Shown in pieces: positions 1-64,000 of a DNA stretch of 64,000 nucleotides. Each line of letters begins with the position of its first letter. Position 1 is the first letter of the stretch. The notes under the pieces were generated by a model, which was given only the letters and a program-made list of their open reading frames with translations, ran no database searches and was not told the origin of the DNA. A program made the position numbers and the translations under genes. Source of the stretch: Rosettibacter firmus (GTDB lineage: Bacteria > Bacteroidota > Ignavibacteria > Ignavibacteriales > Melioribacteraceae); assembly GCF_036860695.1 (NCBI RefSeq), contig NZ_JAYKGJ010000002.1, positions 61,001 through 125,000 on the forward strand, given 5' to 3'.

Positions 1-1718
1 CAGGTAAAGATCTTTCTGAATTAAAAATTGTTGTATCTGGAGCCGGTGCTGCGGCTATTGCTTGTTGTAATATGTATATGCTGGCAGGTGTAAAACGCGA
101 AAATATATCAATGTTTGATACGAAAGGTCATATTAATAAAACAAGAACAGACTTAAATAAGTACAAAGCTCAATTTGCTCAGGATATAGTTTATAAAGAT
201 TTAGCAGATGCTATGAAAGGAGCTGATGTATTTATTGGTTTATCAAAAGGGAATATTGTATCGAAAGAAATGGTTAAATCAATGGCAAAAAATCCTATTG
301 TATTTGCAATGGCAAATCCAGATCCAGAAATAAGTTATGAAGATGCAATTGATGCAAGAAAAGATATAATTATGGCAACAGGTAGAAGTGATTATCCAAA
401 TCAAGTAAATAATGTTCTTGGATTTCCATTTATTTTTAGAGGAGCTCTTGATGTTCGTGCAAGAAAAATAAATGAAGAAATGAAAATGGCAGCAACAAAA
501 GCTCTGGCTGAATTAGCACGAGAAAAAGTTCCAGAAGTTGTAATCAATGCTTATGGTGGTAAAGAATTTTCTTTTGGTCCTGAATATATTATTCCTAAAC
601 CTTTTGATCCAAGAGTTTTATGGTATGTTGCACCAGCTGTTGCTCAAGCAGCTATGGATACAGGAGTTGCACGCAAACCAATAGAAGATATGAATGCTTA
701 CAAAGAGCAGCTTCAAGAAAGAATGGGATTTTCGACAGAAATAGTAAGAGTAATGGTTCATAAAGCCCGTAAAAATCCAAAACGAATTGTTTACCCTGAA
801 GGTGAAGAAGAAAAAATTATTCGTGCTGCTCATTCTGTTTATGATGAAAATATTGGTCTCCCAATCCTTCTGGGAAATGAAAATGTTATTAGAAATAAAA
901 TTAAAGAATTAGGTTATGAAGAAAATATTTTTGAAATTATTGATCCAACAAAATCTCCCAAGGTAAATATTTATGCAGAAGAATTTTATAAAAAACGTCA
1001 AAGAAAAGGTGTAACTAAAAAAGATGCTCTGGATATGATGAAAATTCCTAATTACTTTGGTGCTATGATGGTAGAACTTGGGGATGCAGATGCTATGCTG
1101 AGTGGTTTGACTTCTCACTATCCACAAACTATAAGACCAGCATTGCAATGTATTGGAGTTAAAGAAGGTTTCAAAATTGTTTCTGGAATGTATATCGTAA
1201 TTATTAAGAGAAGAATATTCTTCTTTGCAGATACTACTGTAAATGTTGATCCAACTGCAGAACAACTGGCAGAAATTGCAATCAATTCAGCAGAAACTGT
1301 AAAGATGTTTGATATTGTGCCTAAAATTGCTATGCTTTCATTTAGCAACTTTGGTAGTGCACCTTATCCACAATCTCAAAAAGTTGCCCAAGCTGTTCAA
1401 ATAGTAAAGTCTAAACGACCAGATTTAATAATTGATGGAGAAATGCAGGCAGACACAGCAGTAGTACCCGAAAAACTTGAAACCGAATTTCCTTTTGCAA
1501 ATCTCAAAGGTGGAGCAAATCTATTAATATTCCCAAATCTGGATGCTGGTAATATTGCATATAAACTACTGCAAAGATTAACAGATGCAATTGTTATTGG
1601 TCCTATCCTTGTAGGAATGAAAAAACCAGTTCATGTTATTCAAAAGGGCGATACAGAAAGAGATATAATTAATATGTCTGCAATTGCAGTAGTTGAAGCC
1701 GAGAATGCAAAGCAATAA
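1..1718 (+). CDS. maeB: NADP-dependent malic enzyme with fused phosphotransacetylase domain (5'-truncated)
   Basis: The reading frame is open from base 3, so the N-terminal part of the gene lies outside the window. About 571 residues are visible. The first are the NAD(P)-binding part of malic enzyme, with the dinucleotide motif GAGAAAIA and the conserved stretch ANPDPEI. After about residue 245 comes a phosphotransacetylase-like domain starting near VYPEGEEEKI and including FFADTTVN. This two-domain order is typical of MaeB proteins (about 750-760 residues), which decarboxylate malate to pyruvate. In such fusions the C-terminal domain is usually regulatory, binding acetyl-CoA, rather than a proven transacetylase. 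A hairpin terminator follows the stop codon. The call is firm; cofactor preference (NADP over NAD) is inferred from the family. Confidence 0.93.
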   Translation, partial: GKDLSELKIVVSGAGAAAIACCNMYMLAGVKRENISMFDTKGHINKTRTDLNKYKAQFAQDIVYKDLADAMKGADVFIGLSKGNIVSKEMVKSMAKNPIVFAMANPDPEISYEDAIDARKDIIMATGRSDYPNQVNNVLGFPFIFRGALDVRARKINEEMKMAATKALAELAREKVPEVVINAYGGKEFSFGPEYIIPKPFDPRVLWYVAPAVAQAAMDTGVARKPIEDMNAYKEQLQERMGFSTEIVRVMVHKARKNPKRIVYPEGEEEKIIRAAHSVYDENIGLPILLGNENVIRNKIKELGYEENIFEIIDPTKSPKVNIYAEEFYKKRQRKGVTKKDALDMMKIPNYFGAMMVELGDADAMLSGLTSHYPQTIRPALQCIGVKEGFKIVSGMYIVIIKRRIFFFADTTVNVDPTAEQLAEIAINSAETVKMFDIVPKIAMLSFSNFGSAPYPQSQKVAQAVQIVKSKRPDLIIDGEMQADTAVVPEKLETEFPFANLKGGANLLIFPNLDAGNIAYKLLQRLTDAIVIGPILVGMKKPVHVIQKGDTERDIINMSAIAVVEAENAKQ

Positions 1719-1730
1719 AGCAAATGATTT

Positions 1731-1763
1731 AAGAGCGAATCTTTATTGGATTCGCTCTTTTAT
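1731..1763 (+). terminator. Rho-independent terminator after maeB
   Basis: An 11-bp perfect inverted repeat (AAGAGCGAATC at 1731-1741, GATTCGCTCTT at 1749-1759) encloses a 7-nt loop and runs into a short T tract. It sits 13 bp after the maeB stop codon. Confidence 0.85.
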
Positions 1764-1832
1764 AGGGAGATGATTGCTTGTTTATTTTGTAGTTGAGTTT
1801 TAATTTGCTTACTCATTAATCTTTAATAAAAA

Positions 1833-2459
1833 GTGCTTAAAAATGTATTATACATAAGTGCAAGTATTATTATTTTTTTTATTGGTTTAATATGTTATGG
1901 AATTTTGCTTAACTTAAGAGAAATTGATTTGAGTGATGCTTTGAGAGAAAAAGGGATTGATAAAATTAATAACCCGTGGATTAAAGTTGATAGAAGAAAT
2001 TATAAACTTGAACTTTACAACGATAATATTTTAATTAAAACATATAAGGTGGTTTTTGGGAAAAATAACAGTTTAGTTAAAACATCTGCATATGATTACG
2101 TAACGCCAATTGGTGATTATCAAATATGTAGCATAGATACGAATTCTAAATATCACAAGTTTTTGAAAATTAATTATCCTAACGAAAAAGATGCAGCGGA
2201 AGCACTTAAACAAGGATATATTTCAGAAGAACAATGTAAAGAAATATTAAATGCATTAAAAAGAAATGAATGTCCCCCTTCAAATACAAGATTGGGATCA
2301 AATATTGGGATTCATGGAATTGGCAAATATGATTTTATCTTCAAAAATCTGCCTTTTACATTTAACTGGACAAACGGTTCAATTGCTGTTAGTAATAAAA
2401 ATATAGATGAAATTTATTCGGTTATTAAAATTGGAACACCTGTCAAAATCATTTATTAA
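1833..2459 (+). CDS. L,D-transpeptidase (YkuD)-like membrane-anchored protein with Ser in place of the catalytic Cys
   Basis: The 208-residue protein starts with GTG and has an N-terminal membrane anchor (residues about 4-27). The rest resembles a YkuD domain: substrate-loop motif TPIGDY (residues 91-96), the HG pair at 161-162, and a terminal motif aligned to the catalytic S/T-x-GC-I/V box. Active L,D-transpeptidases use a Cys in that box. Here the local sequence is NWTNGSIAVSN with Ser183 (codon TCA) in the Cys position. The usual role is making 3-3 peptidoglycan cross-links or attaching proteins to the wall in the periplasm. Without the Cys the enzyme may be inactive, a scaffold, or an unusual Ser enzyme. 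It overlaps the start of the Omp85 gene, suggesting cotranscription. Confidence 0.7.
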   Translation: MLKNVLYISASIIIFFIGLICYGILLNLREIDLSDALREKGIDKINNPWIKVDRRNYKLELYNDNILIKTYKVVFGKNNSLVKTSAYDYVTPIGDYQICSIDTNSKYHKFLKINYPNEKDAAEALKQGYISEEQCKEILNALKRNECPPSNTRLGSNIGIHGIGKYDFIFKNLPFTFNWTNGSIAVSNKNIDEIYSVIKIGTPVKIIY

Positions 2460-4593
2460 AATCAATTTGAACAAAGCATTAATAATTTTATCCATTTTCT
2501 TTACTTCTATTTTATTCGCACAAAAAGAAGAAGGTATTGAACTTAAAAAAATAGAATTCATCGGGAATAATACTTTCTCTGCTGCGGAATTATCTAATGT
2601 TATCATTTCAAAAGAATCTCCCAGCTGGATTTTTAAATTTCTAAATAAATTTACGAGTATAGGTAAACCACCATCATATTTCGATTCTCTATTAATTTAC
2701 TCTGATATATCAGCATTAAAACAATATTATTTATCTCATGGTTTTTTTAAAGTAAAAATTAAAGCAAATTATTTTATCACAAACAACAATAATTCTGCAT
2801 CTCTTATATTCAAAATTGATGAAGGAGACCGAGCCAGATTTCACTCATTAACAATGAAAGGATTGGATGTTATTCCAGCAGAGTTTCAACATAATTTATT
2901 TAATATGATAAAAATCGATACTAATAAATTTTATGAAGATGATCTGGTAATTAATTATAAAAATACTGTTATTAATTTTTTGCGTGATAATGGATATATG
3001 CTTGCAGTAAGTGATAATCCAGATATTATAGTAGATACAATTAAAAATATAGTAGATGTTCAAATAAATTTTTATCCAGGGAAAAGATATAAAATTAGTA
3101 ATGTACTAACATCAAGAACTGGTACTGGAAAGGATTTAGTTGATGATGAATTATTAAAAGAAATAGTGGGAATTAAACCAGGTCAATATTATAGTAATTA
3201 TAATATTCAACGAGGTCAAATTAGATTATACAGAACCGAATTATTTACATCATCTGTAATAAATAGTATAATTTCCGATACCGTTGGAAATACAGTTCCA
3301 ATAATTATAAGTGCAGATATTGGAATGCTTCACGAACTTTCGCCAGAGCTTATTGTTAATAATGAAGATAATACATTTAATCTTGGTCTGGGAATAAGTT
3401 TTATAAAGAAAAATTTCTTTGGCGATGCTCGAAAATTTAGAGTTAGTTCTTCTGCAGCTGCACAAAATGTTTCTGAACTTTTAAATAATTTTTCTTTTAC
3501 TGATTCAACAATATTTGGTTATGGTGATGCGAGAATTAGTATTGAACAACCATTTTTATTTGGTAGACCTATAAATACAAAGCTTGAATCGTATATAACA
3601 GCTCAAAAAAGGAAACTTGAATATAATTCACTTTTATATGGTGCTAAACTCGGTTTTGATTTTGAACTCCCGATTCATACATATTTTAATTCACTTAATA
3701 CATATATAAATGTAGAGAGAGCTGAATATACTTATAAAGATAAATATTTGATAAGTCTTCTTACTCATTATTATCAGAGATATAATTTTTCACAAAAAGA
3801 TGCAGATTCAATTTCTCGTAATCTGGTCTACAATGTTCTTGGAGGCGAGTTACCCACAGCAAGTACTAATGCAATACTCGGAATTTCGCTCGGAGCTAAT
3901 AAAACCAACGATATTTTTTCACCAACAAGAGGATATTCAATCAGTCTTCTTTTAGAAGAAGCAAATTCAATTCCGTATTTATTCTCAAAAATTATTAATT
4001 CTGAATTTACAAGACCTTTGTATTTCAAAACATTATTAACATTTACAAATTATTTTCCAGTTTATAATTCATCAATGAATTCTTTAGGAATGAAATTTAA
4101 AATTGGTCAAATATTTACATATCGTGGAGATAAATCTAATATACCATTAAATCAAAGATTTTATGCTGGTGGAAGCAATTCTGTAAGAGGCTGGAATACA
4201 AGACAATTAGTTCCACAACAGGAATTAATGCCAATTGAAAATATTAATCAAATTTCGTTAGAAGATTTAGAAGCCATACTCGAAAAGGGAGCTCCTACAG
4301 GTGGATTCTTTTTAATCGAAGGCTCTATAGAAACAAGGAATCGTTTATTTGGAAATATTGGCTCTGTAATGTTTATCGATTATGGTAATACGTGGAATGA
4401 TTACAAAATAGCAAAACTTAATGAAATTGCTTTAGCAGGTGGTGTGGGATTAAGATACTATTCTGATTTTGCTCCTATCCGTATTGATTTTGGTATTAAA
4501 TTATATGACCCGAAAGATAAAAGGACTTTATTCAGCAAAAAATTTTTCAAAGACCTTCTTCAATTTCATATAGGAATAGGAGAGGCTTTTTAA
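2407..4593 (+). CDS. Omp85-family outer membrane protein (BamA/TamA-like) with POTRA domains
   Basis: Up to 728 residues. A signal peptide (hydrophobic ALIILSIFFTSILFAQ) is followed by POTRA-like repeats; the first begins IELKKIEFIGNNTFS. The second half is a 16-strand-type surface antigen barrel with the conserved RFYAGGSNSVRGW segment and a C-terminal strand ending in F. Such proteins insert or export proteins across the outer membrane. The POTRA region looks shorter than the five repeats of canonical BamA, so a TamA-like or accessory Omp85 is equally possible. The start is uncertain: the ATG at 2407 overlaps the preceding gene by 53 bp, and an in-frame TTG at 2467 would place the signal peptide directly at the N terminus. 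A short gap separates it from the yicC promoter. Confidence 0.85.
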   Translation: MKFIRLLKLEHLSKSFIKINLNKALIILSIFFTSILFAQKEEGIELKKIEFIGNNTFSAAELSNVIISKESPSWIFKFLNKFTSIGKPPSYFDSLLIYSDISALKQYYLSHGFFKVKIKANYFITNNNNSASLIFKIDEGDRARFHSLTMKGLDVIPAEFQHNLFNMIKIDTNKFYEDDLVINYKNTVINFLRDNGYMLAVSDNPDIIVDTIKNIVDVQINFYPGKRYKISNVLTSRTGTGKDLVDDELLKEIVGIKPGQYYSNYNIQRGQIRLYRTELFTSSVINSIISDTVGNTVPIIISADIGMLHELSPELIVNNEDNTFNLGLGISFIKKNFFGDARKFRVSSSAAAQNVSELLNNFSFTDSTIFGYGDARISIEQPFLFGRPINTKLESYITAQKRKLEYNSLLYGAKLGFDFELPIHTYFNSLNTYINVERAEYTYKDKYLISLLTHYYQRYNFSQKDADSISRNLVYNVLGGELPTASTNAILGISLGANKTNDIFSPTRGYSISLLLEEANSIPYLFSKIINSEFTRPLYFKTLLTFTNYFPVYNSSMNSLGMKFKIGQIFTYRGDKSNIPLNQRFYAGGSNSVRGWNTRQLVPQQELMPIENINQISLEDLEAILEKGAPTGGFFLIEGSIETRNRLFGNIGSVMFIDYGNTWNDYKIAKLNEIALAGGVGLRYYSDFAPIRIDFGIKLYDPKDKRTLFSKKFFKDLLQFHIGIGEAF

Positions 4594-4614
4594 TATCTGT
4601 GGAAAAAAACCTGC

Positions 4615-4646
4615 TTTGTTGAAATGTATTATTTTAAGTAATTTTG
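4615..4646 (+). promoter_or_regulatory. Bacteroidota-type promoter for yicC-gmk-rpoZ
   Basis: TTTG at 4615-4618, a 20-nt spacer, then TAATTTTG at 4639-4646. This matches the Bacteroidetes primary-sigma pattern TTTG-N19-21-TAnnTTTG exactly. The expected transcription start lies near 4653, giving a leader of about 17 nt before the yicC ATG at 4670. Confidence 0.6.
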
Positions 4647-4669
4647 TATTTACATTTTATGGAGTTTTA

Positions 4670-5545
4670 ATGATTTCAAGTATGACAGGCTATGGTAAAG
4701 GGATTGTCCAGAAAGGAGATCTTTATGTTGAGGCAGAGCTTAAAAGTTTAAATAGCCGTTATTTCGAACTTTCTTTACGCTTACCTAAATTTCTATATGA
4801 TAAAGAATTCGAAGTTAGAGAAAGAATTAAAAATAAAATTAAAAGAGGTAAAGTTTTTCTAAATGTAACTTTCAAAAAGAATAACATAGAAAATGATTTT
4901 TTAAATGTTGATACCGAAGCTGTAAAACTTACTATGAAATTACTTAAGGAAGTGCGAAAAGCTGCTGGATTAAAAGATAAAATAAAATTTACAGATTTGA
5001 TAGGATTTCAAAATCTCTACTTAAAAGGCATTGAAGAAGAATTTTCTGAAGGTATAGAGTTAATGAATGAGGCTATTGATATTGCAATTGGTGAACTGGA
5101 TAAAATGCGTAAGGCAGAAGGTTATGAATTAGAAAAAGATATTAGAAAGAGAATTAATATTATTTCAGATACTGTTGAATATATTGAAAAAATTAAAGAA
5201 GAAAATCTTCAAGCATATTTTGAAAGATTTAAAGAAAAAGCAAAACAGATTGCATCTAATTTTGTTGAAGATGAACAAAGATTAATAACAGAACTTGCAA
5301 TTTTATCTGAACGTTATGATGTGACAGAAGAATGTGTTAGGTTAAAAAGTCATCTAAAGTTGTTTTTAGATGCAATGGAAAATTCTGAAGAACCAGGAAG
5401 AAAACTAAATTTTATTCTGCAAGAAATGAATAGAGAAGCTAATACAATAAATAGCAAAGCTGTATCTTCAGAAATTTCTCATGCAGGTATATTGATTAAG
5501 GAAGAAATTGAAAAAATTCGTGAACAAATCCAAAATATTGAGTAA
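4670..5545 (+). CDS. yicC: YicC family endoribonuclease/stress protein
   Basis: A 291-residue protein beginning MISSMTGYGKG, the signature N terminus of the YicC/YloC family. The C-terminal DUF1770-type part carries the conserved stretch KLNFILQEMNREANTINSK. The ATG at 4670 is preferred over the in-frame codon 54 bp upstream because GGAG stands 6 nt before it and the family starts here. Family members have been reported to cleave RNA and affect small-RNA turnover and stationary-phase survival. It is followed by gmk after 3 bp and then rpoZ, an order common in many bacteria, so the three are likely one transcription unit driven by the promoter just upstream. Confidence 0.92.
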   Translation: MISSMTGYGKGIVQKGDLYVEAELKSLNSRYFELSLRLPKFLYDKEFEVRERIKNKIKRGKVFLNVTFKKNNIENDFLNVDTEAVKLTMKLLKEVRKAAGLKDKIKFTDLIGFQNLYLKGIEEEFSEGIELMNEAIDIAIGELDKMRKAEGYELEKDIRKRINIISDTVEYIEKIKEENLQAYFERFKEKAKQIASNFVEDEQRLITELAILSERYDVTEECVRLKSHLKLFLDAMENSEEPGRKLNFILQEMNREANTINSKAVSSEISHAGILIKEEIEKIREQIQNIE

Positions 5546-5548
5546 AAA

Positions 5549-6109
5549 GTGTCAAAACCAAGATTATTCGTATTTTCAGCTCCAAGTGGTGCAGGAAAAA
5601 CTACAATTGTTAGAGATATTCTTAAAAGTTTTCCAGAATTTAAATTCTCTGTTTCTGCAACCACAAGAAAAAAACGAGCAAATGAAATTGATGGAGTCGA
5701 TTATTACTTTATTTCAGAAGAGGAATTCAAAAGAAAAATTGATAACAACGAATTTGTTGAATGGGAAAAGTTTTACGACCATTACTACGGTACATTAAAA
5801 AAAACAATTGATGAAAATTTAGCTAATGGTTTTACAACTATTTTTGAAGTTGATGTAAAAGGTGCATTGAATATTAAAAAAGTTTATCCTGATGCAGTAT
5901 TAATTTTTATTGCACCACCAAGTATTGATGAATTAAAAGAAAGATTAAAAAAAAGAAATACTGAAACAGACGAAGAATTAAAGAAAAGAATTGATAGAGC
6001 AGAAATGGAACTTAGTTATAAAAATAATTTTGATTATGTTGTAGAAAATATCAATCTCGATGAAGCAAAAGAAAAAGTAAAAAAAATAATAGAAAAGGAA
6101 ATATCATAA
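5549..6109 (+). CDS. gmk: Guanylate kinase
   Basis: The 186-residue protein phosphorylates GMP to GDP with ATP in the cytoplasm. The P-loop SAPSGAGKTT lies at residues 10-19. The GMP-binding region follows with SATTRKKRANEIDGVDYYF and EWEKFYDHYYGT. Length is typical for the family. Translation starts at a GTG only 3 bp after yicC, so translational coupling is likely. It is the middle gene of yicC-gmk-rpoZ. Confidence 0.96.
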   Translation: MSKPRLFVFSAPSGAGKTTIVRDILKSFPEFKFSVSATTRKKRANEIDGVDYYFISEEEFKRKIDNNEFVEWEKFYDHYYGTLKKTIDENLANGFTTIFEVDVKGALNIKKVYPDAVLIFIAPPSIDELKERLKKRNTETDEELKKRIDRAEMELSYKNNFDYVVENINLDEAKEKVKKIIEKEIS

Positions 6110-6119
6110 GGAGGAAAAT

Positions 6120-6407
6120 ATGGCACTAAAACCTGTTGACTTAAATAAGATTAAAGAAAGAGTTCCCAACTTGTACGAAGCAGTTGTTGTAGCAGCTCGA
6201 AATGCACGCAGAATCAATGATGAACAAAAACTGGAATTTAATACACTCTTAAGTTCAGTTATCTCTGGTGAAGATGATGAATTTGAAGACAAAATAAATC
6301 CAGAACAATTAAAATTAGCCATAGAATTTGAAAAGCGTGAAAAACCACATCTAAAATCGTTGGAAGAATTAATTAATAAAGGAATAGAATACAGATACAA
6401 ATCTTAA
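6120..6407 (+). CDS. rpoZ: DNA-directed RNA polymerase omega subunit
   Basis: The 95-residue protein has the omega-type segment NLYEAVVVAARNARRIND at residues 17-34, matching the RpoZ helix that clamps the beta-prime subunit. The C-terminal half (KRGIEYRYKS-like end) fits Bacteroidota/Chlorobi omega proteins. A consensus Shine-Dalgarno AAGGAGG at 6109-6115 precedes the ATG and overlaps the end of gmk, the strongest ribosome-binding site in this operon. A long-stem terminator follows, closing the operon. Confidence 0.9.
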   Translation: MALKPVDLNKIKERVPNLYEAVVVAARNARRINDEQKLEFNTLLSSVISGEDDEFEDKINPEQLKLAIEFEKREKPHLKSLEELINKGIEYRYKS

Positions 6408-6420
6408 ATGAATTTATTTT

Positions 6421-6490
6421 AAGCTTTTTAGATATAGTATTCAGTGTAAATTTTTTCAATTATTTGCTATATCTAAAAAGCTTTTTTTCT
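6421..6490 (+). terminator. Terminator after rpoZ with a 17-bp perfect stem
   Basis: AAGCTTTTTAGATATAG (6421-6437) is perfectly complementary to 6467-6483, with a 29-nt loop and a run of seven T from 6482. It ends the yicC-gmk-rpoZ unit. The loop is longer than in most intrinsic terminators. Confidence 0.8.
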
Positions 6491-6574
6491 TTTAAATACT
6501 TTCTATAATTACAAGTCTTATTAATAAAAAATTTCTTAAATTCGCTTGTCCTTTTCACATAGTTTAAAATCGCA

Positions 6575-7330
6575 TTGAATAACGATATTAAGAAAAAAAT
6601 AATTAATGCATTAAGATTACAACAGGATATATTTGGTGATTTATTATTTGATTCATTATCCCACACTAAATATGAAGAGAATATAATGAGTAAGAATACT
6701 GAGCTTAAAGTGTCAGAAAAAATTGATGTTCAATTAAACGAAGATCTATTTCGTGAAAATTTTTATAATGCATCCAGTCTTGAAGAACTTGATGCAATGA
6801 TAAATCAATGCCAGAAATGTCCTTTAGGTAAAACAAGAACTAAATTTGTATTTGGTGTGGGAAATCCAAATGCACATGCTATGTTAATTGGCGAAGCACC
6901 TGGAGCAGACGAAGATCTTCAAGGTGAACCATTTGTAGGGAAAGCAGGTAAATTGTTGAATGATATTTTAAAAGCTATTAATTTATCCAGAGAAGATGTT
7001 TATATTGCAAATATATTAAAATGCAGACCACCTGGTAATCGTGATCCATTACCTGCAGAGATGGAAACTTGTATTCCTTATTTACATAAACAAATTGATT
7101 TGATTAAACCAAAATTAATTTTGTGTCTTGGAAGAATTGCTGCAAATGGCTTGTTGAATAAAAAATTAACTCTTACATCATTAAGAGAAAATATTTATGA
7201 ATTTAATGGTATTAAAGTATTGGTTACATACCATCCAGCTGCTTTATTAAGAAATCCACAGTGGAAACGCGGTTGCTGGGAAGATGTAAAAAAGTTTAAA
7301 AAATTGTATGATGAATTATTAGAGAAATAA
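6575..7330 (+). CDS. Family 4 (Fe-S) uracil-DNA glycosylase
   Basis: The 251-residue protein removes uracil from DNA as the first step of base-excision repair. The C-terminal 180 residues hold the family motifs: GEAPGADEDLQGEPFVG, and HPAALLR with His220. Four Cys (79, 82, 150, 166) are spaced as expected for the [4Fe-4S] cluster of family 4 enzymes. The first 65 or so residues are a poorly conserved charged extension, also seen in many homologues. The start codon is TTG with no clear ribosome-binding site, so the true start could be the ATG at 6686 or another downstream codon. It ends 1 bp before dnaB and is probably cotranscribed with it. Confidence 0.9.
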   Translation: MNNDIKKKIINALRLQQDIFGDLLFDSLSHTKYEENIMSKNTELKVSEKIDVQLNEDLFRENFYNASSLEELDAMINQCQKCPLGKTRTKFVFGVGNPNAHAMLIGEAPGADEDLQGEPFVGKAGKLLNDILKAINLSREDVYIANILKCRPPGNRDPLPAEMETCIPYLHKQIDLIKPKLILCLGRIAANGLLNKKLTLTSLRENIYEFNGIKVLVTYHPAALLRNPQWKRGCWEDVKKFKKLYDELLEK

Positions 7331-7331
7331 T

Positions 7332-8774
7332 ATGGCTAAAAAAGTAAATAACCAGTTAGAAAAGTTTAATTCAGCAATTAAAGAACCACCTAAAGCTGTT
7401 GATGTTGAAAGAGCAGTTTTAGGTGCGATGCTTCTTGAAGGAAGTGCTGTCCCTAAAGCTATTGAAATATTGAAACCAGATGCATTTTATGATAAAAAAA
7501 ATAAATTGATTTTCGAAGCTATATGTTCATTATACGAAGCAGATGAACCAATAGATACAGTTTCTGTTTACGAAGAATTAAAGAAATCTGGTAATGCAGA
7601 AGAAGCAGGCGGAGCTCAGTATATTAGTAAGCTTGCTCAGGATATTTCATCTGCTGCTAATATTGAATTTCATTCAAGAATTGTTCTCGAAAAATGGCTT
7701 CTTAGACAATTAATTACTTCTTCTGTTGAAATTGCTAATCTGGCTTTTGAAGGACGAGATGATGTTTTTTCTATTCTGGATGAAGCAGAAGCAAAAATAT
7801 TTAAGATATCCGAAGAAGGTATTAAAGAAACTTTTAAATCAATGGATAAAGCTGTTAAAGAAGCTCTTGAATTAATTGAAGCAATCCATTCAAAAAAAAT
7901 TTCAACTTTTTCTGTCCCTTCTGGTTTCTATGAACTTGATGAATTATTAGGTGGATTTCAGAAATCAGATTTAATTATTGTAGCTGCAAGACCATCTATG
8001 GGCAAAACAGCTTTTGCAATGTCTGCTGCAAGAAATGCTGCTATTGATCATGGAATCCCGATTGGAATTTTTTCACTCGAAATGTCTACAATTCAACTTG
8101 CAACAAGATTAATTTCTGCCGAAGCAAAGATTAATGCACATAATATTAGAACTGGAAAATTTCGTGCAGAAGAAGGTGTAAAAATCAGCAGGACAGTCCA
8201 CAAATTAAGTAAAGCTCCTATTTACATTGATGATACTCCAGCAATCTCAATACTTGAATTGCGTGCAAAAGCAAGAAGATTAAAGAACGAAAGGAATGTA
8301 GGAATGATAATTGTTGATTATTTACAACTTGTAAATCCATCTTCTACATTGGAAAGTCGCGAAAGGGAAATTTCTACTATCTCTCGTTCTCTTAAAAGTT
8401 TAGCTAAAGAACTTAATATACCAGTAATAGCTTTATCTCAGTTAAATAGAGCTGTTGAACAAAGATCAGATAAAAAGCCAATGCTTTCAGATTTGCGTGA
8501 ATCAGGTTCAATTGAACAGGATGCAGATGTTGTTATTTTCTTATATAGACCAGAAGTTTATGGTATTACAACTTATACAAGTGGTGATATGGCTGGAAAT
8601 TCTACAGAAGGAATTGCAGAAGTTATTGTAGGAAAACAGAGAAATGGACCAATAGGCGAAGTTAAATTAAGATTTATAAAAGAATATGCAAGATTTGAGA
8701 ATCTCGATAGATTCAGACAACAAATTCCTGCAGGTGAAGAAAATGTAAAAGCACTTGAAGAGCCACCATTCTAA
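7332..8774 (+). CDS. dnaB: Replicative DNA helicase
   Basis: The 480-residue protein unwinds DNA ahead of the replication fork as a hexamer. The N-terminal DnaB domain (residues about 17-120) is followed by a linker and a RecA-like helicase domain. Walker A is ARPSMGKT (219-226) and Walker B is MIIVDYLQL. The conserved block SDLRESGSIEQDADVV follows. No intein interrupts it, which is worth noting because dnaB is a common intein site. The start ATG is 1 bp after the glycosylase stop codon, and the DUF1460 gene begins 10 bp downstream. Confidence 0.97.
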   Translation: MAKKVNNQLEKFNSAIKEPPKAVDVERAVLGAMLLEGSAVPKAIEILKPDAFYDKKNKLIFEAICSLYEADEPIDTVSVYEELKKSGNAEEAGGAQYISKLAQDISSAANIEFHSRIVLEKWLLRQLITSSVEIANLAFEGRDDVFSILDEAEAKIFKISEEGIKETFKSMDKAVKEALELIEAIHSKKISTFSVPSGFYELDELLGGFQKSDLIIVAARPSMGKTAFAMSAARNAAIDHGIPIGIFSLEMSTIQLATRLISAEAKINAHNIRTGKFRAEEGVKISRTVHKLSKAPIYIDDTPAISILELRAKARRLKNERNVGMIIVDYLQLVNPSSTLESREREISTISRSLKSLAKELNIPVIALSQLNRAVEQRSDKKPMLSDLRESGSIEQDADVVIFLYRPEVYGITTYTSGDMAGNSTEGIAEVIVGKQRNGPIGEVKLRFIKEYARFENLDRFRQQIPAGEENVKALEEPPF

Positions 8775-8784
8775 GTTTATTGTT

Positions 8785-9672
8785 ATGACAAATAATTTTA
8801 ATAAACGATTTATTTTCTTTTTATTGATAATTGTTCTATCGATATCACTAATTTCATCTCAAGTTTATTCTCAGATAATTTATACACAGAAAGATGTTGA
8901 AATTTGTAACTCAAAGTTCAAAGTAGCAATTGAAAAAAATCTTTCCTTAAAGCCGATTAATGAAATTGTTCTTGAAATAGCAAAAACATTTATCGGAACT
9001 GAATACGAAGCACATACACTTGATAAAGAAAATGAAGAAAAACTAATTGTTCATTTGACTGGTCTTGATTGTTATACATTTCTTGAAAGTTCAATTGTAT
9101 TTGCACGTTGTATTAAAAAAGGTTTAATAGAGTTTCAAGATTATATAAAAGAATTAGAAAATATTCGTTATCGAGATGGTAAGTTGAATGATTATTCTTC
9201 ACGCCTTCACTATTTTTCTGATTGGATTTATGATATGGATAAAAGAAAAATTGGAAAAGATATTACAAAAGAAATTGGTGGTAAACCGTATAAAAAAAGA
9301 ATTAATTTTATGAGTACTCATTTAGATTCTTATCCACAACTTCAGAAGAACAAAGAATTGATTAAACAGATTAGAAAAATTGAAGAAAATATTTCTGAAC
9401 GTAATTATTATTACATACCAGAAGATGATATTGAAAAAATAGAAAATAAAATTAATGATGGCGATATTATTGGCATTACAACAAATATAGAAGGTCTTGA
9501 TATTGCACACACAGGAATAGCTATTAAACAAAACGATGGTCGAGTTTACTTATTACATGCTCCTAATGTAGGATATAAAGTTCAGATTACCGAGAAACCA
9601 CTTGCTGATTATATAAAATCAAATAAAAAACAATCAGGTATAATGATTTTAAGATTAATGGAAATTCAGTAA
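8785..9672 (+). CDS. Exported DUF1460 (N-acetylmuramoyl-L-alanine amidase-like) protein
   Basis: About 295 residues. The N terminus (NNFNKRFIFFLLIIVLSISL) is a signal peptide or anchor, so the mature protein is periplasmic or outer-membrane associated. The rest matches the DUF1460 family, an NlpC/P60-like fold associated with peptidoglycan amidase activity in Bacteroidota. The presumed nucleophile is the Cys in LTGLDCYTFLES and the presumed His is in IAHTGIAI. The ATG at 8785 is preferred because it begins immediately before the signal peptide; an in-frame upstream codon at 8755 would overlap dnaB. Wall-fragment processing or recycling is the likely role. Confidence 0.8.
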   Translation: MTNNFNKRFIFFLLIIVLSISLISSQVYSQIIYTQKDVEICNSKFKVAIEKNLSLKPINEIVLEIAKTFIGTEYEAHTLDKENEEKLIVHLTGLDCYTFLESSIVFARCIKKGLIEFQDYIKELENIRYRDGKLNDYSSRLHYFSDWIYDMDKRKIGKDITKEIGGKPYKKRINFMSTHLDSYPQLQKNKELIKQIRKIEENISERNYYYIPEDDIEKIENKINDGDIIGITTNIEGLDIAHTGIAIKQNDGRVYLLHAPNVGYKVQITEKPLADYIKSNKKQSGIMILRLMEIQ

Positions 9673-9696
9673 CTAATTTCTATAAATTATCAAAAA

Positions 9697-10551
9697 TTAT
9701 TTATTCACCAGACTGAGTAAAATCTTAATATTTTCTAAGTCTTCTTTTTGATCATCTCCTTTTGGTGTTTCTAATATTTTAGGAACTCTTTCAAGTTTTT
9801 TATCATTCATAATATTTGAAAAGCCTTCAAGACCAATAAATCCTTTCCCGATATGTTCATGACGATCGATTTTAGAACCACATTCTTTTTTACTATCGTT
9901 CATATGAATACATTGTAAGCGTTCTAAACCAATAATATCATCAAATTCTTTGATGACTTTTTTATATTCTTTGGGATCTTTGATGTTATAACCTGCTGCA
10001 AAAATGTGGCATGTATCAATACAAACAGACATTCTATCTTTATCTTCAACCATATCAATTATTTTTCTCAATTGTTCAAAAGTATAGCCAAGTGCAGTTC
10101 CCTGTCCTGCAGTTGTTTCGAGCATACTTTTTACTTTGAAATTTTTTGTTTTCTCGTGAATATAATTCAAAGATTCAGCTATTAATTTTAGACCATCTTC
10201 TTCACCCATTCCACCGTGAGCTCCAGGATGAAAATTTAAATGTGGTATACCAAGTTGTTCACATCTTTCTAATTCTTTTATAAATGCTGCACGAGACTTG
10301 CTTAAACCTTGTGGATCTTTTGAACAAAGGTTGATTAAGTATGAATCATGAGAAACAACAAATTTGATATGTGAGTTTTTTAGTTTGTCTTTGAAATTAT
10401 TGATTTCTTCTTCCGATAAATCTTTTGCAAAGTATTGATTATTATTTTTTGTAAAGATCTGTATTGCAGTAAATCCCAGATTTTCTGCAATCTCTATTGC
10501 AGATGAAGGTCCATTTCTTAAAAATGTATGAGCTCCAATTAAATGTTTCAT
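9697..10551 (-). CDS. nfo: Endonuclease IV (AP endonuclease)
   Basis: A 284-residue TIM-barrel enzyme that cuts DNA 5' of abasic sites. Zinc-ligand motifs are all visible in order: HDSYLINL, FHPGAH, LETTAGQG, IDTCHIFAAGY, HMNDSK, DRHEHIGKG and the final LETPKG. Length matches the family. It converges on the DUF1460 gene with only 24 bp between stops. It also lies 2.4 kb from a uracil-DNA glycosylase that produces its substrate, although the two are not cotranscribed. A divergent 124-bp spacer separates it from the SDR gene. Confidence 0.96.
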   Translation of the reverse strand: MKHLIGAHTFLRNGPSSAIEIAENLGFTAIQIFTKNNNQYFAKDLSEEEINNFKDKLKNSHIKFVVSHDSYLINLCSKDPQGLSKSRAAFIKELERCEQLGIPHLNFHPGAHGGMGEEDGLKLIAESLNYIHEKTKNFKVKSMLETTAGQGTALGYTFEQLRKIIDMVEDKDRMSVCIDTCHIFAAGYNIKDPKEYKKVIKEFDDIIGLERLQCIHMNDSKKECGSKIDRHEHIGKGFIGLEGFSNIMNDKKLERVPKILETPKGDDQKEDLENIKILLSLVNK

Positions 10552-10595
10552 AAATGATTCCTATAAAACTTTATGATAAATATTAAAAAATTATT

Positions 10596-10627
10596 TAAGC
10601 ATTTTTTAATATTATAAATAATGCTTA
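10596..10627. promoter_or_regulatory. 8-bp inverted repeat in the nfo/SDR divergent spacer
   Basis: TAAGCATT (10596-10603) and AATGCTTA (10620-10627) form a perfect inverted repeat around 16 AT-only bases. It sits between the two divergent start codons, where an operator or bidirectional promoter would be expected. The low GC content makes chance symmetry fairly likely. Confidence 0.3.
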
Positions 10628-10675
10628 CATTAAAAAGTAAAACTTATTTTTTATAAAATAAATTATAAAAGTATT

Positions 10676-11566
10676 ATGAAAATATTTATCACTGGTGGTA
10701 GTGGTCTTTTAGGTCAATATTTAAATGAAACCTTAAGTAAAAATAATGAAATACTTACTCACTATCATGAACATGAAGGAAATTGTAAGAAGTTCAATTC
10801 AATTAGATTTTCGCTGGATGATTATACTCAGCTTGAGAGTATCTTGAAAAATTTTAAGTCAGATGTTGTTATTCATACTGCTGCAATTTCTAATGCTGAA
10901 AAAGCAAATAAATATCCATCTGCATATGTATATGAAATTAATGTGAATGCTACAAAGAAAATTGCAGAAGTATGCGATAAAATAAATGCTAAATTAATTT
11001 ATATATCTACTGACTTGGTATATGCAGGTTATCGTGGTTCAATGCTTGATGAGTCTGCTAAACTGATACCAGTTTCATTGTATGCAGAAACAAAGCTAAT
11101 GGGTGAAATTAAAATAAAGGAAACATTTGATAATTACATTATTTTGAGATTAGCTTTATTAATTGGATTTGGCTTAAATCATTCGACCTGTTTTTTTCAA
11201 AAGATGTATGAAGAACTGCGATTAAATAAATCAATAAAATTATTCTCAAATCAATATCGATCACCACTTGAACTAAGTGATGCAGCAAGAATGATAAATG
11301 AACTACTCGAAAAGCAAATTGCAGGAGAAATATTGAATTTTGGAGGCAATGAAAGATTATCAAGATATGAATTAGGAGAAATTATATGTGAGGAATGTGG
11401 ATTCGACAAAAGCTTACTTATTAAAACAACTATGGAAGAAGAAAATTATCCCTATATAGTTCATGATGTTTCATTAAATATTGATAAATTGAAATCATAT
11501 GGAATAATACCAAAAAACATTAGAGAATCAATAAAAAGATTATTGAAAAGTAATAAATTGACCTGA
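10676..11566 (+). CDS. RmlD-type SDR sugar-nucleotide reductase/epimerase-like protein
   Basis: The 296-residue protein is an extended short-chain dehydrogenase of the RmlD (dTDP-4-dehydrorhamnose reductase) substrate-binding family. The Rossmann motif TGGSGLLG is at residues 6-13. The catalytic YxxxK is YAETK, preceded by the Ser/Thr in YISTDLVY. It probably acts on an activated sugar or a related small molecule in the cytoplasm. No other dTDP-rhamnose genes are nearby, so a true RmlD role is not supported. Its exact substrate cannot be read from the sequence. It is a single gene, converging on gatB with a 41-bp gap that holds only an AT palindrome. Confidence 0.8.
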   Translation: MKIFITGGSGLLGQYLNETLSKNNEILTHYHEHEGNCKKFNSIRFSLDDYTQLESILKNFKSDVVIHTAAISNAEKANKYPSAYVYEINVNATKKIAEVCDKINAKLIYISTDLVYAGYRGSMLDESAKLIPVSLYAETKLMGEIKIKETFDNYIILRLALLIGFGLNHSTCFFQKMYEELRLNKSIKLFSNQYRSPLELSDAARMINELLEKQIAGEILNFGGNERLSRYELGEIICEECGFDKSLLIKTTMEEENYPYIVHDVSLNIDKLKSYGIIPKNIRESIKRLLKSNKLT

Positions 11567-11607
11567 TAAAGTTTTTCTATTAAATAAAATATTTTATTAA
11601 TGAATTC

Positions 11608-13059
11608 TTATTTACTGTCTTTAATCATTTCAAATTTATTTTTCAAAATATCATTAACAATTTGAGGATTAGCTTTACCTTTTGTTTCTCGCATTATTTG
11701 ACCAATAAAAAATCCCCATACTTTTTCTTTCCCACTAAGGTATTCTTCTACTTGTTTTTGATTTTGCATTAGTACTTTGTCTACAATACTTTCTATTTCG
11801 GTTGTATCAGTAATTTGAATGAGATTTTTCTCTTTAACAATTTCTTCGGGATCTTTATTTGATTTAAGCATTTCAGAAAATATTTCTTTAGCAATTTTTC
11901 CGCTGATGATATTTTTATTTATTAATTCTATTAACTTACCAAGATTTTCAGCACTGATCGGGAATTCGTTTATTGAAATTTTTTCTTCGTTAATTACTTT
12001 TAAAACTTCCGTCATCACCCAGTTACTGGCGGCTTTATAGTCTTTTGTTACAGATAAAATTTTTTCATAATAATCTGCAAGTTCTCTTGACGAGGTTAAA
12101 ATTTCAGCATCATATTTAGGGAGATTATATTGATTAATAAATCTTTCTTTTTTTGCATCTGGTAATTCTGGCATCTTTGATAAAATTTCATTTTTCCACT
12201 CTTCTGTTACTACAACAGGCATTAAATCTGGTTCAGGAAAATATCTATAATCATGTGCTTCTTCTTTAGTTCGCATTGGATAAGCTATATTGGCATCAGC
12301 ATCCCATAATAGAGTTTGTTGAATAACTTCTTTTCCATCTTCAAGCAAATCAATTTGTCTTTCTATTTCATATTCCAGTGCTTTTTCAACATTACGAAAT
12401 GAATTCATATTTTTAACTTCTGTTTTTGTCCCGAGTTTTGTTTCACCTTTTAATCTGACTGAAACATTGGCATCGCATCTTAAAGAGCCTTCTTCCATAT
12501 TGCCATCACAAATATTTAAATATGTAAGTATTTGTTTTAATTTGGTTAGATATAGATAAGCTTCTTCTGGAGAATTGATATCAGGTTCACTTACAATTTC
12601 AATTAATGGTGTACCTGTTCTATTTAAATCAATTAAAGTGTTGTCACCTTGATCGTGAATAGATTTTCCAGCATCTTCTTCCATGTGTATTCTTTTAATC
12701 CTAATATTTTTTTTGCTTCCATCTTTTAATTCGATTGGAATAAATCCATTTTCACAAATTGGTTCTTCATATTGAGATATTTGAAAATTTTTTGGTAAGT
12801 CAGGATAGAAATAATGTTTTCTTGCAAAAATTGATTTCTCATTAATTTTACAATTTGTTGCTAAACCCATGAGTACACTGAATTCAACAACCTTTTTATT
12901 TAAAACAGGTAATACTCCCGGATGACCAAGACAGACCGGACATACATTTGTATTGGGAGCATTTCCAAATTTCGTTGAACAACCACAAAATATTTTTGTC
13001 TCTGTGAGTAGTTGTGCGTGAACTTCGAGACCAATTACTGCTTCGTATTTATCATTCAT
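11608..13059 (-). CDS. gatB: Aspartyl/glutamyl-tRNA amidotransferase subunit B
   Basis: The 483-residue protein activates and amidates Glu-tRNA(Gln) or Asp-tRNA(Asn) with GatA and GatC. Diagnostic N-terminal sequence [12 protein letters not shown] is followed by zinc-site Cys in FCGCSTKFG and [11 protein letters not shown]. The conserved [14 protein letters not shown] and YRYFPEPDL segments are present. The C-terminal GatB/YqeY helical domain ends with [12 protein letters not shown]. It stands alone here: gatC lies 27 kb away at 40.2 kb and gatA is not in the window. The upstream spacer is 552 bp long. Confidence 0.97.
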
Positions 13060-13611
13060 AATAAACTATTTTTTGTTTTTACGAATATAAATATTTCGAA
13101 TAAGATTTTTGTTATTGATTTATGAAAAAGTGTTATTCTCAAAAATTAAGTATTGAGAATAAAATAAAATCAAATTAATGATAAGAGAATAAAACTTAAT
13201 ATAAGTTTCTCAATTTTCTAAAATAACATCTATTTATTCTAAATAGTTAATCTTATAATAATTCAATAATTTTGGATTAATTATGATACCAAAATAATAT
13301 GTTTGACTGAGAAATTTCTCTTTTGCTCCGAGATTAGCTTTGGTTCTTAAATCTTAACTGGAATTTTTGTTTTAAACAAGTAGAATAGTGAATCTTTATA
13401 TTGTACTGAAATTTGAGTTCATTTATTTTTTTTAAACCAGCCATTAATTAATTGCAGATTAATTTGCTTTTTTAGTTTAGCTATATTTATCTTCATAAAT
13501 ATTTTTTGATTTAGTTTTATTTTATAGAAGATTTATTAAAATTATTTCAATGAATTTACTTTCATAAAAAATATAATCATATTTATAAATAAATTTTTTA
13601 ATAGGGGTAAA
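13060..13611. other. 552-bp AT-rich spacer between gatB and bshB1
   Basis: No open reading frame longer than about 20 codons with a plausible start was seen on either strand. The spacer holds a 10-bp inverted repeat (TTATTCTCAA at 13133-13142, TTGAGAATAA at 13153-13162). GAGAATAAAA recurs directly at 13155-13164 and 13185-13194. A 12-bp palindrome GAGAAATTTCTC lies at 13309-13320. It must contain the divergent promoters for gatB and bshB1. No recognisable RNA gene or mobile remnant was found. Confidence 0.6.
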
Positions 13612-14343
13612 ATGATTCTTGATATATTAATATTTGCAGCACATCCTGATGATGCTGAGCTTGCAATGGGTGGAACAATTGCAAAATTAATTAAAGATGG
13701 ATTAAAATTAGGAATAGTAGATTTAACGAAGGGGGAATTGGCTACACGTGGAACACCTGAAATTAGAATGAAAGAAGCTCAAAGAGCATCAGAAATTTTA
13801 AAGATAACTCATAGAGAAAATCTTGGATTAAAAGATGGTTCAATAAAAGTAAATGATGAATATTTATTAAAAGTTGTTTCGAGAATAAGGAAATATCAAC
13901 CGACTATAGTTTTTGCTCCTTACTTTAACGATCGACATCCTGATCATGTTGGTTGTGGTTTATTGATAAAAGAAGCAATGTTCTTTAGTGGTTTACCGAA
14001 GATTGTGACAGAAGATAATGGAAGAATTCAATCACCATTTAGACCTAAAAAGTTATTTTATTATATGCAAACATATGAGTTTAAACCCAGCTTTGTAGTT
14101 GATATTAGTGATACATTTGAAATAAAAATGAATGCAATTAAATCTTATGAATCGCAATTTCATAACCCATATAGTGTAGAACCAGAAACATTTATAAGTC
14201 AACCCAATTTTTTAAAATATATAGAAGGAAGAGCAAAAGTATTTGGTTTTAAAATTGGTAAAAATTATGGCGAACCATTCTTTTGCGAAGAAGAAATTGA
14301 ATTAGATTTAACTTGTTTAATCAAGAACGGAGATAAAAAATGA
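13612..14343 (+). CDS. bshB1: Bacillithiol biosynthesis deacetylase BshB1
   Basis: The 243-residue protein belongs to the PIG-L/LmbE zinc deacetylases. The metal site AHPDDAE begins at residue 9, and the HPDH motif with DRHPDHVGCG appears near residue 110. Sequence layout matches BshB1, which deacetylates N-acetylglucosaminyl-malate in bacillithiol synthesis. Bacteroidota and Ignavibacteria are known bacillithiol makers. BshA and BshC are not in the window. A GGGG-rich ribosome site (TAGGGGTAAA) precedes the ATG. The stop codon overlaps the next start by 4 bp (ATGA), so the downstream dehydrogenase is translationally coupled. Confidence 0.9.
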   Translation: MILDILIFAAHPDDAELAMGGTIAKLIKDGLKLGIVDLTKGELATRGTPEIRMKEAQRASEILKITHRENLGLKDGSIKVNDEYLLKVVSRIRKYQPTIVFAPYFNDRHPDHVGCGLLIKEAMFFSGLPKIVTEDNGRIQSPFRPKKLFYYMQTYEFKPSFVVDISDTFEIKMNAIKSYESQFHNPYSVEPETFISQPNFLKYIEGRAKVFGFKIGKNYGEPFFCEEEIELDLTCLIKNGDKK

Positions 14344-15197
14344 AAATAGCTTTTATTGGTACGGGATTGATGGGCGAACCTATGGCTTTTCGCCTCTTAA
14401 AAGCTAATTATAATTTATTTGTTTACAACCGTACAATATCAAAAACTGAAAGACTAAAAAAACATCAAGCAAAAATATTTACTTCTGCAGAAGAAGCTAT
14501 TAAAGAACCTCAAGTCATTATAACAATGTTAACTGATTATAATGCTATAGTAGAGGTTCTTTTTAAAAATAAAAGTAATTTCAAAGGAAAAACTTTAATT
14601 CAGATGAGTACAATTGCACCACTTGAGAGTCTACTATTAAAAGAAAGAATTGAATCATTAGAGGGAGAATATGTAGAAGCTCCTGTGCTTGGTAGTGTTC
14701 AACAGGCAGAAGCAGGAGAATTAATAGTGATGGTTGGATGTAATTCTGAGTGTTATAATAAACACAAAAAAATACTTAAAAATTTTGGTCAAACAGTTGT
14801 TCATGTTGGTGAAGTAGGGAAAGCATCTGCATTAAAACTTGCATTTAATCAATTAATACCAACTTTACTTTCAGCTTTTTCGATGTCTCTTGCTTATGTT
14901 TTAAATAAAGGAATTGATGTAAATATATTTATGGATATTCTTAGAAAAAGTGCTCTGTATGCTCCTACATTCGACAGAAAATTGAATAATATGATTAAAA
15001 GAGATTTTGATAAAGCTAATTTCCCATTAAAACATATGTTGAAGGATGTAAATTTAATTGCACAGGAATTTCAAAATAGTAACATTGATACAAAAATTAT
15101 TGAGAGTGTTAAAAGTATACTTATTAATGCAATGAATTCGAATTTATCAGAAAAAGATTATTCAGCACTTTATAATGTAATACATCCTTTGAAATAA
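14340..15197 (+). CDS. NAD(P)-binding beta-hydroxyacid dehydrogenase family protein
   Basis: A 285-residue 3-hydroxyisobutyrate dehydrogenase/6-phosphogluconate dehydrogenase-like protein. The Rossmann motif is FIGTGLMGEPMAFRLL at the N terminus, and the substrate loop is VEAPVLGSVQQAEAGEL. The catalytic Lys lies in KASALKLAFNQL. Relatives include glyoxylate/succinic semialdehyde reductases (GLYR type). The substrate is unknown. It overlaps bshB1 by 4 bp and precedes a dicarboxylate-type transporter by 7 bp, so a three-gene unit is likely. Nothing else ties it to bacillithiol. Confidence 0.85.
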   Translation: MKIAFIGTGLMGEPMAFRLLKANYNLFVYNRTISKTERLKKHQAKIFTSAEEAIKEPQVIITMLTDYNAIVEVLFKNKSNFKGKTLIQMSTIAPLESLLLKERIESLEGEYVEAPVLGSVQQAEAGELIVMVGCNSECYNKHKKILKNFGQTVVHVGEVGKASALKLAFNQLIPTLLSAFSMSLAYVLNKGIDVNIFMDILRKSALYAPTFDRKLNNMIKRDFDKANFPLKHMLKDVNLIAQEFQNSNIDTKIIESVKSILINAMNSNLSEKDYSALYNVIHPLK

Positions 15198-15204
15198 AAT
15201 TTAG

Positions 15205-16677
15205 ATGAAGAAAAAAACTGTTATTAATTTATTATGGATTTTTATTAGTGTAATTGCTTCAATTACAGCATACTTATTATTTGATTTTGGTGTTGAATAT
15301 AGAAGTGCCGAAGTAGTTGCAGCAATAGCAATATTAATGTCATTATTATGGATAACAGAAGCAATTCCACTATCAGTTACTTCTTTAATCCCATTAATTC
15401 TATTCCCATTTACTGGCACAATATCAGCTGTAGAAATATCACAAACTTATGTTAACTCAACTATTTTTCTTTTTCTTGGTGGATTTATAATTGCTATTGC
15501 AATGGAAAGATGGAATTTACATAAAAGAATTGCAATTAATGTAATTAATGTTGTTGGGACTTCAAATGCTAAAATAGTTTTGGGATTTATGTTATCTTCA
15601 GCTTTTATATCTATGTGGATATCAAATACAGCTACGGCTGTAATGTTACTACCAATTGGACTTGCAGTAATTAATCGATTGGAAGATGAACTTGGTGTTG
15701 AGCGAACTTCCAGATTTGCAATAGCACTAATGCTTGGTATAGCATATTCATGCTCAATAGGCGGAATTGCTACACCAATTGGAACACCACCAAATTTAGT
15801 TTTTCAAAGAATTTATAAAATTAATTTTCCTGATAATCCTGAAATTTATTTTGGTGAATGGATGAAGTTTGCAGTACCTACTTCAGTAATTATGTTAATA
15901 TTTGTCTGGATTCTTCTAACAAAAATATTGTATAAAGATAAATTTGGTATTAAGATAGATAAAGAAGTTATCAATCAAGAAAAAAATAAACTTGGTAAGA
16001 TAAGGTATGAAGAAAAAGTAGTATTGATAATTTTTATTGTTACCTCATTACTATGGATTTTCAGGGCAGAACTGAATTTAGGATTTTTTAAGATTTATGG
16101 CTGGTCTAATTTATTCCCTAAATCAAATTATATTGATGATGGAACAATTGCAATAACTATGGCAACCCTTTTATTTATTATACCAGTGAAGAAAGAAAAT
16201 AAAGAACAAAATTTTATACTTGACTATACAGCAGTAAATAAAATCCCATGGGATATAATTTTACTTTTTGGTGGAGGATTTGCTCTTGCTGAAGGATTTG
16301 TTAGCAGTAAGTTATCTGAATTAATTGGGAAACAATTTATATCATTAAAAAATATTGATGTTATTTTTTTAATTGCTGCTGTATGTTTTGTTTTAACATT
16401 TTTAACAGAACTTACATCCAACACAGCTACAGCCCAGATTCTTTTACCAATTTTAGCAGCTATTTCAAAAGAGCTTCAAATAAATCCACTGATTTTAATG
16501 CTGCCTGCAACATTATCAGTATCTTTTGCTTTTATGCTTCCAGTAGCAACTCCTCCTAATGCAATAGTATTCAGCAGTAGAAGATTAAAAATTATTGATA
16601 TGGCAAAAACAGGTATTTTTATTAACTTTTTTGGAATCATTGTGGTTACATTTATCGTATGGTTATTTTTCGTTTAG
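15205..16677 (+). CDS. DASS/SLC13-family sodium:anion symporter
   Basis: A 490-residue inner-membrane protein with about 11-12 hydrophobic segments. The two inverted-repeat ion-binding signatures of the divalent anion:sodium symporter family are visible as MWISNTATAVMLLP and ELTSNTATAQILLP. Substrates in this family are C4-dicarboxylates, citrate, sulfate or phosphate; the sequence does not discriminate among them. The upstream dehydrogenase could act on the imported acid, which is inference only. A 56-bp gap precedes the DUF302 gene. Confidence 0.88.
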   Translation: MKKKTVINLLWIFISVIASITAYLLFDFGVEYRSAEVVAAIAILMSLLWITEAIPLSVTSLIPLILFPFTGTISAVEISQTYVNSTIFLFLGGFIIAIAMERWNLHKRIAINVINVVGTSNAKIVLGFMLSSAFISMWISNTATAVMLLPIGLAVINRLEDELGVERTSRFAIALMLGIAYSCSIGGIATPIGTPPNLVFQRIYKINFPDNPEIYFGEWMKFAVPTSVIMLIFVWILLTKILYKDKFGIKIDKEVINQEKNKLGKIRYEEKVVLIIFIVTSLLWIFRAELNLGFFKIYGWSNLFPKSNYIDDGTIAITMATLLFIIPVKKENKEQNFILDYTAVNKIPWDIILLFGGGFALAEGFVSSKLSELIGKQFISLKNIDVIFLIAAVCFVLTFLTELTSNTATAQILLPILAAISKELQINPLILMLPATLSVSFAFMLPVATPPNAIVFSSRRLKIIDMAKTGIFINFFGIIVVTFIVWLFFV

Positions 16678-16733
16678 TAAATATGAATCTTTATGTTTAT
16701 AATATCATCTAATTATTAAAAAAAGGAGTAGCT

Positions 16734-17120
16734 ATGTCATACTATTTATCAAAAGTAGTTGATTATTCATTTGATGATACAATTACAAAAATTTTCGAAG
16801 AATTAAAAAATGAAGGATTTGGAGTTTTAACGGAAATTGATGTAAAAGAGACCTTAAAGAAAAAGCTTGATGTGGATTTTCGAAGATATAAAATTTTAGG
16901 TGCATGCAATCCACCTTTAGCTTACAAAGCTTTGAAAAAGGAAGAAAATCTCGGAGTGATGCTTCCCTGTAATGTAATAGTTCAGGAAAAATCTGATGGG
17001 AAAGTACAAGTAAGTACAATAAATCCAGTAGAAGCTATGAAAAGTGTAGGTAATCCAGAATTAGAAGAAGTAGCAATTGAAGTCACAAACAAATTAAAGA
17101 ATGTTTTAGATAGATTATAA
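16734..17120 (+). CDS. DUF302 domain protein
   Basis: The 128-residue protein has the DUF302 pattern: a strand-helix unit (TKIFEELKNEGFGVLTEIDV), then YKILGACNPPLAYKAL, then GVMLPCNVIVQE. The domain spans nearly the whole protein. Members form small dimeric proteins of unknown function, sometimes associated with sulfur or metal stress. There is no signal peptide. A good ribosome site (AAGGAG) lies 6 nt before the ATG. It may be the last gene of the transcript from bshB1, followed by a hairpin at 17230-17255. Confidence 0.85.
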   Translation: MSYYLSKVVDYSFDDTITKIFEELKNEGFGVLTEIDVKETLKKKLDVDFRRYKILGACNPPLAYKALKKEENLGVMLPCNVIVQEKSDGKVQVSTINPVEAMKSVGNPELEEVAIEVTNKLKNVLDRL

Positions 17121-17229
17121 TAAAGTTCTAAAGTAATTATTTAAATTGATGATAGATTAAAAAGTTGCCAGATTATTTTTTATATATGAAATTCTTTTTT
17201 CCCTTAAATAATATTTATAATAAAATTTT

Positions 17230-17255
17230 GCCCCGAGTAAAAATTTACTCGAGGC
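17230..17255. terminator. Hairpin between convergent DUF302 and PII-like genes
   Basis: CGAGTAAA (17234-17241) pairs with TTTACTCG (17244-17251) and is extended by GCC/GGC after one mismatch. It lies 10 bp after the PII-like stop and about 110 bp after the DUF302 stop. It lacks a long T tract on either strand, so it may be a bidirectional terminator or an mRNA-end stabiliser. Confidence 0.55.
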
Positions 17256-17265
17256 ATAAATAGTA

Positions 17266-17559
17266 TTACACCATCTTTTCAATATTCCATACAAAAGCGT
17301 GAATGCCTTGCTCTTCTGCTTCTTTATTTATTTCATTGACTTTTTCGAGCAGAGGTTCTACTAATTCATCTTTAATGACAGTGAGAACAACTGCATTTTG
17401 ACTTGGCCATACGTGCGTTCCAAGATGTGGTTCACCTTTGTCGCTCCCCTGACCATGAACATTTAAGAATCTTGTAAATCCTTTTATATTTAAGCTTTGA
17501 AGAGCTTCATCTACTTCTTCTGTTATTCCATGATTATAAACTATCATTACTGCTTTCAT
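17266..17559 (-). CDS. Small PII/ferredoxin-like-fold protein at the end of the RND efflux operon
   Basis: The 97-residue protein begins MKAVMIVYNHGITEEVDEAL and ends AFVWNIEKMV. The alternating strand-helix pattern suggests a PII/CutA-like ferredoxin fold, with a central GQGSDKGEPHLGTHVWP loop comparable to a PII T-loop. It carries no signal peptide or membrane segment, so it is cytoplasmic. Its ATG is 9 bp after the RND pump gene, with a good AAGGAG ribosome site, so it is cotranscribed with the pump. A sensor or modulator of efflux is a reasonable guess. Family function is not established here. Confidence 0.7.
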   Translation of the reverse strand: MKAVMIVYNHGITEEVDEALQSLNIKGFTRFLNVHGQGSDKGEPHLGTHVWPSQNAVVLTVIKDELVEPLLEKVNEINKEAEEQGIHAFVWNIEKMV

Positions 17560-17568
17560 TTTTACTCC

Positions 17569-20500
17569 TTAATCAATTTCTTTTTTCTGTTTTATTCTGG
17601 TTTCAAATATTGAATAAAGTACTGGAACGAGTACAAGAGTAATTACTGTAGAAAAGAATAATCCACCAATTGTAGAAATACCAAGTGGTTGCCATGTTTC
17701 TGAACCTTCACCACGACTGATTGCAAGTGGAATTAAACCAAGTAAAGTTGTTAATGCTGTCATTAAAACTGGACGCAATCTATTTCTTCCAGCATAAATA
17801 ATTGCTTCTTTTAGTTCATATCCTCTTGCTCTTGTTATATTTGTGTAATCAATAAGTACAATTGCATTTTTTACTACAATTCCAACAAGCATAATACTTC
17901 CTAAAAATGCAATTACACTAAATGGTGTATTGGTTAAGAAAAGTGCAATAAACACACCAGAAAAAGCAAAAGGTACAGAGAACATAACTATAAACGGATC
18001 TAACAAAGATTCGAATTGTGATGCCATTACCATGTAAACCAGTACAATACTTAATATGAGTAAAAGAGATAGATCTTTAAAAGTATCTGATTGTTGTTCT
18101 ATTTGACCAGCATATTCGATTGTAACATTAGGAGGTAATTGTAATGTGTTGACAAATTTTTTAATATCACTTGTAATTTCACCAAGAGAACGACCTTCAA
18201 CATCCGATAAAACTGCTACTACTCGTTCCTGTTCTTTTCTTTTAATTTCTGGGGGAGAATATTGCTGAGTAACTTTTCCTATATCTTTTAATTTTACTGT
18301 TGTACCATATAATGTCTTAATAGGAAGGTTTGCAATATCACTTAGAGAATTTTTCTTTTCTGGAGGTAAACTTATGAAAATATCATATTCGTCACCAAGC
18401 TCACGATATTTTGTTGCTGTTAAACCATAGTAATAACTCCTAAGTGTAGATGCAACCAATGCGGTATTTAAGCCACTGAGTGCCATTTTATCTCTTTGAA
18501 GAGTAATCTGTAATTCTGGTCTCGGATCACCAATATCAATTCTAACATCTCGTGTTCCTTCGAGTTTACTTACATGTTCTTTTATTTTAGTTGCAATTTG
18601 ATATGTTTCGTCTAAATTAGGACCAATAATATCTACTTCGATTGGAGATGTACTTCCACCAGTTAACATAGACATACTTCCACTTGTATTAATTGTAAAA
18701 CTCTTAATACCAGGAATTGCTTTTAATTTTTCTCTTAATTCATCTGCCATTTCAAAAATGGTTCTTTTTCGTTTATCTTTGCTTACGGTTCTTACCTGGA
18801 TAGAAGAAATATTGGCAGCTTCTCTTTGACCAAATAAAATTGCAGAAAATCCCTGATCATTCACACCTGAACGACCAGCAATAAATACAATTTCAGGGAA
18901 ATCCTTTTTAATTATATTTTCAACTTTTTTTACATACTCAATTGTTTCTTCGAGACGAATTCCAGGTTGAAGTTCCAATGTCATCTGAAAATTACCAGAA
19001 TCAGATCGAGGGAAAAATTCTGTTCCAACTATGGCAATTAGAGATATTGAACCTAAAAAGATTATAATTGTGCTAACTATAACTGTCTTTTTATGATTTA
19101 AAGCCCATTCCAGTAGTGAGGAATAATATGTGTCCAGTTTATCAAGAAAGTTTGCCAGTGTGTTATCAATTTTTTTGAGTAAAGGATTATTTATTGGTTT
19201 TTCTTCCTTTTTTGATTTTAAAAGTTTAGCAGATAACATAGGTATTAAAGTCAATGCAGCTAATAACGAAACTAAAATCATTACTGTAACTAAAAATCCA
19301 AGCTGATTGAATAGAATTCCAGCCAATCCAGAAATGAAAACAAGTGGAAAGAATACAGCAACAATTGTTAATGTAGAAGCAGTAACAGCTAATCCAACTT
19401 CTGTAGAACCAAATATTGCTGCTTCACGGGGTCGAGCACCTCTTTCAACATGACGAGTAATATTTTCGAGTATCACAATTGCATCATCCACAACCATACC
19501 AACAGCAATCGATAAAGAAGAAAGTGAAATGATATTTATTGTATTACCAGTAAAGTATAAGTAAATAAAAGCACCAATTAATGAAACTGGTAAGGTTACT
19601 AATATGATTAATGTTGCTCTCCATTTTCTTAAGAATAAAAGTATAACAATCGAAACAAATATTGCCCCAAGGATAACTGCTTCTGCGAGATTATTTATTG
19701 AATTTACTATATATTCTGACGTATCAACTATAACATCAATTTTTACATCAGATGGTAAATTCTTTTTAATCTGTTCTAATTTTGCTTTAACATTTCTTGC
19801 AACTTCAACAGTATTTGCACCAGATTGTTTTTGAACTATGATTTGTAAACCTCGACCACCATTTAATCTTACATTTATTGTTCTATCTTTAAGACTATCA
19901 ATCACATTTGCTACATCTTTTAAGTAAACTATTCTTCCACCTTGCTGACTAATAACAAGATTTTTGATTTCATCAATGTTTGAGAATTCACCCGGCACTC
20001 GCAGATTATATTCCATAGTCCCCATTTTAATTGTGCCTGATGGGATATTTATATTTTCTGCTTGTAGAACTTGACTGATTTGTTGTGTAGAAATATTATA
20101 AGCTTCCAGTTTTTTTGTATCAACGTGAACTAATATTTGTCTAACAGGTCCTCCAAAAGCTTGAACAGTTCCAACACCATTAACTCGTTTTAAAGGGTCA
20201 ACTATTTCTTTTTCGGCAAGTTTATTTAAACCGATGTAGCTTTCGTCTGCAGTTACTGCTAAAAATACAACAGGGAAAATATTTGTACTGAACTTAAAAA
20301 TGAATGGATCGAGTGCATCTTCTGGTAAATTTCTTTTTGTAAATTCAAGAGCAGAACGAATATCATTTGATGCTTCATCTAAATTTGTACCATATTCAAA
20401 TTCTAACACAACAACCGAAATATTATCTATTGAAGTTGAACGAATACTTTTCAAATTAGTAATTGAACTTAAACCACTTTCAATTTTTTTTGTAACATTA

Positions 20501-20682
20501 ATTTCAACATCCTGTGCACTTGCACCAGGATATTGAGTGAGAACACTAATCATAGGTGGTTCAATTTCAGGTAATAAATCAATTGGCAATCTCTGAAAAG
20601 CTACAAGTCCAATTATAATAATTGCTAAAAAGAGCATTATTGTTGTTATAGGTCTACGGACTGATAATTCAGGTAGATTCAT
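17569..20682 (-). CDS. RND efflux pump, HAE1/AcrB-type inner membrane subunit
   Basis: A 1037-residue transporter with the AcrB layout. The N terminus reads MNLPELSVRRPITTIMLFLA, and two copies of the six-helix unit flank large periplasmic loops. The proton-relay motif is visible as GMVVDDAIVILENITRH, with paired Asp residues. The second half has the parallel GIVVKNAIVLIDY segment. It exports hydrophobic or amphiphilic compounds by proton exchange together with the adaptor and outer-membrane channel encoded upstream. The AAGGAG ribosome site lies 8 nt before the ATG. Specificity cannot be read from the sequence; heavy-metal pump signatures were not noticed. Confidence 0.95.
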   Translation of the reverse strand: MNLPELSVRRPITTIMLFLAIIIIGLVAFQRLPIDLLPEIEPPMISVLTQYPGASAQDVEINVTKKIESGLSSITNLKSIRSTSIDNISVVVLEFEYGTNLDEASNDIRSALEFTKRNLPEDALDPFIFKFSTNIFPVVFLAVTADESYIGLNKLAEKEIVDPLKRVNGVGTVQAFGGPVRQILVHVDTKKLEAYNISTQQISQVLQAENINIPSGTIKMGTMEYNLRVPGEFSNIDEIKNLVISQQGGRIVYLKDVANVIDSLKDRTINVRLNGGRGLQIIVQKQSGANTVEVARNVKAKLEQIKKNLPSDVKIDVIVDTSEYIVNSINNLAEAVILGAIFVSIVILLFLRKWRATLIILVTLPVSLIGAFIYLYFTGNTINIISLSSLSIAVGMVVDDAIVILENITRHVERGARPREAAIFGSTEVGLAVTASTLTIVAVFFPLVFISGLAGILFNQLGFLVTVMILVSLLAALTLIPMLSAKLLKSKKEEKPINNPLLKKIDNTLANFLDKLDTYYSSLLEWALNHKKTVIVSTIIIFLGSISLIAIVGTEFFPRSDSGNFQMTLELQPGIRLEETIEYVKKVENIIKKDFPEIVFIAGRSGVNDQGFSAILFGQREAANISSIQVRTVSKDKRKRTIFEMADELREKLKAIPGIKSFTINTSGSMSMLTGGSTSPIEVDIIGPNLDETYQIATKIKEHVSKLEGTRDVRIDIGDPRPELQITLQRDKMALSGLNTALVASTLRSYYYGLTATKYRELGDEYDIFISLPPEKKNSLSDIANLPIKTLYGTTVKLKDIGKVTQQYSPPEIKRKEQERVVAVLSDVEGRSLGEITSDIKKFVNTLQLPPNVTIEYAGQIEQQSDTFKDLSLLLILSIVLVYMVMASQFESLLDPFIVMFSVPFAFSGVFIALFLTNTPFSVIAFLGSIMLVGIVVKNAIVLIDYTNITRARGYELKEAIIYAGRNRLRPVLMTALTTLLGLIPLAISRGEGSETWQPLGISTIGGLFFSTVITLVLVPVLYSIFETRIKQKKEID

Positions 20683-20693
20683 AGTATTTCTCC

Positions 20694-21728
20694 TTAATCA
20701 ATCTTATTCTTAATTTCTACTTGGAGTCCATCTTTTAGAATGCCCTGTCCATTTGTAACTAGATAATCACCTTCGGATAAACCATATGTAATTTCAATTA
20801 CATCATTAAATTCTTTTCCAACTTTTACATCAACACGTTTAGCAATATTATTTTTTACGATGAATGCATAATAAGCTGCTGTTCCAAGTTGTTTTAAAAT
20901 TGCTGCTCTATTAACTAAAATACCATCAGATTTACCCAAATAAATTTTTGCTCTTACAAACATTCCGGGTCTTAATTTTTCTTTTGGGTTTGGTATTTTA
21001 ACTTCAATCTCGAATGTTCTTGTTGTAGGATTTATTGTTGGATTAATTCTACTTATTGTTCCTTTGAAAATTTCTTCCGGGAATATATCGGATTGAATTT
21101 CAACTGTTTGACCAAGTTTAATATCTCTAAAATTATTTTCACTAACATTTAAAAGTAATTTTAAAGGATTGATCTGCATTAAAGTAACAATTGTTGGTGC
21201 ACCACCTGTTGGAGCTAATAAAAATACTTCTCCTTCATTAAGTTTTTTTGCAGTGATAACACCAGAAAATGGTGCTCTGAACTGAGTGTTGGTTAAAAGA
21301 AGTTTATAGTTTTTTTCTGCGGTTTCGTAAGCTGCTTTTATTTGATCAAATTGATTTTGTGATATTGAACCCGATTCGTAAAGTGGTTTCATTCTATCGT
21401 AATTATCTTTTGCAATCTGATATTGAATTTTAGCTTGAGCTAATTGTGTATCGTCCATTTCAAATAGTAAATCACCTTCTTTAACACGGCTTCCTTCTTC
21501 GACATAAATTTTTTGTATTCTACCTGATGTTTGTGCACCAAGATTTGCTTCTTTCCAGGCTGTTAATGTTCCTACTAAATCTATGGTTCTATCAATACTC
21601 GATTTTTTTATTAATGTAACTTCAACAGGAATTATTTCTTCTGTTTCATTTTTAAGTTCTTTTTTATTACAACCTGATAACAAAATTGATAAAGCAATTA
21701 TAAACGAAATAAATTCTTTTATTCTCAT
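20694..21728 (-). CDS. RND efflux periplasmic adaptor lipoprotein
   Basis: A 344-residue membrane fusion protein. The N terminus is a lipoprotein signal with lipobox ILLSGC (Cys20). A first barrel/lipoyl half contains GRIQKIYVEEGSRVKEGDLLFEMD. A helical hairpin (about residues 100-145) follows, and then the second lipoyl half with FRAPFSGVITAKKLNEGEV. The C terminus carries the adaptor beta-barrel and membrane-proximal domains. It bridges the RND pump and the TolC-like channel. It lies 11 bp upstream of the pump gene and 18 bp downstream of the channel gene, with an AGGAG ribosome site. Confidence 0.94.
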   Translation of the reverse strand: MRIKEFISFIIALSILLSGCNKKELKNETEEIIPVEVTLIKKSSIDRTIDLVGTLTAWKEANLGAQTSGRIQKIYVEEGSRVKEGDLLFEMDDTQLAQAKIQYQIAKDNYDRMKPLYESGSISQNQFDQIKAAYETAEKNYKLLLTNTQFRAPFSGVITAKKLNEGEVFLLAPTGGAPTIVTLMQINPLKLLLNVSENNFRDIKLGQTVEIQSDIFPEEIFKGTISRINPTINPTTRTFEIEVKIPNPKEKLRPGMFVRAKIYLGKSDGILVNRAAILKQLGTAAYYAFIVKNNIAKRVDVKVGKEFNDVIEITYGLSEGDYLVTNGQGILKDGLQVEIKNKID

Positions 21729-21746
21729 TTATTTATCTCCTGATTT

Positions 21747-23075
21747 TTAATTTTTTCCAAGAATTGTATTTAATTCAGCTTCTGCAACCTTAAAGTCGTA
21801 GATAGCCTGGAGTCTATTGATTCGAGCTTGACGAAGTGCTAATTCTGCATCATTCACTTCTAATTGTGTTGCTAATCCATTTTCAAGTCTTCTCTTAGCA
21901 ATATTATAACCTTCTTCTGCTTGCTTGACAGTTTTATTTTGTCCTTCGATTCTTTTTAATGCCTGCTGTACTCTGTAAAGGATACTCAATGCTTGAGTTT
22001 TAATTGCTTCGGTCAAATTTTTCTTTTGTTCTTTAACCTGATTTAAACTTATTTCTGCCTGGCTAACTCTCGCTTGAGTTTTAAATCCATTAAATACTGG
22101 TAATTGAATCTGAAATCCAACAACAAAAGTTTTAACCCATCTATATTCAGAGAATTTAAAATCATTTGCTTGAGTTTGATATTGATAACTTCCAAATCCT
22201 GCAAGAGTAGGTAGATATGAAGATTTTTCAAGAGACAACATTTTTTCATAAAGTTTTACTTGATTTTCAAGAATTGCCAGTTGTGGATTTGTTTTAAGAA
22301 GCTCATTTATTACTTCATCTTCAGAAGGAATTTTATATGGTTCTTCAAAATTAAGTTCACCAACGACTTCAATTTCTTCTTCTGCTTCAAGTCCTATTGC
22401 AACTTTTAATGCTTCAAGAGAAAGTTTATAATTATTTTCCATTTGAAGAACAACAGGTTTCAGATTTTCAACCTGAACTTCAGCTCGTAGAACATCGTAA
22501 TCCGATAGAGTACCTGCTTTGTTCAGTCTTTTTACATTTTCAAAGTTATCTTCAGCATTTTTTAGACTTAGCTCCATCAAATTTTTCATTTCTCTTGAAA
22601 GCAAAACTGTAAGAAATGATTTTTGAACATTTCCAATAATCTGGTTCTTAGTGTTTTTATAACTTTCATTTGCTAAATCCAATGAACTTGTTGCTATTCC
22701 AATACTTTCATATAATGTCCAGGAAAATAGTGGGATGGATAAAGAAGCAGTACCGTTATATGAATTATCAGATCCAATTTCCAGAATTCCTGGTCTATTA
22801 CCTGGATTAAATGGTGTTCCTGGTGGTAAAAATATTACAGGTTTTTTAATATATCTCTGATATTGAGCACTTAAATCAATTTTGGGATAAAGACCACTTA
22901 AAGCTTCTCGTAATTGTTGTTTTGATTTATCAACTTCAAGTTGTGCAACTTTAATTTCGCTATTTCTTTCAAGTGCGAATTCAATAGCTCTATTAAGATC
23001 AAGTACAATTTTTTCTTTTTGTTGTGAAAAAAGGAGTGGCGGTATAATTGCCATAAATAAAATTAATTTTTTCAC
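21747..23075 (-). CDS. TolC-family outer membrane efflux channel
   Basis: A 442-residue protein with a signal peptide (KKLILFMAIIPPLLFSQ). Two repeats of the OEP domain follow, with long helical stretches such as EFALERNSEIKVAQLEVDKS and LEVNDAELALRQARINRLQ. It forms the trimeric exit duct for the pump. The start codon is GTG, but the Shine-Dalgarno GGAGGTGA (23086-23079) is a near-complete anti-SD match only 3 nt before it. The first structural gene of the operon after tetR, it is separated from it by 17 bp, so regulator and pump share one transcript. Confidence 0.93.
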   Translation of the reverse strand: MKKLILFMAIIPPLLFSQQKEKIVLDLNRAIEFALERNSEIKVAQLEVDKSKQQLREALSGLYPKIDLSAQYQRYIKKPVIFLPPGTPFNPGNRPGILEIGSDNSYNGTASLSIPLFSWTLYESIGIATSSLDLANESYKNTKNQIIGNVQKSFLTVLLSREMKNLMELSLKNAEDNFENVKRLNKAGTLSDYDVLRAEVQVENLKPVVLQMENNYKLSLEALKVAIGLEAEEEIEVVGELNFEEPYKIPSEDEVINELLKTNPQLAILENQVKLYEKMLSLEKSSYLPTLAGFGSYQYQTQANDFKFSEYRWVKTFVVGFQIQLPVFNGFKTQARVSQAEISLNQVKEQKKNLTEAIKTQALSILYRVQQALKRIEGQNKTVKQAEEGYNIAKRRLENGLATQLEVNDAELALRQARINRLQAIYDFKVAEAELNTILGKN

Positions 23076-23092
23076 TTATCACCTCCGAAATT

Positions 23093-23704
23093 TTATTTTA
23101 TTAATAATCCATCAAAAATTAGTTTTATTGTAAATGCTATATCCTCATTTGCCTTTGTAAAATCTATTTGTTTATCAGGTTCGAATTGGCAGAAATAAAT
23201 TTCTCGATGTCTGAATGCTTCTGATATTGTAGGTAAAATTTGAGCAATCTTAGCAGCGTTACATTTTTTAATCTCTTTCTTTTTTATACTTTCCTCAATT
23301 ACTTTAGTAAGAAGTGAAACCTCACTTTCACGTATTTCTTTAGCCACCTTAAATATTTTGTGTTTAAGTTCAATAAAAATATTGATTGACAAATCCTGAA
23401 GTTTCATTACAGATTTAACATAATTGGATTTTGTTATTTCGTAGTTAATTAACTTATCCACTATTTTCTCTTCTTTTGATAAAGCTTCAGTAATTAAAAA
23501 AATGTATTTCTCTTTTTCGTTTTTGATTACATCTTCGAGTAATGCATCTTTATTTTGATAATAGTAATAGAGAGAAGATTTTTTCATGCCAAGTGCATTT
23601 GCAATATCTTCCAAGGTTGTTTTAGCATAACCTTGTTTTGTAATTATATCCCTCGCTGTACTGAGTATTAAGTCTCTTTTTGAAAGAATGTTTTTAGAAT
23701 CCAT
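23093..23704 (-). CDS. TetR-family repressor of the efflux operon
   Basis: About 203 residues. The N-terminal helix-turn-helix domain reads TLEDIANALGMKKSSLYYYYQNKDAL, a typical TetR recognition helix. The C-terminal ligand-binding domain is divergent and begins near KEKYIFLI. An in-frame TTG at 23719 would add five residues; the ATG at 23704 is preferred. It heads the tetR-tolC-MFP-RND-PII unit and probably represses its own promoter, where three ATGTTC half-sites lie (23727-23784). The ligand is unknown, but pump substrates are the usual inducers. Confidence 0.9.
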   Translation of the reverse strand: MDSKNILSKRDLILSTARDIITKQGYAKTTLEDIANALGMKKSSLYYYYQNKDALLEDVIKNEKEKYIFLITEALSKEEKIVDKLINYEITKSNYVKSVMKLQDLSINIFIELKHKIFKVAKEIRESEVSLLTKVIEESIKKKEIKKCNAAKIAQILPTISEAFRHREIYFCQFEPDKQIDFTKANEDIAFTIKLIFDGLLIK

Positions 23705-23726
23705 ATTAGTATTATTCAAACTTTTT

Positions 23727-23784
23727 AATAGAATGTTCGAAACTTATTAATGTTCTATTTAATAATCAAGAAATGAACATTAAT
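23727..23784 (-). promoter_or_regulatory. Promoter and overlapping TetR operator for the efflux operon
   Basis: On the minus strand, CTTG (23770-23767), a 20-nt spacer and TAAGTTTC (23746-23739) fit the TTG-N20-TAnnTTTG promoter with one mismatch. ATTAATGTTC (23746-23755) and GAACATTAAT (23775-23784) form a perfect 10-bp inverted repeat around 19 nt. AATAGAA/TTCTATT (23727-23733, 23753-23759) forms a second repeat with the same spacing. Three ATGTTC/GAACAT half-sites thus bracket both promoter elements, as expected for a repressor site. Confidence 0.55.
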
Positions 23785-23869
23785 TTTTATAATACATATA
23801 TTAATTTGAATTAATTATAAACGATAATTATATAGCAATAATAATTATTAATAATAAACCATAAAGAGT

Positions 23870-24892
23870 ATGAGCTATAAAACAAATCTTATAAGAATGA
23901 GAAATGCTGCAGATTTTCTATTCGAACAAAAAAAGTATGAAGATGCCTATTACATTTATGATGATATTTATCATAAAATATGGTATGCAATTGGTTATGT
24001 GTATAATGGTATTTCAAGTTTTTCACAGCAGTATTTAACAACTTATAAATCAAATTACGAATTACGAACACAATTTTTTAATCAGGCTATTGAAACAATT
24101 TTTAAGAAATGGTTTAATCTGGATATAGATCAAACATTAAATGAATTTATTTTTGCTACTCAGGGACATTTGCAATGCATTAGTTATGCTCCAGAAATAA
24201 ACTCTACAATTTCTTCTGAAAATGTATTAAATGAATATTTAATACTTCACACTTTAATTCTGGAAATTGACAATAACTGGATCGATTCAATCTTAAAGAT
24301 TGCAACACCAGTGTTTGAAGAAAATATTCTTAAAAAAATTAGACCTGTAAATAAATTAGAAAATGTAAAGAAGTTATTAATTAATAATGCAGAAAAGATT
24401 AAAAGTACAGATTGGTTTAATGTAAATATATTTTTTCTGGATTATTTATTTAATACAGGTGATAATAGCTCGGAACTTTTTACATCAATTCATAAAATCG
24501 TAGGATTTTATTATAATCAGAAAACTCATAGAAAAACAACCAGCCAGGAACAGGAGCAAAAGAAACAGAAGTATACACACCACGAATTCTATGAAAAGTA
24601 TGAGAAATATGAACGTTATGAACTATATGAGAAAAAGACAATATTTTATGAAGATGATTTTGATCCTGCTACTGCAACAGAGTTTGAAAAAGCAAAATAT
24701 TATGGAAAAATATTGGGCTTGAGTGGTAGAATAACAAAATCTCAAATTAGAAAAAAATATCTTGACCTTATAGCCAAATATCATCCCGATAGAGTAAGTG
24801 ATTTAGGAGAAGAATTAAAAATTTTAGCCGAGAAAAAGACTAAACAACTTAATGCTGCTTATGAATGGATGAAGAAAAAATATAACCTTTAA
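23870..24892 (+). CDS. Protein of unknown function with a C-terminal J-domain
   Basis: The 340-residue protein has a long N-terminal helical region of unknown family (residues 1-220), starting with MRNAADFLFEQKKYEDAYYIYDD, which resembles a TPR-like helix pair. A charged tract rich in Tyr, Glu and Lys (about 230-260; repeats such as YEKYEKYERYE) links it to a J-domain at about 275-340. The J-domain has the HPD triad in AKYHPDR. J-domains recruit and stimulate DnaK. There is no signal peptide or membrane segment, so it is cytoplasmic, unlike DjlA. It is the divergent neighbour of the efflux tetR gene and stands alone. Confidence 0.75.
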   Translation: MSYKTNLIRMRNAADFLFEQKKYEDAYYIYDDIYHKIWYAIGYVYNGISSFSQQYLTTYKSNYELRTQFFNQAIETIFKKWFNLDIDQTLNEFIFATQGHLQCISYAPEINSTISSENVLNEYLILHTLILEIDNNWIDSILKIATPVFEENILKKIRPVNKLENVKKLLINNAEKIKSTDWFNVNIFFLDYLFNTGDNSSELFTSIHKIVGFYYNQKTHRKTTSQEQEQKKQKYTHHEFYEKYEKYERYELYEKKTIFYEDDFDPATATEFEKAKYYGKILGLSGRITKSQIRKKYLDLIAKYHPDRVSDLGEELKILAEKKTKQLNAAYEWMKKKYNL

Positions 24893-24990
24893 AAAAGATA
24901 TCTCACATCAATAATTTTATTATTACTTTTTTTAGTCTTCTTTTTTATATTGCAAATAATTCTTTCACAATTAAAAAATGGTGAATAAAA

Positions 24991-26523
24991 ATGAAAAGAA
25001 TAACAGCAATTCTGATTATTGTTTTAAGCGTAATTATTTATGGCCAAAATAAGATAGTAATTAATGCTGATTTAGGAAAAGATACTATAAACAGAAATAT
25101 TTATGGACATTTTTCTGAACATTTAGGGCGGTGCATTTATGAAGGATTTTATGTTGGAGATACTAATAAAGTTATACCAAATACTCGGGGCATTAGAAAC
25201 GATGTAATAGCAGCATTAAAAAAGATGAAAGTTCCTGTTCTTCGCTGGCCTGGTGGATGCTTTGCAGATACATATCACTGGAAAGATGGAATTGGAGATA
25301 AATCTAAACGACCTACTATCGTAAATGCATGGTGGGGTGGTGTAACAGAAAATAATAGTTTTGGTACACATGAGTTTATGGATTTATGTGAACAGTTAGG
25401 GGCAGAACCTTTTATCTCAGGAAATGTTGGTAGCGGAACACCCCAAGAATTAGCTGAGTGGATTCAATATTGCAATTTTGATGGTATAAGTCCTATGAGC
25501 GATTTAAGGAAAAAGAATGGAAGAGAAAAACCATGGGGTGTCAAGTATTGGGGTGTAGGTAACGAAACTTGGGGTTGTGGTGGTCATATGCGACCTGAAT
25601 ACTATGCTGATGTATACAAAAGATTTGCAACTTATATGCAGGGTGTATCAAATACAAAAATTTTTAGAATTGCATCCGGTCCTTATGGTGATTATTATGA
25701 ATGGACTGAAGTATTAATGAAAAATATTCCTCTTAATCTTATTGAAGGGATTGGTCTACATCATTATTCTGTTATAGATTGGAATGCTAAGGGTTCGGCT
25801 ACAAATTTTACTGAAGAACAATATTTCAAAACAATTAAACAGGCACTAAAGATAGAAGAATATATTGAAGGTCATTCTAAAATAATGGATAAATATGATC
25901 CCAATAAAAAAGTTGCACTTGTTGTTGATGAATGGGGTGGCTGGTATGATGTGGAACCAGGAACCAATCCTGCTTTCTTATTTCAACAGAATACTATGAG
26001 AGATGCTGTTCTTGCTGGAGTAACATTAAACATTTTCAATAATCATTGTGAAAGAGTCAGAATGGCTAATTTAGCTCAGACAGTTAATGTTCTACAAGCG
26101 GTTATTCTTACAGATAAAGAAAAAATAATTCTTACACCAACATATCATGTTATGGAAATGTATAATGTACATCATGATGCAGTTTTACTCCCTTCAGTAG
26201 TATTTTCAGATACTTATAAATATGGAAACGACGAAATTAAATCTATTTCTTGTTCTGCTTCCAAAGATAAAAATGGAAAAATCCATATTTCATTAGTTAA
26301 TATTGATGTTAATAAAGAAAAAAATGTACAGATTGATATTAGAGGACAGAAAGTATCCAGTGTGAGCGGTAGAATTTTGACATCAGAAAAAGTACAGGAT
26401 CATAATACATTTGATAACCCGGATAAAATAAAACCAGTTATTTTTAAGGATGTAAAACTTGTGAATAATGTATTAAATGTTAAACTACCTCCATTTTCTG
26501 TTGTTGTTCTTAATCTGGAGTAA
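24991..26523 (+). CDS. Secreted GH51 alpha-L-arabinofuranosidase
   Basis: The 510-residue enzyme has an N-terminal signal peptide ([17 protein letters not shown]). The GH51 (alpha/beta)8 barrel starts [17 protein letters not shown]. The general acid/base is Glu192 in [10 protein letters not shown] and the nucleophile is Glu314 in [10 protein letters not shown]-terminal beta-sandwich ends with FSVVVLNLE. It releases arabinose from arabinoxylan or arabinan side chains in the periplasm or outside the cell. No other plant-polysaccharide genes or SusCD pair are adjacent. Intracellular GH51 enzymes exist, so the signal peptide is a useful distinction. Confidence 0.93.
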
Positions 26524-26550
26524 TAAAATAAAATGAAGTGTTTAATATGA

Positions 26551-27993
26551 TTATGAAGGTTCACATATGTCGCAATTACCACAATTAGATTCATCATAAA
26601 AACCGAAATATTCAGAAATAAAAATTCTTCTGCATTTTTTTGTTCTGAAGTAATTTACAACAGAAAGTAATTTTTTATTATCATTAATAAATTTTGCTTT
26701 TAGATACTCGTCATCTTCTAATTGTGGAGGTAATTTGCTGATTACTTTTAAATTTTTTTCTTCAGGTGAACCTTCTATTACACCATATCTTTCCAGAATT
26801 CCTAATGCAGTTTCAACTCGAAAATCATTTTTGTCTTTGTAACTTAGGTGTTCTCTTATGTATTCTATTCCGTATGAATTTATTTCATCAATATTATTTA
26901 ATAAAAGATTATATAGACGTGAATAATAATCTGCATCTGGATTTGCCCATTTTATAAATTCCATCTGAGTATAAAGATCGTTCTGGTTATATATTAATAA
27001 ACATAAAGAGTCTTTACCATCACGTCCTGCTCTTCCAATTTCTTGATAATAAGATTCTATTGAAGAAGGAACTTCTGCATGAATAACAAATCGTATATCA
27101 GGTTTATCTATTCCCATTCCAAATGCATTTGTTGCTAATATTAATTTTTGTTTGTCATTTAGAAACTCTCTCTGAACTTCTTTTCTTGTTTTAGGACTTA
27201 ATTTACCGTGATATATTCCATGATTAAATCCTCTGTCTTTAAGCAATTGTGAATATTTTTCAAGTGTTTTAATAAGTGTGAAATAAATTATTCCAGGTTT
27301 CTGATAATTTTCTAATACTTTTATGATTTTGTTTAATGTTTCTTTTTCATCAAATACTTCAACAGCTTCCAGTCTTAAATTGGGTCGTTTTATTCCTTCA
27401 TGAAATATTTTAATCTCTTTTTTATCGATTCCCAATTTTGATATAATATCATCCTGAACATCAGGAGTTGCTGTAGCAGTTAAAGCAATAGTTAAAGGAT
27501 TTTTTAGAATTTCTCTTATTTCTTTCATTCTTGAATAATCAGGTCTGAAATCATGACCCCATTCAGAAATACAATGTGCTTCGTCGATTGCAAGAAGTGA
27601 AACATTGGCATTTTTAATTGAGTCGGTAAACTCTTTTATCTTAAATCTTTCAGGAGTTACATATAAAATTTTTATTTCACCCTTTATAAATTTTATTAAT
27701 CTTTCTCTGCGTTGTTCGCTGCTTACAGTTGAATTAATAAAATCAGCTGGAATATTTTTCTTTTTTAATGTATCTACCTGATCCTGCATTAATGCAATAA
27801 GAGGACTTATAACAATAGTACCGCCATCAAAAATTAAAGCTGGAAGTTGATAGCATAGTGACTTTCCTCCACCTGTTGGCATAATAACCAGAGCATGTTT
27901 CCTTTCTTCTACCAATCTAGTAATTATTTCTTTTTGAAGACCTTTAAATGAATTGTATCCAAAATATTTTTTTAGCTGTTCTTCTAACTTCAT
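26551..27993 (-). CDS. recQ: RecQ-family ATP-dependent DNA helicase (short form)
   Basis: A 480-residue helicase for recombination repair. Walker A is MPTGGGKSLCYQLPA, the DEAH box is LLAIDEAHCISEWGHDFRPDY, and motif VI is YYQEIGRAGRDG. The zinc-binding Cys cluster lies at the very C terminus (KCRR and NCGNCDICEPS), and the protein stops there. The winged-helix and HRDC domains of the 600-residue E. coli type are missing. Such short forms are found in Bacteroidota and other phyla. It converges on the arabinofuranosidase gene with a 27-bp gap and is divergent from rlmI. Confidence 0.93.
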   Translation of the reverse strand: MKLEEQLKKYFGYNSFKGLQKEIITRLVEERKHALVIMPTGGGKSLCYQLPALIFDGGTIVISPLIALMQDQVDTLKKKNIPADFINSTVSSEQRRERLIKFIKGEIKILYVTPERFKIKEFTDSIKNANVSLLAIDEAHCISEWGHDFRPDYSRMKEIREILKNPLTIALTATATPDVQDDIISKLGIDKKEIKIFHEGIKRPNLRLEAVEVFDEKETLNKIIKVLENYQKPGIIYFTLIKTLEKYSQLLKDRGFNHGIYHGKLSPKTRKEVQREFLNDKQKLILATNAFGMGIDKPDIRFVIHAEVPSSIESYYQEIGRAGRDGKDSLCLLIYNQNDLYTQMEFIKWANPDADYYSRLYNLLLNNIDEINSYGIEYIREHLSYKDKNDFRVETALGILERYGVIEGSPEEKNLKVISKLPPQLEDDEYLKAKFINDNKKLLSVVNYFRTKKCRRIFISEYFGFYDESNCGNCDICEPS

Positions 27994-28109
27994 AGTAAAT
28001 TATTGTGAGATTCTTTAATAGAAATTTATGAAAGTTTTATTATAAAATAACTTACTTAATGCTAATTAATGATGTTATTTATTTATTTTTACAAATAAAA
28101 AAAATAAAA

Positions 28110-29282
28110 ATGGCAGATATAATATTAAAAAAGAATGAAGATCGAAGAATTAAAAAAGGGCATTTATGGATTTTTAGTAACGAGATTGCGAAAGTGGAAG
28201 GTGAACCTTTGGATGGTGATTTAGTTAATGTTTATAATTCACAAAATAATTTTATAGCAAAAGGATTTTATAATAAACATTCATTGATTTCTGTCCGAAT
28301 TATTTCTCGAGAAAAAGAATTTGATCTGAAAAAATTATTTGAGCAAAGGATTTTGTCTGCTTATAATTTTAGAAAATATTGTTATCCCGATCGTAATTCA
28401 TTTCGTCTTATCTTCAGTGAAAGTGATTCAATGCCCGGTTTAATTATAGATAAATACAATTATACATATGTACTACAAATTTATTCTGTAGGAATGGAGA
28501 AAAATATTGAACTGATTCTTGATATTCTCGAAAAAAAATTAGATGCAAAAAATATTTTTACAAAAAATGAAGAATATTTCAGACAACTGGAAGGTCTTCC
28601 AATTGAAGATAAAATATTTAAAGGTGAAATGTCAGAAGAAATAATTTCGGATGGAGAAGTTAAATACAGAATAGATTTTAAATCTTCTCATAAAACTGGA
28701 TTTTATTTTGATCAATGTGATAATAGAATATTTGCAAGTAATTTTTGTAAAGATAAAAAAGTTCTTGATTGTTTTTGTAATGCCGGTGGTTTTGGACTGA
28801 ATGCCGCTAAAAAGGGGGCAAAATCCATTACATTTGTAGATTCATCAAAAAAGGAAATTGAAAACGCTGAGTATAATTTTAAATTAAATAATTTTTCATG
28901 CGAAGCAAAGTTTGTTGATGCGGATGTTTTTAATTTTTTAGAATCATGTATTTCCAGTAATGAAAAATATGATATTGTAATTGTTGACCCTCCTGCTTTT
29001 GCAAAAAATAAAAAAAGTTTACCCAATGCAATTAAAGGTTATGAAAAACTAAATCGCTTGGCAATGAGTGTATTGAATAATGATGGGATTTTATTTACAT
29101 CATCCTGTTCACATCATCTTAAAGAAGAAATGTTTATTGATGTCATAAATAAAGCTGCAAATAAAGCTAAAAAGAAAATACATATTTTCTATTTTAATAA
29201 TGCTTCACTTGATCATCCTTTTTTACCATCAATGGAAGAAACTGTTTATCTAAAATTTGCAGCTGTTAGAATAATAGAATGA
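28110..29282 (+). CDS. rlmI: Class I SAM-dependent rRNA methyltransferase, RlmI type
   Basis: About 390 residues starting at ATG 28110, where the family N terminus ADIILKKNEDRRIKKGHLWIFSNEI begins; an in-frame codon 51 bp upstream would add a hydrophobic stretch not found in the family. A PUA-type N-terminal domain precedes an EEHxR-like segment and a Rossmann methyltransferase. Its motif I is VLDCFCNAGGFGLNAA and motif IV is IVDPPAFAK. RlmI methylates C1962 of 23S rRNA in E. coli; the specific site here is inferred. The gene is transcribed away from recQ. Confidence 0.85.
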   Translation: MADIILKKNEDRRIKKGHLWIFSNEIAKVEGEPLDGDLVNVYNSQNNFIAKGFYNKHSLISVRIISREKEFDLKKLFEQRILSAYNFRKYCYPDRNSFRLIFSESDSMPGLIIDKYNYTYVLQIYSVGMEKNIELILDILEKKLDAKNIFTKNEEYFRQLEGLPIEDKIFKGEMSEEIISDGEVKYRIDFKSSHKTGFYFDQCDNRIFASNFCKDKKVLDCFCNAGGFGLNAAKKGAKSITFVDSSKKEIENAEYNFKLNNFSCEAKFVDADVFNFLESCISSNEKYDIVIVDPPAFAKNKKSLPNAIKGYEKLNRLAMSVLNNDGILFTSSCSHHLKEEMFIDVINKAANKAKKKIHIFYFNNASLDHPFLPSMEETVYLKFAAVRIIE

Positions 29283-29405
29283 AATATAATGCAAGCTAAA
29301 TTTATTATATTTATTTATTGAGCTAAAAAATTTTTCTAATTACGAAACAATTATAAAAACCTTTTTGTAAAAGCAAACGATTCTCAAAACTAATGAGGTG
29401 GTAAA

Positions 29406-30389
29406 TTGGATATAACTGCATTAAACGAAAAAATTCGTAATGAAAGTCAATTTATTGACATCCTTTTTAATGAAATAAGTAAAATTATTGTTGGCCAGAA
29501 ACAGATGCTCGAACGACTTGTAATTGGCTTATTAAGTAATGGCCACATCTTACTTGAAGGCGTTCCTGGTTTAGCGAAAACTTTAGCAATTAAAACATTA
29601 GCTGCTTCGATGAAAGCAAAGTTCCAGAGAATTCAATTTACACCCGACCTTCTTCCTGCAGATTTAATTGGTACTTTAATTTATAATCAGAAAGATGGAA
29701 ATTTTACAATTAAAAAGGGACCTATCTTTGCAAACTTTATATTAGCAGATGAAATAAATCGTGCACCAGCAAAAGTTCAGAGTGCATTACTTGAAGCAAT
29801 GCAAGAACGTCAGGTGACAATAGGTGATACAACTTTTAAACTGGAAGAACCATTTCTTGTACTTGCAACTCAAAATCCAATAGAACAGGAAGGTACATAT
29901 CCACTCCCCGAAGCACAGGTTGATCGTTTTATGCTCAAAGTTAAAATTACTTATCCTACTCGAGAAGAAGAATTGAAAATTATGAAATTAAATTCAGTTG
30001 ATGGTTTACCAGAAGTAAAACAGGTAATTAAACCTGAAGATATTCTTCGTGCTAGAAAATTAGTAAACGAAATTTACATGGATGAGAAAATTGAGAAATA
30101 CATTCTTGATATTGTATTTGCTACCCGTAATCCCAAGGAATATGGATTGAATGAATTAACTGATTTAATTAGTTATGGTGCATCACCACGTGCAACAATT
30201 AATTTAGCTCTTGGTGCTCGAGCTATGGCATTTATTAGAAGACGTGGTTATGTTATTCCAGAAGATGTTCGTTCTATTTGTGCAGATGTATTGCGTCATA
30301 GAATAGCTGTTACATATGAAGCCGAAGCAGAAGATATTACTTCCGAAAAAATCATATCAAAAATATTAAACACAATCGAAGTGCCTTGA
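29406..30389 (+). CDS. MoxR-family AAA+ ATPase
   Basis: A 327-residue AAA+ chaperone. Walker A is EGVPGLAKT (residues 51-59), and Walker B with sensor region reads FILADEINRAPAKVQSALLEAMQERQ. Members work with DUF58 and VWA proteins in metal insertion or membrane complex assembly. TTG is the start codon, supported by GAGGTGG just upstream and by the family N terminus. The DUF58 gene follows after 7 bp, and the whole bat block follows in the same direction. This order, moxR-DUF58-bat, is the classic aerotolerance operon of Bacteroidota. Confidence 0.95.
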   Translation: MDITALNEKIRNESQFIDILFNEISKIIVGQKQMLERLVIGLLSNGHILLEGVPGLAKTLAIKTLAASMKAKFQRIQFTPDLLPADLIGTLIYNQKDGNFTIKKGPIFANFILADEINRAPAKVQSALLEAMQERQVTIGDTTFKLEEPFLVLATQNPIEQEGTYPLPEAQVDRFMLKVKITYPTREEELKIMKLNSVDGLPEVKQVIKPEDILRARKLVNEIYMDEKIEKYILDIVFATRNPKEYGLNELTDLISYGASPRATINLALGARAMAFIRRRGYVIPEDVRSICADVLRHRIAVTYEAEAEDITSEKIISKILNTIEVP

Positions 30390-30396
30390 TTGAATC

Positions 30397-31290
30397 ATGA
30401 TAACTAAAGAATTATTAAAACAAGTTAAACAGATTGAAATTCGCACACGCGGATTGGTTAATGAAGTTTTTTCTGGAGAATATCACTCTGTATTCAAAGG
30501 CAGAGGAATGGAATTTTCTGAAGTTCGAGAATATCAGATTGGCGATGATATTAGAAATATTGATTGGAATGTTACTGCACGTTTTGGTCATCCCTATGTA
30601 AAAATATTTGAAGAAGAACGAGAACTAACTGTAATGTTACTTGTTGATATGAGTGGCTCTTTAATGTTTGGTACATCAGATAAAACAAAACTACAGGTTG
30701 CTGCAGAGTTAAGTGCAATTTTAGCATTTTCTGCATTAAAAAATAATGACAAAGTTGGTTTGATTTTATTTACAGATAAAATCGAGAAATTTATTCCCCC
30801 TAAAAAAGGGACTACTCATGCCCTCAGAATTATTCGTGAGGTGCTTTCATTTAATTACATGGATAATGAAAAATTACAATATAAACAGACAAACTTAAAA
30901 GCTGCACTTGAATATTTTAACCATGCAATTAAAAAAAGAGCAATTGCATTTGTAATCTCTGATTTCCTGGATATTGGTTACGAAAAAATATTAAGAATTG
31001 TTGGCAAAAAACATGATTTAATTGGCATAATAATTAAAGATAAACGCGAAGAAGAAATATCTAATTTTGGTTTAATTAAGTTTATTGACCCAGAAACTGG
31101 TGAACATCGTTACATTGATACAAGTGATAAAAATTTTATAGTTCATTTTAATGAAACTTTAAGAAGAATTAATGATTATCGTAAATCTATATTTATTAGC
31201 TCAAGACTCGATTCAATCGAAATCAAAACAGGAAAATCTTATGTTAAGCCTCTTGTAGATTTCTTTAGAATGAGAGAACGGAGATATTGA
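30397..31290 (+). CDS. DUF58 (VWA-like) protein of the bat operon
   Basis: A 297-residue cytoplasmic protein with the DUF58 signature GRGMEFSEVREYQIGDDIRNIDW in its first 60 residues. A von Willebrand A fold follows, with the MIDAS-like DMSGSL motif near residue 88. The family always travels with MoxR ATPases and is thought to be its substrate or adaptor. It starts 7 bp after moxR. The next gene is 81 bp further on. Confidence 0.93.
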   Translation: MITKELLKQVKQIEIRTRGLVNEVFSGEYHSVFKGRGMEFSEVREYQIGDDIRNIDWNVTARFGHPYVKIFEEERELTVMLLVDMSGSLMFGTSDKTKLQVAAELSAILAFSALKNNDKVGLILFTDKIEKFIPPKKGTTHALRIIREVLSFNYMDNEKLQYKQTNLKAALEYFNHAIKKRAIAFVISDFLDIGYEKILRIVGKKHDLIGIIIKDKREEEISNFGLIKFIDPETGEHRYIDTSDKNFIVHFNETLRRINDYRKSIFISSRLDSIEIKTGKSYVKPLVDFFRMRERRY

Positions 31291-31371
31291 TGAACTCATA
31301 TTTACAAATAAATTTTTCTGTGCTTCTCTTTTTATGAACTATGATTTATTCTAAAATTATTTTGAGCAATT

Positions 31372-32331
31372 ATGATTAAAAATAGATTTATAAATACTCT
31401 TGGTTTTTGTTTATGGTTCTTAATATTCTCTTCTTTATATGCTCAAAAAATCTCTGTTACTGCTTATACAGATACAACAAGTTATAAAGTTGGAGATTAC
31501 ATAAAGTATAATCTTAATATCAAATACGATAAAAATTTTAAAATATTAATCCCATCCATTAAAGATACAATCAAGAATCTTGAATTTATTCAATCATTAA
31601 AACCAACAAAAAAAGAAGAAGACAATAAAATAATTGAAAATTACACCTATATTTTTTCAAAGTATGATTCTGCTGAAGTTACAATACCTGGATATAAAAT
31701 TTATTATCAGATAGGGAATGATACTACAAAATATTCTCTCTTAGTTAATCCAGTTACAATTACTGTTAGCACTTTACCAGTTGAGCCAAGGAAAGATATA
31801 CGTGATATTAAAGATCCATTAAAAATCCCGTTGAATATATTAATAATAATTTTATTGTTAATTCTTGTTATCATACTTGTTCTTGCAGGTTATTTTATAT
31901 ATAAATACTATAAAAAGAAAAAACTTTCCCGTGTATCTGCAGAGCCAGAAATTAAAATTCCACCACATGAAGTTGCTCTTAATGAATTAAGAAAACTTGA
32001 AGAAAAAAAATTGTGGCAGCAAGGTTTTATTAAAGAATATCATTCAGAAATAACAGAAATTATTAGAAGATATTTTGAAGAGAGATTTAATTTCAGAGCA
32101 CTTGAAATGACTTCGTCAGAAATATTAGCATGTTTAAGTTATATCGAAGAGGGTAAAAATATAGTTGATTTATCAAATGAATTTTTTAATAATGCAGATA
32201 TGGTGAAGTTTGCTAAATTTCAACCAATGCCCAGTGTTAACGAAGAGATGATGAAACAGGCTTATCAAATAGTTAAAGATACAATCCCTAAGATAGAAGT
32301 GAAATTAGAAGAGGAAGGCGATGTTCGGTGA
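31372..32331 (+). CDS. Exported BatD-like protein with one transmembrane helix and cytoplasmic tail
   Basis: The 319-residue protein has a signal peptide (LGFCLWFLIFSSLYAQ), a periplasmic beta-rich region (residues about 24-140), a single membrane helix (LNILIIILLLILVIILVLAG) and a basic cytoplasmic tail that includes KKKKLSRVSAEPEIKIPPHE. The C-terminal helical part (EYHSEITEIIRRYFEERFNFRALEMTS) resembles DUF4381-like proteins of bat operons. It probably forms part of the membrane complex, holding the VWA proteins. Overlap of 11 bp with batA shows coupling. No named family was recognised with confidence. Confidence 0.7.
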   Translation: MIKNRFINTLGFCLWFLIFSSLYAQKISVTAYTDTTSYKVGDYIKYNLNIKYDKNFKILIPSIKDTIKNLEFIQSLKPTKKEEDNKIIENYTYIFSKYDSAEVTIPGYKIYYQIGNDTTKYSLLVNPVTITVSTLPVEPRKDIRDIKDPLKIPLNILIIILLLILVIILVLAGYFIYKYYKKKKLSRVSAEPEIKIPPHEVALNELRKLEEKKLWQQGFIKEYHSEITEIIRRYFEERFNFRALEMTSSEILACLSYIEEGKNIVDLSNEFFNNADMVKFAKFQPMPSVNEEMMKQAYQIVKDTIPKIEVKLEEEGDVR

Positions 32332-33316
32332 TATAGAGTTTGCTAATTCATGGGCTTTATTCTTTTTAATATTACTTCCAGTTATGTTTTATTGGTACTG
32401 GAAAAAACATAATGAAATTACTCCATCGTCTATTTATTCTTCATTAAAATTATTTAGTGATATACCAAAGAGTTTTAAGGAAAAACTAATTCATGTTCCT
32501 GTAATTTTAAGAATAATTGCTCTGGCTTTACTTATAATTGCTTTCGCACGTCCTCAAACTTTTTCTACAGGTGAAAATATTTATACTGAAGGAATTGATA
32601 TTGCAATGGTTCTTGATATATCTGGCAGTATGCTTGCTGAAGATTTTAAACCTAACCGTCTTGAAGCTGCTAAAAAAGTTATTGATGATTTTATCAAAGG
32701 AAGAACTTCAGATAAAATTGGCTTAGTAATTTTTGCTGGAGAAAGTTTTACTCAATGTCCTCTTACAATTGATTATTCAGTACTGAGAAATTTACTTTCT
32801 GAAATTCATAGTGGAATGATAGAAGATGGAACCGCAATCGGTAATGCAATTGCAAATGGAGTGAATAGACTGAAAGATAGTCAGGCAAAAAGTAAGGTGA
32901 TGATACTTTTAACAGATGGTGTGAATAATGCTGGCGAAATTGATCCAATTACTGCAGCTCAAATTGCACAAAAATATGGTATCAGGATTTACACTGTTGG
33001 TGTTGGAACTATTGGAGATGCTCCATATCCATTTCAAACTCCTTTTGGAATTAGATATCAGATGGTGCCAGTTGAAATTGATGAAAATTTACTTAGACAG
33101 ATATCAAATATAACAGGTGGTAAATATTTTAGAGCAACGAATAATAGAAAACTTATTGAGATATATGAAGAAATAGATAAACTGGAAAAAACCAGAGTAG
33201 AAGTTACTTCATATCGACATGCAAAAGAATTGTATTTTGGTTGGGCACTGGCTGGATTGTTATTGTTATTTGCTGAATTTGGTTTATCAAAATTTTATCT
33301 TAAAAAATTGCCATAA
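32321..33316 (+). CDS. batA: BatA, VWA-domain membrane protein
   Basis: A 331-residue inner-membrane protein. Two N-terminal helices flank a linker (residues about 9-26 and 60-76), then a VWA domain with the intact MIDAS motif DISGS (residues 99-103) and the conserved TDGVNNAGEIDP. A last C-terminal helix (FGWALAGLLLLFAEFGL) anchors it. In Bacteroides, Bat genes affect oxygen tolerance; the molecular role is unresolved. It overlaps the preceding gene by 11 bp and precedes batB by 17 bp. Confidence 0.93.
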   Translation: MFGDIEFANSWALFFLILLPVMFYWYWKKHNEITPSSIYSSLKLFSDIPKSFKEKLIHVPVILRIIALALLIIAFARPQTFSTGENIYTEGIDIAMVLDISGSMLAEDFKPNRLEAAKKVIDDFIKGRTSDKIGLVIFAGESFTQCPLTIDYSVLRNLLSEIHSGMIEDGTAIGNAIANGVNRLKDSQAKSKVMILLTDGVNNAGEIDPITAAQIAQKYGIRIYTVGVGTIGDAPYPFQTPFGIRYQMVPVEIDENLLRQISNITGGKYFRATNNRKLIEIYEEIDKLEKTRVEVTSYRHAKELYFGWALAGLLLLFAEFGLSKFYLKKLP

Positions 33317-33333
33317 ATTGACAGGATCATTTT

Positions 33334-34374
33334 ATGATAAGATTTGTTAATGTTGAATTTTTGTATGCGTTGTTTATTATTCCGTTTTTAATAGTCATTT
33401 ACATTTATCTTCAGAAAAATTTAGATAATATTTTAGAAAAGTTTGCAGATACAAAACTTCACAATATTTTATTCCCTTTTAGAAGTAAAACAAAATCTCA
33501 TATAAAATTCAGCTTATTTATAGTTTCTTTATTACTAATATTAATTGCACTTGCAAAGCCCCAGATTGGAACTAAAATAGAAGAAGTAAAACAAATTGGA
33601 ATAGATGTTTATATTTTGCTCGATGTATCTAAAAGTATGCTGGCAGAAGATATTAAACCAAGTCGTCTTGAGAAAGCTAAATATGAAATATCAAAATTAA
33701 TACAAAGATTAAAAGGTGATAGAATTGGATTAATTGTGTTTGCTGGTGATGCATATGTGCAAATACCATTAACTTCAGATTATTCTGCAGCAAATTTATT
33801 TTTGAATGCGGTTGATGTAAATTCAGTACCACAACCAGGTACTGCTATTGCATCAGCTATTCAATTAGCATTAAAATCTTTTAGATATGATACCAATACA
33901 AAAAAAGCTATTGTAATTATAACTGATGGAGAAGATCATGAAGGCGATATAGATGCTGCTATAGAAGAAGCAAATTCGAAAGGGATTGTTATCTATGCTA
34001 TAGGATTAGGTTCACCTGCAGGTACACCAATTCCTATTTACGATAATGGTAATAAAATTGGATATAAGAAAGATAATCAGGGTAATATAGTTTTAACAAA
34101 ACTTGACGAAAATATTCTTCGTGAAATTACTTCAAAATGTAATGGTAAATATTATAGAGGAACTAATACAGAAGATGAACTGGATGCAATTTATAATGAT
34201 CTGGCGAAAATTGAGAAAAGCGAATTTGGTTCAAAAAGAATTACTGAGTATGAAGATCGATTTTATTATTTCTTATTTCCTGCAATTATATTATTGATAG
34301 TTGACTTTTTTATAACATCTAATAAGTCTTTATGGATGATAAGATATAGAAAATTTAGAGAGGATGAAAAATGA
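33334..34374 (+). CDS. batB: BatB, VWA-domain membrane protein
   Basis: A 346-residue paralogue of BatA with the same plan: N-terminal helices (about 9-28, 58-74), a VWA domain with MIDAS DVSKS at 97-101, and a C-terminal helix (FYYFLFPAIILLIVDFF). It has a different spacing between the MIDAS and the TDGEDHEGD motif from BatA. BatA and BatB are expected to form a complex. The stop codon overlaps the batC start by 4 bp (ATGA). Confidence 0.93.
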   Translation: MIRFVNVEFLYALFIIPFLIVIYIYLQKNLDNILEKFADTKLHNILFPFRSKTKSHIKFSLFIVSLLLILIALAKPQIGTKIEEVKQIGIDVYILLDVSKSMLAEDIKPSRLEKAKYEISKLIQRLKGDRIGLIVFAGDAYVQIPLTSDYSAANLFLNAVDVNSVPQPGTAIASAIQLALKSFRYDTNTKKAIVIITDGEDHEGDIDAAIEEANSKGIVIYAIGLGSPAGTPIPIYDNGNKIGYKKDNQGNIVLTKLDENILREITSKCNGKYYRGTNTEDELDAIYNDLAKIEKSEFGSKRITEYEDRFYYFLFPAIILLIVDFFITSNKSLWMIRYRKFREDEK

Positions 34375-35057
34375 AATTGAGAATTATATATACATTGTTA
34401 TTGATATCCACATCAATAAGTTTTGCACAGAGCTACAGGAATTTAATTAACGAAGGAGTCGAATTATATAAAAACAAAAAGTTTGCAGATGCCGAGGTTA
34501 ATTTCAAAAAAGGTTTAGAAAAAAAATCTGATTTATTTGAAGGTCACTTTAATCTTGGCGATGCATATTATAAACAGGGAAGATATGACGAAGCTATTCA
34601 AGCTTATAAAAATGCATTATCATTTACAAAAGATAAAATAAATAAATCAAAAGTTTATCATAATATTGGAAATTCATTCTTAAAATCTCAGCGATATAAA
34701 GAAAGTATTGAAGCTTATAAAAATGCTTTGAAGTTAAATCCTGATGATCTTGATACTAAATATAATTTATCGTATGCATTGAAATATTTGAATCAAAATC
34801 AGAATCAACAAAAACAGAATAAAGATCAGAATAAGCAGGATAAGAATAATCAGAATCAACAAAATCAAAATAATCAGGATAAGCAAGATCGATCGAAAGA
34901 AAATCAAAAACAAAATCAGCAGCAACAACAAAAAAATCAAATATCAAAAGAAGAAGCAGAAAGAATTCTTGAAGCTTTGAAGAATAATGAACAGGACTTA
35001 CAGAAAAAATTAAGAAAAATAAAAGGTCGTGCATCAGCGGTTGATAAAGATTGGTAA
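34371..35057 (+). CDS. batC: BatC, TPR protein with Gln/Asn/Lys-rich region
   Basis: A 228-residue periplasmic protein. After a signal peptide (LRIIYTLLLISTSISFAQS) come three TPR-like repeats (FEGHFNLGDAYYKQGRYDEAIQ, KVYHNIGNSFLKSQRYKESI, then KYNLSYALKYL). A low-complexity tract of Gln, Asn, Lys and Asp (residues about 140-190) follows, and a helical tail ends in KIKGRASAVDKDW. Such tracts are usual in BatC and hold repeats such as NQNQQKQ in the DNA as well. It probably recruits BatA/B partners. The gap to batD is 45 bp. Confidence 0.9.
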   Translation: MKLRIIYTLLLISTSISFAQSYRNLINEGVELYKNKKFADAEVNFKKGLEKKSDLFEGHFNLGDAYYKQGRYDEAIQAYKNALSFTKDKINKSKVYHNIGNSFLKSQRYKESIEAYKNALKLNPDDLDTKYNLSYALKYLNQNQNQQKQNKDQNKQDKNNQNQQNQNNQDKQDRSKENQKQNQQQQQKNQISKEEAERILEALKNNEQDLQKKLRKIKGRASAVDKDW

Positions 35058-35102
35058 ATCTAGTTTCTATTTATTTAAATGATAAATGTGAGGTAATGAT
35101 TT

Positions 35103-36929
35103 ATGAATGATAACATGAAAAAATTTATAGTAATGGTTATTATATTTTTAGCTGGATTATTTATAAATACATTTGCTCAAGAGTTTGTTGCTACAGTGGA
35201 TAAAACAACTGTGGGTCAATATGAGCAGTTTCAAGTTTATTTTACATTTAATGGAAATGATATTAATGGTCTCAGTAATTTTAAGCCACCTGCATTTCAA
35301 GGATTTCGTGTATTAAGTGGCCCCAATCAATCTACAAGTATGCAGATAATCAATAATAAAGTTTCAGCTTCTTTGACTTTTTCTTATATACTTCAACCCA
35401 CAGGTACAGGTGAATTCACAATTGGTTCTGCATCAATTAATTATAATGGTAGAACTTATAGAACAAATCCAATAAAAATTACTGTAGTTAAAGGAACTCC
35501 ACAGCAAAAAAAAGAAAGCAATGGGATTACTGATGACTTATCTAAAAATGTTTTTATTGTAGCAGAAGCAAGTAAAACTCGTGCATACATTGGTGAGCAA
35601 ATTACAGTTACATATAAACTTTATACTAAATTAAATATTGCTTCTCCACAAATAACAAAATTACCTCAATATCAAGGATTCTGGGCAGAAGAAATTGAAC
35701 CGTCACAAACAATTAGTTTCAATATTGGAATGTATAAAGGTGAACGATATCGAGTTGCAACAATTAAAAAAGTGGCACTTTTTCCAACTAAGACCGGTAC
35801 TCTAAGTGTAACACCTTTTGAGTTAAATATTCCGGTCATTATTAAAAAGAGAAGAACAAGTAACGACATTTTTGATGAATTCTTTGGTGATTCATTCTTT
35901 GGTAGAACAGAAACAATAGAATATTTGGCTAAATCAAATACATTAAAAATACAGGTAGAACCTTTACCCTCAAATAATGTCCCACCTTCTTTTAATGGTG
36001 CAGTTGGAAATTTTAATTTCAAAGTTGATATCGATAAAAAAAATGTAAAGACTAATGAAAGTATCACACTTAGAATGACTGTTTCTGGTTCTGGTAATAT
36101 AAAATTATTAAAACTACCAGAAATAAAATTACCTCCAGGTTTTGAAAAATATGAACCCAAGGTTTATGATAATATAAATAAAGGCTCAATTATATCTGGA
36201 CAAAAAATTGTTGAATACTTGATCGTTCCAAGAACTTCTGGTGAAAAAGAAATTCCACCTGTTGAATTTTCTTACTTTAATCCTGCAACAGGTAAATATG
36301 TTACATTAAGTTCTCCTGCTTTTAAAATTAATGTAACTAAAGGTCTTGGTGAATATGAACCTCTGGCAGGTAGTTTTTCAAAAGAAGATGTAGAGTTACT
36401 CAATGAAGATATTCGTTACATTAAAATTTCTGATTTTAAATTAGAAAAGAAAAAAGATCGTACACTAATTCAACCTTGGTTCTGGATATCATTAACTCTA
36501 CCTTTGATTGCATTAATTGTTGCAGTGGGGATTAAAAGAAAACAGGAAAAATTATATAGCAATGTACAATTGTTGAAATATCAAAAGGCAGAAAAAGCAG
36601 CCAAGAAAAGACTTAAAGTAGCAAAACAGGCACTTGATAAAAATAATCTTTCTGAATTTTATGCAGAATTATCTCTTGCTTTATATGGTTATCTTGAAGA
36701 TAAATTGGGTATTCAGAAATCTGAATTTACTTTAGAAAAAGCTATCCAGAAACTTTATGAAAACTCGGTATCCGAACAACTTATAAATCAGGTAAGAAAT
36801 ATTTCCGAAACGTGTGAATATGTACGTTTTGCTCCTTCGGGTTTGAATTCTGTATCTGCTAATCAACTGTATGAAGACGCTGTTAGAATAATTATTGATA
36901 TTGATTCAATTCTGGAGAAAAGGAAATGA
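35103..36929 (+). CDS. batD: BatD, exported immunoglobulin-like protein
   Basis: The 608-residue protein has a signal peptide (MKKFIVMVIIFLAGLFINTFAQ), a long periplasmic beta-rich BatD domain (residues about 25-460), one membrane helix near 460-480 (WFWISLTLPLIALIVAVGI) and a cytoplasmic helical tail of about 125 residues. The conserved BatD opening FVATVDKTTVGQYEQFQVYFTF is present. A ribosome site GAGGT precedes the ATG by about 9 nt; an alternative ATG lies four codons downstream. It overlaps batE by 4 bp. Confidence 0.92.
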   Translation: MNDNMKKFIVMVIIFLAGLFINTFAQEFVATVDKTTVGQYEQFQVYFTFNGNDINGLSNFKPPAFQGFRVLSGPNQSTSMQIINNKVSASLTFSYILQPTGTGEFTIGSASINYNGRTYRTNPIKITVVKGTPQQKKESNGITDDLSKNVFIVAEASKTRAYIGEQITVTYKLYTKLNIASPQITKLPQYQGFWAEEIEPSQTISFNIGMYKGERYRVATIKKVALFPTKTGTLSVTPFELNIPVIIKKRRTSNDIFDEFFGDSFFGRTETIEYLAKSNTLKIQVEPLPSNNVPPSFNGAVGNFNFKVDIDKKNVKTNESITLRMTVSGSGNIKLLKLPEIKLPPGFEKYEPKVYDNINKGSIISGQKIVEYLIVPRTSGEKEIPPVEFSYFNPATGKYVTLSSPAFKINVTKGLGEYEPLAGSFSKEDVELLNEDIRYIKISDFKLEKKKDRTLIQPWFWISLTLPLIALIVAVGIKRKQEKLYSNVQLLKYQKAEKAAKKRLKVAKQALDKNNLSEFYAELSLALYGYLEDKLGIQKSEFTLEKAIQKLYENSVSEQLINQVRNISETCEYVRFAPSGLNSVSANQLYEDAVRIIIDIDSILEKRK

Positions 36930-37696
36930 TTGGTAAATTGAATTTATACCTTTATTTAATGATTCTATTATTAATCAATATTGAAAAGACTTATGCTCAA
37001 TCTCCTGATTATTTGATGAGATTAGGGAATAAATATTATCAAGAACAAAAATATGAAGAAGCTATTGACACCTATAAGAAAATATTATCTCAAGGTTATG
37101 AAAGTTCAGCATTGTATTATAATCTTGGTAATTCATATTTCCGATTAGGAAAACTTGGATATGCAATTCTAAATTATGAAAAAGCACTCAAACTATCTCC
37201 TGGAGATGAAGATGTGAATTATAATTTAAAAATTGCAAATGCAAGAACTGTTGATAGAATTACTGAATTACCAAAATTATTTATTGTTCAATGGTGGGAA
37301 ATATTGATAACATCTCTTTCATTAAATAATTGGGCTTTGCTAACAATTGTTTTTTATATTTTGTTGCTAAGTTGTATTGGAATTTATTTACTATCAAGAA
37401 AAGTTAGCCTGCAAAAATTTGCTTATTACACAGGAATAATTTCAATAGTAATCTTTCTTTTTACTTCAGCTATTTTAATATCTCGTTATAATTACGAAAA
37501 AACCAGAAATTATGGTATCTTATTGGAACCATCTTATACTGTAAAAGTAGCTCCAGATTACAGAAGTAATGATGCTTTTGTAATTCACGAAGGGATAAAA
37601 TTTATTGTTGAAGACCATGTTAATAATTGGTCTAAAATTCGTTTGGCTGATGGAAAAGTTGGCTGGTTACCAGATAAAGTATTTGAAAAAATTTAG
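36926..37696 (+). CDS. batE: BatE, TPR-SH3 membrane protein
   Basis: A 256-residue protein: a signal anchor, a TPR region (residues about 30-100; YYNLGNSYFRLGKLGYAILNYEKAL), two membrane helices (about 118-140 and 147-170) and a C-terminal SH3b-like domain. The latter holds LLEPSYTVKVAPDYRSNDAFVI and ends NWSKIRLADGKVGWLP. This TPR-SH3 order matches BatE. It shares 4 bp with the batD stop and completes batA-E. The M48 protease gene follows after 26 bp. Confidence 0.9.
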   Translation: MIGKLNLYLYLMILLLINIEKTYAQSPDYLMRLGNKYYQEQKYEEAIDTYKKILSQGYESSALYYNLGNSYFRLGKLGYAILNYEKALKLSPGDEDVNYNLKIANARTVDRITELPKLFIVQWWEILITSLSLNNWALLTIVFYILLLSCIGIYLLSRKVSLQKFAYYTGIISIVIFLFTSAILISRYNYEKTRNYGILLEPSYTVKVAPDYRSNDAFVIHEGIKFIVEDHVNNWSKIRLADGKVGWLPDKVFEKI

Positions 37697-37722
37697 TATG
37701 AATAAATATTTCAGGGAAAAGT

Positions 37723-38817
37723 ATGAGTAACCAGGCAAAAAAATATAATAATATAAAATTAACTATAAGTATAACTAAAGGAATTATTTCTTTTTTACTT
37801 CTATTCCTGTTTGTGTATTATGGATATAGTAAACAACTGGAAAATTTTATAAGAGCATTTTTTACAAATAACTACCTTGTGTTATTAGCTTATACATTTA
37901 TACTTGGAATTATTTCAACCATAATTTTCTTTCCTGTTGACTTTTATTCTGAATTTATATTAGAACATAAGTATAAATTATCCAATCAAACATTTAATAG
38001 ATGGCTATGGGAAAATGTAAAAGAAGGACTGGTAGGCTTATCAATAGGTCTACCATTATTAATGATATTTTATTTTGTACTTAATAAGTTTAGTACGTTA
38101 TGGTGGTTACCATTTGGAATTATAATGTTTCTATTTTCTGTAATCCTTGCTCAGATTTTACCTGTTTTAATATTACCATTGTTTTATAAAATTACACCAA
38201 TCGATAACGAAGATTTAAAACAAAGAATAATAAAACTTGGAGAACTTGCTAATTTAAAAGTAGAAAATGTTTTTAAATTCGATATGAGTAAAAATACAAA
38301 GAAAGGAAATGCAGCATTTACTGGTCTGGGAAAGACAAAAAGAATTTTGCTTGGTGATACATTGCTTGATAATTTTTCAAATGATGAAATTGAGACTGTT
38401 ATTGCTCATGAAATGGGTCATTATAAAAAGAAACATATTTTTAAAAATATTATAATTGGTACTCTATTTAGTTTTCTCACTTTTTATCTTATTGCTAAAC
38501 TTTATGAAATAACTTTGAGCTGGTTTGGTTTTAGCTCAATTTTACAAATTTCTGCTTTGCCTCTTTTAGTTCTGTGGGGGAGTATAGTTGGACTTATACT
38601 TACTCCATTATCAAATTCAATATCTCGTAAATTTGAATACGAAGCAGATAAATATGCAGTTTTAGTTACGAATAAAAAAGAAGTTTTTATTAACACATTA
38701 GAAAAACTGACAGAACAAAATCTTGGAGATAAAGAACCACATCCTTTAGTTGAATGGTTTTTCTATAGTCATCCTTCTATTAAGAATCGTATAGCTGCAC
38801 TGAATAATTTAAATTGA
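37723..38817 (+). CDS. M48 (Ste24/CAAX-type) membrane zinc metallopeptidase
   Basis: A 364-residue multi-pass membrane protein with at least six hydrophobic segments. The zinc motif HEMGHYKKKH lies near residue 229, and the third-ligand region FEYEADKYAV near 303, as in Ste24-type peptidases. HPSIKNRIAAL is the conserved C-terminal signature. In bacteria these degrade or mature membrane proteins. It lies immediately after batE (26 bp) on the same strand, so it may belong to the bat transcript. A role in processing Bat proteins is plausible but unproven. Confidence 0.9.
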   Translation: MSNQAKKYNNIKLTISITKGIISFLLLFLFVYYGYSKQLENFIRAFFTNNYLVLLAYTFILGIISTIIFFPVDFYSEFILEHKYKLSNQTFNRWLWENVKEGLVGLSIGLPLLMIFYFVLNKFSTLWWLPFGIIMFLFSVILAQILPVLILPLFYKITPIDNEDLKQRIIKLGELANLKVENVFKFDMSKNTKKGNAAFTGLGKTKRILLGDTLLDNFSNDEIETVIAHEMGHYKKKHIFKNIIIGTLFSFLTFYLIAKLYEITLSWFGFSSILQISALPLLVLWGSIVGLILTPLSNSISRKFEYEADKYAVLVTNKKEVFINTLEKLTEQNLGDKEPHPLVEWFFYSHPSIKNRIAALNNLN

Positions 38818-38884
38818 GTTGGTCTGATATTTATAATAATGAGTTATTCATCAAAATATATCTTTTACAAAATAATTTTATAAT

Positions 38885-38892
38885 TATATTTG
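38885..38892 (+). promoter_or_regulatory. Candidate -7 element for the VWA lipoprotein gene
   Basis: TATATTTG exactly fits the Bacteroidota -7 motif TAnnTTTG and stands 29 bp before the start codon at 38922. No TTG/TTTG partner is seen 19-21 bp upstream, so it is only a half-promoter by sequence. Confidence 0.3.
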
Positions 38893-38921
38893 TGTAATGA
38901 ATGTAAAGTGCGTATATAATA

Positions 38922-40190
38922 ATGCTTCGTTTAATTAAGAAAAATATTCCAATTATATTTATTTTAATGCTCGTACAATGTACTTTTGAAAGTACTCCAC
39001 CTACTGAAACTGAATCAGAAACTCAAGTAAATAAATCAATACCTGGTAATCCTAAACCTGTAGACAAATCTGTAGACCAGCCACTCGTAATTACATTGCA
39101 ATGGGAAAGTACTGGTGCAATCAAGTATGATGTTTATTTAGATAAAGTAAATCCTCCTCGTATTTTAATTGCTAATGATATATCTACAAAAACTTTAGTT
39201 GTGACAAATTTAGATTATAATACTACATATTACTGGAAGGTTATTGCAAAATTTGATGATGGTACTAAAGTCGAAGGACCGATCTGGAGCTTTACTACTT
39301 TAAAACAATCATATCCGACTTTGAATGGATATGCGATGAATCTTTATAAGGTAGAAACTCAGTTGCCAAGTTATGTTCATGTGATGTTTCAGGTTGTTGA
39401 TTTAAATGGAAAAGGTGTAAGTACACTTACTCAAAATGACTTTGAAGTATTAGAAGATGGTGAGCCTATATCACAAACAGAATCACAACTCGAAATACGT
39501 AAAAGAGAAGCAGTACCTTATAAATTAAAAACTGTTTTAATGCTTGATAATAGTACAAGCTTACAAAATAATTTAGACGATATCAGAAATGCAGCAAGGT
39601 CGTTTATTGATAAAATTGTACCTCAGCAAGAAGTAACTATTTATCAATTTTCTGATCATCCAGAAGTATTAAGTGAATTTACAGATAACAAAGATTCATT
39701 AATGAATGCATTGCAAAGATATCAATTGGGTTATGCAACAACTAATCTTTATGGAGCTATAATTAAGGGAGCTTCTTTATGGAATGATAAATTTTCTATA
39801 GATGAAATTATTCAGGGTATGATGATAATTTTTACAGATGGAAGAGATACTCAGGGATCAAATACTTTAGCAGAAGCTCTAAACGCAATACATAACAAAA
39901 TAGTTTTTACAATTGGCTTGGGAAATGAAATTCAACCTGAAATTTTGAGAGCAATTGGTAATGCAGGTTTTTATACTATAACTAATATTAATGAATTAGA
40001 AAATCAGTTTACTAAAATTCAGGAATCAATAATTAGCTATGCAAATAGTTTTTATGTATTAACATATAAAAGCCCAAAACGTGGTAATAATAATCATATA
40101 CTAACAATAAGAATTAAAAACAATCCTTATACAGGTGAACGTTCAGAAATAACAGGAAGTTTTAATAGCAATAATTTTAGTTCATTTTAG
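38922..40190 (+). CDS. Lipoprotein with fibronectin-like and VWA domains
   Basis: The 422-residue protein has a lipoprotein signal with lipobox LMLVQC (Cys21), a Thr/Glu-rich linker, a fibronectin type III-like module (about residues 35-130; ITLQWESTGAIKYDVYLDK, WKVIAKFDD) and a VWA domain with the MIDAS-like MLDNSTS near residue 210. Ig-like and VWA modules together suggest an outer-membrane or periplasmic adhesion or assembly protein. The Asp-x-Ser-x-Ser MIDAS is altered to DNSTS, so metal binding is less certain. It follows the bat block on the same strand after 104 bp, with its own candidate promoter. Confidence 0.8.
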   Translation: MLRLIKKNIPIIFILMLVQCTFESTPPTETESETQVNKSIPGNPKPVDKSVDQPLVITLQWESTGAIKYDVYLDKVNPPRILIANDISTKTLVVTNLDYNTTYYWKVIAKFDDGTKVEGPIWSFTTLKQSYPTLNGYAMNLYKVETQLPSYVHVMFQVVDLNGKGVSTLTQNDFEVLEDGEPISQTESQLEIRKREAVPYKLKTVLMLDNSTSLQNNLDDIRNAARSFIDKIVPQQEVTIYQFSDHPEVLSEFTDNKDSLMNALQRYQLGYATTNLYGAIIKGASLWNDKFSIDEIIQGMMIIFTDGRDTQGSNTLAEALNAIHNKIVFTIGLGNEIQPEILRAIGNAGFYTITNINELENQFTKIQESIISYANSFYVLTYKSPKRGNNNHILTIRIKNNPYTGERSEITGSFNSNNFSSF

Positions 40191-40200
40191 GAGATAAAAA

Positions 40201-40491
40201 ATGTCAGTTACAAAAAAAGATGTTGAATACATAGCAAAATTAGCTCGATTAAGATTCAACGATGATGAATTAGAAAATTTTACTCATGAATTAAATGAGA
40301 TCTTAAATTATGTTGAAAAACTTAATGAATTAAATACAGACAATGTTGAGCCACTCTCACATCCAATCGAAAATGTAAATGTTTTTCGTGAAGATATTCT
40401 GAAGCCATCAATTGATAGAGAAGAGGCATTAAAAAATGCTCCCTCGAGTACAGAAGAATTTTTTAAAGTGCCAAAAGTAATTAATAAATAA
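40201..40491 (+). CDS. gatC: Aspartyl/glutamyl-tRNA amidotransferase subunit C
   Basis: The 96-residue protein has the GatC signature VEYIAKLARLRFNDDELENF in its first 30 residues and the conserved DNVEPLSHP segment. It stabilises GatA/GatB in the transamidation of misacylated tRNAs. Here it is with kdsB, 9 bp downstream, rather than gatA or gatB, which is a common dispersal of gat genes in Bacteroidota relatives. The VWA lipoprotein stop lies 10 bp upstream. Confidence 0.95.
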   Translation: MSVTKKDVEYIAKLARLRFNDDELENFTHELNEILNYVEKLNELNTDNVEPLSHPIENVNVFREDILKPSIDREEALKNAPSSTEEFFKVPKVINK

Positions 40492-40500
40492 TCAAATACC

Positions 40501-41268
40501 ATGATTGTAGGAATTATTCCAGCAAGATTTGCATCTACAAGATTAATGGGAAAACCTCTTGCAGATATTGGTGGTAAACCAATGATTCAACATACCTGGG
40601 AGAATGCAAGAAAATCTAAACTACTTGAAAAAGTTGTAATAGCAGTTGATGATGAAAAAGTTTTTGAAGTTGTTAAAGATTTTGGTGCAGAAGTTTATAT
40701 GACTCCCAAAAATATTGCATCTGGTTCTGATAGAATAGCACTGGTTGCTAAAGAATTACCAGAAGCAGATATTGTAGTTAATATTCAAGGTGACGAACCT
40801 TTCATAAACGGTAAAATGATAGACGAAGCAATTGAACCTTTATTATTTGATAAAAAAGTTAATGTCTCTACTCTTGTTAAAAGAATTACAAGTGTTGACG
40901 AATTAAAATCACCTTCTGTTGTTAAAGTTGTTTTTGATTATAATAATTATGCCTTGTATTTCTCTCGTTCTCCCATCCCTTATGTTCGCGATGCAAAAAC
41001 TAATCTCGAAAGAATTGAAACAGGTGAAATTTATAAACACATCGGCTTGTATGTATTTAGAAAAGAAACTTTAATGAAATTTACATCATTGAAGCCAACA
41101 GACCTCGAAAAAATTGAAAAGCTCGAACAACTTAGAATGTTAGAGCACGGAATTAAAATAAAAATTGTAGTAACTGAATATGATACACTCTCGGTTGACA
41201 CACCTAAAGACCTTGATATTGCCAGAAAATTTTATGAAAAGTATTTAAAATCTAATAATAAGCGATAA
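40501..41268 (+). CDS. kdsB: CMP-3-deoxy-manno-octulosonate (Kdo) cytidylyltransferase
   Basis: A 255-residue nucleotidyltransferase that activates Kdo with CTP for lipid A-core synthesis. The N-terminal motif is GIIPARFASTRLMGKPL, followed by VVNIQGDEPFI and HIGLYVFRKETL. Length and motif order match KdsB. It is 9 bp after gatC. The other Kdo genes (kdsA, kdsC, kdsD) lie 3 kb downstream on the same strand, with DUF1624 and ruvB between. Confidence 0.96.
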   Translation: MIVGIIPARFASTRLMGKPLADIGGKPMIQHTWENARKSKLLEKVVIAVDDEKVFEVVKDFGAEVYMTPKNIASGSDRIALVAKELPEADIVVNIQGDEPFINGKMIDEAIEPLLFDKKVNVSTLVKRITSVDELKSPSVVKVVFDYNNYALYFSRSPIPYVRDAKTNLERIETGEIYKHIGLYVFRKETLMKFTSLKPTDLEKIEKLEQLRMLEHGIKIKIVVTEYDTLSVDTPKDLDIARKFYEKYLKSNNKR

Positions 41269-41375
41269 TTAGATTTTTTGAATTGATAATTTTACGGCTA
41301 AAATCAAGTATCTTATTTTATTAAATAATAATCTTTCTTTATTTTTAATATCAAAAAATTTGTCAATGGAATTCA

Positions 41376-42476
41376 ATGCAACAATTTACACCTAAAAGAG
41401 TGATATTTATTGATTTGATGCGTGCATTTGCTGTATTAATGATGGTTCAGGGTCATACTATTGACACATTTCTATCTGACGATTATAGAACTTTTGACTC
41501 TATATTATATAGCATCTGGTTTACTATAAGAGGGTTTACAGCACCAATTTTTATGTTTTCTTCTGGAGCTGTTTTTACTTACTTATTAAAATCATATAAA
41601 GTTCCTTTTGTGGAAAATCCACGAGTTGTAAAAGGTTTTAAAAGATTTTTGATGCTGATAGTAATTGGTTATTTGTTGCGATATCCTTCTTATTCATTAA
41701 TTGATTTTAGTCTGGTAACCAGAGAACAATGGTTAACTTTTTTTGTAGTAGATGCACTTCATTTAATTGGTTTTGGATTATTATTTATTCTTATTCTTAC
41801 ATATATCTCTGAAAGAATTAGAGTTAAAGATTATATTATTTATTCAGTGGGTGCACTATTTTTCTTTTTGATGTTTAATATTACTGAACAAATTAATTGG
41901 CATCACTTTTTACCACTTCCTTTAGCTGCATATTTTTTTCATAAAACTGGTTCGTTATTTCCTTTTTTCCCCTGGGCAGGTTATGTGATTAGTGGAGCTA
42001 TATTAGGAAATTATCTTGCTAATAATCCAGATATATTTACAAAAAAAGTATTTAGCAGAAATTTACTTATCATAGGATTACTGTTCTGGGCATTTGCCTA
42101 TTTAATTGAATTGATTGAAATGATATTTTTTAATAATAAAAACATTGTTACAGATAATCTTTTTGTTATTAGCTTAAGACTTGGTGGAGTAATTTTATTG
42201 AATTGTTTAATGTCCTATCTTGCAATTGAATTAAAAACAATCCCGAATTTAGTAAAATGGGTAGGTAGACATACACTTGTAATCTATGCAGTGCATGTTA
42301 TAATTTTATATGGTAGTGCATGGATACCAGGTTTGAATTTAGTTTTTGCTAAATCAATGAGTATCTCTTTATCTATTCTTGCCGCTATTATGATGATAAT
42401 TTTAATGATATTAATGGTAATTGCTATAGAAAAAATTAAAAGCTACTGGAAAAACAGAATTCTTTTAGAAAATTGA
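41376..42476 (+). CDS. DUF1624/heparan-alpha-glucosaminide N-acetyltransferase-like membrane protein
   Basis: The 366-residue protein has about ten membrane helices. The first carries the family pattern FIDLMRAFAVLMMVQGH with a conserved His in a lumenal-type loop. The core resembles DUF1624/YeiB-type acyltransferases related to HGSNAT, which transfer acetyl groups across a membrane onto sugars. An acyl-modification of cell-surface sugar is plausible given the kds neighbours; this is inference. The next gene, ruvB, begins 12 bp downstream. Confidence 0.8.
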   Translation: MQQFTPKRVIFIDLMRAFAVLMMVQGHTIDTFLSDDYRTFDSILYSIWFTIRGFTAPIFMFSSGAVFTYLLKSYKVPFVENPRVVKGFKRFLMLIVIGYLLRYPSYSLIDFSLVTREQWLTFFVVDALHLIGFGLLFILILTYISERIRVKDYIIYSVGALFFFLMFNITEQINWHHFLPLPLAAYFFHKTGSLFPFFPWAGYVISGAILGNYLANNPDIFTKKVFSRNLLIIGLLFWAFAYLIELIEMIFFNNKNIVTDNLFVISLRLGGVILLNCLMSYLAIELKTIPNLVKWVGRHTLVIYAVHVIILYGSAWIPGLNLVFAKSMSISLSILAAIMMIILMILMVIAIEKIKSYWKNRILLEN

Positions 42477-42488
42477 TGTGGAGTAAAA

Positions 42489-43523
42489 TTGAAGAAACGT
42501 TCTGAAAACTTATCGCCATTAATAACAGAAGAAGATAAAAAAATAGAACAATCTTTACGCCCTAAAACTTTTGATGAGTTTACAGGACAAACAAAAATTA
42601 CTGATAATCTTAAAGTCTTTATAGGTGCAGCAAAAAAAAGAAATGAGAGTCTCGACCATGTTTTATTAACTGGGCCTCCTGGATTGGGCAAAACAACTCT
42701 TGCTCATATCATCGCTAATGAATTGGGAGTTAAAATTAAAGTTACATCTGGACCAGTTCTTGAAAAACCTGGTGACCTTGCTGGTATTCTTACTAACTTA
42801 GAAGAAAAGTCTGTTCTATTTATTGATGAAATACATCGACTCAGTCCAGTAGTAGAAGAATATCTATACTCTGCAATGGAAGATTTCAAACTTGATATAA
42901 TGATTGATAGTGGTCCAAATGCACGTACGGTTCAAATTAAACTTCCAAGGTATACTTTAATTGGGGCAACTACAAGAGCTGGTTTATTAACTTCTCCTTT
43001 GAGAGATCGATTTGGAATTAAAGCAAGATTAGATTATTACGAAAGTGATTTAATAAAAAAAATTATAATTAGATCTGCAAAAATTCTTAACATCGAAATC
43101 GATGAACTGGCTGCAGAAGAAATTGCAAAACGTTCTCGCGGTACACCAAGAATTGCTAATAGATTACTTAGAAGAACACGTGATTTTGCAGATTATGATG
43201 ATAAAAAAGTTATCGATCTTGAGATTGCAAAAAAAGCTCTTAAGGCTCTCGAAGTTGATGAATATGGACTTGATGAAATGGATAAAGAAATAATTCTAAC
43301 AATCATTGAAAAATTTAATGGTGGACCTGTTGGGATAAATACAATTTCAGTTGCAGTTAACGAAGATGCAGGTACTATTGAAGAAGTGTATGAACCTTTT
43401 TTAATTCAACAGGGATTTATTAAAAGAACTCCACGTGGCAGAGAAGCAACGGATTTGGCTTATTCAAGATTTAATAAAAAAAGAAAAAAATTTAATGAAC
43501 AGGTAGATCTATTCGGGCAATAA
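42489..43523 (+). CDS. ruvB: Holliday junction ATP-dependent branch migration helicase RuvB
   Basis: A 344-residue AAA+ protein. Walker A is [11 protein letters not shown], Walker B is [11 protein letters not shown], and the RuvB-specific [21 protein letters not shown] is present. A winged helix at the C terminus ends with [16 protein letters not shown]. Translation starts at a TTG with GGAG upstream, at the usual family N-terminal position. It drives branch migration of Holliday junctions with RuvA, which is not in this window. It is embedded between a surface-sugar gene and kdsA, 5 bp before the latter. Confidence 0.95.
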
Positions 43524-43528
43524 AATTT

Positions 43529-44341
43529 ATGCTTCTAATTGATAACATAAAAATTGACAATAAATTACCTCTTGTTTTGATAGCAGGACCATGTGTTATT
43601 GAGAATGAATACATTACACTTCATACTGCAGAAGTAATTAAAAAAATTACAGAAGAATTGGGAATTCAATATATCTTTAAATCAAGTTATAAAAAAGCAA
43701 ACAGAACCAGCATTAAATCTTTTATTGGTCTTAAATTTGACGAGGCACTCAAAATTCTTGAAAAGGTTAAAAAAGAATTTTCCTTACCTGTTTTAACTGA
43801 TGTTCATTCAGAAAGTGAAATTAATGTAGTTTCTCAAATTGTAGATGTTGTTCAGATTCCTGCATTTTTATGCAGACAAACAGATTTACTTTTAGCTGCA
43901 GGCAGAACAGGCAAAGCAGTTAATATTAAGAAAGGTCAGTTTCTCGCTCCTGATGATATGCGATATGTTGCAGATAAAATTGAAACAACAGGCAATAAAA
44001 AAATTATGTTCACAGAAAGAGGTACAACATTCGGATATCATAACTTAGTTGTAGATATGAGAAGTCTCGAGATAATGAAAGAAACTGGATATCCAGTTAT
44101 TATGGATGCTACACATGCAGTTCAAATACCAAGTCAAGGTGGAGTAAGTGGTGGCGAAAGAAAATTTATTCCTGCTTTATCGAAAGCAGCAGTTGCAGTT
44201 GGTATAGCAGGCTTATTTCTTGAAGTCCATCCAGATCCAGATAAAGCTTTAAGCGATGCAGCAAGTCAATTTCCTTTAGATAAATTATATAATCTTCTAA
44301 TTACAGTAAAAAAAATTGATGAATTGGTAAAAAATGAATAA
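43529..44341 (+). CDS. kdsA: Kdo-8-phosphate synthase
   Basis: A 270-residue TIM-barrel enzyme condensing phosphoenolpyruvate and arabinose 5-phosphate to Kdo-8-phosphate. Visible motifs are LIAGPCVIEN, FKSSYKKANRTS, DVVQIPAFLCRQTDLL and FTERGTTFGYHNLVVDMR. The MDATHAVQIPS segment is present. Length is as expected. It overlaps the start of kdsC by 8 bp, so the two are translationally coupled. Confidence 0.97.
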   Translation: MLLIDNIKIDNKLPLVLIAGPCVIENEYITLHTAEVIKKITEELGIQYIFKSSYKKANRTSIKSFIGLKFDEALKILEKVKKEFSLPVLTDVHSESEINVVSQIVDVVQIPAFLCRQTDLLLAAGRTGKAVNIKKGQFLAPDDMRYVADKIETTGNKKIMFTERGTTFGYHNLVVDMRSLEIMKETGYPVIMDATHAVQIPSQGGVSGGERKFIPALSKAAVAVGIAGLFLEVHPDPDKALSDAASQFPLDKLYNLLITVKKIDELVKNE

Positions 44342-44819
44342 GGAGATAATTAATAAAATTAAAGAGATTCGCTTAATTATTTTTGATTTAGAAGGAGTAT
44401 TATTAACTCAAGCAAATTTAGATGAAAATATTATAAGTCAATTAGTTAGTTCTATCGAAAAAGCAGTAGAGGATTTTCAAAAAAGAAATATCAACATTGC
44501 AATAATTACTGCTCGACCAGAAGATGAATTAATAGAACGATTAAAACAAATATCAAATTGTACAATTTTAAGTTCTTCTTTGGATAAAGTAACAGCAGCT
44601 GAAAAAATATTAGCTGAAAAAAAATTAAACTGTAATAATGTTTTTTTTATTGGCGATGGGATACTTGATATTCCTTTAATTAAAAAGTGTGGTTTATCTG
44701 CAGCTCCTAAAACAGCAAAACGCGAAGTAAAAAGAGAAGTAGACTTAATTATAAATAGTAATGGTTATAATGAAATTTTTACAGAAATAATGAATCTCAT
44801 TGATATGGCAAAAAATTAA
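44334..44819 (+). CDS. kdsC: KdsC-like HAD phosphatase (divergent motifs)
   Basis: A 161-residue protein in the exact position of kdsC, with the fold expected of Kdo-8-phosphate phosphatase. Its HAD motif I reads FDLEGVLL: Asp18 (the nucleophile) is kept, but the second Asp is replaced by Glu20 where KdsC has DxDG. Motif II Thr59 (IITA) and motif III Lys85 are kept. Motif IV reads GDGILD rather than GDDxxD. The enzyme may still work, but the altered acid/base and metal site are unusual. No other KdsC candidate was seen in the window. A 25-bp gap separates it from kdsD. Confidence 0.75.
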   Translation: MNKEIINKIKEIRLIIFDLEGVLLTQANLDENIISQLVSSIEKAVEDFQKRNINIAIITARPEDELIERLKQISNCTILSSSLDKVTAAEKILAEKKLNCNNVFFIGDGILDIPLIKKCGLSAAPKTAKREVKREVDLIINSNGYNEIFTEIMNLIDMAKN

Positions 44820-44844
44820 TTACAAATTAAAATCAAAGTTAATT

Positions 44845-45822
44845 ATGTCAGAAGAACAAATAATTGAAAAAGGGAAAGAAGTAATTAAAATAGAAGGAAA
44901 TGCAATCTTTAATTTGATGAATAGTATTGATGGAGAATTTGTTAAAGCAGTGAAAGTGATTTATAATTCTAAGGGAAGAGTCGTATTTACTGGAATGGGA
45001 AAGTCTGGATTAATTGCAAGAAAAATTGTAGCAACTCTAAATTCTACAGGTACAGCAGCTATTTTTATGCATCCCACAGATGCTCTTCATGGCGATCTTG
45101 GAATGGTTCGTAAAGATGATATAGTAATTATTATTTCGAAAAGTGGTGATACAGAAGAATTGTTGAGATTAATTCCAATGTTTAAAAGAATCAATGTAAC
45201 ATTAATTGGAATGCTTGGAACTCTTGATTCAAAATTAGCTAAGGAATGTGATATTGTTTTGAATATAAATGTTAAAGAAGAAGCCTGTCCATATGACCTT
45301 GCACCAACTGCTTCAACCACTGCTGCATTGGTTATGGGCGATGCACTTGCAATGGCATTACTTGAATTACGAGGTTTTACAGAAAAAGATTTTGCTATGC
45401 TTCATCCTGGTGGTAGTCTTGGTAAAAGACTTTCACTTCGTATCGAAGAAATTATGATTACAGGAAAAGATATTCCTATTGTTAATGAATCGACTTCTCT
45501 TAAAGATACAATCTACGAAATTACTTCAAAGAGACTTGGAACAACATGTGTAGTCAATAACGAAGGCATTTTAACTGGAATAATTACTGATGGCGATTTA
45601 AGAAGACTACTTGAGAAAACTATGGATATTAAGAATCTTACTGCAGGTGATGTGATGACAAAAAAACCAAAAACAATTACTAAAGATAAACTGGCATCTT
45701 TTGCAATTCAGCAAATGGAAAATTATAAAATAACTTCTTTAATAGTCGTTGATGAACATAACAAACCCGAAGGAATTATCCATCTTCACGACCTTGTTAA
45801 ATTGGGACTTCAATCCAGATGA
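44845..45822 (+). CDS. kdsD: Arabinose-5-phosphate isomerase (KpsF/GutQ type)
   Basis: A 325-residue protein with an N-terminal SIS sugar-isomerase domain (RVVFTGMGKSGLIARKI, TDALHGDLGMV) and two C-terminal CBS modules (about residues 205-320). It converts ribulose 5-phosphate to arabinose 5-phosphate, the precursor for KdsA. The ATG at 44845 is preferred because the family starts MSEEQIIEKGKEVI; an in-frame codon 45 bp upstream overlaps kdsC. CBS modules may sense nucleotides. The stop overlaps lptC by 4 bp (ATGA). Confidence 0.95.
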   Translation: MSEEQIIEKGKEVIKIEGNAIFNLMNSIDGEFVKAVKVIYNSKGRVVFTGMGKSGLIARKIVATLNSTGTAAIFMHPTDALHGDLGMVRKDDIVIIISKSGDTEELLRLIPMFKRINVTLIGMLGTLDSKLAKECDIVLNINVKEEACPYDLAPTASTTAALVMGDALAMALLELRGFTEKDFAMLHPGGSLGKRLSLRIEEIMITGKDIPIVNESTSLKDTIYEITSKRLGTTCVVNNEGILTGIITDGDLRRLLEKTMDIKNLTAGDVMTKKPKTITKDKLASFAIQQMENYKITSLIVVDEHNKPEGIIHLHDLVKLGLQSR

Positions 45823-46361
45823 AAATATTTTTCTATTTTTTTATAATCTTACTTTTAGTTGCATGCAAAGAAGAAAAAGTTAAGCCCAAAATTGAAAATA
45901 GTCCTGTTGAAGGTGAAATTCCAATTCATGAAAGCTGGAATTCAAAAGTAATTTTTAGTAGAGATGGAAAACTCAAAGCTATCCTTTATGCAAATCACTT
46001 AAAAAAATATGAACTTCAAAAAGTAACCTTACTGGAAGGTATAAAAGTTGACTTCTATAACAACAATCAACAAAAAGTAACTACATTAACTGCAAAATTT
46101 GGTAAGGTAGATGATACAACCTTGGATATGTTTGCAATGGATAGTGTTGTAGCAGTAAATGATAGTGGAACGGTTTTAAGTACAGATGAATTAATGTGGA
46201 GAAATAAAGATCAGAAAATTCTATCGGATAAATTTGTGTCTATTAAATCAAAAGACGAAATTATTGAAGGATATGGATTTGAATCAGATCAACATTTGAA
46301 TAATTATGTTATTTATCATATAACTTATTCAGCAGTTTTAACTAATAATAGGAAAAAGTGA
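45819..46361 (+). CDS. lptC: LPS export lipoprotein LptC
   Basis: The 180-residue protein has a lipoprotein signal (FYFFIILLLVACKEE; lipobox LLVAC) and an LptC beta-jellyroll domain starting near VIFSRDGKLKAILYA. The bitopic LptC of E. coli is here a lipoprotein, as usual in Bacteroidota. It bridges the inner-membrane ABC transporter and the LptA bridge. The stop codon overlaps the GTG start of lptA by 4 bases. Confidence 0.88.
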   Translation: MKIFFYFFIILLLVACKEEKVKPKIENSPVEGEIPIHESWNSKVIFSRDGKLKAILYANHLKKYELQKVTLLEGIKVDFYNNNQQKVTTLTAKFGKVDDTTLDMFAMDSVVAVNDSGTVLSTDELMWRNKDQKILSDKFVSIKSKDEIIEGYGFESDQHLNNYVIYHITYSAVLTNNRKK

Positions 46362-47749
46362 AAATAAAATATTTTATAATATTCTTAATCATTTCAATTA
46401 ACATTGTCGCACAGGAAGATAATATAATTCGTGTATTTGGAGATAGCCTTGTTGGTAAAAAAATTAATGGCGAATCAATTCGTGAAGTTCACGGAAATGT
46501 TATTATGACGCAGGGAAGTGTTAAGATTACTTGCTTAAAAGCAATTCACAATATTACAAGAAACATAGCAGAATTATTTGGAAATGTAATTGTTACTCAG
46601 GATAGTATTACAATTTATACGGATTTAGGATTTTATAATGGTAATTCAAAGATTGCATACTCAAAATCTGGAGTAACTTATTTTGATGGTCACATACATC
46701 TTAAAGCAAAAAATAGCTTTTATTATTTTGATGAGAAAAAAGCATATTTTTATGAAAATGTAAGATTGAATGATTCAATTTCTGTTCTAACCACGGATAC
46801 ATTAACTTATTATGATAATGAAGACAAAGCTATAGCTGTAGGTAATGTTGTTGTAAAAGATACTGCTGCAATTATTTATGCTGATTCATTAATTCATCTA
46901 AGAAATGAAAAAATTACTTACGCTTATAAAAATATAAAGATAATAGATCCATCAAATAATCTTTTAATTTCTGGAAATAAACTCGAAGATTATCATAATG
47001 AAAATTATTCAAGAATTACTGGAAATCCTTTACTTATTAAAATTGATACCACAGATGCAAATAAACTTGATACACTTATAATTACTGCTAAAATGATGGA
47101 AGCCTATGGAGATAGCACAAAAAGATTAATAGCAAAAGATTCGGTGAAGATTGTTCGTGGCGAATTTGCATCAATTAATAATTATTCAATTTATTATCAA
47201 AAAGATCAACTACTTTATTCACATAAAAGAGATGAAGATAAAATAGCTCCAGTTTTATGGAATCAAAATACACAATTTATTGGAGATACAATTTATATTT
47301 CGCTAAAAGATAATAGAATTGAAAAGATGAATATAAATTCTAATGCTTCTATAATTTCTAAAAATGAAAAGTACGATTTTCGTTTTGATCAAATATCAGG
47401 AAATAATATTAATTTAATATTTAGTAATAATAGATTGAAAAGAACAGAAGTTAATGGCAATGTACTTAGTATTTATTATTTATACGAAGATGGTCAACCT
47501 AATGGACTGGCAAAATCAAGTGCAGAAAAATCTATTATTCTTTTTGATGAAGAAAATAATGTCGAAAAAGTTATGTATTATGGTAATCCAAATACTGAAT
47601 ATTATCCAGAAAAATTAGTAGAAGGAAAAGAAAAAGAATTTACGCTTCCAACATTTATAATTATAAATTCAAGACCGCAAAAGGAAGATTTATTGAATGG
47701 CAAATATTTTTTAATTAACCAACTTTTAGATGTGGTAAATGGAAAATGA
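46358..47749 (+). CDS. LptA/OstA-like periplasmic LPS transport protein (extended)
   Basis: A 463-residue exported protein (signal [14 protein letters not shown]) with repeated OstA-type units: [70 protein letters not shown]. It belongs to the OstA-like family found in Bacteroidota, longer than the 185-residue E. coli LptA and apparently one long beta-jellyroll stack. It would carry LPS across the periplasm. GTG start, coupled to lptC. It overlaps lptB by 11 bp. Confidence 0.85.
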
Positions 47750-48482
47750 TTTAATACTAAAAAGTGAAAAGCTGGTAAAAATTTATAAAAAAAGAACAGT
47801 AGTAAACGAAGTCTCAATCTCTGTCCAGCAGGGAGAAGTGGTGGGATTACTGGGACCTAATGGTGCAGGTAAAACTACAACATTTTATATGATTGTTGGA
47901 ATGATTAAACCTGATGGCGGAAAAGTATTTTTGAATAATACAGAAATAACACATGAACCCATGTATAAACGTGCTAATAGAGGAATAGGTTATTTACCAC
48001 AGGAAGCATCAATTTTTCGTAGACTAAGTGTAGAAGATAATATAATGGCTATTTTACAAACACTTGATATTTCTCAACAGGAAAGAAAAGATAAGTTAGA
48101 AAAATTACTTGAAGAATTAGGAATAACACATGTCAGGAAAACTCTTGGTTACCAGCTTAGTGGAGGTGAAAGAAGAAGAACAGAAATTGCAAGAGCATTA
48201 GCAACAAATCCAAAATTTATTTTACTTGATGAACCTTTTGCTGGTATTGATCCAATTGCAGTAGAAGATATAATGAATATTGTTGCTAATCTTAAACATA
48301 AAGGAATTGGGATTTTAATAACTGACCATAATGTACATGAAACATTAAGTATTGTTGATAGAGCTTATATTTTAATTAATGGAAAAATATTTAAAGAAGG
48401 TTCTGCTCACGACCTTGCAGAAGATAGTGATGTAAGAAAATTGTATCTTGGTGAAAAATTTAAACTCGATAGATATTCTTAA
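47739..48482 (+). CDS. lptB: LPS export ABC transporter ATP-binding protein LptB
   Basis: A 247-residue ATPase. Walker A is [12 protein letters not shown], the ABC signature is [18 protein letters not shown], and Walker B is [13 protein letters not shown]. The LptB-specific [10 protein letters not shown] segment is present. It energises LPS extraction together with LptF/G, which are not in this window. It is the last gene of the Kdo-Lpt run. Its stop overlaps the end of a convergent small ORF by 4 bp. Confidence 0.96.
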
Positions 48483-48658
48483 TTATTCAATATAAGATAT
48501 GTTATTAATGCAATAGCACTAAGATATAATAAAGTAAAAAGTGTCTTTTTAATAATTTTCTTAATCCTATTTTTTCTTTCATGCCTTATGCTTGAAGTTA
48601 TATCTCGTTTATAATCACCTTTTTCAATAGACCAATTGTTGAAAATATTTTTTCCCAT
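48479..48658 (-). CDS. Possible 59-residue tail-anchored membrane protein
   Basis: An ATG at 48658 opens a 59-codon frame ending TAA at 48479. The first half is charged ([20 protein letters not shown]), and a basic KKIIKK stretch precedes one C-terminal hydrophobic helix ([18 protein letters not shown]). This is a membrane-anchor topology with a cytoplasmic N terminus. It is the only frame of its size in a 229-bp gap and follows the aldehyde dehydrogenase on the same strand after 53 bp. No strong ribosome site is visible. No family was recognised. It could be a chance frame, but the composition is protein-like. Confidence 0.45.
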
Positions 48659-48711
48659 ATTGTGGTATATTAATCGAGATAAATGATTTTATAAAAATCA
48701 ATTTAGTGATT

Positions 48712-50298
48712 TCATATTTTGAATTCTTTAATAATTTTTTGAATCTGTTCTTCTGTAATCTCACTACCAAGTTTTAAGCTTTCTGTGTTTCTTGATACTT
48801 CATTATATGAATCGTATTTAGGATTTCCAGCTCGAGCTCTCAGTCGTTCTTCAATTAATTTAGTAAAGTTACCAGGTTGATTCGTATCTAAATTTCTTGA
48901 AGTAGTAAATTGTGGTATATCAAATGAACTCACGCAGGAGCCTTCGTTAATAGCTTTTGTTTCAAATGCTAATGTTTTTATATTCATTAAGTGTGAGGCA
49001 GAAACATTTTCAGAAATTATTGAGCCACCCCAAGTTCCTGGACCTAAGGTTAAAGATGGAGTTAAAGCTGTAGTATAACCCACTGCACCTACAGATGATG
49101 AAGTATTAACGACGATTCTAAGTGCAGGTTTTTCAAGAGCAAATTTCATTATTATTTCTTTATCGTTCGAGTGTATTGCTAATGTATGACCAATTCCTCC
49201 AAATTCCAGTAATTCAATGCATCGGTGACAACCTTCTAACCATCCATCTACAATATAAAAAGCCAGTATTGGAGATAATTTTTCAATTGATAATGGTTCT
49301 TCTTTACCAACTTTAAAACACTCGGCAATTAAAACTGTTGTATTATTGGGCACAGAAATTCCAGCATAATCTGCTATCCACTTTGCTGATTTTCCAACAA
49401 TATCTGCATTAAGTTTTGCACCTTTTGCTATTTTATCTTCTAATTTCTTTTTTTCTTCTGAGTTTAAGAAATAAGCTCCTAATCTTTTTGCTTCTTCAAT
49501 TACTTTATCTTTAACTGGTCTATCAACAATCATTGCTTGTTCAGATGAGCAAAGAACTCCATTATCGAATGTAGTACCATAAATAATATCTGCAACAGCT
49601 TTTTTAATATTTGCAGTTCTTTCAATAAAGGCAGGTACATTACCTGGACCAACTCCATAAGCAGGCTTTCCTGAACTGTAAGCTGCTTTTACCATTTGCA
49701 TTCCACCAGTAGCAAGGATTAAAGAAATATTTTTATCTTTCATCAAAGCTTCTGTTCCTTCCATAGTAGGAATAGTAATACATTGAATTAATCCCTTAGG
49801 AGCTCCTGCTTTTTCTGCTGCTTCAGATAATATTCTCAATGATTCTATTGTACAATTTAATGCTTTGGGATGAGGACTGGCAACAATTGCATTTCTACAT
49901 TTTAATGAAATGATTGCTTTGAACATTGCAGTAGATGTTGGATTGGTCGATGGAATTAATGCTGCAATTACTCCCATCGGTTCAGCTATTTTTAATAGCT
50001 TGCCATTTTTTTGAATATCTATTACACCTACTGTTTTGAGATTTTTAATTGATTCATAAACATCGCGAGTTGCAAATTGGTTTTTTATTATTTTGTCAGA
50101 AACTTTTCCAAAGCCTGTTTCTTCATATGCTAATTTTGCAAGATATTCAGCTTTCTCACAACCAGCTTCTGCCATTGCTTTAACAATTTTATCAACCTGT
50201 TCTTGATTATAATATTTGTATTCTAACTGAGCTTCTTTTGCTTGAGCTGCTAAATTGCGGGCTTCTTGAATTGATTGAAGATCTTTGTCAAAGTTCAT
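48712..50298 (-). CDS. CoA-acylating aldehyde dehydrogenase with BMC-type C-terminal targeting tail
   Basis: A 528-residue enzyme of the AdhE/EutE-type aldehyde dehydrogenase family, converting an aldehyde and CoA to acyl-CoA with NAD. The catalytic Cys250 lies in TFDNGVLCSSEQA, and cofactor motifs GPGNVPAFI and GTWGGSIIS are visible. After the domain ends (about residue 490) comes a polar linker and a terminal amphipathic helix, EITEEQIQKIIKEFKI (513-528), resembling encapsulation peptides of microcompartment enzymes. The ATG at 50298 is preferred over an in-frame codon 51 bp upstream because the family N terminus begins there. Its promoter lies immediately upstream. It precedes the small membrane ORF. 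Confidence 0.9.
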   Translation of the reverse strand: MNFDKDLQSIQEARNLAAQAKEAQLEYKYYNQEQVDKIVKAMAEAGCEKAEYLAKLAYEETGFGKVSDKIIKNQFATRDVYESIKNLKTVGVIDIQKNGKLLKIAEPMGVIAALIPSTNPTSTAMFKAIISLKCRNAIVASPHPKALNCTIESLRILSEAAEKAGAPKGLIQCITIPTMEGTEALMKDKNISLILATGGMQMVKAAYSSGKPAYGVGPGNVPAFIERTANIKKAVADIIYGTTFDNGVLCSSEQAMIVDRPVKDKVIEEAKRLGAYFLNSEEKKKLEDKIAKGAKLNADIVGKSAKWIADYAGISVPNNTTVLIAECFKVGKEEPLSIEKLSPILAFYIVDGWLEGCHRCIELLEFGGIGHTLAIHSNDKEIIMKFALEKPALRIVVNTSSSVGAVGYTTALTPSLTLGPGTWGGSIISENVSASHLMNIKTLAFETKAINEGSCVSSFDIPQFTTSRNLDTNQPGNFTKLIEERLRARAGNPKYDSYNEVSRNTESLKLGSEITEEQIQKIIKEFKI

Positions 50299-50299
50299 G

Positions 50300-50350
50300 A
50301 TGTTCTCTTTATTTATTTCAAAAATAATGAGAACATATTCAAAGTTCAAT
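50300..50350 (-). promoter_or_regulatory. Promoter with inverted-repeat operator before the aldehyde dehydrogenase gene
   Basis: On the minus strand, ATTG (50350-50347), a 20-nt spacer and TATTTTTG (50326-50319) fit the Bacteroidota promoter pattern. An 8-bp inverted repeat, ATGTTCTC (50300-50307) and GAGAACAT (50329-50336), brackets the -7 element. One arm lies between the two promoter elements and the other covers the presumed start region and ribosome site. Confidence 0.5.
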
Positions 50351-50403
50351 TTCTGATTTTATGAACAAGATAATAAACTTTCTCAATTATGCTTGAAATT
50401 AAA

Positions 50404-51162
50404 TTATCTAATTAACTCTTTGATTTTTTGAAAACCTGTTTTACTTACTGGAAGTTTAGTGCTATCATCTAAAATAATTTTGTATGATTCTTTTTCGTAT
50501 AATTCTATTTGTTTGATACAAGAAATGTTTGCAATGTAAGAACGATGTATTCGAATAAAATTTTGTGGATTCAAATATTCTTCAAAGTATTTCATTGTTT
50601 TTTCTTTTAAATAATTTCCTTTTGAAGTGTAAATCATAACATAGTCGTCCTGTGCTTCAATAAATTTAATCTCAGAAACAGGGATGATAATAATTTTTTG
50701 ATTTTGTTTTATAACAACTCTTTCTAAGAATTCTACTTTTTGTTCTAAGGTTCTGGATAGTGCTTCCAATTTTTTATTTGATTCATTCTTGTTGTTTAAT
50801 AAATTCATAGCTTTTTGTATTGAGTCATCAAACCTTTCTTCTGAAAATGGTTTTAATAAATAATCAATTGCATTTACTTCAAAAGCTTTAATTGCATAAT
50901 TGTCGAATGCTGTAGTAAAAATTATAATTGGGGGATCTTCTAATAGTTCTAACATTTCAAAACCAGATATTTTGGGCATCTGTATGTCAAGAAAAATTAA
51001 ATCTGGTTTCAATTCATTAATTTGTTTTAAAGCTTCGAATCCATTAGAACATTCTGCAACAATTTGAATTGTGTCATATTTCGCAAGATAAGTTTTAATT
51101 ATATCTCTGGCTAACTTTTCATCATCCACAATGATTACTTTTATTTTCTTGTTCATAATCAT
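50404..51162 (-). CDS. LytTR-family response regulator
   Basis: The 252-residue protein has a receiver domain (residues about 7-120; phospho-acceptor Asp59 in LIFLDIQMP, acidic pair DDE near residue 13) and a LytTR DNA-binding domain (about 155-252; EAQDDYVMIYTSKGNYL, FIRIHRSYIANI). Members bind pairs of 9-bp direct repeats. Its ATG overlaps the stop of the sensor-kinase gene by 4 bp, and a second ATG two codons in is possible. A pair of 9-bp repeats with 12-bp spacing stands upstream of this operon, suggesting autoregulation. Confidence 0.93.
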   Translation of the reverse strand: MIMNKKIKVIIVDDEKLARDIIKTYLAKYDTIQIVAECSNGFEALKQINELKPDLIFLDIQMPKISGFEMLELLEDPPIIIFTTAFDNYAIKAFEVNAIDYLLKPFSEERFDDSIQKAMNLLNNKNESNKKLEALSRTLEQKVEFLERVVIKQNQKIIIIPVSEIKFIEAQDDYVMIYTSKGNYLKEKTMKYFEEYLNPQNFIRIHRSYIANISCIKQIELYEKESYKIILDDSTKLPVSKTGFQKIKELIR

Positions 51163-52205
51163 ATAGGTATATAAATATTAACTCTAAAAATGTTATTTGA
51201 TTTTTCGACACTTAAAAGATTATCTTGATTATAAATTAATTTTAATCTGTTTTGAATGTTTTTGATTCCTATTCCTTCCCCCCTTCTTGGTACAGCTTCT
51301 GGATCATAATTATTTTCAACTATTATCTTAAAATATTCATCTGTTTTCAAGCATTTTAATTTAATAATGATTTTTTCTAAACTTTCGTATACACCATGTT
51401 TGATAGCATTTTCGAAGAGTGGTTGTAATATCATACTTGGAATCATGACATTTTTACACTCAGGATCAATTTCTTCGATAAAATCAAATTTGTCTTCGAA
51501 TCTAATTTTTTCTATGTCCAGGTACAATTTAGAATAATTAATTTCATCTTCCAATTTATTTTTTTGATGTTCATTTTTTGAAAGTGTATTTCTTAAAAAT
51601 GATGAAAGCTTTACAGTCATTTCCTGTGCTTTTTGTGGATTGTTAATTATTAATGCATTAATCGAGTTTAAGCTATTAAAAATAAAGTGCGGATTAATTT
51701 GATACTTAAGAGATTTTAATTCTGCTTCTTTAATTAGTGCTTTAAGCTCCGCTTCTCTTATTAATTTTTCCTGAAAGTTATTATAATAAATTATAACATA
51801 ATCAATTGCAGTTATTATCGAATAGTACATTATACCAATTATTAAACGCCAGACCAGAGATTTATTAAGAAATACAATATAAATTTTATCTTCGATTAGA
51901 ATGTTTTTAGTTAAATAAAAACCTGCAATTATCCAGAATCCAGTTGATATAAAAGCAGCAGCAATATGATTAATAAATATTTTAGAAGTCGAGTAAATAT
52001 CCAGTGTATTATAATTTACTGGATACCAGATGCTTATTCCAAGAAGCAGGTATAATCCATTAAAAATAATGCTATCTATTAGTGCTGAATTGATATTTAT
52101 TGATAAGAACCAATTAAGAATTATGGTGTGCAATAAAAATATTGAGAACCATGTTATTAGATAAATTGTGAATAATTTTTTGTTTTTAACAAATGGATTA
52201 ATCAT
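51159..52205 (-). CDS. LytS/YehU-type sensor histidine kinase
   Basis: A 348-residue kinase with four to five N-terminal membrane helices (residues about 12-140), without a large periplasmic loop. The His_kinase domain begins LKYQINPHFIFNSLNSINAL, with the phospho-accepting His in NPHFIFN. The ATPase part carries MILQPLFENAIKHGV and GEGIGIKNIQNRL. Stimulus is probably sensed in the membrane, perhaps through the LiaF-like proteins encoded upstream. It overlaps both neighbours by 4 bp. Confidence 0.93.
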   Translation of the reverse strand: MINPFVKNKKLFTIYLITWFSIFLLHTIILNWFLSININSALIDSIIFNGLYLLLGISIWYPVNYNTLDIYSTSKIFINHIAAAFISTGFWIIAGFYLTKNILIEDKIYIVFLNKSLVWRLIIGIMYYSIITAIDYVIIYYNNFQEKLIREAELKALIKEAELKSLKYQINPHFIFNSLNSINALIINNPQKAQEMTVKLSSFLRNTLSKNEHQKNKLEDEINYSKLYLDIEKIRFEDKFDFIEEIDPECKNVMIPSMILQPLFENAIKHGVYESLEKIIIKLKCLKTDEYFKIIVENNYDPEAVPRRGEGIGIKNIQNRLKLIYNQDNLLSVEKSNNIFRVNIYIPI

Positions 52206-52933
52206 AAAATACTTTTTATTTCTCCACCACCAAACAATATAATACCATTAATGATTAATAATCCTTCTGATGAAGGTAATGAATTATTTATAAAGTATTG
52301 TTTTGAATCCATCCCTCCAAAGATTGTAGTAACATTAGTAATTACTTTCCAGTTTTTTGGTACTAATATTGTAAAACCACCAACAAGACAAGTTATTTCC
52401 AGAATTGCTTCTCCAGGATACAAATTTGATTCGGTTAAATCTATTTCAGTTGCTCCAGCTATTATTGTGATTTTCCCGCCTTTAAAATTTTGAGATGTTA
52501 TTTTTCTTTTATTGTGAGCTAATAAACATGTTTCATCTAAGAAATCATCTGTAATATTAAAAATGTTCGAATAACTTTCTGAGTAAATTCTTCGTTCTTC
52601 TTTTTTTTGTTTTTCTTCATTTCTTTTTAATATGAAATAGAGACCAATAATTATTATAAATAGTGGGAATAAATCCCTGAACGAGAAATTGAAAAAAGGC
52701 TTAAATATATGGTTGATTAAACCATAAGCTCCAATTACAAGAAGGATTATACCAAGAGTATTGTTTTTTGCCCTTATAAGTAAAATTATTCCAATTATTA
52801 TTAATATTGTATGCCATGAAAAGATTATATGACGAAAACCAAAATAAAAGAAACCTAAATTATCTATAATCAATAATATTCCAATTACTATAAAAATTAT
52901 TCCAAGCCAGTATCGTAAATTTGATTGATGCAT
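52202..52933 (-). CDS. LiaF-like membrane protein, copy 1
   Basis: A 243-residue protein with four hydrophobic segments (residues about 9-27, 36-53, 57-75, 86-103), resembling the DUF5668/LiaF transmembrane half. A soluble beta-strand-rich domain (residues about 140-243) ends ILFGGGEIKSIL, as in LiaF-type cell-wall-stress proteins. In Firmicutes LiaF inhibits a sensor kinase. Here it sits directly before a LytS kinase, sharing 4 bp with it. A copy with the same end motif lies 7 bp upstream. Confidence 0.82.
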   Translation of the reverse strand: MHQSNLRYWLGIIFIVIGILLIIDNLGFFYFGFRHIIFSWHTILIIIGIILLIRAKNNTLGIILLVIGAYGLINHIFKPFFNFSFRDLFPLFIIIIGLYFILKRNEEKQKKEERRIYSESYSNIFNITDDFLDETCLLAHNKRKITSQNFKGGKITIIAGATEIDLTESNLYPGEAILEITCLVGGFTILVPKNWKVITNVTTIFGGMDSKQYFINNSLPSSEGLLIINGIILFGGGEIKSIL

Positions 52934-52940
52934 ATTTTAC

Positions 52941-53660
52941 CTATAATGTATTTTTAATTTCACCACCGCCGAATAACACAAAACCTTTGATTAAAAGTTT
53001 TTTGTTCTCTTCGTATTTAATACTTGGATTTTTTATTCTATTATCACTAAAGCCACCAAAAATTGGAAGAATATCAATTTCAACATACCAGTCAGATGGA
53101 ACTATTATAGTTGAACCTCCAAAGATGGCTGTAATCTCTAACACATTTTCTCCTTCAGCAAGTTTACAGTCTAAAAAATTTATTTCAGATCCGCCAAATA
53201 TTGATATGATGTTACCTCCTCGAAAATTGTCAGTATGTAAAATCTTTGTGCTTCCACCAAAGATAGAAATTTCTTCAATTGTTTCTTTTATATTATATTT
53301 TTTTTCGCCAGCTAATCTTTCTTCTGTATTTGAAGAAGTATGATTTTTATATGTATGAAATTTCCAGTAATATTTTTCATGATCTTTTTTTCTAAATATT
53401 ATCATTATTCCAATAATTACAAAAATTAATGGCCAGAGTTCAGGGAGTAAACTGAAAAGTCCAATTGCAATGAAGATAATCCCTGCAATATTATTTTTTG
53501 AAAGAATGATTAATAAAATTCCAAAAAGTATTAATAAATATTCCCAGGTTAATAGTTCTTCTGGAATTAGTTCTATTCCATAATTATTTAGAATGAATAT
53601 CAAACCTATTAATACAAGAATTAATCCAATAACAATCCGTGTTCTAATGTAATAAGCCAT
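52941..53660 (-). CDS. LiaF-like membrane protein, copy 2
   Basis: About 239 residues with the same layout as its neighbour: membrane segments in the first 105 residues, then a beta-rich C-terminal domain with repeated IFGGS units (ISIFGGSTKI, SIFGGSEINF, AIFGGSTIIV) and the end VLFGGGEIKNTL. The ATG at 53660 has GGAGA 5 nt upstream and is preferred over an in-frame TTG at 53684. It is the first gene of the LiaF-LiaF-LytS-LytTR operon. The two copies are clearly paralogous but not near-identical. Confidence 0.82.
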   Translation of the reverse strand: MAYYIRTRIVIGLILVLIGLIFILNNYGIELIPEELLTWEYLLILFGILLIILSKNNIAGIIFIAIGLFSLLPELWPLIFVIIGIMIIFRKKDHEKYYWKFHTYKNHTSSNTEERLAGEKKYNIKETIEEISIFGGSTKILHTDNFRGGNIISIFGGSEINFLDCKLAEGENVLEITAIFGGSTIIVPSDWYVEIDILPIFGGFSDNRIKNPSIKYEENKKLLIKGFVLFGGGEIKNTL

Positions 53661-53719
53661 ATTATCTCCAGGATTTATATACAAAATTTATGTTTATAGA
53701 TTTATATAAGTAATAAAAA

Positions 53720-53749
53720 ATCGGTAAACCACTGCTATTTATCGGTGAA
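53720..53749. promoter_or_regulatory. Candidate LytTR binding site (two 9-bp direct repeats, 12-bp spacing)
   Basis: ATCGGTAAA (53720-53728) and ATCGGTGAA (53741-53749) are direct repeats with 8 of 9 bases identical and a spacer of exactly 12 bp. LytTR proteins bind 9-bp direct repeats with 12-13-bp spacers. The site lies 60 bp upstream of the first ATG of the operon that encodes a LytTR regulator. The individual repeat sequence fits the published consensus only partly. Confidence 0.6.
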
Positions 53750-53770
53750 TGTCGAAATTTATAACATAAA

Positions 53771-55057
53771 TTATTCTAATAATTTTATTTGCTCATCTGG
53801 TGGAAGTATCTGAACATCTTTTAATTGTCTTTCAATTTTTCTTGTTGATTTTGTAGCTTCTTCAATTTTATTTGATGCTTCTTGTAATTTCTTTTGAGTT
53901 GCTTCTAAGACATCTCCAAATTTGCCAAATTCTGTTTTAACCGAGCTTAATATTTTCCATACTTCACTTGAGCGTTTCTCAATAGCAAGAGTTCTAAAAC
54001 CCATTTGCAAACTATTCAATAAAGCTGAAAGAGTTGTAGGACCAGCAATTGTAACGCGATATTCTCTTTGAAGTGATTCAGCTAATCCCGGTCTTCTTAA
54101 AACCTCTGCATATAGTCCTTCCACAGGCAAAAACATGATTGCAAAATCGGTGGTGTTTGGTGGGTCTAAATATTTTTCGGCGATTTTTTTTGCTTCGTTT
54201 TTAATTCTTGATTCAATTGCTTTAACTGCACTATTTATTGCTTCAATGTCAGAATTATCCTGTGCGTCTAAGAGTCTTTGATAATCTTCGATTGGGAATT
54301 TAGCATCTATTGGTAACCACACAATTTCATTTTTTGAAGAATCTCTTCCCGGCAGTTTTATTGCAACTTCAACTTTATCATTACTTCCTTTTTTTGTTGT
54401 TACATTACGTTCATATTGTTCACGCGTAAGTATTTGATCGATTAAATTTTCAAGTTGAATTTCTCCCCATGTACCACGAGTTTTTACATTAGTTAAAACA
54501 TTTTTTAAATCGCCAACTCCACGAGCAAGCTCCTGCATATCACCCAGACCTTTATATACTTGTTCTAATCTTTCGCTTACTAATTTGAAAGATTCTCCCA
54601 ATCTTCTTTCTAAAGTAGCATGTAATTTTTCATCAACAGTTTGACGCATTTCTTCTAATTTCTTTGAATTATTTTCTTGAATTTCTTTTAAATGTGTTTC
54701 AACTCTTAACTGAAGGTTATCAAATTTTTGTTCGTTAGATTGTGTGAGTTTTGAAAGTTGTTCAGCAAAAATATCGAGTTGACTTTTTTGCATTTTGGCA
54801 ATTTCATAAAGTCTATTTGCCAGTTGTTCGCCAAAAATATTAATCGTATTACTCAATTCTTCTCTTTGAGATTTTAAAGATTTAGAAATTTCATCTCTAT
54901 TTCTGTAAAGTTCATCCCGAAAAGCTCTTTCAATTCTTTCTAATTCTAATTTTGTTTCGATTTGATTGAATGAATTAATTTTTCTATTAACTAAGAAAAC
55001 AAATAATAATATTATTAATGTTAATGCTAAGATTACTATAACTGCAACATTAATCAT
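53771..55057 (-). CDS. rmuC: DNA recombination protein RmuC
   Basis: A 428-residue protein with an N-terminal membrane helix (INVAVIVILALTLIILLFVFL), a long coiled coil (about residues 30-190) and the C-terminal RmuC domain. The latter contains GTWGEIQLENLIDQIL and AKFPIEDYQRL. RmuC limits inversions at short repeats and is thought to act on DNA ends. The ATG at 55057 is preferred to an in-frame start 90 bp upstream because AAGGTGA lies 4-5 nt before it. It is divergent from the penicillin acylase gene. Confidence 0.92.
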   Translation of the reverse strand: MINVAVIVILALTLIILLFVFLVNRKINSFNQIETKLELERIERAFRDELYRNRDEISKSLKSQREELSNTINIFGEQLANRLYEIAKMQKSQLDIFAEQLSKLTQSNEQKFDNLQLRVETHLKEIQENNSKKLEEMRQTVDEKLHATLERRLGESFKLVSERLEQVYKGLGDMQELARGVGDLKNVLTNVKTRGTWGEIQLENLIDQILTREQYERNVTTKKGSNDKVEVAIKLPGRDSSKNEIVWLPIDAKFPIEDYQRLLDAQDNSDIEAINSAVKAIESRIKNEAKKIAEKYLDPPNTTDFAIMFLPVEGLYAEVLRRPGLAESLQREYRVTIAGPTTLSALLNSLQMGFRTLAIEKRSSEVWKILSSVKTEFGKFGDVLEATQKKLQEASNKIEEATKSTRKIERQLKDVQILPPDEQIKLLE

Positions 55058-55196
55058 AAAATCACCTTTAGATAAATTTTTATTAAACTTATATTGTAAT
55101 AACAAAATAAAAAATAATTTGAAAAGTGTCCTGAATAAATTTATCAATCATCGTATAATTTTATAAATTTATTGATGTAAACTTGAAAACTTAGTC

Positions 55197-57662
55197 ATGA
55201 AAAAGTGGAAAAAAATATTAACTGGCATATTTGGATCTATAGTTGTAATAACTCTTTTCCTTTTTATTATATCTTTTTATATGCTGAAAAAAACTTTGCC
55301 AGATTATGATGGAGTAAAAAATGTCAAAGGAATTTCTTCCACTATAACTATTTATAGAGATTCTTTTGCCATTCCAATGATAATTGCAGAAAATGATGAA
55401 GATATTGCATATGCATTAGGATATACTCATGCTCAGGAAAGATTATTTCAAATGGATATTGCAAGGCGTGCTGGCGAGGGGAGATTGAGTGAAATATTTG
55501 GTTCAAAAACAATTCCTTTTGATCGTATGTTTAGAACTCTTGGCTTTTATAAAAGTGTAGTAAAAAATTATAATAAACTAAATCCTGTAACAAAAAAAAT
55601 ATTAAATGCGTATTCAAAAGGAGTTAATCAATATATTCAAGAAGCAAAAGGAAAGTATCAAATTGAATTTGATGTTTTAGGCTATGATCCATATCCATGG
55701 AAACCTGAACATAGTTTACTAATTGCAAAGTTAATGGCTTGGGAATTAAACTTAAGCTGGTGGGCAGATGTAGCATTTTCGAATATAGTTAAAAAGTTAG
55801 GTGCAGAAAAAGCAAAACTTCTTCTTCCAGATTATCCACAAAATGCACCAACTATAATACCTAAATCATTAGAAAAGTTTACAAGAATTAATGAAGATTT
55901 TATAAAAGTCGATAAGAAGTTTAGAGAATTTATGAGTTACAATGGAACACACATTGGTTCAAATAGCTGGGTTGTTAATGGAAAAATGTCAACATCAGGT
56001 AAACCAATAATTGCTAACGATCCTCATCTTGCATTTTCAGCTCCTGGTAAATGGTACTTTGTAATTTTAAGAAGTAATGACTTAAATGTTGAAGGATTTA
56101 CTATTCCTGGACTCCCTTCAGTAGTTATAGGAAAAAATCAAAATATAGCATGGGCTATGACAAATGTTATGGCAGACGATGCAGATTTTTATTATGAAAC
56201 AATTGACTCGACGGGAACCAGATACTTTTTTAATGGCCAATGGAATAATTTAATTATTGAACGAGATTCTTTTGCTGTTAAAGGTTCTTCGTATTATGCT
56301 TTTGAGATTAGAAAAACTCATCGTGGACCAATTATTTCTGATGTACATCCATTTAATGTTTATTATCCCGAAGAGAAACAGGCTGCTAATTTAAGCATGA
56401 AATGGACAGCACAGGAATTTAGCGATGAATTGTATTCTTCTATATTAATAAATAAAGCAAAAAATTGGAATGATTTCAATAAAGCTTTAGAATATTTTAC
56501 AGTACCAGGTCAAAATTTTATTTATGCAGATAAATATGGAAACATCGGTTATATTTGTGCAGCTAAATTACCTGTTAGAATTTCAAACAGTCCGACATTA
56601 GTTTATGAAGGTTCAACCGATGTTAATGATTGGAAAGGATACGTAAAGTATGAAGAGATGCCAAAACTTTTTAATCCATCTCAAAATTTTATTGCATCTG
56701 CAAATAATAAAACTATAGATAATTTTAAATATCACATTTCCAATATCTGGGAACCATCATCAAGAATTGAAAGGATAATTGAATTATTAACATCAAAATC
56801 AAAACACTCTGTAGAAGATTATAAAAAATATCAACTTGATTTTGTCTCTCCATATGCAAGAAAAATTACTAAGTATATCATAGATGCTTTCAGTAATGTA
56901 AGAATAACAGAGAAAAATTTGCAGGTAACTCTCGAGTTATTTAAAAACTGGAATTATGAATTAGATGAAAAAAATCAAATCTCTACTATATATACGACCT
57001 TTCTTCATTTCTTGATTAAAAATACATTAGAAGATGAACTTGGAAAAGATTTAATTAAAGAATATGTTTTTCTTGCAAATATACCTTATAGAAAAATTCT
57101 TGAGTTACTTGATGAAAACAATTCTCAATTGTTTGATAATATCAATACGCCCGAACTTGAATCAAAAAATGATATTATAAGAAAAAGCTTGGTTGATGCA
57201 CTAATTTATTTAGAAAAAAATTATGGAAAAGATATTAAAAAGTGGCAATGGGGTAAAATTCATCAGGTTACTTTTAAACATTCATTTCATGGCATTGCAA
57301 ATATTATCGATAACTTAATTGACATTGGACCATATCCTGTTGGTGGAGATGGAACAACCATATTTAATACTGAATATTCCTTTACCGCATTATATGATAG
57401 TAATGAATATGAATTAAAAATTCTAAAGAATAAACCTTTTGAAAATACATTGGGTCCATCTATGAGATATATTTACGATTTTGGAAATCCAGATTACATT
57501 GATATTATAATGCCTACAGGACAATCAGGCAATTTTATGAGCAAACATTATAAAGATATGACAGAATTATGGTTGAAAGGGAAGTATATAAGAATTCCAC
57601 TAAAAGAAAATGAATTTATTAGTAAATCGAAACATAAATTAATTTTATTACCTTTAAAGTAA
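55197..57662 (+). CDS. Penicillin acylase-family N-terminal-nucleophile hydrolase
   Basis: The 821-residue protein has an N-terminal anchor (GIFGSIVVITLFLFIISFYML) and the penicillin amidase plan: an alpha-chain with DEDIAYALGYTHAQERLFQMD, a linker, and a beta-chain beginning at Ser255 in THIGSNSWVV, where self-cleavage between Gly and Ser exposes the catalytic Ser. Many homologues are N-acyl homoserine lactone acylases or process other amides; substrate cannot be told from the sequence. It probably acts in the periplasm. The gene stands alone, with 61 bp before metF. Confidence 0.92.
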   Translation: MKKWKKILTGIFGSIVVITLFLFIISFYMLKKTLPDYDGVKNVKGISSTITIYRDSFAIPMIIAENDEDIAYALGYTHAQERLFQMDIARRAGEGRLSEIFGSKTIPFDRMFRTLGFYKSVVKNYNKLNPVTKKILNAYSKGVNQYIQEAKGKYQIEFDVLGYDPYPWKPEHSLLIAKLMAWELNLSWWADVAFSNIVKKLGAEKAKLLLPDYPQNAPTIIPKSLEKFTRINEDFIKVDKKFREFMSYNGTHIGSNSWVVNGKMSTSGKPIIANDPHLAFSAPGKWYFVILRSNDLNVEGFTIPGLPSVVIGKNQNIAWAMTNVMADDADFYYETIDSTGTRYFFNGQWNNLIIERDSFAVKGSSYYAFEIRKTHRGPIISDVHPFNVYYPEEKQAANLSMKWTAQEFSDELYSSILINKAKNWNDFNKALEYFTVPGQNFIYADKYGNIGYICAAKLPVRISNSPTLVYEGSTDVNDWKGYVKYEEMPKLFNPSQNFIASANNKTIDNFKYHISNIWEPSSRIERIIELLTSKSKHSVEDYKKYQLDFVSPYARKITKYIIDAFSNVRITEKNLQVTLELFKNWNYELDEKNQISTIYTTFLHFLIKNTLEDELGKDLIKEYVFLANIPYRKILELLDENNSQLFDNINTPELESKNDIIRKSLVDALIYLEKNYGKDIKKWQWGKIHQVTFKHSFHGIANIIDNLIDIGPYPVGGDGTTIFNTEYSFTALYDSNEYELKILKNKPFENTLGPSMRYIYDFGNPDYIDIIMPTGQSGNFMSKHYKDMTELWLKGKYIRIPLKENEFISKSKHKLILLPLK

Positions 57663-57723
57663 TAAACATCTGATAATTTGAAACATAAATGTTAAATTTA
57701 ATAAACTAAAAAAGTATTTAATT

Positions 57724-58677
57724 ATGAAAGTAACAGAACATTTAGCTAAAGCAAATGACACATTAATAAGCTTTGAAATAATTCCTCCAAAACGTGGTGG
57801 AGATATTAAACAATTACTAAGTGTGCTTGATGACATAGTAAAATATAATCCTCCATTTATTGATATAACAAGTCATCCTGCAGAAGTTGTATATGAAGAA
57901 ACTCCGGGTGGCGAAATAAAAATGAAAGTAAAAAGAAAACGCCCGGGGACATTGGGAATATGTGCCTTAGTCCAAAATAAATATAATGTTGATGCTGTCC
58001 CACATGTTTTGTGCACTGGATTTACAAAAGAAGAAACAGAAGATTTTTTGATTGAACTTCATTATCTACAAATTGATAATGTACTTGCTGTTAGGGGTGA
58101 CGATAGTGGATTTAAAAAACCAGTTAGATATGGAAGAAGTGTTAATGAATATACAATAGATTTAATAAAACAAATTCAGGATTTAAATCAGGGTAAATAT
58201 CTCGAAGAAGGATTACTTGATGCTGAACCAATGGATTTTTGTATAGGAACAAGTGGTTATCCACAAAAACATTTTGAAGCACCAAACTTAATAACTGATA
58301 TAAGATATACTAAAGCAAAAGTTGATGCTGGTGCTTCTTATATTGTTACTCAAATGTTTTTTGATAATAAAGATTATTTTAATTATGTAGAATTATGTAG
58401 GAAAGAAGGTATAAATGTGCCAATTATTCCAGGATTAAAAATTATAACTTCAAAAGCACATGCTCATACATTACCTAAAAATTTTTACATTGATATTCCT
58501 GCTGAATTAGTTGAAGAATTAGAAAAGGCAAAACCTGAACATGCACTTGAAATAGGTGTAAATTGGGCTTATAAACAAGTTGAAGAATTGTTAAATAAAA
58601 AAGTTCCAGCTATTCATTTCTTTATAATGCAAAATTCTAAACCTATTAACTTACTTATGAAAAAATTAGGTTACTAA
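57724..58677 (+). CDS. metF: Methylenetetrahydrofolate reductase
   Basis: A 317-residue FAD enzyme reducing methylene-THF to methyl-THF for methionine synthesis. Conserved segments are ISFEIIPPKRGG, NVLAVRGDD, IGTSGYPQKHFEAP and YIVTQMFFDNKDYF. Length fits the short bacterial form. An ATG is used and the next gene begins right at the stop. The internal order MetF-oxidoreductase does not hint at a shared pathway. Confidence 0.95.
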   Translation: MKVTEHLAKANDTLISFEIIPPKRGGDIKQLLSVLDDIVKYNPPFIDITSHPAEVVYEETPGGEIKMKVKRKRPGTLGICALVQNKYNVDAVPHVLCTGFTKEETEDFLIELHYLQIDNVLAVRGDDSGFKKPVRYGRSVNEYTIDLIKQIQDLNQGKYLEEGLLDAEPMDFCIGTSGYPQKHFEAPNLITDIRYTKAKVDAGASYIVTQMFFDNKDYFNYVELCRKEGINVPIIPGLKIITSKAHAHTLPKNFYIDIPAELVEELEKAKPEHALEIGVNWAYKQVEELLNKKVPAIHFFIMQNSKPINLLMKKLGY

Positions 58678-59694
58678 ATGATATTACCAAAGCCTAAAAA
58701 TTTGAATATACATGTGCCTATCCCTAAGAAATTAAAATGGGGAATAGCTGGTTGTAGCAGCTTTGCAGAAAACACAGTCCTGCCGGCATTTCAATTGTTT
58801 AAAAGAAGTAAATTAGTTTCTGTCTTTAGTCATGATTTAAATAGGGCACAGTATATATCGAATAAATTTGGGGCTCCATTTGCTTTCAATAATTTTGATG
58901 ATTTCCTTAAAAGTGATATAGATGCAGTTTATATATCGAGTAAAAATTCAGATCATTACTGGCAGGTTATTAAATCTGCTGAATCGGGTAAAAATATATT
59001 ATGTGAAAGACCACTTGCACTTAATTCATCACAAGCCAAAGAAATGATTGAGGCTTGTAAAAAAAATAATGTTATTCTAATGGTAAATTACCTTCACCGT
59101 TTTCATCCATTAATTATAAAAACAAAAGAATTATTAGATAAACAATTGCTTGGTAAAATTGTATCTATTAATGTTACATACAATATTGATTTTCCACCAA
59201 GTGAAAATTTTAGATTCAAAAAAGAATTAAGTGGTGGAGGTGTATTACGAGATATTGGTTCGCAGGTCATAGATTTATTGAGATATTTTGGCGGAGAAAT
59301 TACTGAAGTGAAAGGATTCATTGATAATGTAATTTATAAAAGTGAAGTAGAAGATTTTGCTACTGCTATTCTAAAATATGAAAATGGAGGATATGGTTTG
59401 TTCAATGTTTCTTATGATACTAAAAATACTTTAATGAGAACAGATATTCTTGGTCATAATGGTTTTATTTGCCTTGAAAGTTCTATTGATAAAAAGAATT
59501 TTTCAACAAAATTGACAATTGCATTGCATGGAGAATCTAAAAAAGTATTTAGGAAAAAAATTAATAAAGTTACTTTCATGATTAGAGCTGCTCAAAAGGC
59601 ATTTCTTAAAAAACAACTACCTCCAGTTTCAGGAGAAGATGCGCTTCGAAATATGTATATAATTGAAGAAATAGAAAAGCAATGTTTGTTCTAA
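58678..59694 (+). CDS. Gfo/Idh/MocA-family oxidoreductase
   Basis: The 338-residue protein has an N-terminal Rossmann fold (KWGIAGCSSFAENTVLPAF; GxGxxA-like pattern altered to GCSSFA) and the EKP-like motif degraded to CERPLALN. The C-terminal domain carries GGGVLRDIGSQVIDLLRY with the usual D-x-G-x-H position read as DIGSQ. It is probably an NAD(P)-dependent sugar or polyol dehydrogenase. Because of the Lys and His changes in the catalytic motifs, catalysis is uncertain. It begins immediately after metF without a gap. Confidence 0.85.
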   Translation: MILPKPKNLNIHVPIPKKLKWGIAGCSSFAENTVLPAFQLFKRSKLVSVFSHDLNRAQYISNKFGAPFAFNNFDDFLKSDIDAVYISSKNSDHYWQVIKSAESGKNILCERPLALNSSQAKEMIEACKKNNVILMVNYLHRFHPLIIKTKELLDKQLLGKIVSINVTYNIDFPPSENFRFKKELSGGGVLRDIGSQVIDLLRYFGGEITEVKGFIDNVIYKSEVEDFATAILKYENGGYGLFNVSYDTKNTLMRTDILGHNGFICLESSIDKKNFSTKLTIALHGESKKVFRKKINKVTFMIRAAQKAFLKKQLPPVSGEDALRNMYIIEEIEKQCLF

Positions 59695-59865
59695 TAATAT
59701 TCATTGTATTCTTTTTTATTCTTATAAAGTCTTGCAAAATAAAGTTTCTTTCATGTCAAAATTGTAATAAAGAGATGAGGTTAATATTGAAGTATTGTTA
59801 AGTTTAAGAAAAATAGTAATTGATAAATTTATTGAAATAATTTCTTAACTAATAAATGATTCAAT

Positions 59866-60870
59866 ATGGATAAAAATAATATCACAATTGCTCTCCTTCT
59901 CGGAGGTATTTCACCAGAACGTGAAGTATCAAAAGCTACAGGTAAATCTATTTATTATGCTTTAAAATCGTTGAATTATAATGTAATTGTTATCGATCCT
60001 GCATATGGATTAAATCAACCTGATGATATATCTAAATTTTTTGAGAGTAGTGATTTTAGTGAAATTAACTTGAGAAATTACATTGAAGTAATAAATTCAA
60101 AAATTTTCGACGATGTAAAATTAGCTTTTATAGCACTTCATGGTAAATGGGGAGAAGATGGTACAGTCCAATCTTTACTTGAAATGAGAGGAATTAAATA
60201 TACAGGATCAAAAATTCTTGCAAGTTCTCTGTCAATGGATAAGTGTATGTCTAAAATTATGTTTCAACATTATGATGTTAAAACTCCTAAATGGTTTATT
60301 GTTGATAGAAGTGAAAAGAATTATAACCTGATAAATGAAAAGATTAATAAATTTTTCGGTTATCCATGTGTAGTCAAACCTAATGATCAGGGTTCCACAA
60401 TTGGTTTAACAATATGTCGAGGTGATCAGGAATTGCAAAGCTCCATTGAACTGGCTTTTCAATATTCAAACAAAGTTTTAATAGAAGAATACATTGCAGG
60501 AAGAGAAGTTACAGTTGGAATCATAGGCCAACAAGCATTACCTGTGTTGGAAATAAAACCTAAATCTGGTTTTTATGATTATAAATCAAAGTATACTGCT
60601 GGAATGACTGAATATATTGTACCAGCAGATATTCCAGCAAATGTAGTAGAACATCTTCAACATCAAGCATTACTGGCTTTTAATTCACTTGGTTGCGATG
60701 GTTATGCAAGAGTAGATTTCAGATTAACAAACGATTATAAAACATATTGTCTCGAAGTAAATACTCTACCTGGTATGACTACAACAAGTCTTCTCCCTAA
60801 AATGGCTGCTGCTGCTGGTATAGGTTTCGAAGAATTGATTCAAAGAATAATTCAATTAGCATTAAAATGA
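59866..60870 (+). CDS. ddl: D-alanine--D-alanine ligase
   Basis: A 334-residue ATP-grasp enzyme making the D-Ala-D-Ala dipeptide for peptidoglycan. N-terminal motif LLGGISPEREVSKATG is clear, the ATP-grasp segment VVKPNDQGSTIGLTI follows, and the catalytic DGYARVDFRL and CLEVNTLPGMTTTSLLPKMA are intact. It overlaps the FtsB/DivIC gene by 4 bp (ATGA), placing cell-wall synthesis and division genes on one transcript. A 171-bp spacer with no ORF precedes it. Confidence 0.96.
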   Translation: MDKNNITIALLLGGISPEREVSKATGKSIYYALKSLNYNVIVIDPAYGLNQPDDISKFFESSDFSEINLRNYIEVINSKIFDDVKLAFIALHGKWGEDGTVQSLLEMRGIKYTGSKILASSLSMDKCMSKIMFQHYDVKTPKWFIVDRSEKNYNLINEKINKFFGYPCVVKPNDQGSTIGLTICRGDQELQSSIELAFQYSNKVLIEEYIAGREVTVGIIGQQALPVLEIKPKSGFYDYKSKYTAGMTEYIVPADIPANVVEHLQHQALLAFNSLGCDGYARVDFRLTNDYKTYCLEVNTLPGMTTTSLLPKMAAAAGIGFEELIQRIIQLALK

Positions 60871-61151
60871 AAATTAGTAGAAAAGTTTATAATATTATTT
60901 TTATTTCGTGTTTGATATTAGCTTTTGCATATTTATTTTTTAATGATAATGGTATTTTAAAGTATCTCAAATTAAAAAGTGAAATAAAATCACTTGAAGC
61001 AGAAATAAATAAGGCTGAAATTAAACTACATAATCTTCAACTTGAAATTGATTCTTTAAAATCAAGCAAAGAAAAAATTGAAAAAGTTGCACGAGAAAAA
61101 TATCATATGTTCAAACCAACTGAGAAAGTAATTAAAATAGATGAATATTAA
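60867..61151 (+). CDS. FtsB/DivIC-type septum formation initiator
   Basis: The 94-residue protein has a short cytoplasmic N terminus, a membrane helix (IFISCLILAFAYLFF) and a periplasmic coiled coil (residues about 35-75; LKSEIKSLEAEINKAEIKLHNLQ). The C terminus holds the family end REKYHMFKPTEKV. It is a bitopic division protein, partner of FtsL and FtsQ/DivIB. It overlaps both ddl (4 bp) and rarA (11 bp). Confidence 0.88.
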   Translation: MKISRKVYNIIFISCLILAFAYLFFNDNGILKYLKLKSEIKSLEAEINKAEIKLHNLQLEIDSLKSSKEKIEKVAREKYHMFKPTEKVIKIDEY

Positions 61152-62451
61152 TTTGAAAAAAGAATTTAATATACCTAAAATACCACTTGCAGAAAGAGTT
61201 AGACCTCGTAGCTTAGATGATTTTCAGGGACAAAAGCATTTAGTTGGTGCTGGTAAACCTTTAAGAATTATGATTGAGAATGACACTTTGAGTTCTATAA
61301 TATTATGGGGACCTCCTGGAACAGGTAAAACAACTCTTGCAAAGATTATAGCAGAGCACACAAATTCAGATTTTTATCAATTAAATGCTGTCTCTTCTGG
61401 AGTTAAAGAATTAAGACAAATAATTGAAAAAGCAAAAGAAAATCTAACTTATTATCACAAGAGAACAATTTTATTTATTGATGAAATTCATCGCTATAAT
61501 AAATCGCAACAGGATGCTTTACTATCCTCGGTAGAAACAGGTGAAATAATTTTAATTGGAGCGACTACCGAAAATCCATCATTTGAAATAATCTCTGCAT
61601 TAAGGTCCCGTGTAAGAATATTTATACTTCATGAATTATCAAAAAATGATTTACAGAATATTTTGAATAATGCATTAGTTAAAGATGAGTTTTTAAAATC
61701 ATTAAAAATCAAAATTGAAGATCCGGATTATTTGATTTTTATATCAGGCGGAGATGCAAGAATTATGCTTAATATTCTCGAAGCAGCTGTTATTCAAGAA
61801 TTAAATAATGAAGAGATTATAATTACTAAAGATATAATTCAAAATGTTGTTCAAAAGAAAAATATTATTTATGATAAAAATGGTGAAGAACATTATAATC
61901 TTATTTCAGCATTCATAAAAAGCATTCGTGGGTCAGATCCAGATGCAGCAGTTTACTGGCTTGCAAGAATGCTAGAAGGGGGCGAAGATCCTTTATTTAT
62001 TGCAAGAAGAATGATTATTCTTGCTTCGGAAGATATTGGTAATGCAATGCCAAATGCACTTGTTTTAGCAGAAGCAACATTTAGTGCATGTGAAAAAATA
62101 GGTATGCCCGAAGCGAGAATTATACTTTCACAATGTGCTATCTATCTTGCATCGGCACCTAAAAGCAATTCATCATATATCGCAATTGATAAAGCAATTA
62201 ATGATGTTAACTCGCTTCCTCAATATCCAGTACCATTTCATTTAAGAAATGCCCCAACAAATTTTATGAAAGATATTGGATATAGTAAAGGTTATAAATA
62301 TCCACATGATTATGAAAATAATTTTGTTGAAGAAAATTACTTGCCCGAAGAATTAAAAAATAAACAGTATTATTTCCCGACAGAAAATGGAATGGAAAAA
62401 ACAATTAAAGATAGGTTGCAAAACTTCTGGAAGGGAAGAAAAAAATATTAA
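61141..62451 (+). CDS. rarA: Replication-associated recombination protein A (RarA/MgsA)
   Basis: A 436-residue AAA+ ATPase. It opens with PLAERVRPRSLDDFQGQKHL, Walker A is WGPPGTGKTTLAK, and Walker B is [20 protein letters not shown]. The C-terminal MgsA domain has SIRGSDPDAAVYWLARMLEGGEDP and ASEDIGNA. It acts on stalled replication forks. It overlaps dprA by 4 bp in convergent orientation. Confidence 0.96.
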   Translation: MNINLKKEFNIPKIPLAERVRPRSLDDFQGQKHLVGAGKPLRIMIENDTLSSIILWGPPGTGKTTLAKIIAEHTNSDFYQLNAVSSGVKELRQIIEKAKENLTYYHKRTILFIDEIHRYNKSQQDALLSSVETGEIILIGATTENPSFEIISALRSRVRIFILHELSKNDLQNILNNALVKDEFLKSLKIKIEDPDYLIFISGGDARIMLNILEAAVIQELNNEEIIITKDIIQNVVQKKNIIYDKNGEEHYNLISAFIKSIRGSDPDAAVYWLARMLEGGEDPLFIARRMIILASEDIGNAMPNALVLAEATFSACEKIGMPEARIILSQCAIYLASAPKSNSSYIAIDKAINDVNSLPQYPVPFHLRNAPTNFMKDIGYSKGYKYPHDYENNFVEENYLPEELKNKQYYFPTENGMEKTIKDRLQNFWKGRKKY

Positions 62452-63569
62452 TCTGCAAGTACAAACATTTTACCCGGCAATTGCTTTATTAAACCTTTGA
62501 ATTCCAGTGTTAATAAATTTACTAGACAATCGGAAGTTGACATAGAAGATAATAATGCAATTTCATCAATATGTTTTGCTTCTGTACCAATAACTTGTAA
62601 TAATTTTTCTTCGAAAAGTGTTAACTCTACAGAAGGTTTCTGAATATTTTTACCTGTAAGTGGTTTTAATTTTATTTCTAATTCTTGTAAAATATCTTCG
62701 GCATTTGTAATTAATTTTGCTTCTCCTCTTTGTATTAATTTATTAGGACCTTCTGCTTGTTTAACATTAATATTTCCGGGGATTGCAAATACTTCTCGAT
62801 TCTGATCAATTGCATAAGCAGCTGTTTGCATAGCACCACCATCAATTTTCGTTTCGATAACAAGTGTACCTAAACTTAAACCTGATATGATTCTATTTCG
62901 TCTTGGAAAATTTTGAGCATCGGGTTTTGTCCCAAGTTCATACTCTGTTATTATAACTCCTTTTTCAGTTATTTCATTAAATAATTTATAATTTTCTGGA
63001 GGATATACTACATCTAACCCAGAACCAATTACTGCTATTGTCCTCCCATTTGAATTAAGAGCAGATTTATGAGCAATAGTATCGATACCACGAGCTAAAC
63101 CACTAACAATCGTAATATTTTTTTCAACTAATTCATGAACAATTTTTTCTGTTTGAATTTTTCCATAAGTAGTTGGTTGGCGTGTCCCTACGACTGCTAA
63201 AGAGTATTTATCTTGTTCTGTAAAAGATCCTTTTGTATAAATAATTAATGGAGGGTAATAAATTTTTTTTAATAATTCTGGATAATCATTATCCCAGTAT
63301 GTAATAATTCTTGCATTAATTTTTGAGAGTTTATTGAGTTCATTTTCTACTTTGTTTTTTATTGATTCATATTTTGATTTTGCATTCAATAATTTTTGAG
63401 AAAGGTTTATATTGATTCCATCTACTTTTAATAATGAGTATAAATCAGCCTCTAAAATATTATCAAAACTTTTAAAATAATTTAGCAATGAAAAAATTTT
63501 GTGAGGACCTATACCATCAATACTCAATAGTAATTTGAGTAAAACCAAATTTTTAAAATTATCTTCCAC
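62448..63569 (-). CDS. dprA: DNA-processing protein DprA
   Basis: A 373-residue protein for loading RecA on incoming DNA in natural transformation. The Rossmann-type core has VVGTRQPTTYGK, SGLARGIDTIAH, GSGLDVVYPPENYKL and FPRRNRIISGLS. A C-terminal winged helix (residues about 310-373) is present. DprA is widespread even in bacteria not known to be competent. It lies 3 bp after eutN on the same strand, so it may be cotranscribed with the microcompartment gene, an unusual pairing. Confidence 0.95.
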   Translation of the reverse strand: MEDNFKNLVLLKLLLSIDGIGPHKIFSLLNYFKSFDNILEADLYSLLKVDGININLSQKLLNAKSKYESIKNKVENELNKLSKINARIITYWDNDYPELLKKIYYPPLIIYTKGSFTEQDKYSLAVVGTRQPTTYGKIQTEKIVHELVEKNITIVSGLARGIDTIAHKSALNSNGRTIAVIGSGLDVVYPPENYKLFNEITEKGVIITEYELGTKPDAQNFPRRNRIISGLSLGTLVIETKIDGGAMQTAAYAIDQNREVFAIPGNINVKQAEGPNKLIQRGEAKLITNAEDILQELEIKLKPLTGKNIQKPSVELTLFEEKLLQVIGTEAKHIDEIALLSSMSTSDCLVNLLTLEFKGLIKQLPGKMFVLAD

Positions 63570-63572
63570 TAT

Positions 63573-63857
63573 TTAATTTGATTCACTCTTTAATTCAATT
63601 TTATCAACGATTGCTACTATCATGGTATTTACAGGAGCATTTTTATGTCCAAGAATTTGTTGAACTGCGTCGCCCTCCTGAACAATCAATACGATATCGC
63701 CGATACCAGCATCATTTAAATCTATAGCTAAAAAATCGTTGTTCCCTATATATTCATAATTAAAATCAACTGGGTGCACTATTAATAATTTATGTCCTTT
63801 AAGGAATTTATTTTTTTGGGTAGAAACAACATTCCCTTTAACTCGTGCTAATGTCAT
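63573..63857 (-). CDS. EutN/CcmL-type bacterial microcompartment vertex protein
   Basis: The 94-residue protein is a BMC-P pentamer subunit that caps the vertices of polyhedral shells. It opens MTLARVKGNVVSTQKNKFLKGH, followed by LLIVHPVDF and the typical AIDLNDAGIGDIVLIVQEGDA. The conserved end VNTMIVAIVDKIEL is present. The domain fills the whole protein, as in the family. No hexameric BMC-H or other shell gene is in the window, so the main locus lies beyond position 64000 or elsewhere. It overlaps the small membrane gene upstream by 20 bp. Confidence 0.93.
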   Translation of the reverse strand: MTLARVKGNVVSTQKNKFLKGHKLLIVHPVDFNYEYIGNNDFLAIDLNDAGIGDIVLIVQEGDAVQQILGHKNAPVNTMIVAIVDKIELKSESN

Positions 63858-64000
63858 TACTGTTTTTTGTATTTCTTTTTTTAATAATAATTGAGAGAGG
63901 AATTACAACTAAATAAGCAAATAATAAAATAATAGGTGATATTGAAAGTGATAAGTAACTATACCAGGGACCTTGTGCCATTAAGAAGTAACCAATACTT
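63838..64000 (-). CDS. C-terminal part of an unidentified small membrane protein (truncated by window end)
   Basis: An open frame enters from the window edge and ends TAA at 63838. About 54 residues are visible. They hold two hydrophobic segments (the second is ISPIILLFAYLVVIPLSIII) and a basic tail KKRNTKNSNDISTS. Such small Bacteroidota membrane proteins of unknown function are common; no named family was recognised. Its stop overlaps the eutN start by 20 bp, so the two are translationally coupled. Confidence 0.65.
   Translation of the reverse strand, partial: SIGYFLMAQGPWYSYLSLSISPIILLFAYLVVIPLSIIIKKRNTKNSNDISTS

Follow-up and report, generated by a model that had tools for sequence, protein, structure and literature searches.

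Upstream of an operon that encodes two LiaF-type membrane proteins, a histidine kinase and a LytTR response regulator in Rosettibacter firmus lie two short direct repeats, and the question which they raise is whether the regulator controls the operon that encodes it and, if so, in which direction. The window (i.e., the whole stretch of DNA analysed, 64,000 nucleotides) contains the operon on its minus strand, with the following features around it:

50404–51162, minus strand: LytTR response regulator, 252 amino acids (REC, PF00072, and LytTR, PF04397), with a FIRIHRS motif at residues 202–208 and a glycine at residue 243 (G243)
51159–52205, minus strand: LytS-type histidine kinase, 348 amino acids (PF06580, His_kinase)
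52202–52933, minus strand: LiaF2, the second LiaF-type protein, 243 amino acids (LiaF-TM and LiaF-like_C)
52941–53660, minus strand: LiaF1, a membrane protein of 239 amino acids (LiaF-TM and LiaF-like_C; PF22570, PF09922)
53666–53669, minus strand: GGAG, from its sequence the likely ribosome-binding site of LiaF1
53771–55057, minus strand: RmuC-family gene, upstream on the same strand as the operon and ending 21 bp before box 1

The regulator has the two domains of a LytTR response regulator, both scoring over the curated cut-off (PF00072, 90.9 bits; PF04397, 96.3 bits), and its FIRIHRS motif matches FhRhHRS, the conserved motif given in PMC4227749. It is one of four LytTR proteins in the window's genome.

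As an earlier note on this DNA had stated, the two 9-bp repeats, ATCGGTAAA (53720–53728) and ATCGGTGAA (53741–53749), are identical at eight of nine bases and have 12 bp in between (21 bp from start to start). They are separated from the ATG of LiaF1 (A at 53660) by 59 bases. The motif runs in the direction opposite to that given in the note, however: it lies on the minus strand as TTYACCGAT, pointing toward the operon, so that the repeats read TTCACCGAT-N12-TTTACCGAT and box 1 starts 89 nt upstream of the LiaF1 ATG. The frame of the half-site also had to be corrected, as ACCGATNNN, three bases further on, gives a better fit to the conserved columns and to the LytTR sites published in PMC6193735. 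The sequence elements by which PMC6193735 defines a LytTR operator are present, i.e., two direct half-sites with an ACC core, 11–13 bp apart and upstream of the −35 region. The parts of the site are as follows (positions with a plus sign are counted from box 1, and fractions of 49 refer to the family regions described below):

53741–53749, minus strand: box 1, TTCACCGAT, the promoter-distal half-site; C5 and C6 in 49/49, G7 in 46/49
53738–53746, minus strand: box 1 in the canonical LytTR frame, ACCGATAAA
53729–53740, minus strand: 12-bp spacer between the boxes; relatives have C at +16 (41/49), which the window keeps, and C at +19 (35/49), which it does not
53720–53728, minus strand: box 2, TTTACCGAT, the promoter-proximal half-site; C26 in 48/49, C27 in 49/49, G28 in 47/49, A29 in 49/49
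53717–53725, minus strand: box 2 in the canonical LytTR frame, ACCGATTTT
53711–53714, minus strand: predicted −33 region, with a conserved T at +37 (53713) in 48/49; consensus from PMC8748976
53683–53690, minus strand: predicted −10/−7 element, TAAATTTT, matching TAnnTTTG at five of six bases and spanning +60 to +67

Taken by itself, the repeat pair is weak evidence and only modestly surprising. When the 110-bp spacer upstream of the operon was dinucleotide-shuffled 20,000 times, a pair with at least 8/9 identity arose at a spacing of 21 in 3.2% and at a spacing of 20–22 in 8.8%. The pair had been described as the only one of its kind in the spacer; this holds for the 21-bp spacing but not for repeats generally, as two further pairs are present, one AT-rich with 9/9 identity (spacing 27) and one with 8/9 (spacing 34). 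An AT-rich 10-bp direct repeat, GATTTATATA (53672–53708, spacing 27), is located between the boxes and the ATG and flanks the predicted −10. In its exact form, the pattern that the note had proposed was found once in the window (in none of 100 shuffles) and once in the whole 3.24-Mb genome; with up to three mismatches it has 14 matching places genome-wide, the same number as the reversed-pattern control (14).

Sequences from relatives are more telling. A clear orthologue of the regulator (E 8e-82 or better) was found in 53 of the 79 family genomes, and the order LiaF-(LiaF)-LytS-LytTR is maintained wherever the fetched pieces reach, with a single LiaF in L092, L097 and L189. From 58 fetched loci, 48 were kept and, with the window, make up the 49 regions compared; those dropped were five paralogue loci (L100, L101, L104–L106), a locus with a short upstream region (L071) and four in which the fetched piece carries no LiaF (L054, L066, L078, L102). 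The earlier note had named conservation upstream of orthologous operons as its test, and the pair passes it, being present at exactly 21 bp in 48 of the 49 operons, the window included: TTYRCCGAT-N12-TTYRCCGAT scores at least 15/18 upstream of LiaF in these 48 and at least 16 in 45 (18/18 in 20 regions, 17 in 14, 16 in 11, 15 in 3 and 13 in 1). The half-site consensus was drawn from the same family sequences that were later scored, with other spacings as the control: at spacings from 10 to 33 other than 21, a score of 16 is attained by at most 3 of the 49 operons. (Of the 49 sites, A1 is based on 45 and A3 on 36.) Across the 49 regions the CC cores show little or no variation, in contrast to the flanks. 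The upstream neighbours vary among the relatives (RmuC, opposite-strand genes and others); thus, the boxes are not hitchhiking with one conserved neighbour. An equally good pair at spacing 21 does arise in shuffled spacers at the frequency given above, but that the repeats are a chance product of an AT-rich spacer is hardly credible when one spacing has been kept both in these 48 operons and in 55 of 74 distant loci (among the matches listed; see below).

A sigma-70-type scan found zero promoters in the window's spacer, and the TAnnTTTG form was considered instead, the −33/−7 promoter of Bacteroidales having the form TTTG / TANNTTTGY (PMC8748976). Counted from box 1, the 49 family regions have a TAnnTTTG-like element in common between +60 and +67, with no indels, its A61 being conserved in 49/49 and its T65 in 48/49. 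A −10 score of at least 5/6 is reached at +60 in 40 of the 49 operons, the window among them with only 5/6, and at any other offset from 36 to 112 in four at most. The boxes would thereby lie just upstream of the −33 region, with their centre near −57 for a transcription start near +73. Activators typically keep a fixed phase relative to the core promoter; thus, the constant box-to-promoter phase points to activation, and the fixed spacing suggests activation rather than repression. The operon's own regulator could also bind the boxes and repress, e.g. by blocking polymerase at −33 (negative autoregulation): regulators are able to repress from positions close to −33, and about 3 bp separate the end of box 2, framed as ACCGATNNN, from the conserved T of that region. 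This is unlikely, given the strict phase to the −10, a promoter that in distant relatives has moved by one full 21-bp unit and not by arbitrary distances, and the precedent of repeats just upstream of −35 that activate (PMC6193735, PMC4227749).

Outside the family, scanning named genomes yielded at least 80 loci, mostly from Bacteroidota, with Pedobacter, Mucilaginibacter, Chitinophaga, Pontibacter, Labilibaculum and other genera among the matches listed; of these matches, 80/80 have LytS and 78/80 have LiaF at more than 60 bits. Six of them were set aside, as L207 and L208 duplicate family genomes, L261 and L264 have no LiaF above 60 bits, and L212 and L234 are short; 74 usable loci remain. 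Here too the conservation test was passed: among the matches listed, 55 of the 74 have the box pair at exactly 21 bp with a score of at least 14/18, compared with 2–11 loci at other spacings from 15 to 27, and the other 19 score below 14/18 in the scanned stretch, where some LiaF starts may be wrong and some loci may be without a site.

The position of the promoter divides these 55 loci (all counts in this paragraph are among the matches listed). Fourteen have a −10 of at least 5/6 at +60 and 27 have it at +81; the remaining 14 have it at neither position, several being off by one. At other offsets the mean is 0.69 and the maximum 5, at +82. Rows without the +60 element have T's at +58/+59, which is 21 bp past the family's +37/+38. 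A third degenerate box, (A/G)CC at +46, is present in 18/27 of the +81 class, 0/14 of the +60 class and 1/14 of the rest, over a background of 0.94 per offset on average and 5 at most. Thus, with the −10 at +81, the T's at +58/+59 and the (A/G)CC at +46, the core promoter has shifted by exactly one repeat unit. The 21-bp-shifted promoter occurs in the Chitinophagia/Sphingobacteriia/Cytophagia group, in loci among L220–L286. In a tree of 57 LytTR proteins (the 41 of the 55 phylum rows with a −10 at +60 or +81, and 16 family rows), all 30 rows of the +81 class fall within one group of 31 (support 100/98), the sole +60 row in that group being L255; L245, L248 and L259 were relabelled +81 for the tree, the scored pair in these being boxes 2–3.

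Several side observations concern the same loci. L277 and L284 are Acidobacteria-type MAGs with the same LiaF-LytS-LytTR operon, and L277 has a site-like pair (PWM 24.1) 485 nt upstream of the LiaF ORF. In Pedobacter/Chitinophaga-type operons (L231, L239, L249 and many others) the gap between LiaF and LytS is about 150 to more than 500 nt, in places with room for a small gene. A second site-like pair (PWM 20.3) is found in a Mucilaginibacter locus (L252:1855), distant from the operon promoter.

The next question is which regulator would bind the boxes. A model of the box pair plus the −10, R2, was trained on 36 operon sites, and its cut-off of E 3e-4 was chosen by eye at the transition from full-length to partial matches, which has no wide gap (the neighbouring values are 2.7e-4 and 5.0e-4). 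At E ≤3e-4, R2 matches 83 places in 63 of the 79 family genomes, 62 of them at the operon, and because of the training set these operon matches are partly by construction. The operon is present in all 63 genomes, either intact or as fragments that are contig-cut or broken; G040, in which the operon boxes score 13/18 and give no R2 match, is counted via two other sites. In the 16 family genomes without an R2 match (four of which are less than 90% complete), neither an orthologue of the regulator (the best E is 2.2e-52 or weaker) nor a convincing site is present. A second site was not found in the genome of the window: R1 gives one site, and R2 gives the window's own site (53684–53751, E 1.4e-11), followed by a next match at E 0.23.

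The genus g18, represented by two genomes, has ACCTA(T/C) in both operon boxes (loci L092 and L097, each with a single LiaF gene). Among 131 aligned regulators, residue 243 is G in 126, K in 2 (those of g18), R in 2 and A in 1; in the regulators of rows with T in one box only, residue 243 is still G. This co-change of boxes and G243K is a suggestive lead from a single clade. The other candidate sites of g18 have one G and one T box (L198, L199) or G in both (L200); thus, they are out of step with the operon boxes, an argument against a clean switch in specificity. Only the G243-to-K change was taken from the list of residue–box mutual information, which is not corrected for ancestry; residue 187 stands at the top of that list for box positions 8 and 9.

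Control of the operon from outside, by another LytTR protein or by a regulator of another family, would be compatible with the four LytTR proteins in the genome and with the g18 sites that do not track the change in operon boxes and LytTR. It is nevertheless very unlikely, as the genomes with matching sites all have the operon and those without lack its regulator, the g18 operon boxes and operon LytTR differ together, and the window's genome has no second site, hence none at its other LytTR genes. Together with the conservation of the pair in the family and at the distant loci (among the matches listed), this speaks strongly for the autoregulation that the earlier note had proposed. In the reading preferred here, which is very probable on sequence evidence, the operon's own LytTR regulator would bind the repeats as a head-to-tail dimer by the promoter and activate LiaF-LiaF-LytS-LytTR. 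The chances are about even that this extends to a Bacteroidota-wide Lia-like envelope-stress regulon with one LytTR operator, in which the promoter moves in whole-repeat steps (+60 versus +81) and operon boxes and regulator can change together as specificity shifts; the behaviour of L198–L200 lowers the confidence placed in it. According to this wider proposal, Ignavibacteria and Bacteroidales would have two boxes and a −10 at +60, and Chitinophagia, Sphingobacteriia and Cytophagia would have the promoter 21 bp further on and often a third half-site.

The idea of a regulon fared differently in the window's genome, where there is no second site, and in 16 relatives, which have 21 non-operon sites, mostly before envelope or efflux genes. 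For the window's own species a regulon was considered and dropped, as the three-mismatch pattern did no better than its control (14 versus 14) and R1 and R2 each gave a single site; HlyD and TolC queries had no match in this genome at E 1e-60. There, the circuit looks private. Among the relatives, a looser pattern (one mismatch) has matches in at least 74 of the 79 family genomes, and the candidate places examined came from among the matches listed for this pattern and from R1 and R2. Of the 21 non-operon places at R2 E ≤3e-4, nine precede genes for an HlyD adaptor, a MacB/FtsX permease and what by inspection is an ABC ATPase, five precede TolC-HlyD operons in which the first gene encodes a TetR or receiver-domain protein, and three precede CarbopepD-domain proteins, presumably TonB-receptor-like. 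Single sites, in one genome each, precede YidC (L356, G020), an MFS transporter (L357, G049), PspC-LiaF (L197, G039) and an ankyrin protein (L176, G054). Genes were assigned by Pfam on examples, the remaining HlyD and TolC by orthology and other operon genes by ORF layout. The box pair was seen before HlyD-ABC operons in L167, L169, L171, L173, L178, L180, L193–L195 and L359, and before TolC-HlyD operons in L168, L172, L174, L177 and L200; a weak site (R2 E 0.015) precedes a TolC-HlyD-AcrB type operon in L185 (G062).

Models that do not include the −10 gave 22 candidate non-operon places, and in 17 of these TAnnTTTG is present at +60 with a score of at least 5/6; the exceptions are L173, L194, L196, L197 and L201, and L173, L194 and L197 (PspC) have only 3–4 of 6. 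Of 27 HlyD orthologues, 12 have the site (PWM ≥17, L359 included) and 14 do not (−8.3 or less), the remaining locus, L301, being in neither count. Among TolC loci, of which 26 of 30 were scanned (among them L320 and L331, with less than 800 nt upstream), the site is present in 5/26 (PWM ≥23) and absent in 21/26 (≤8.3). The site is all-or-nothing among the HlyD orthologues and confined to a minority of TolC loci; thus, the regulon is patchy. The efflux and envelope genes behind the box pair in some relatives are predicted to belong to it.

LytTR regulatory systems (LRS) combine a LytTR regulator with a cognate membrane inhibitor and are not known to include a kinase or receiver domain; the operon, with its REC domain and His_kinase, is not a member of that group. 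In the LRS HdrRM/BrsRM of Streptococcus mutans, which PMC6193735 separates from two-component systems, a LytTR regulator is encoded with a membrane protein, and each operator consists of two 9-bp repeats of the form ACC..T, with 12 bp between them in most cases, close to the system's own promoter on its upstream side and mostly 10 bp upstream of −35; those of HdrRM were shown to give positive autoregulation (PMC6193735). The present operon resembles these in encoding its regulator with a membrane protein and in having ACC repeats 12 bp apart just upstream of its promoter, but differs from the LRS as described there in its REC-LytTR regulator, LytS kinase, LiaF-type proteins, ACCGAT half-site and TAnnTTTG promoter, and in the distance of about 3 bp from box 2 to −33, compared with mostly 10 bp to −35 (PMC6193735). 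The layouts are thus similar, not identical, and the anatomy here fits the positive-feedback arrangement of repeats upstream of the system's own promoter.

The AgrA system serves peptide quorum sensing and is not known to include LiaF-type proteins, whereas here such proteins are encoded in the operon. At agr P2/P3 of Staphylococcus aureus, AgrA has direct repeats upstream of the promoters, centred near −60 (PMC4227749); the likeness lies in the two-component LytTR regulator and in repeats upstream of the promoter, here near −57. For Lia/PSP-type systems with LiaI-LiaF-TM and toastrack domains, PMC11237479 names an Ignavibacteriae example (AFH48155.1) and describes LytTR with toastrack in Firmicutes; as in these, LiaF-type proteins stand beside a two-component system here, but LiaR has a receiver and a winged-HTH domain (PMC11237479) and the present regulator has a LytTR domain instead. 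Compared with LiaFSR, therefore, the LiaF-type protein and the two-component system are present and the HTH regulator is replaced by LytTR; compared with PSP-type systems, neither PspA nor PspC is among the four operon proteins. In B. subtilis, LiaF inhibits its kinase in the absence of stress. By analogy with LiaFSR and with the membrane inhibitors of the LRS (PMC6193735), LiaF may act as a brake here.

The proposed mechanism is as follows. Disturbance of the envelope, the presumed signal, would free the LytS kinase from the LiaF-type membrane proteins, and the freed LytS would phosphorylate the LytTR regulator. This would then dock on ACCGATNNN-N12-ACCGATNNN, just upstream of the TAnnTTTG promoter, and recruit RNA polymerase. 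The levels of sensor and regulator would rise as a result, giving positive feedback, and so would that of LiaF, the predicted brake.

To our knowledge, few response-regulator sites are known in Bacteroidota, and no description of this operator or regulon was found in the open-licence literature. What appears to be new is the way in which the known parts of the circuit are combined, together with the operator found across the phylum, the step of 21 bp and the predicted regulon of efflux genes. An uncharacterised envelope-stress circuit thereby gains a precise candidate operator and a searchable regulon across Bacteroidota, and in genus g18 there is a natural experiment on how a LytTR domain reads one base. 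It is predicted that the spacing of this activator shifts in 21-bp steps, and that efflux and envelope genes enter or leave the regulon via the gain or loss of one 30-bp box.
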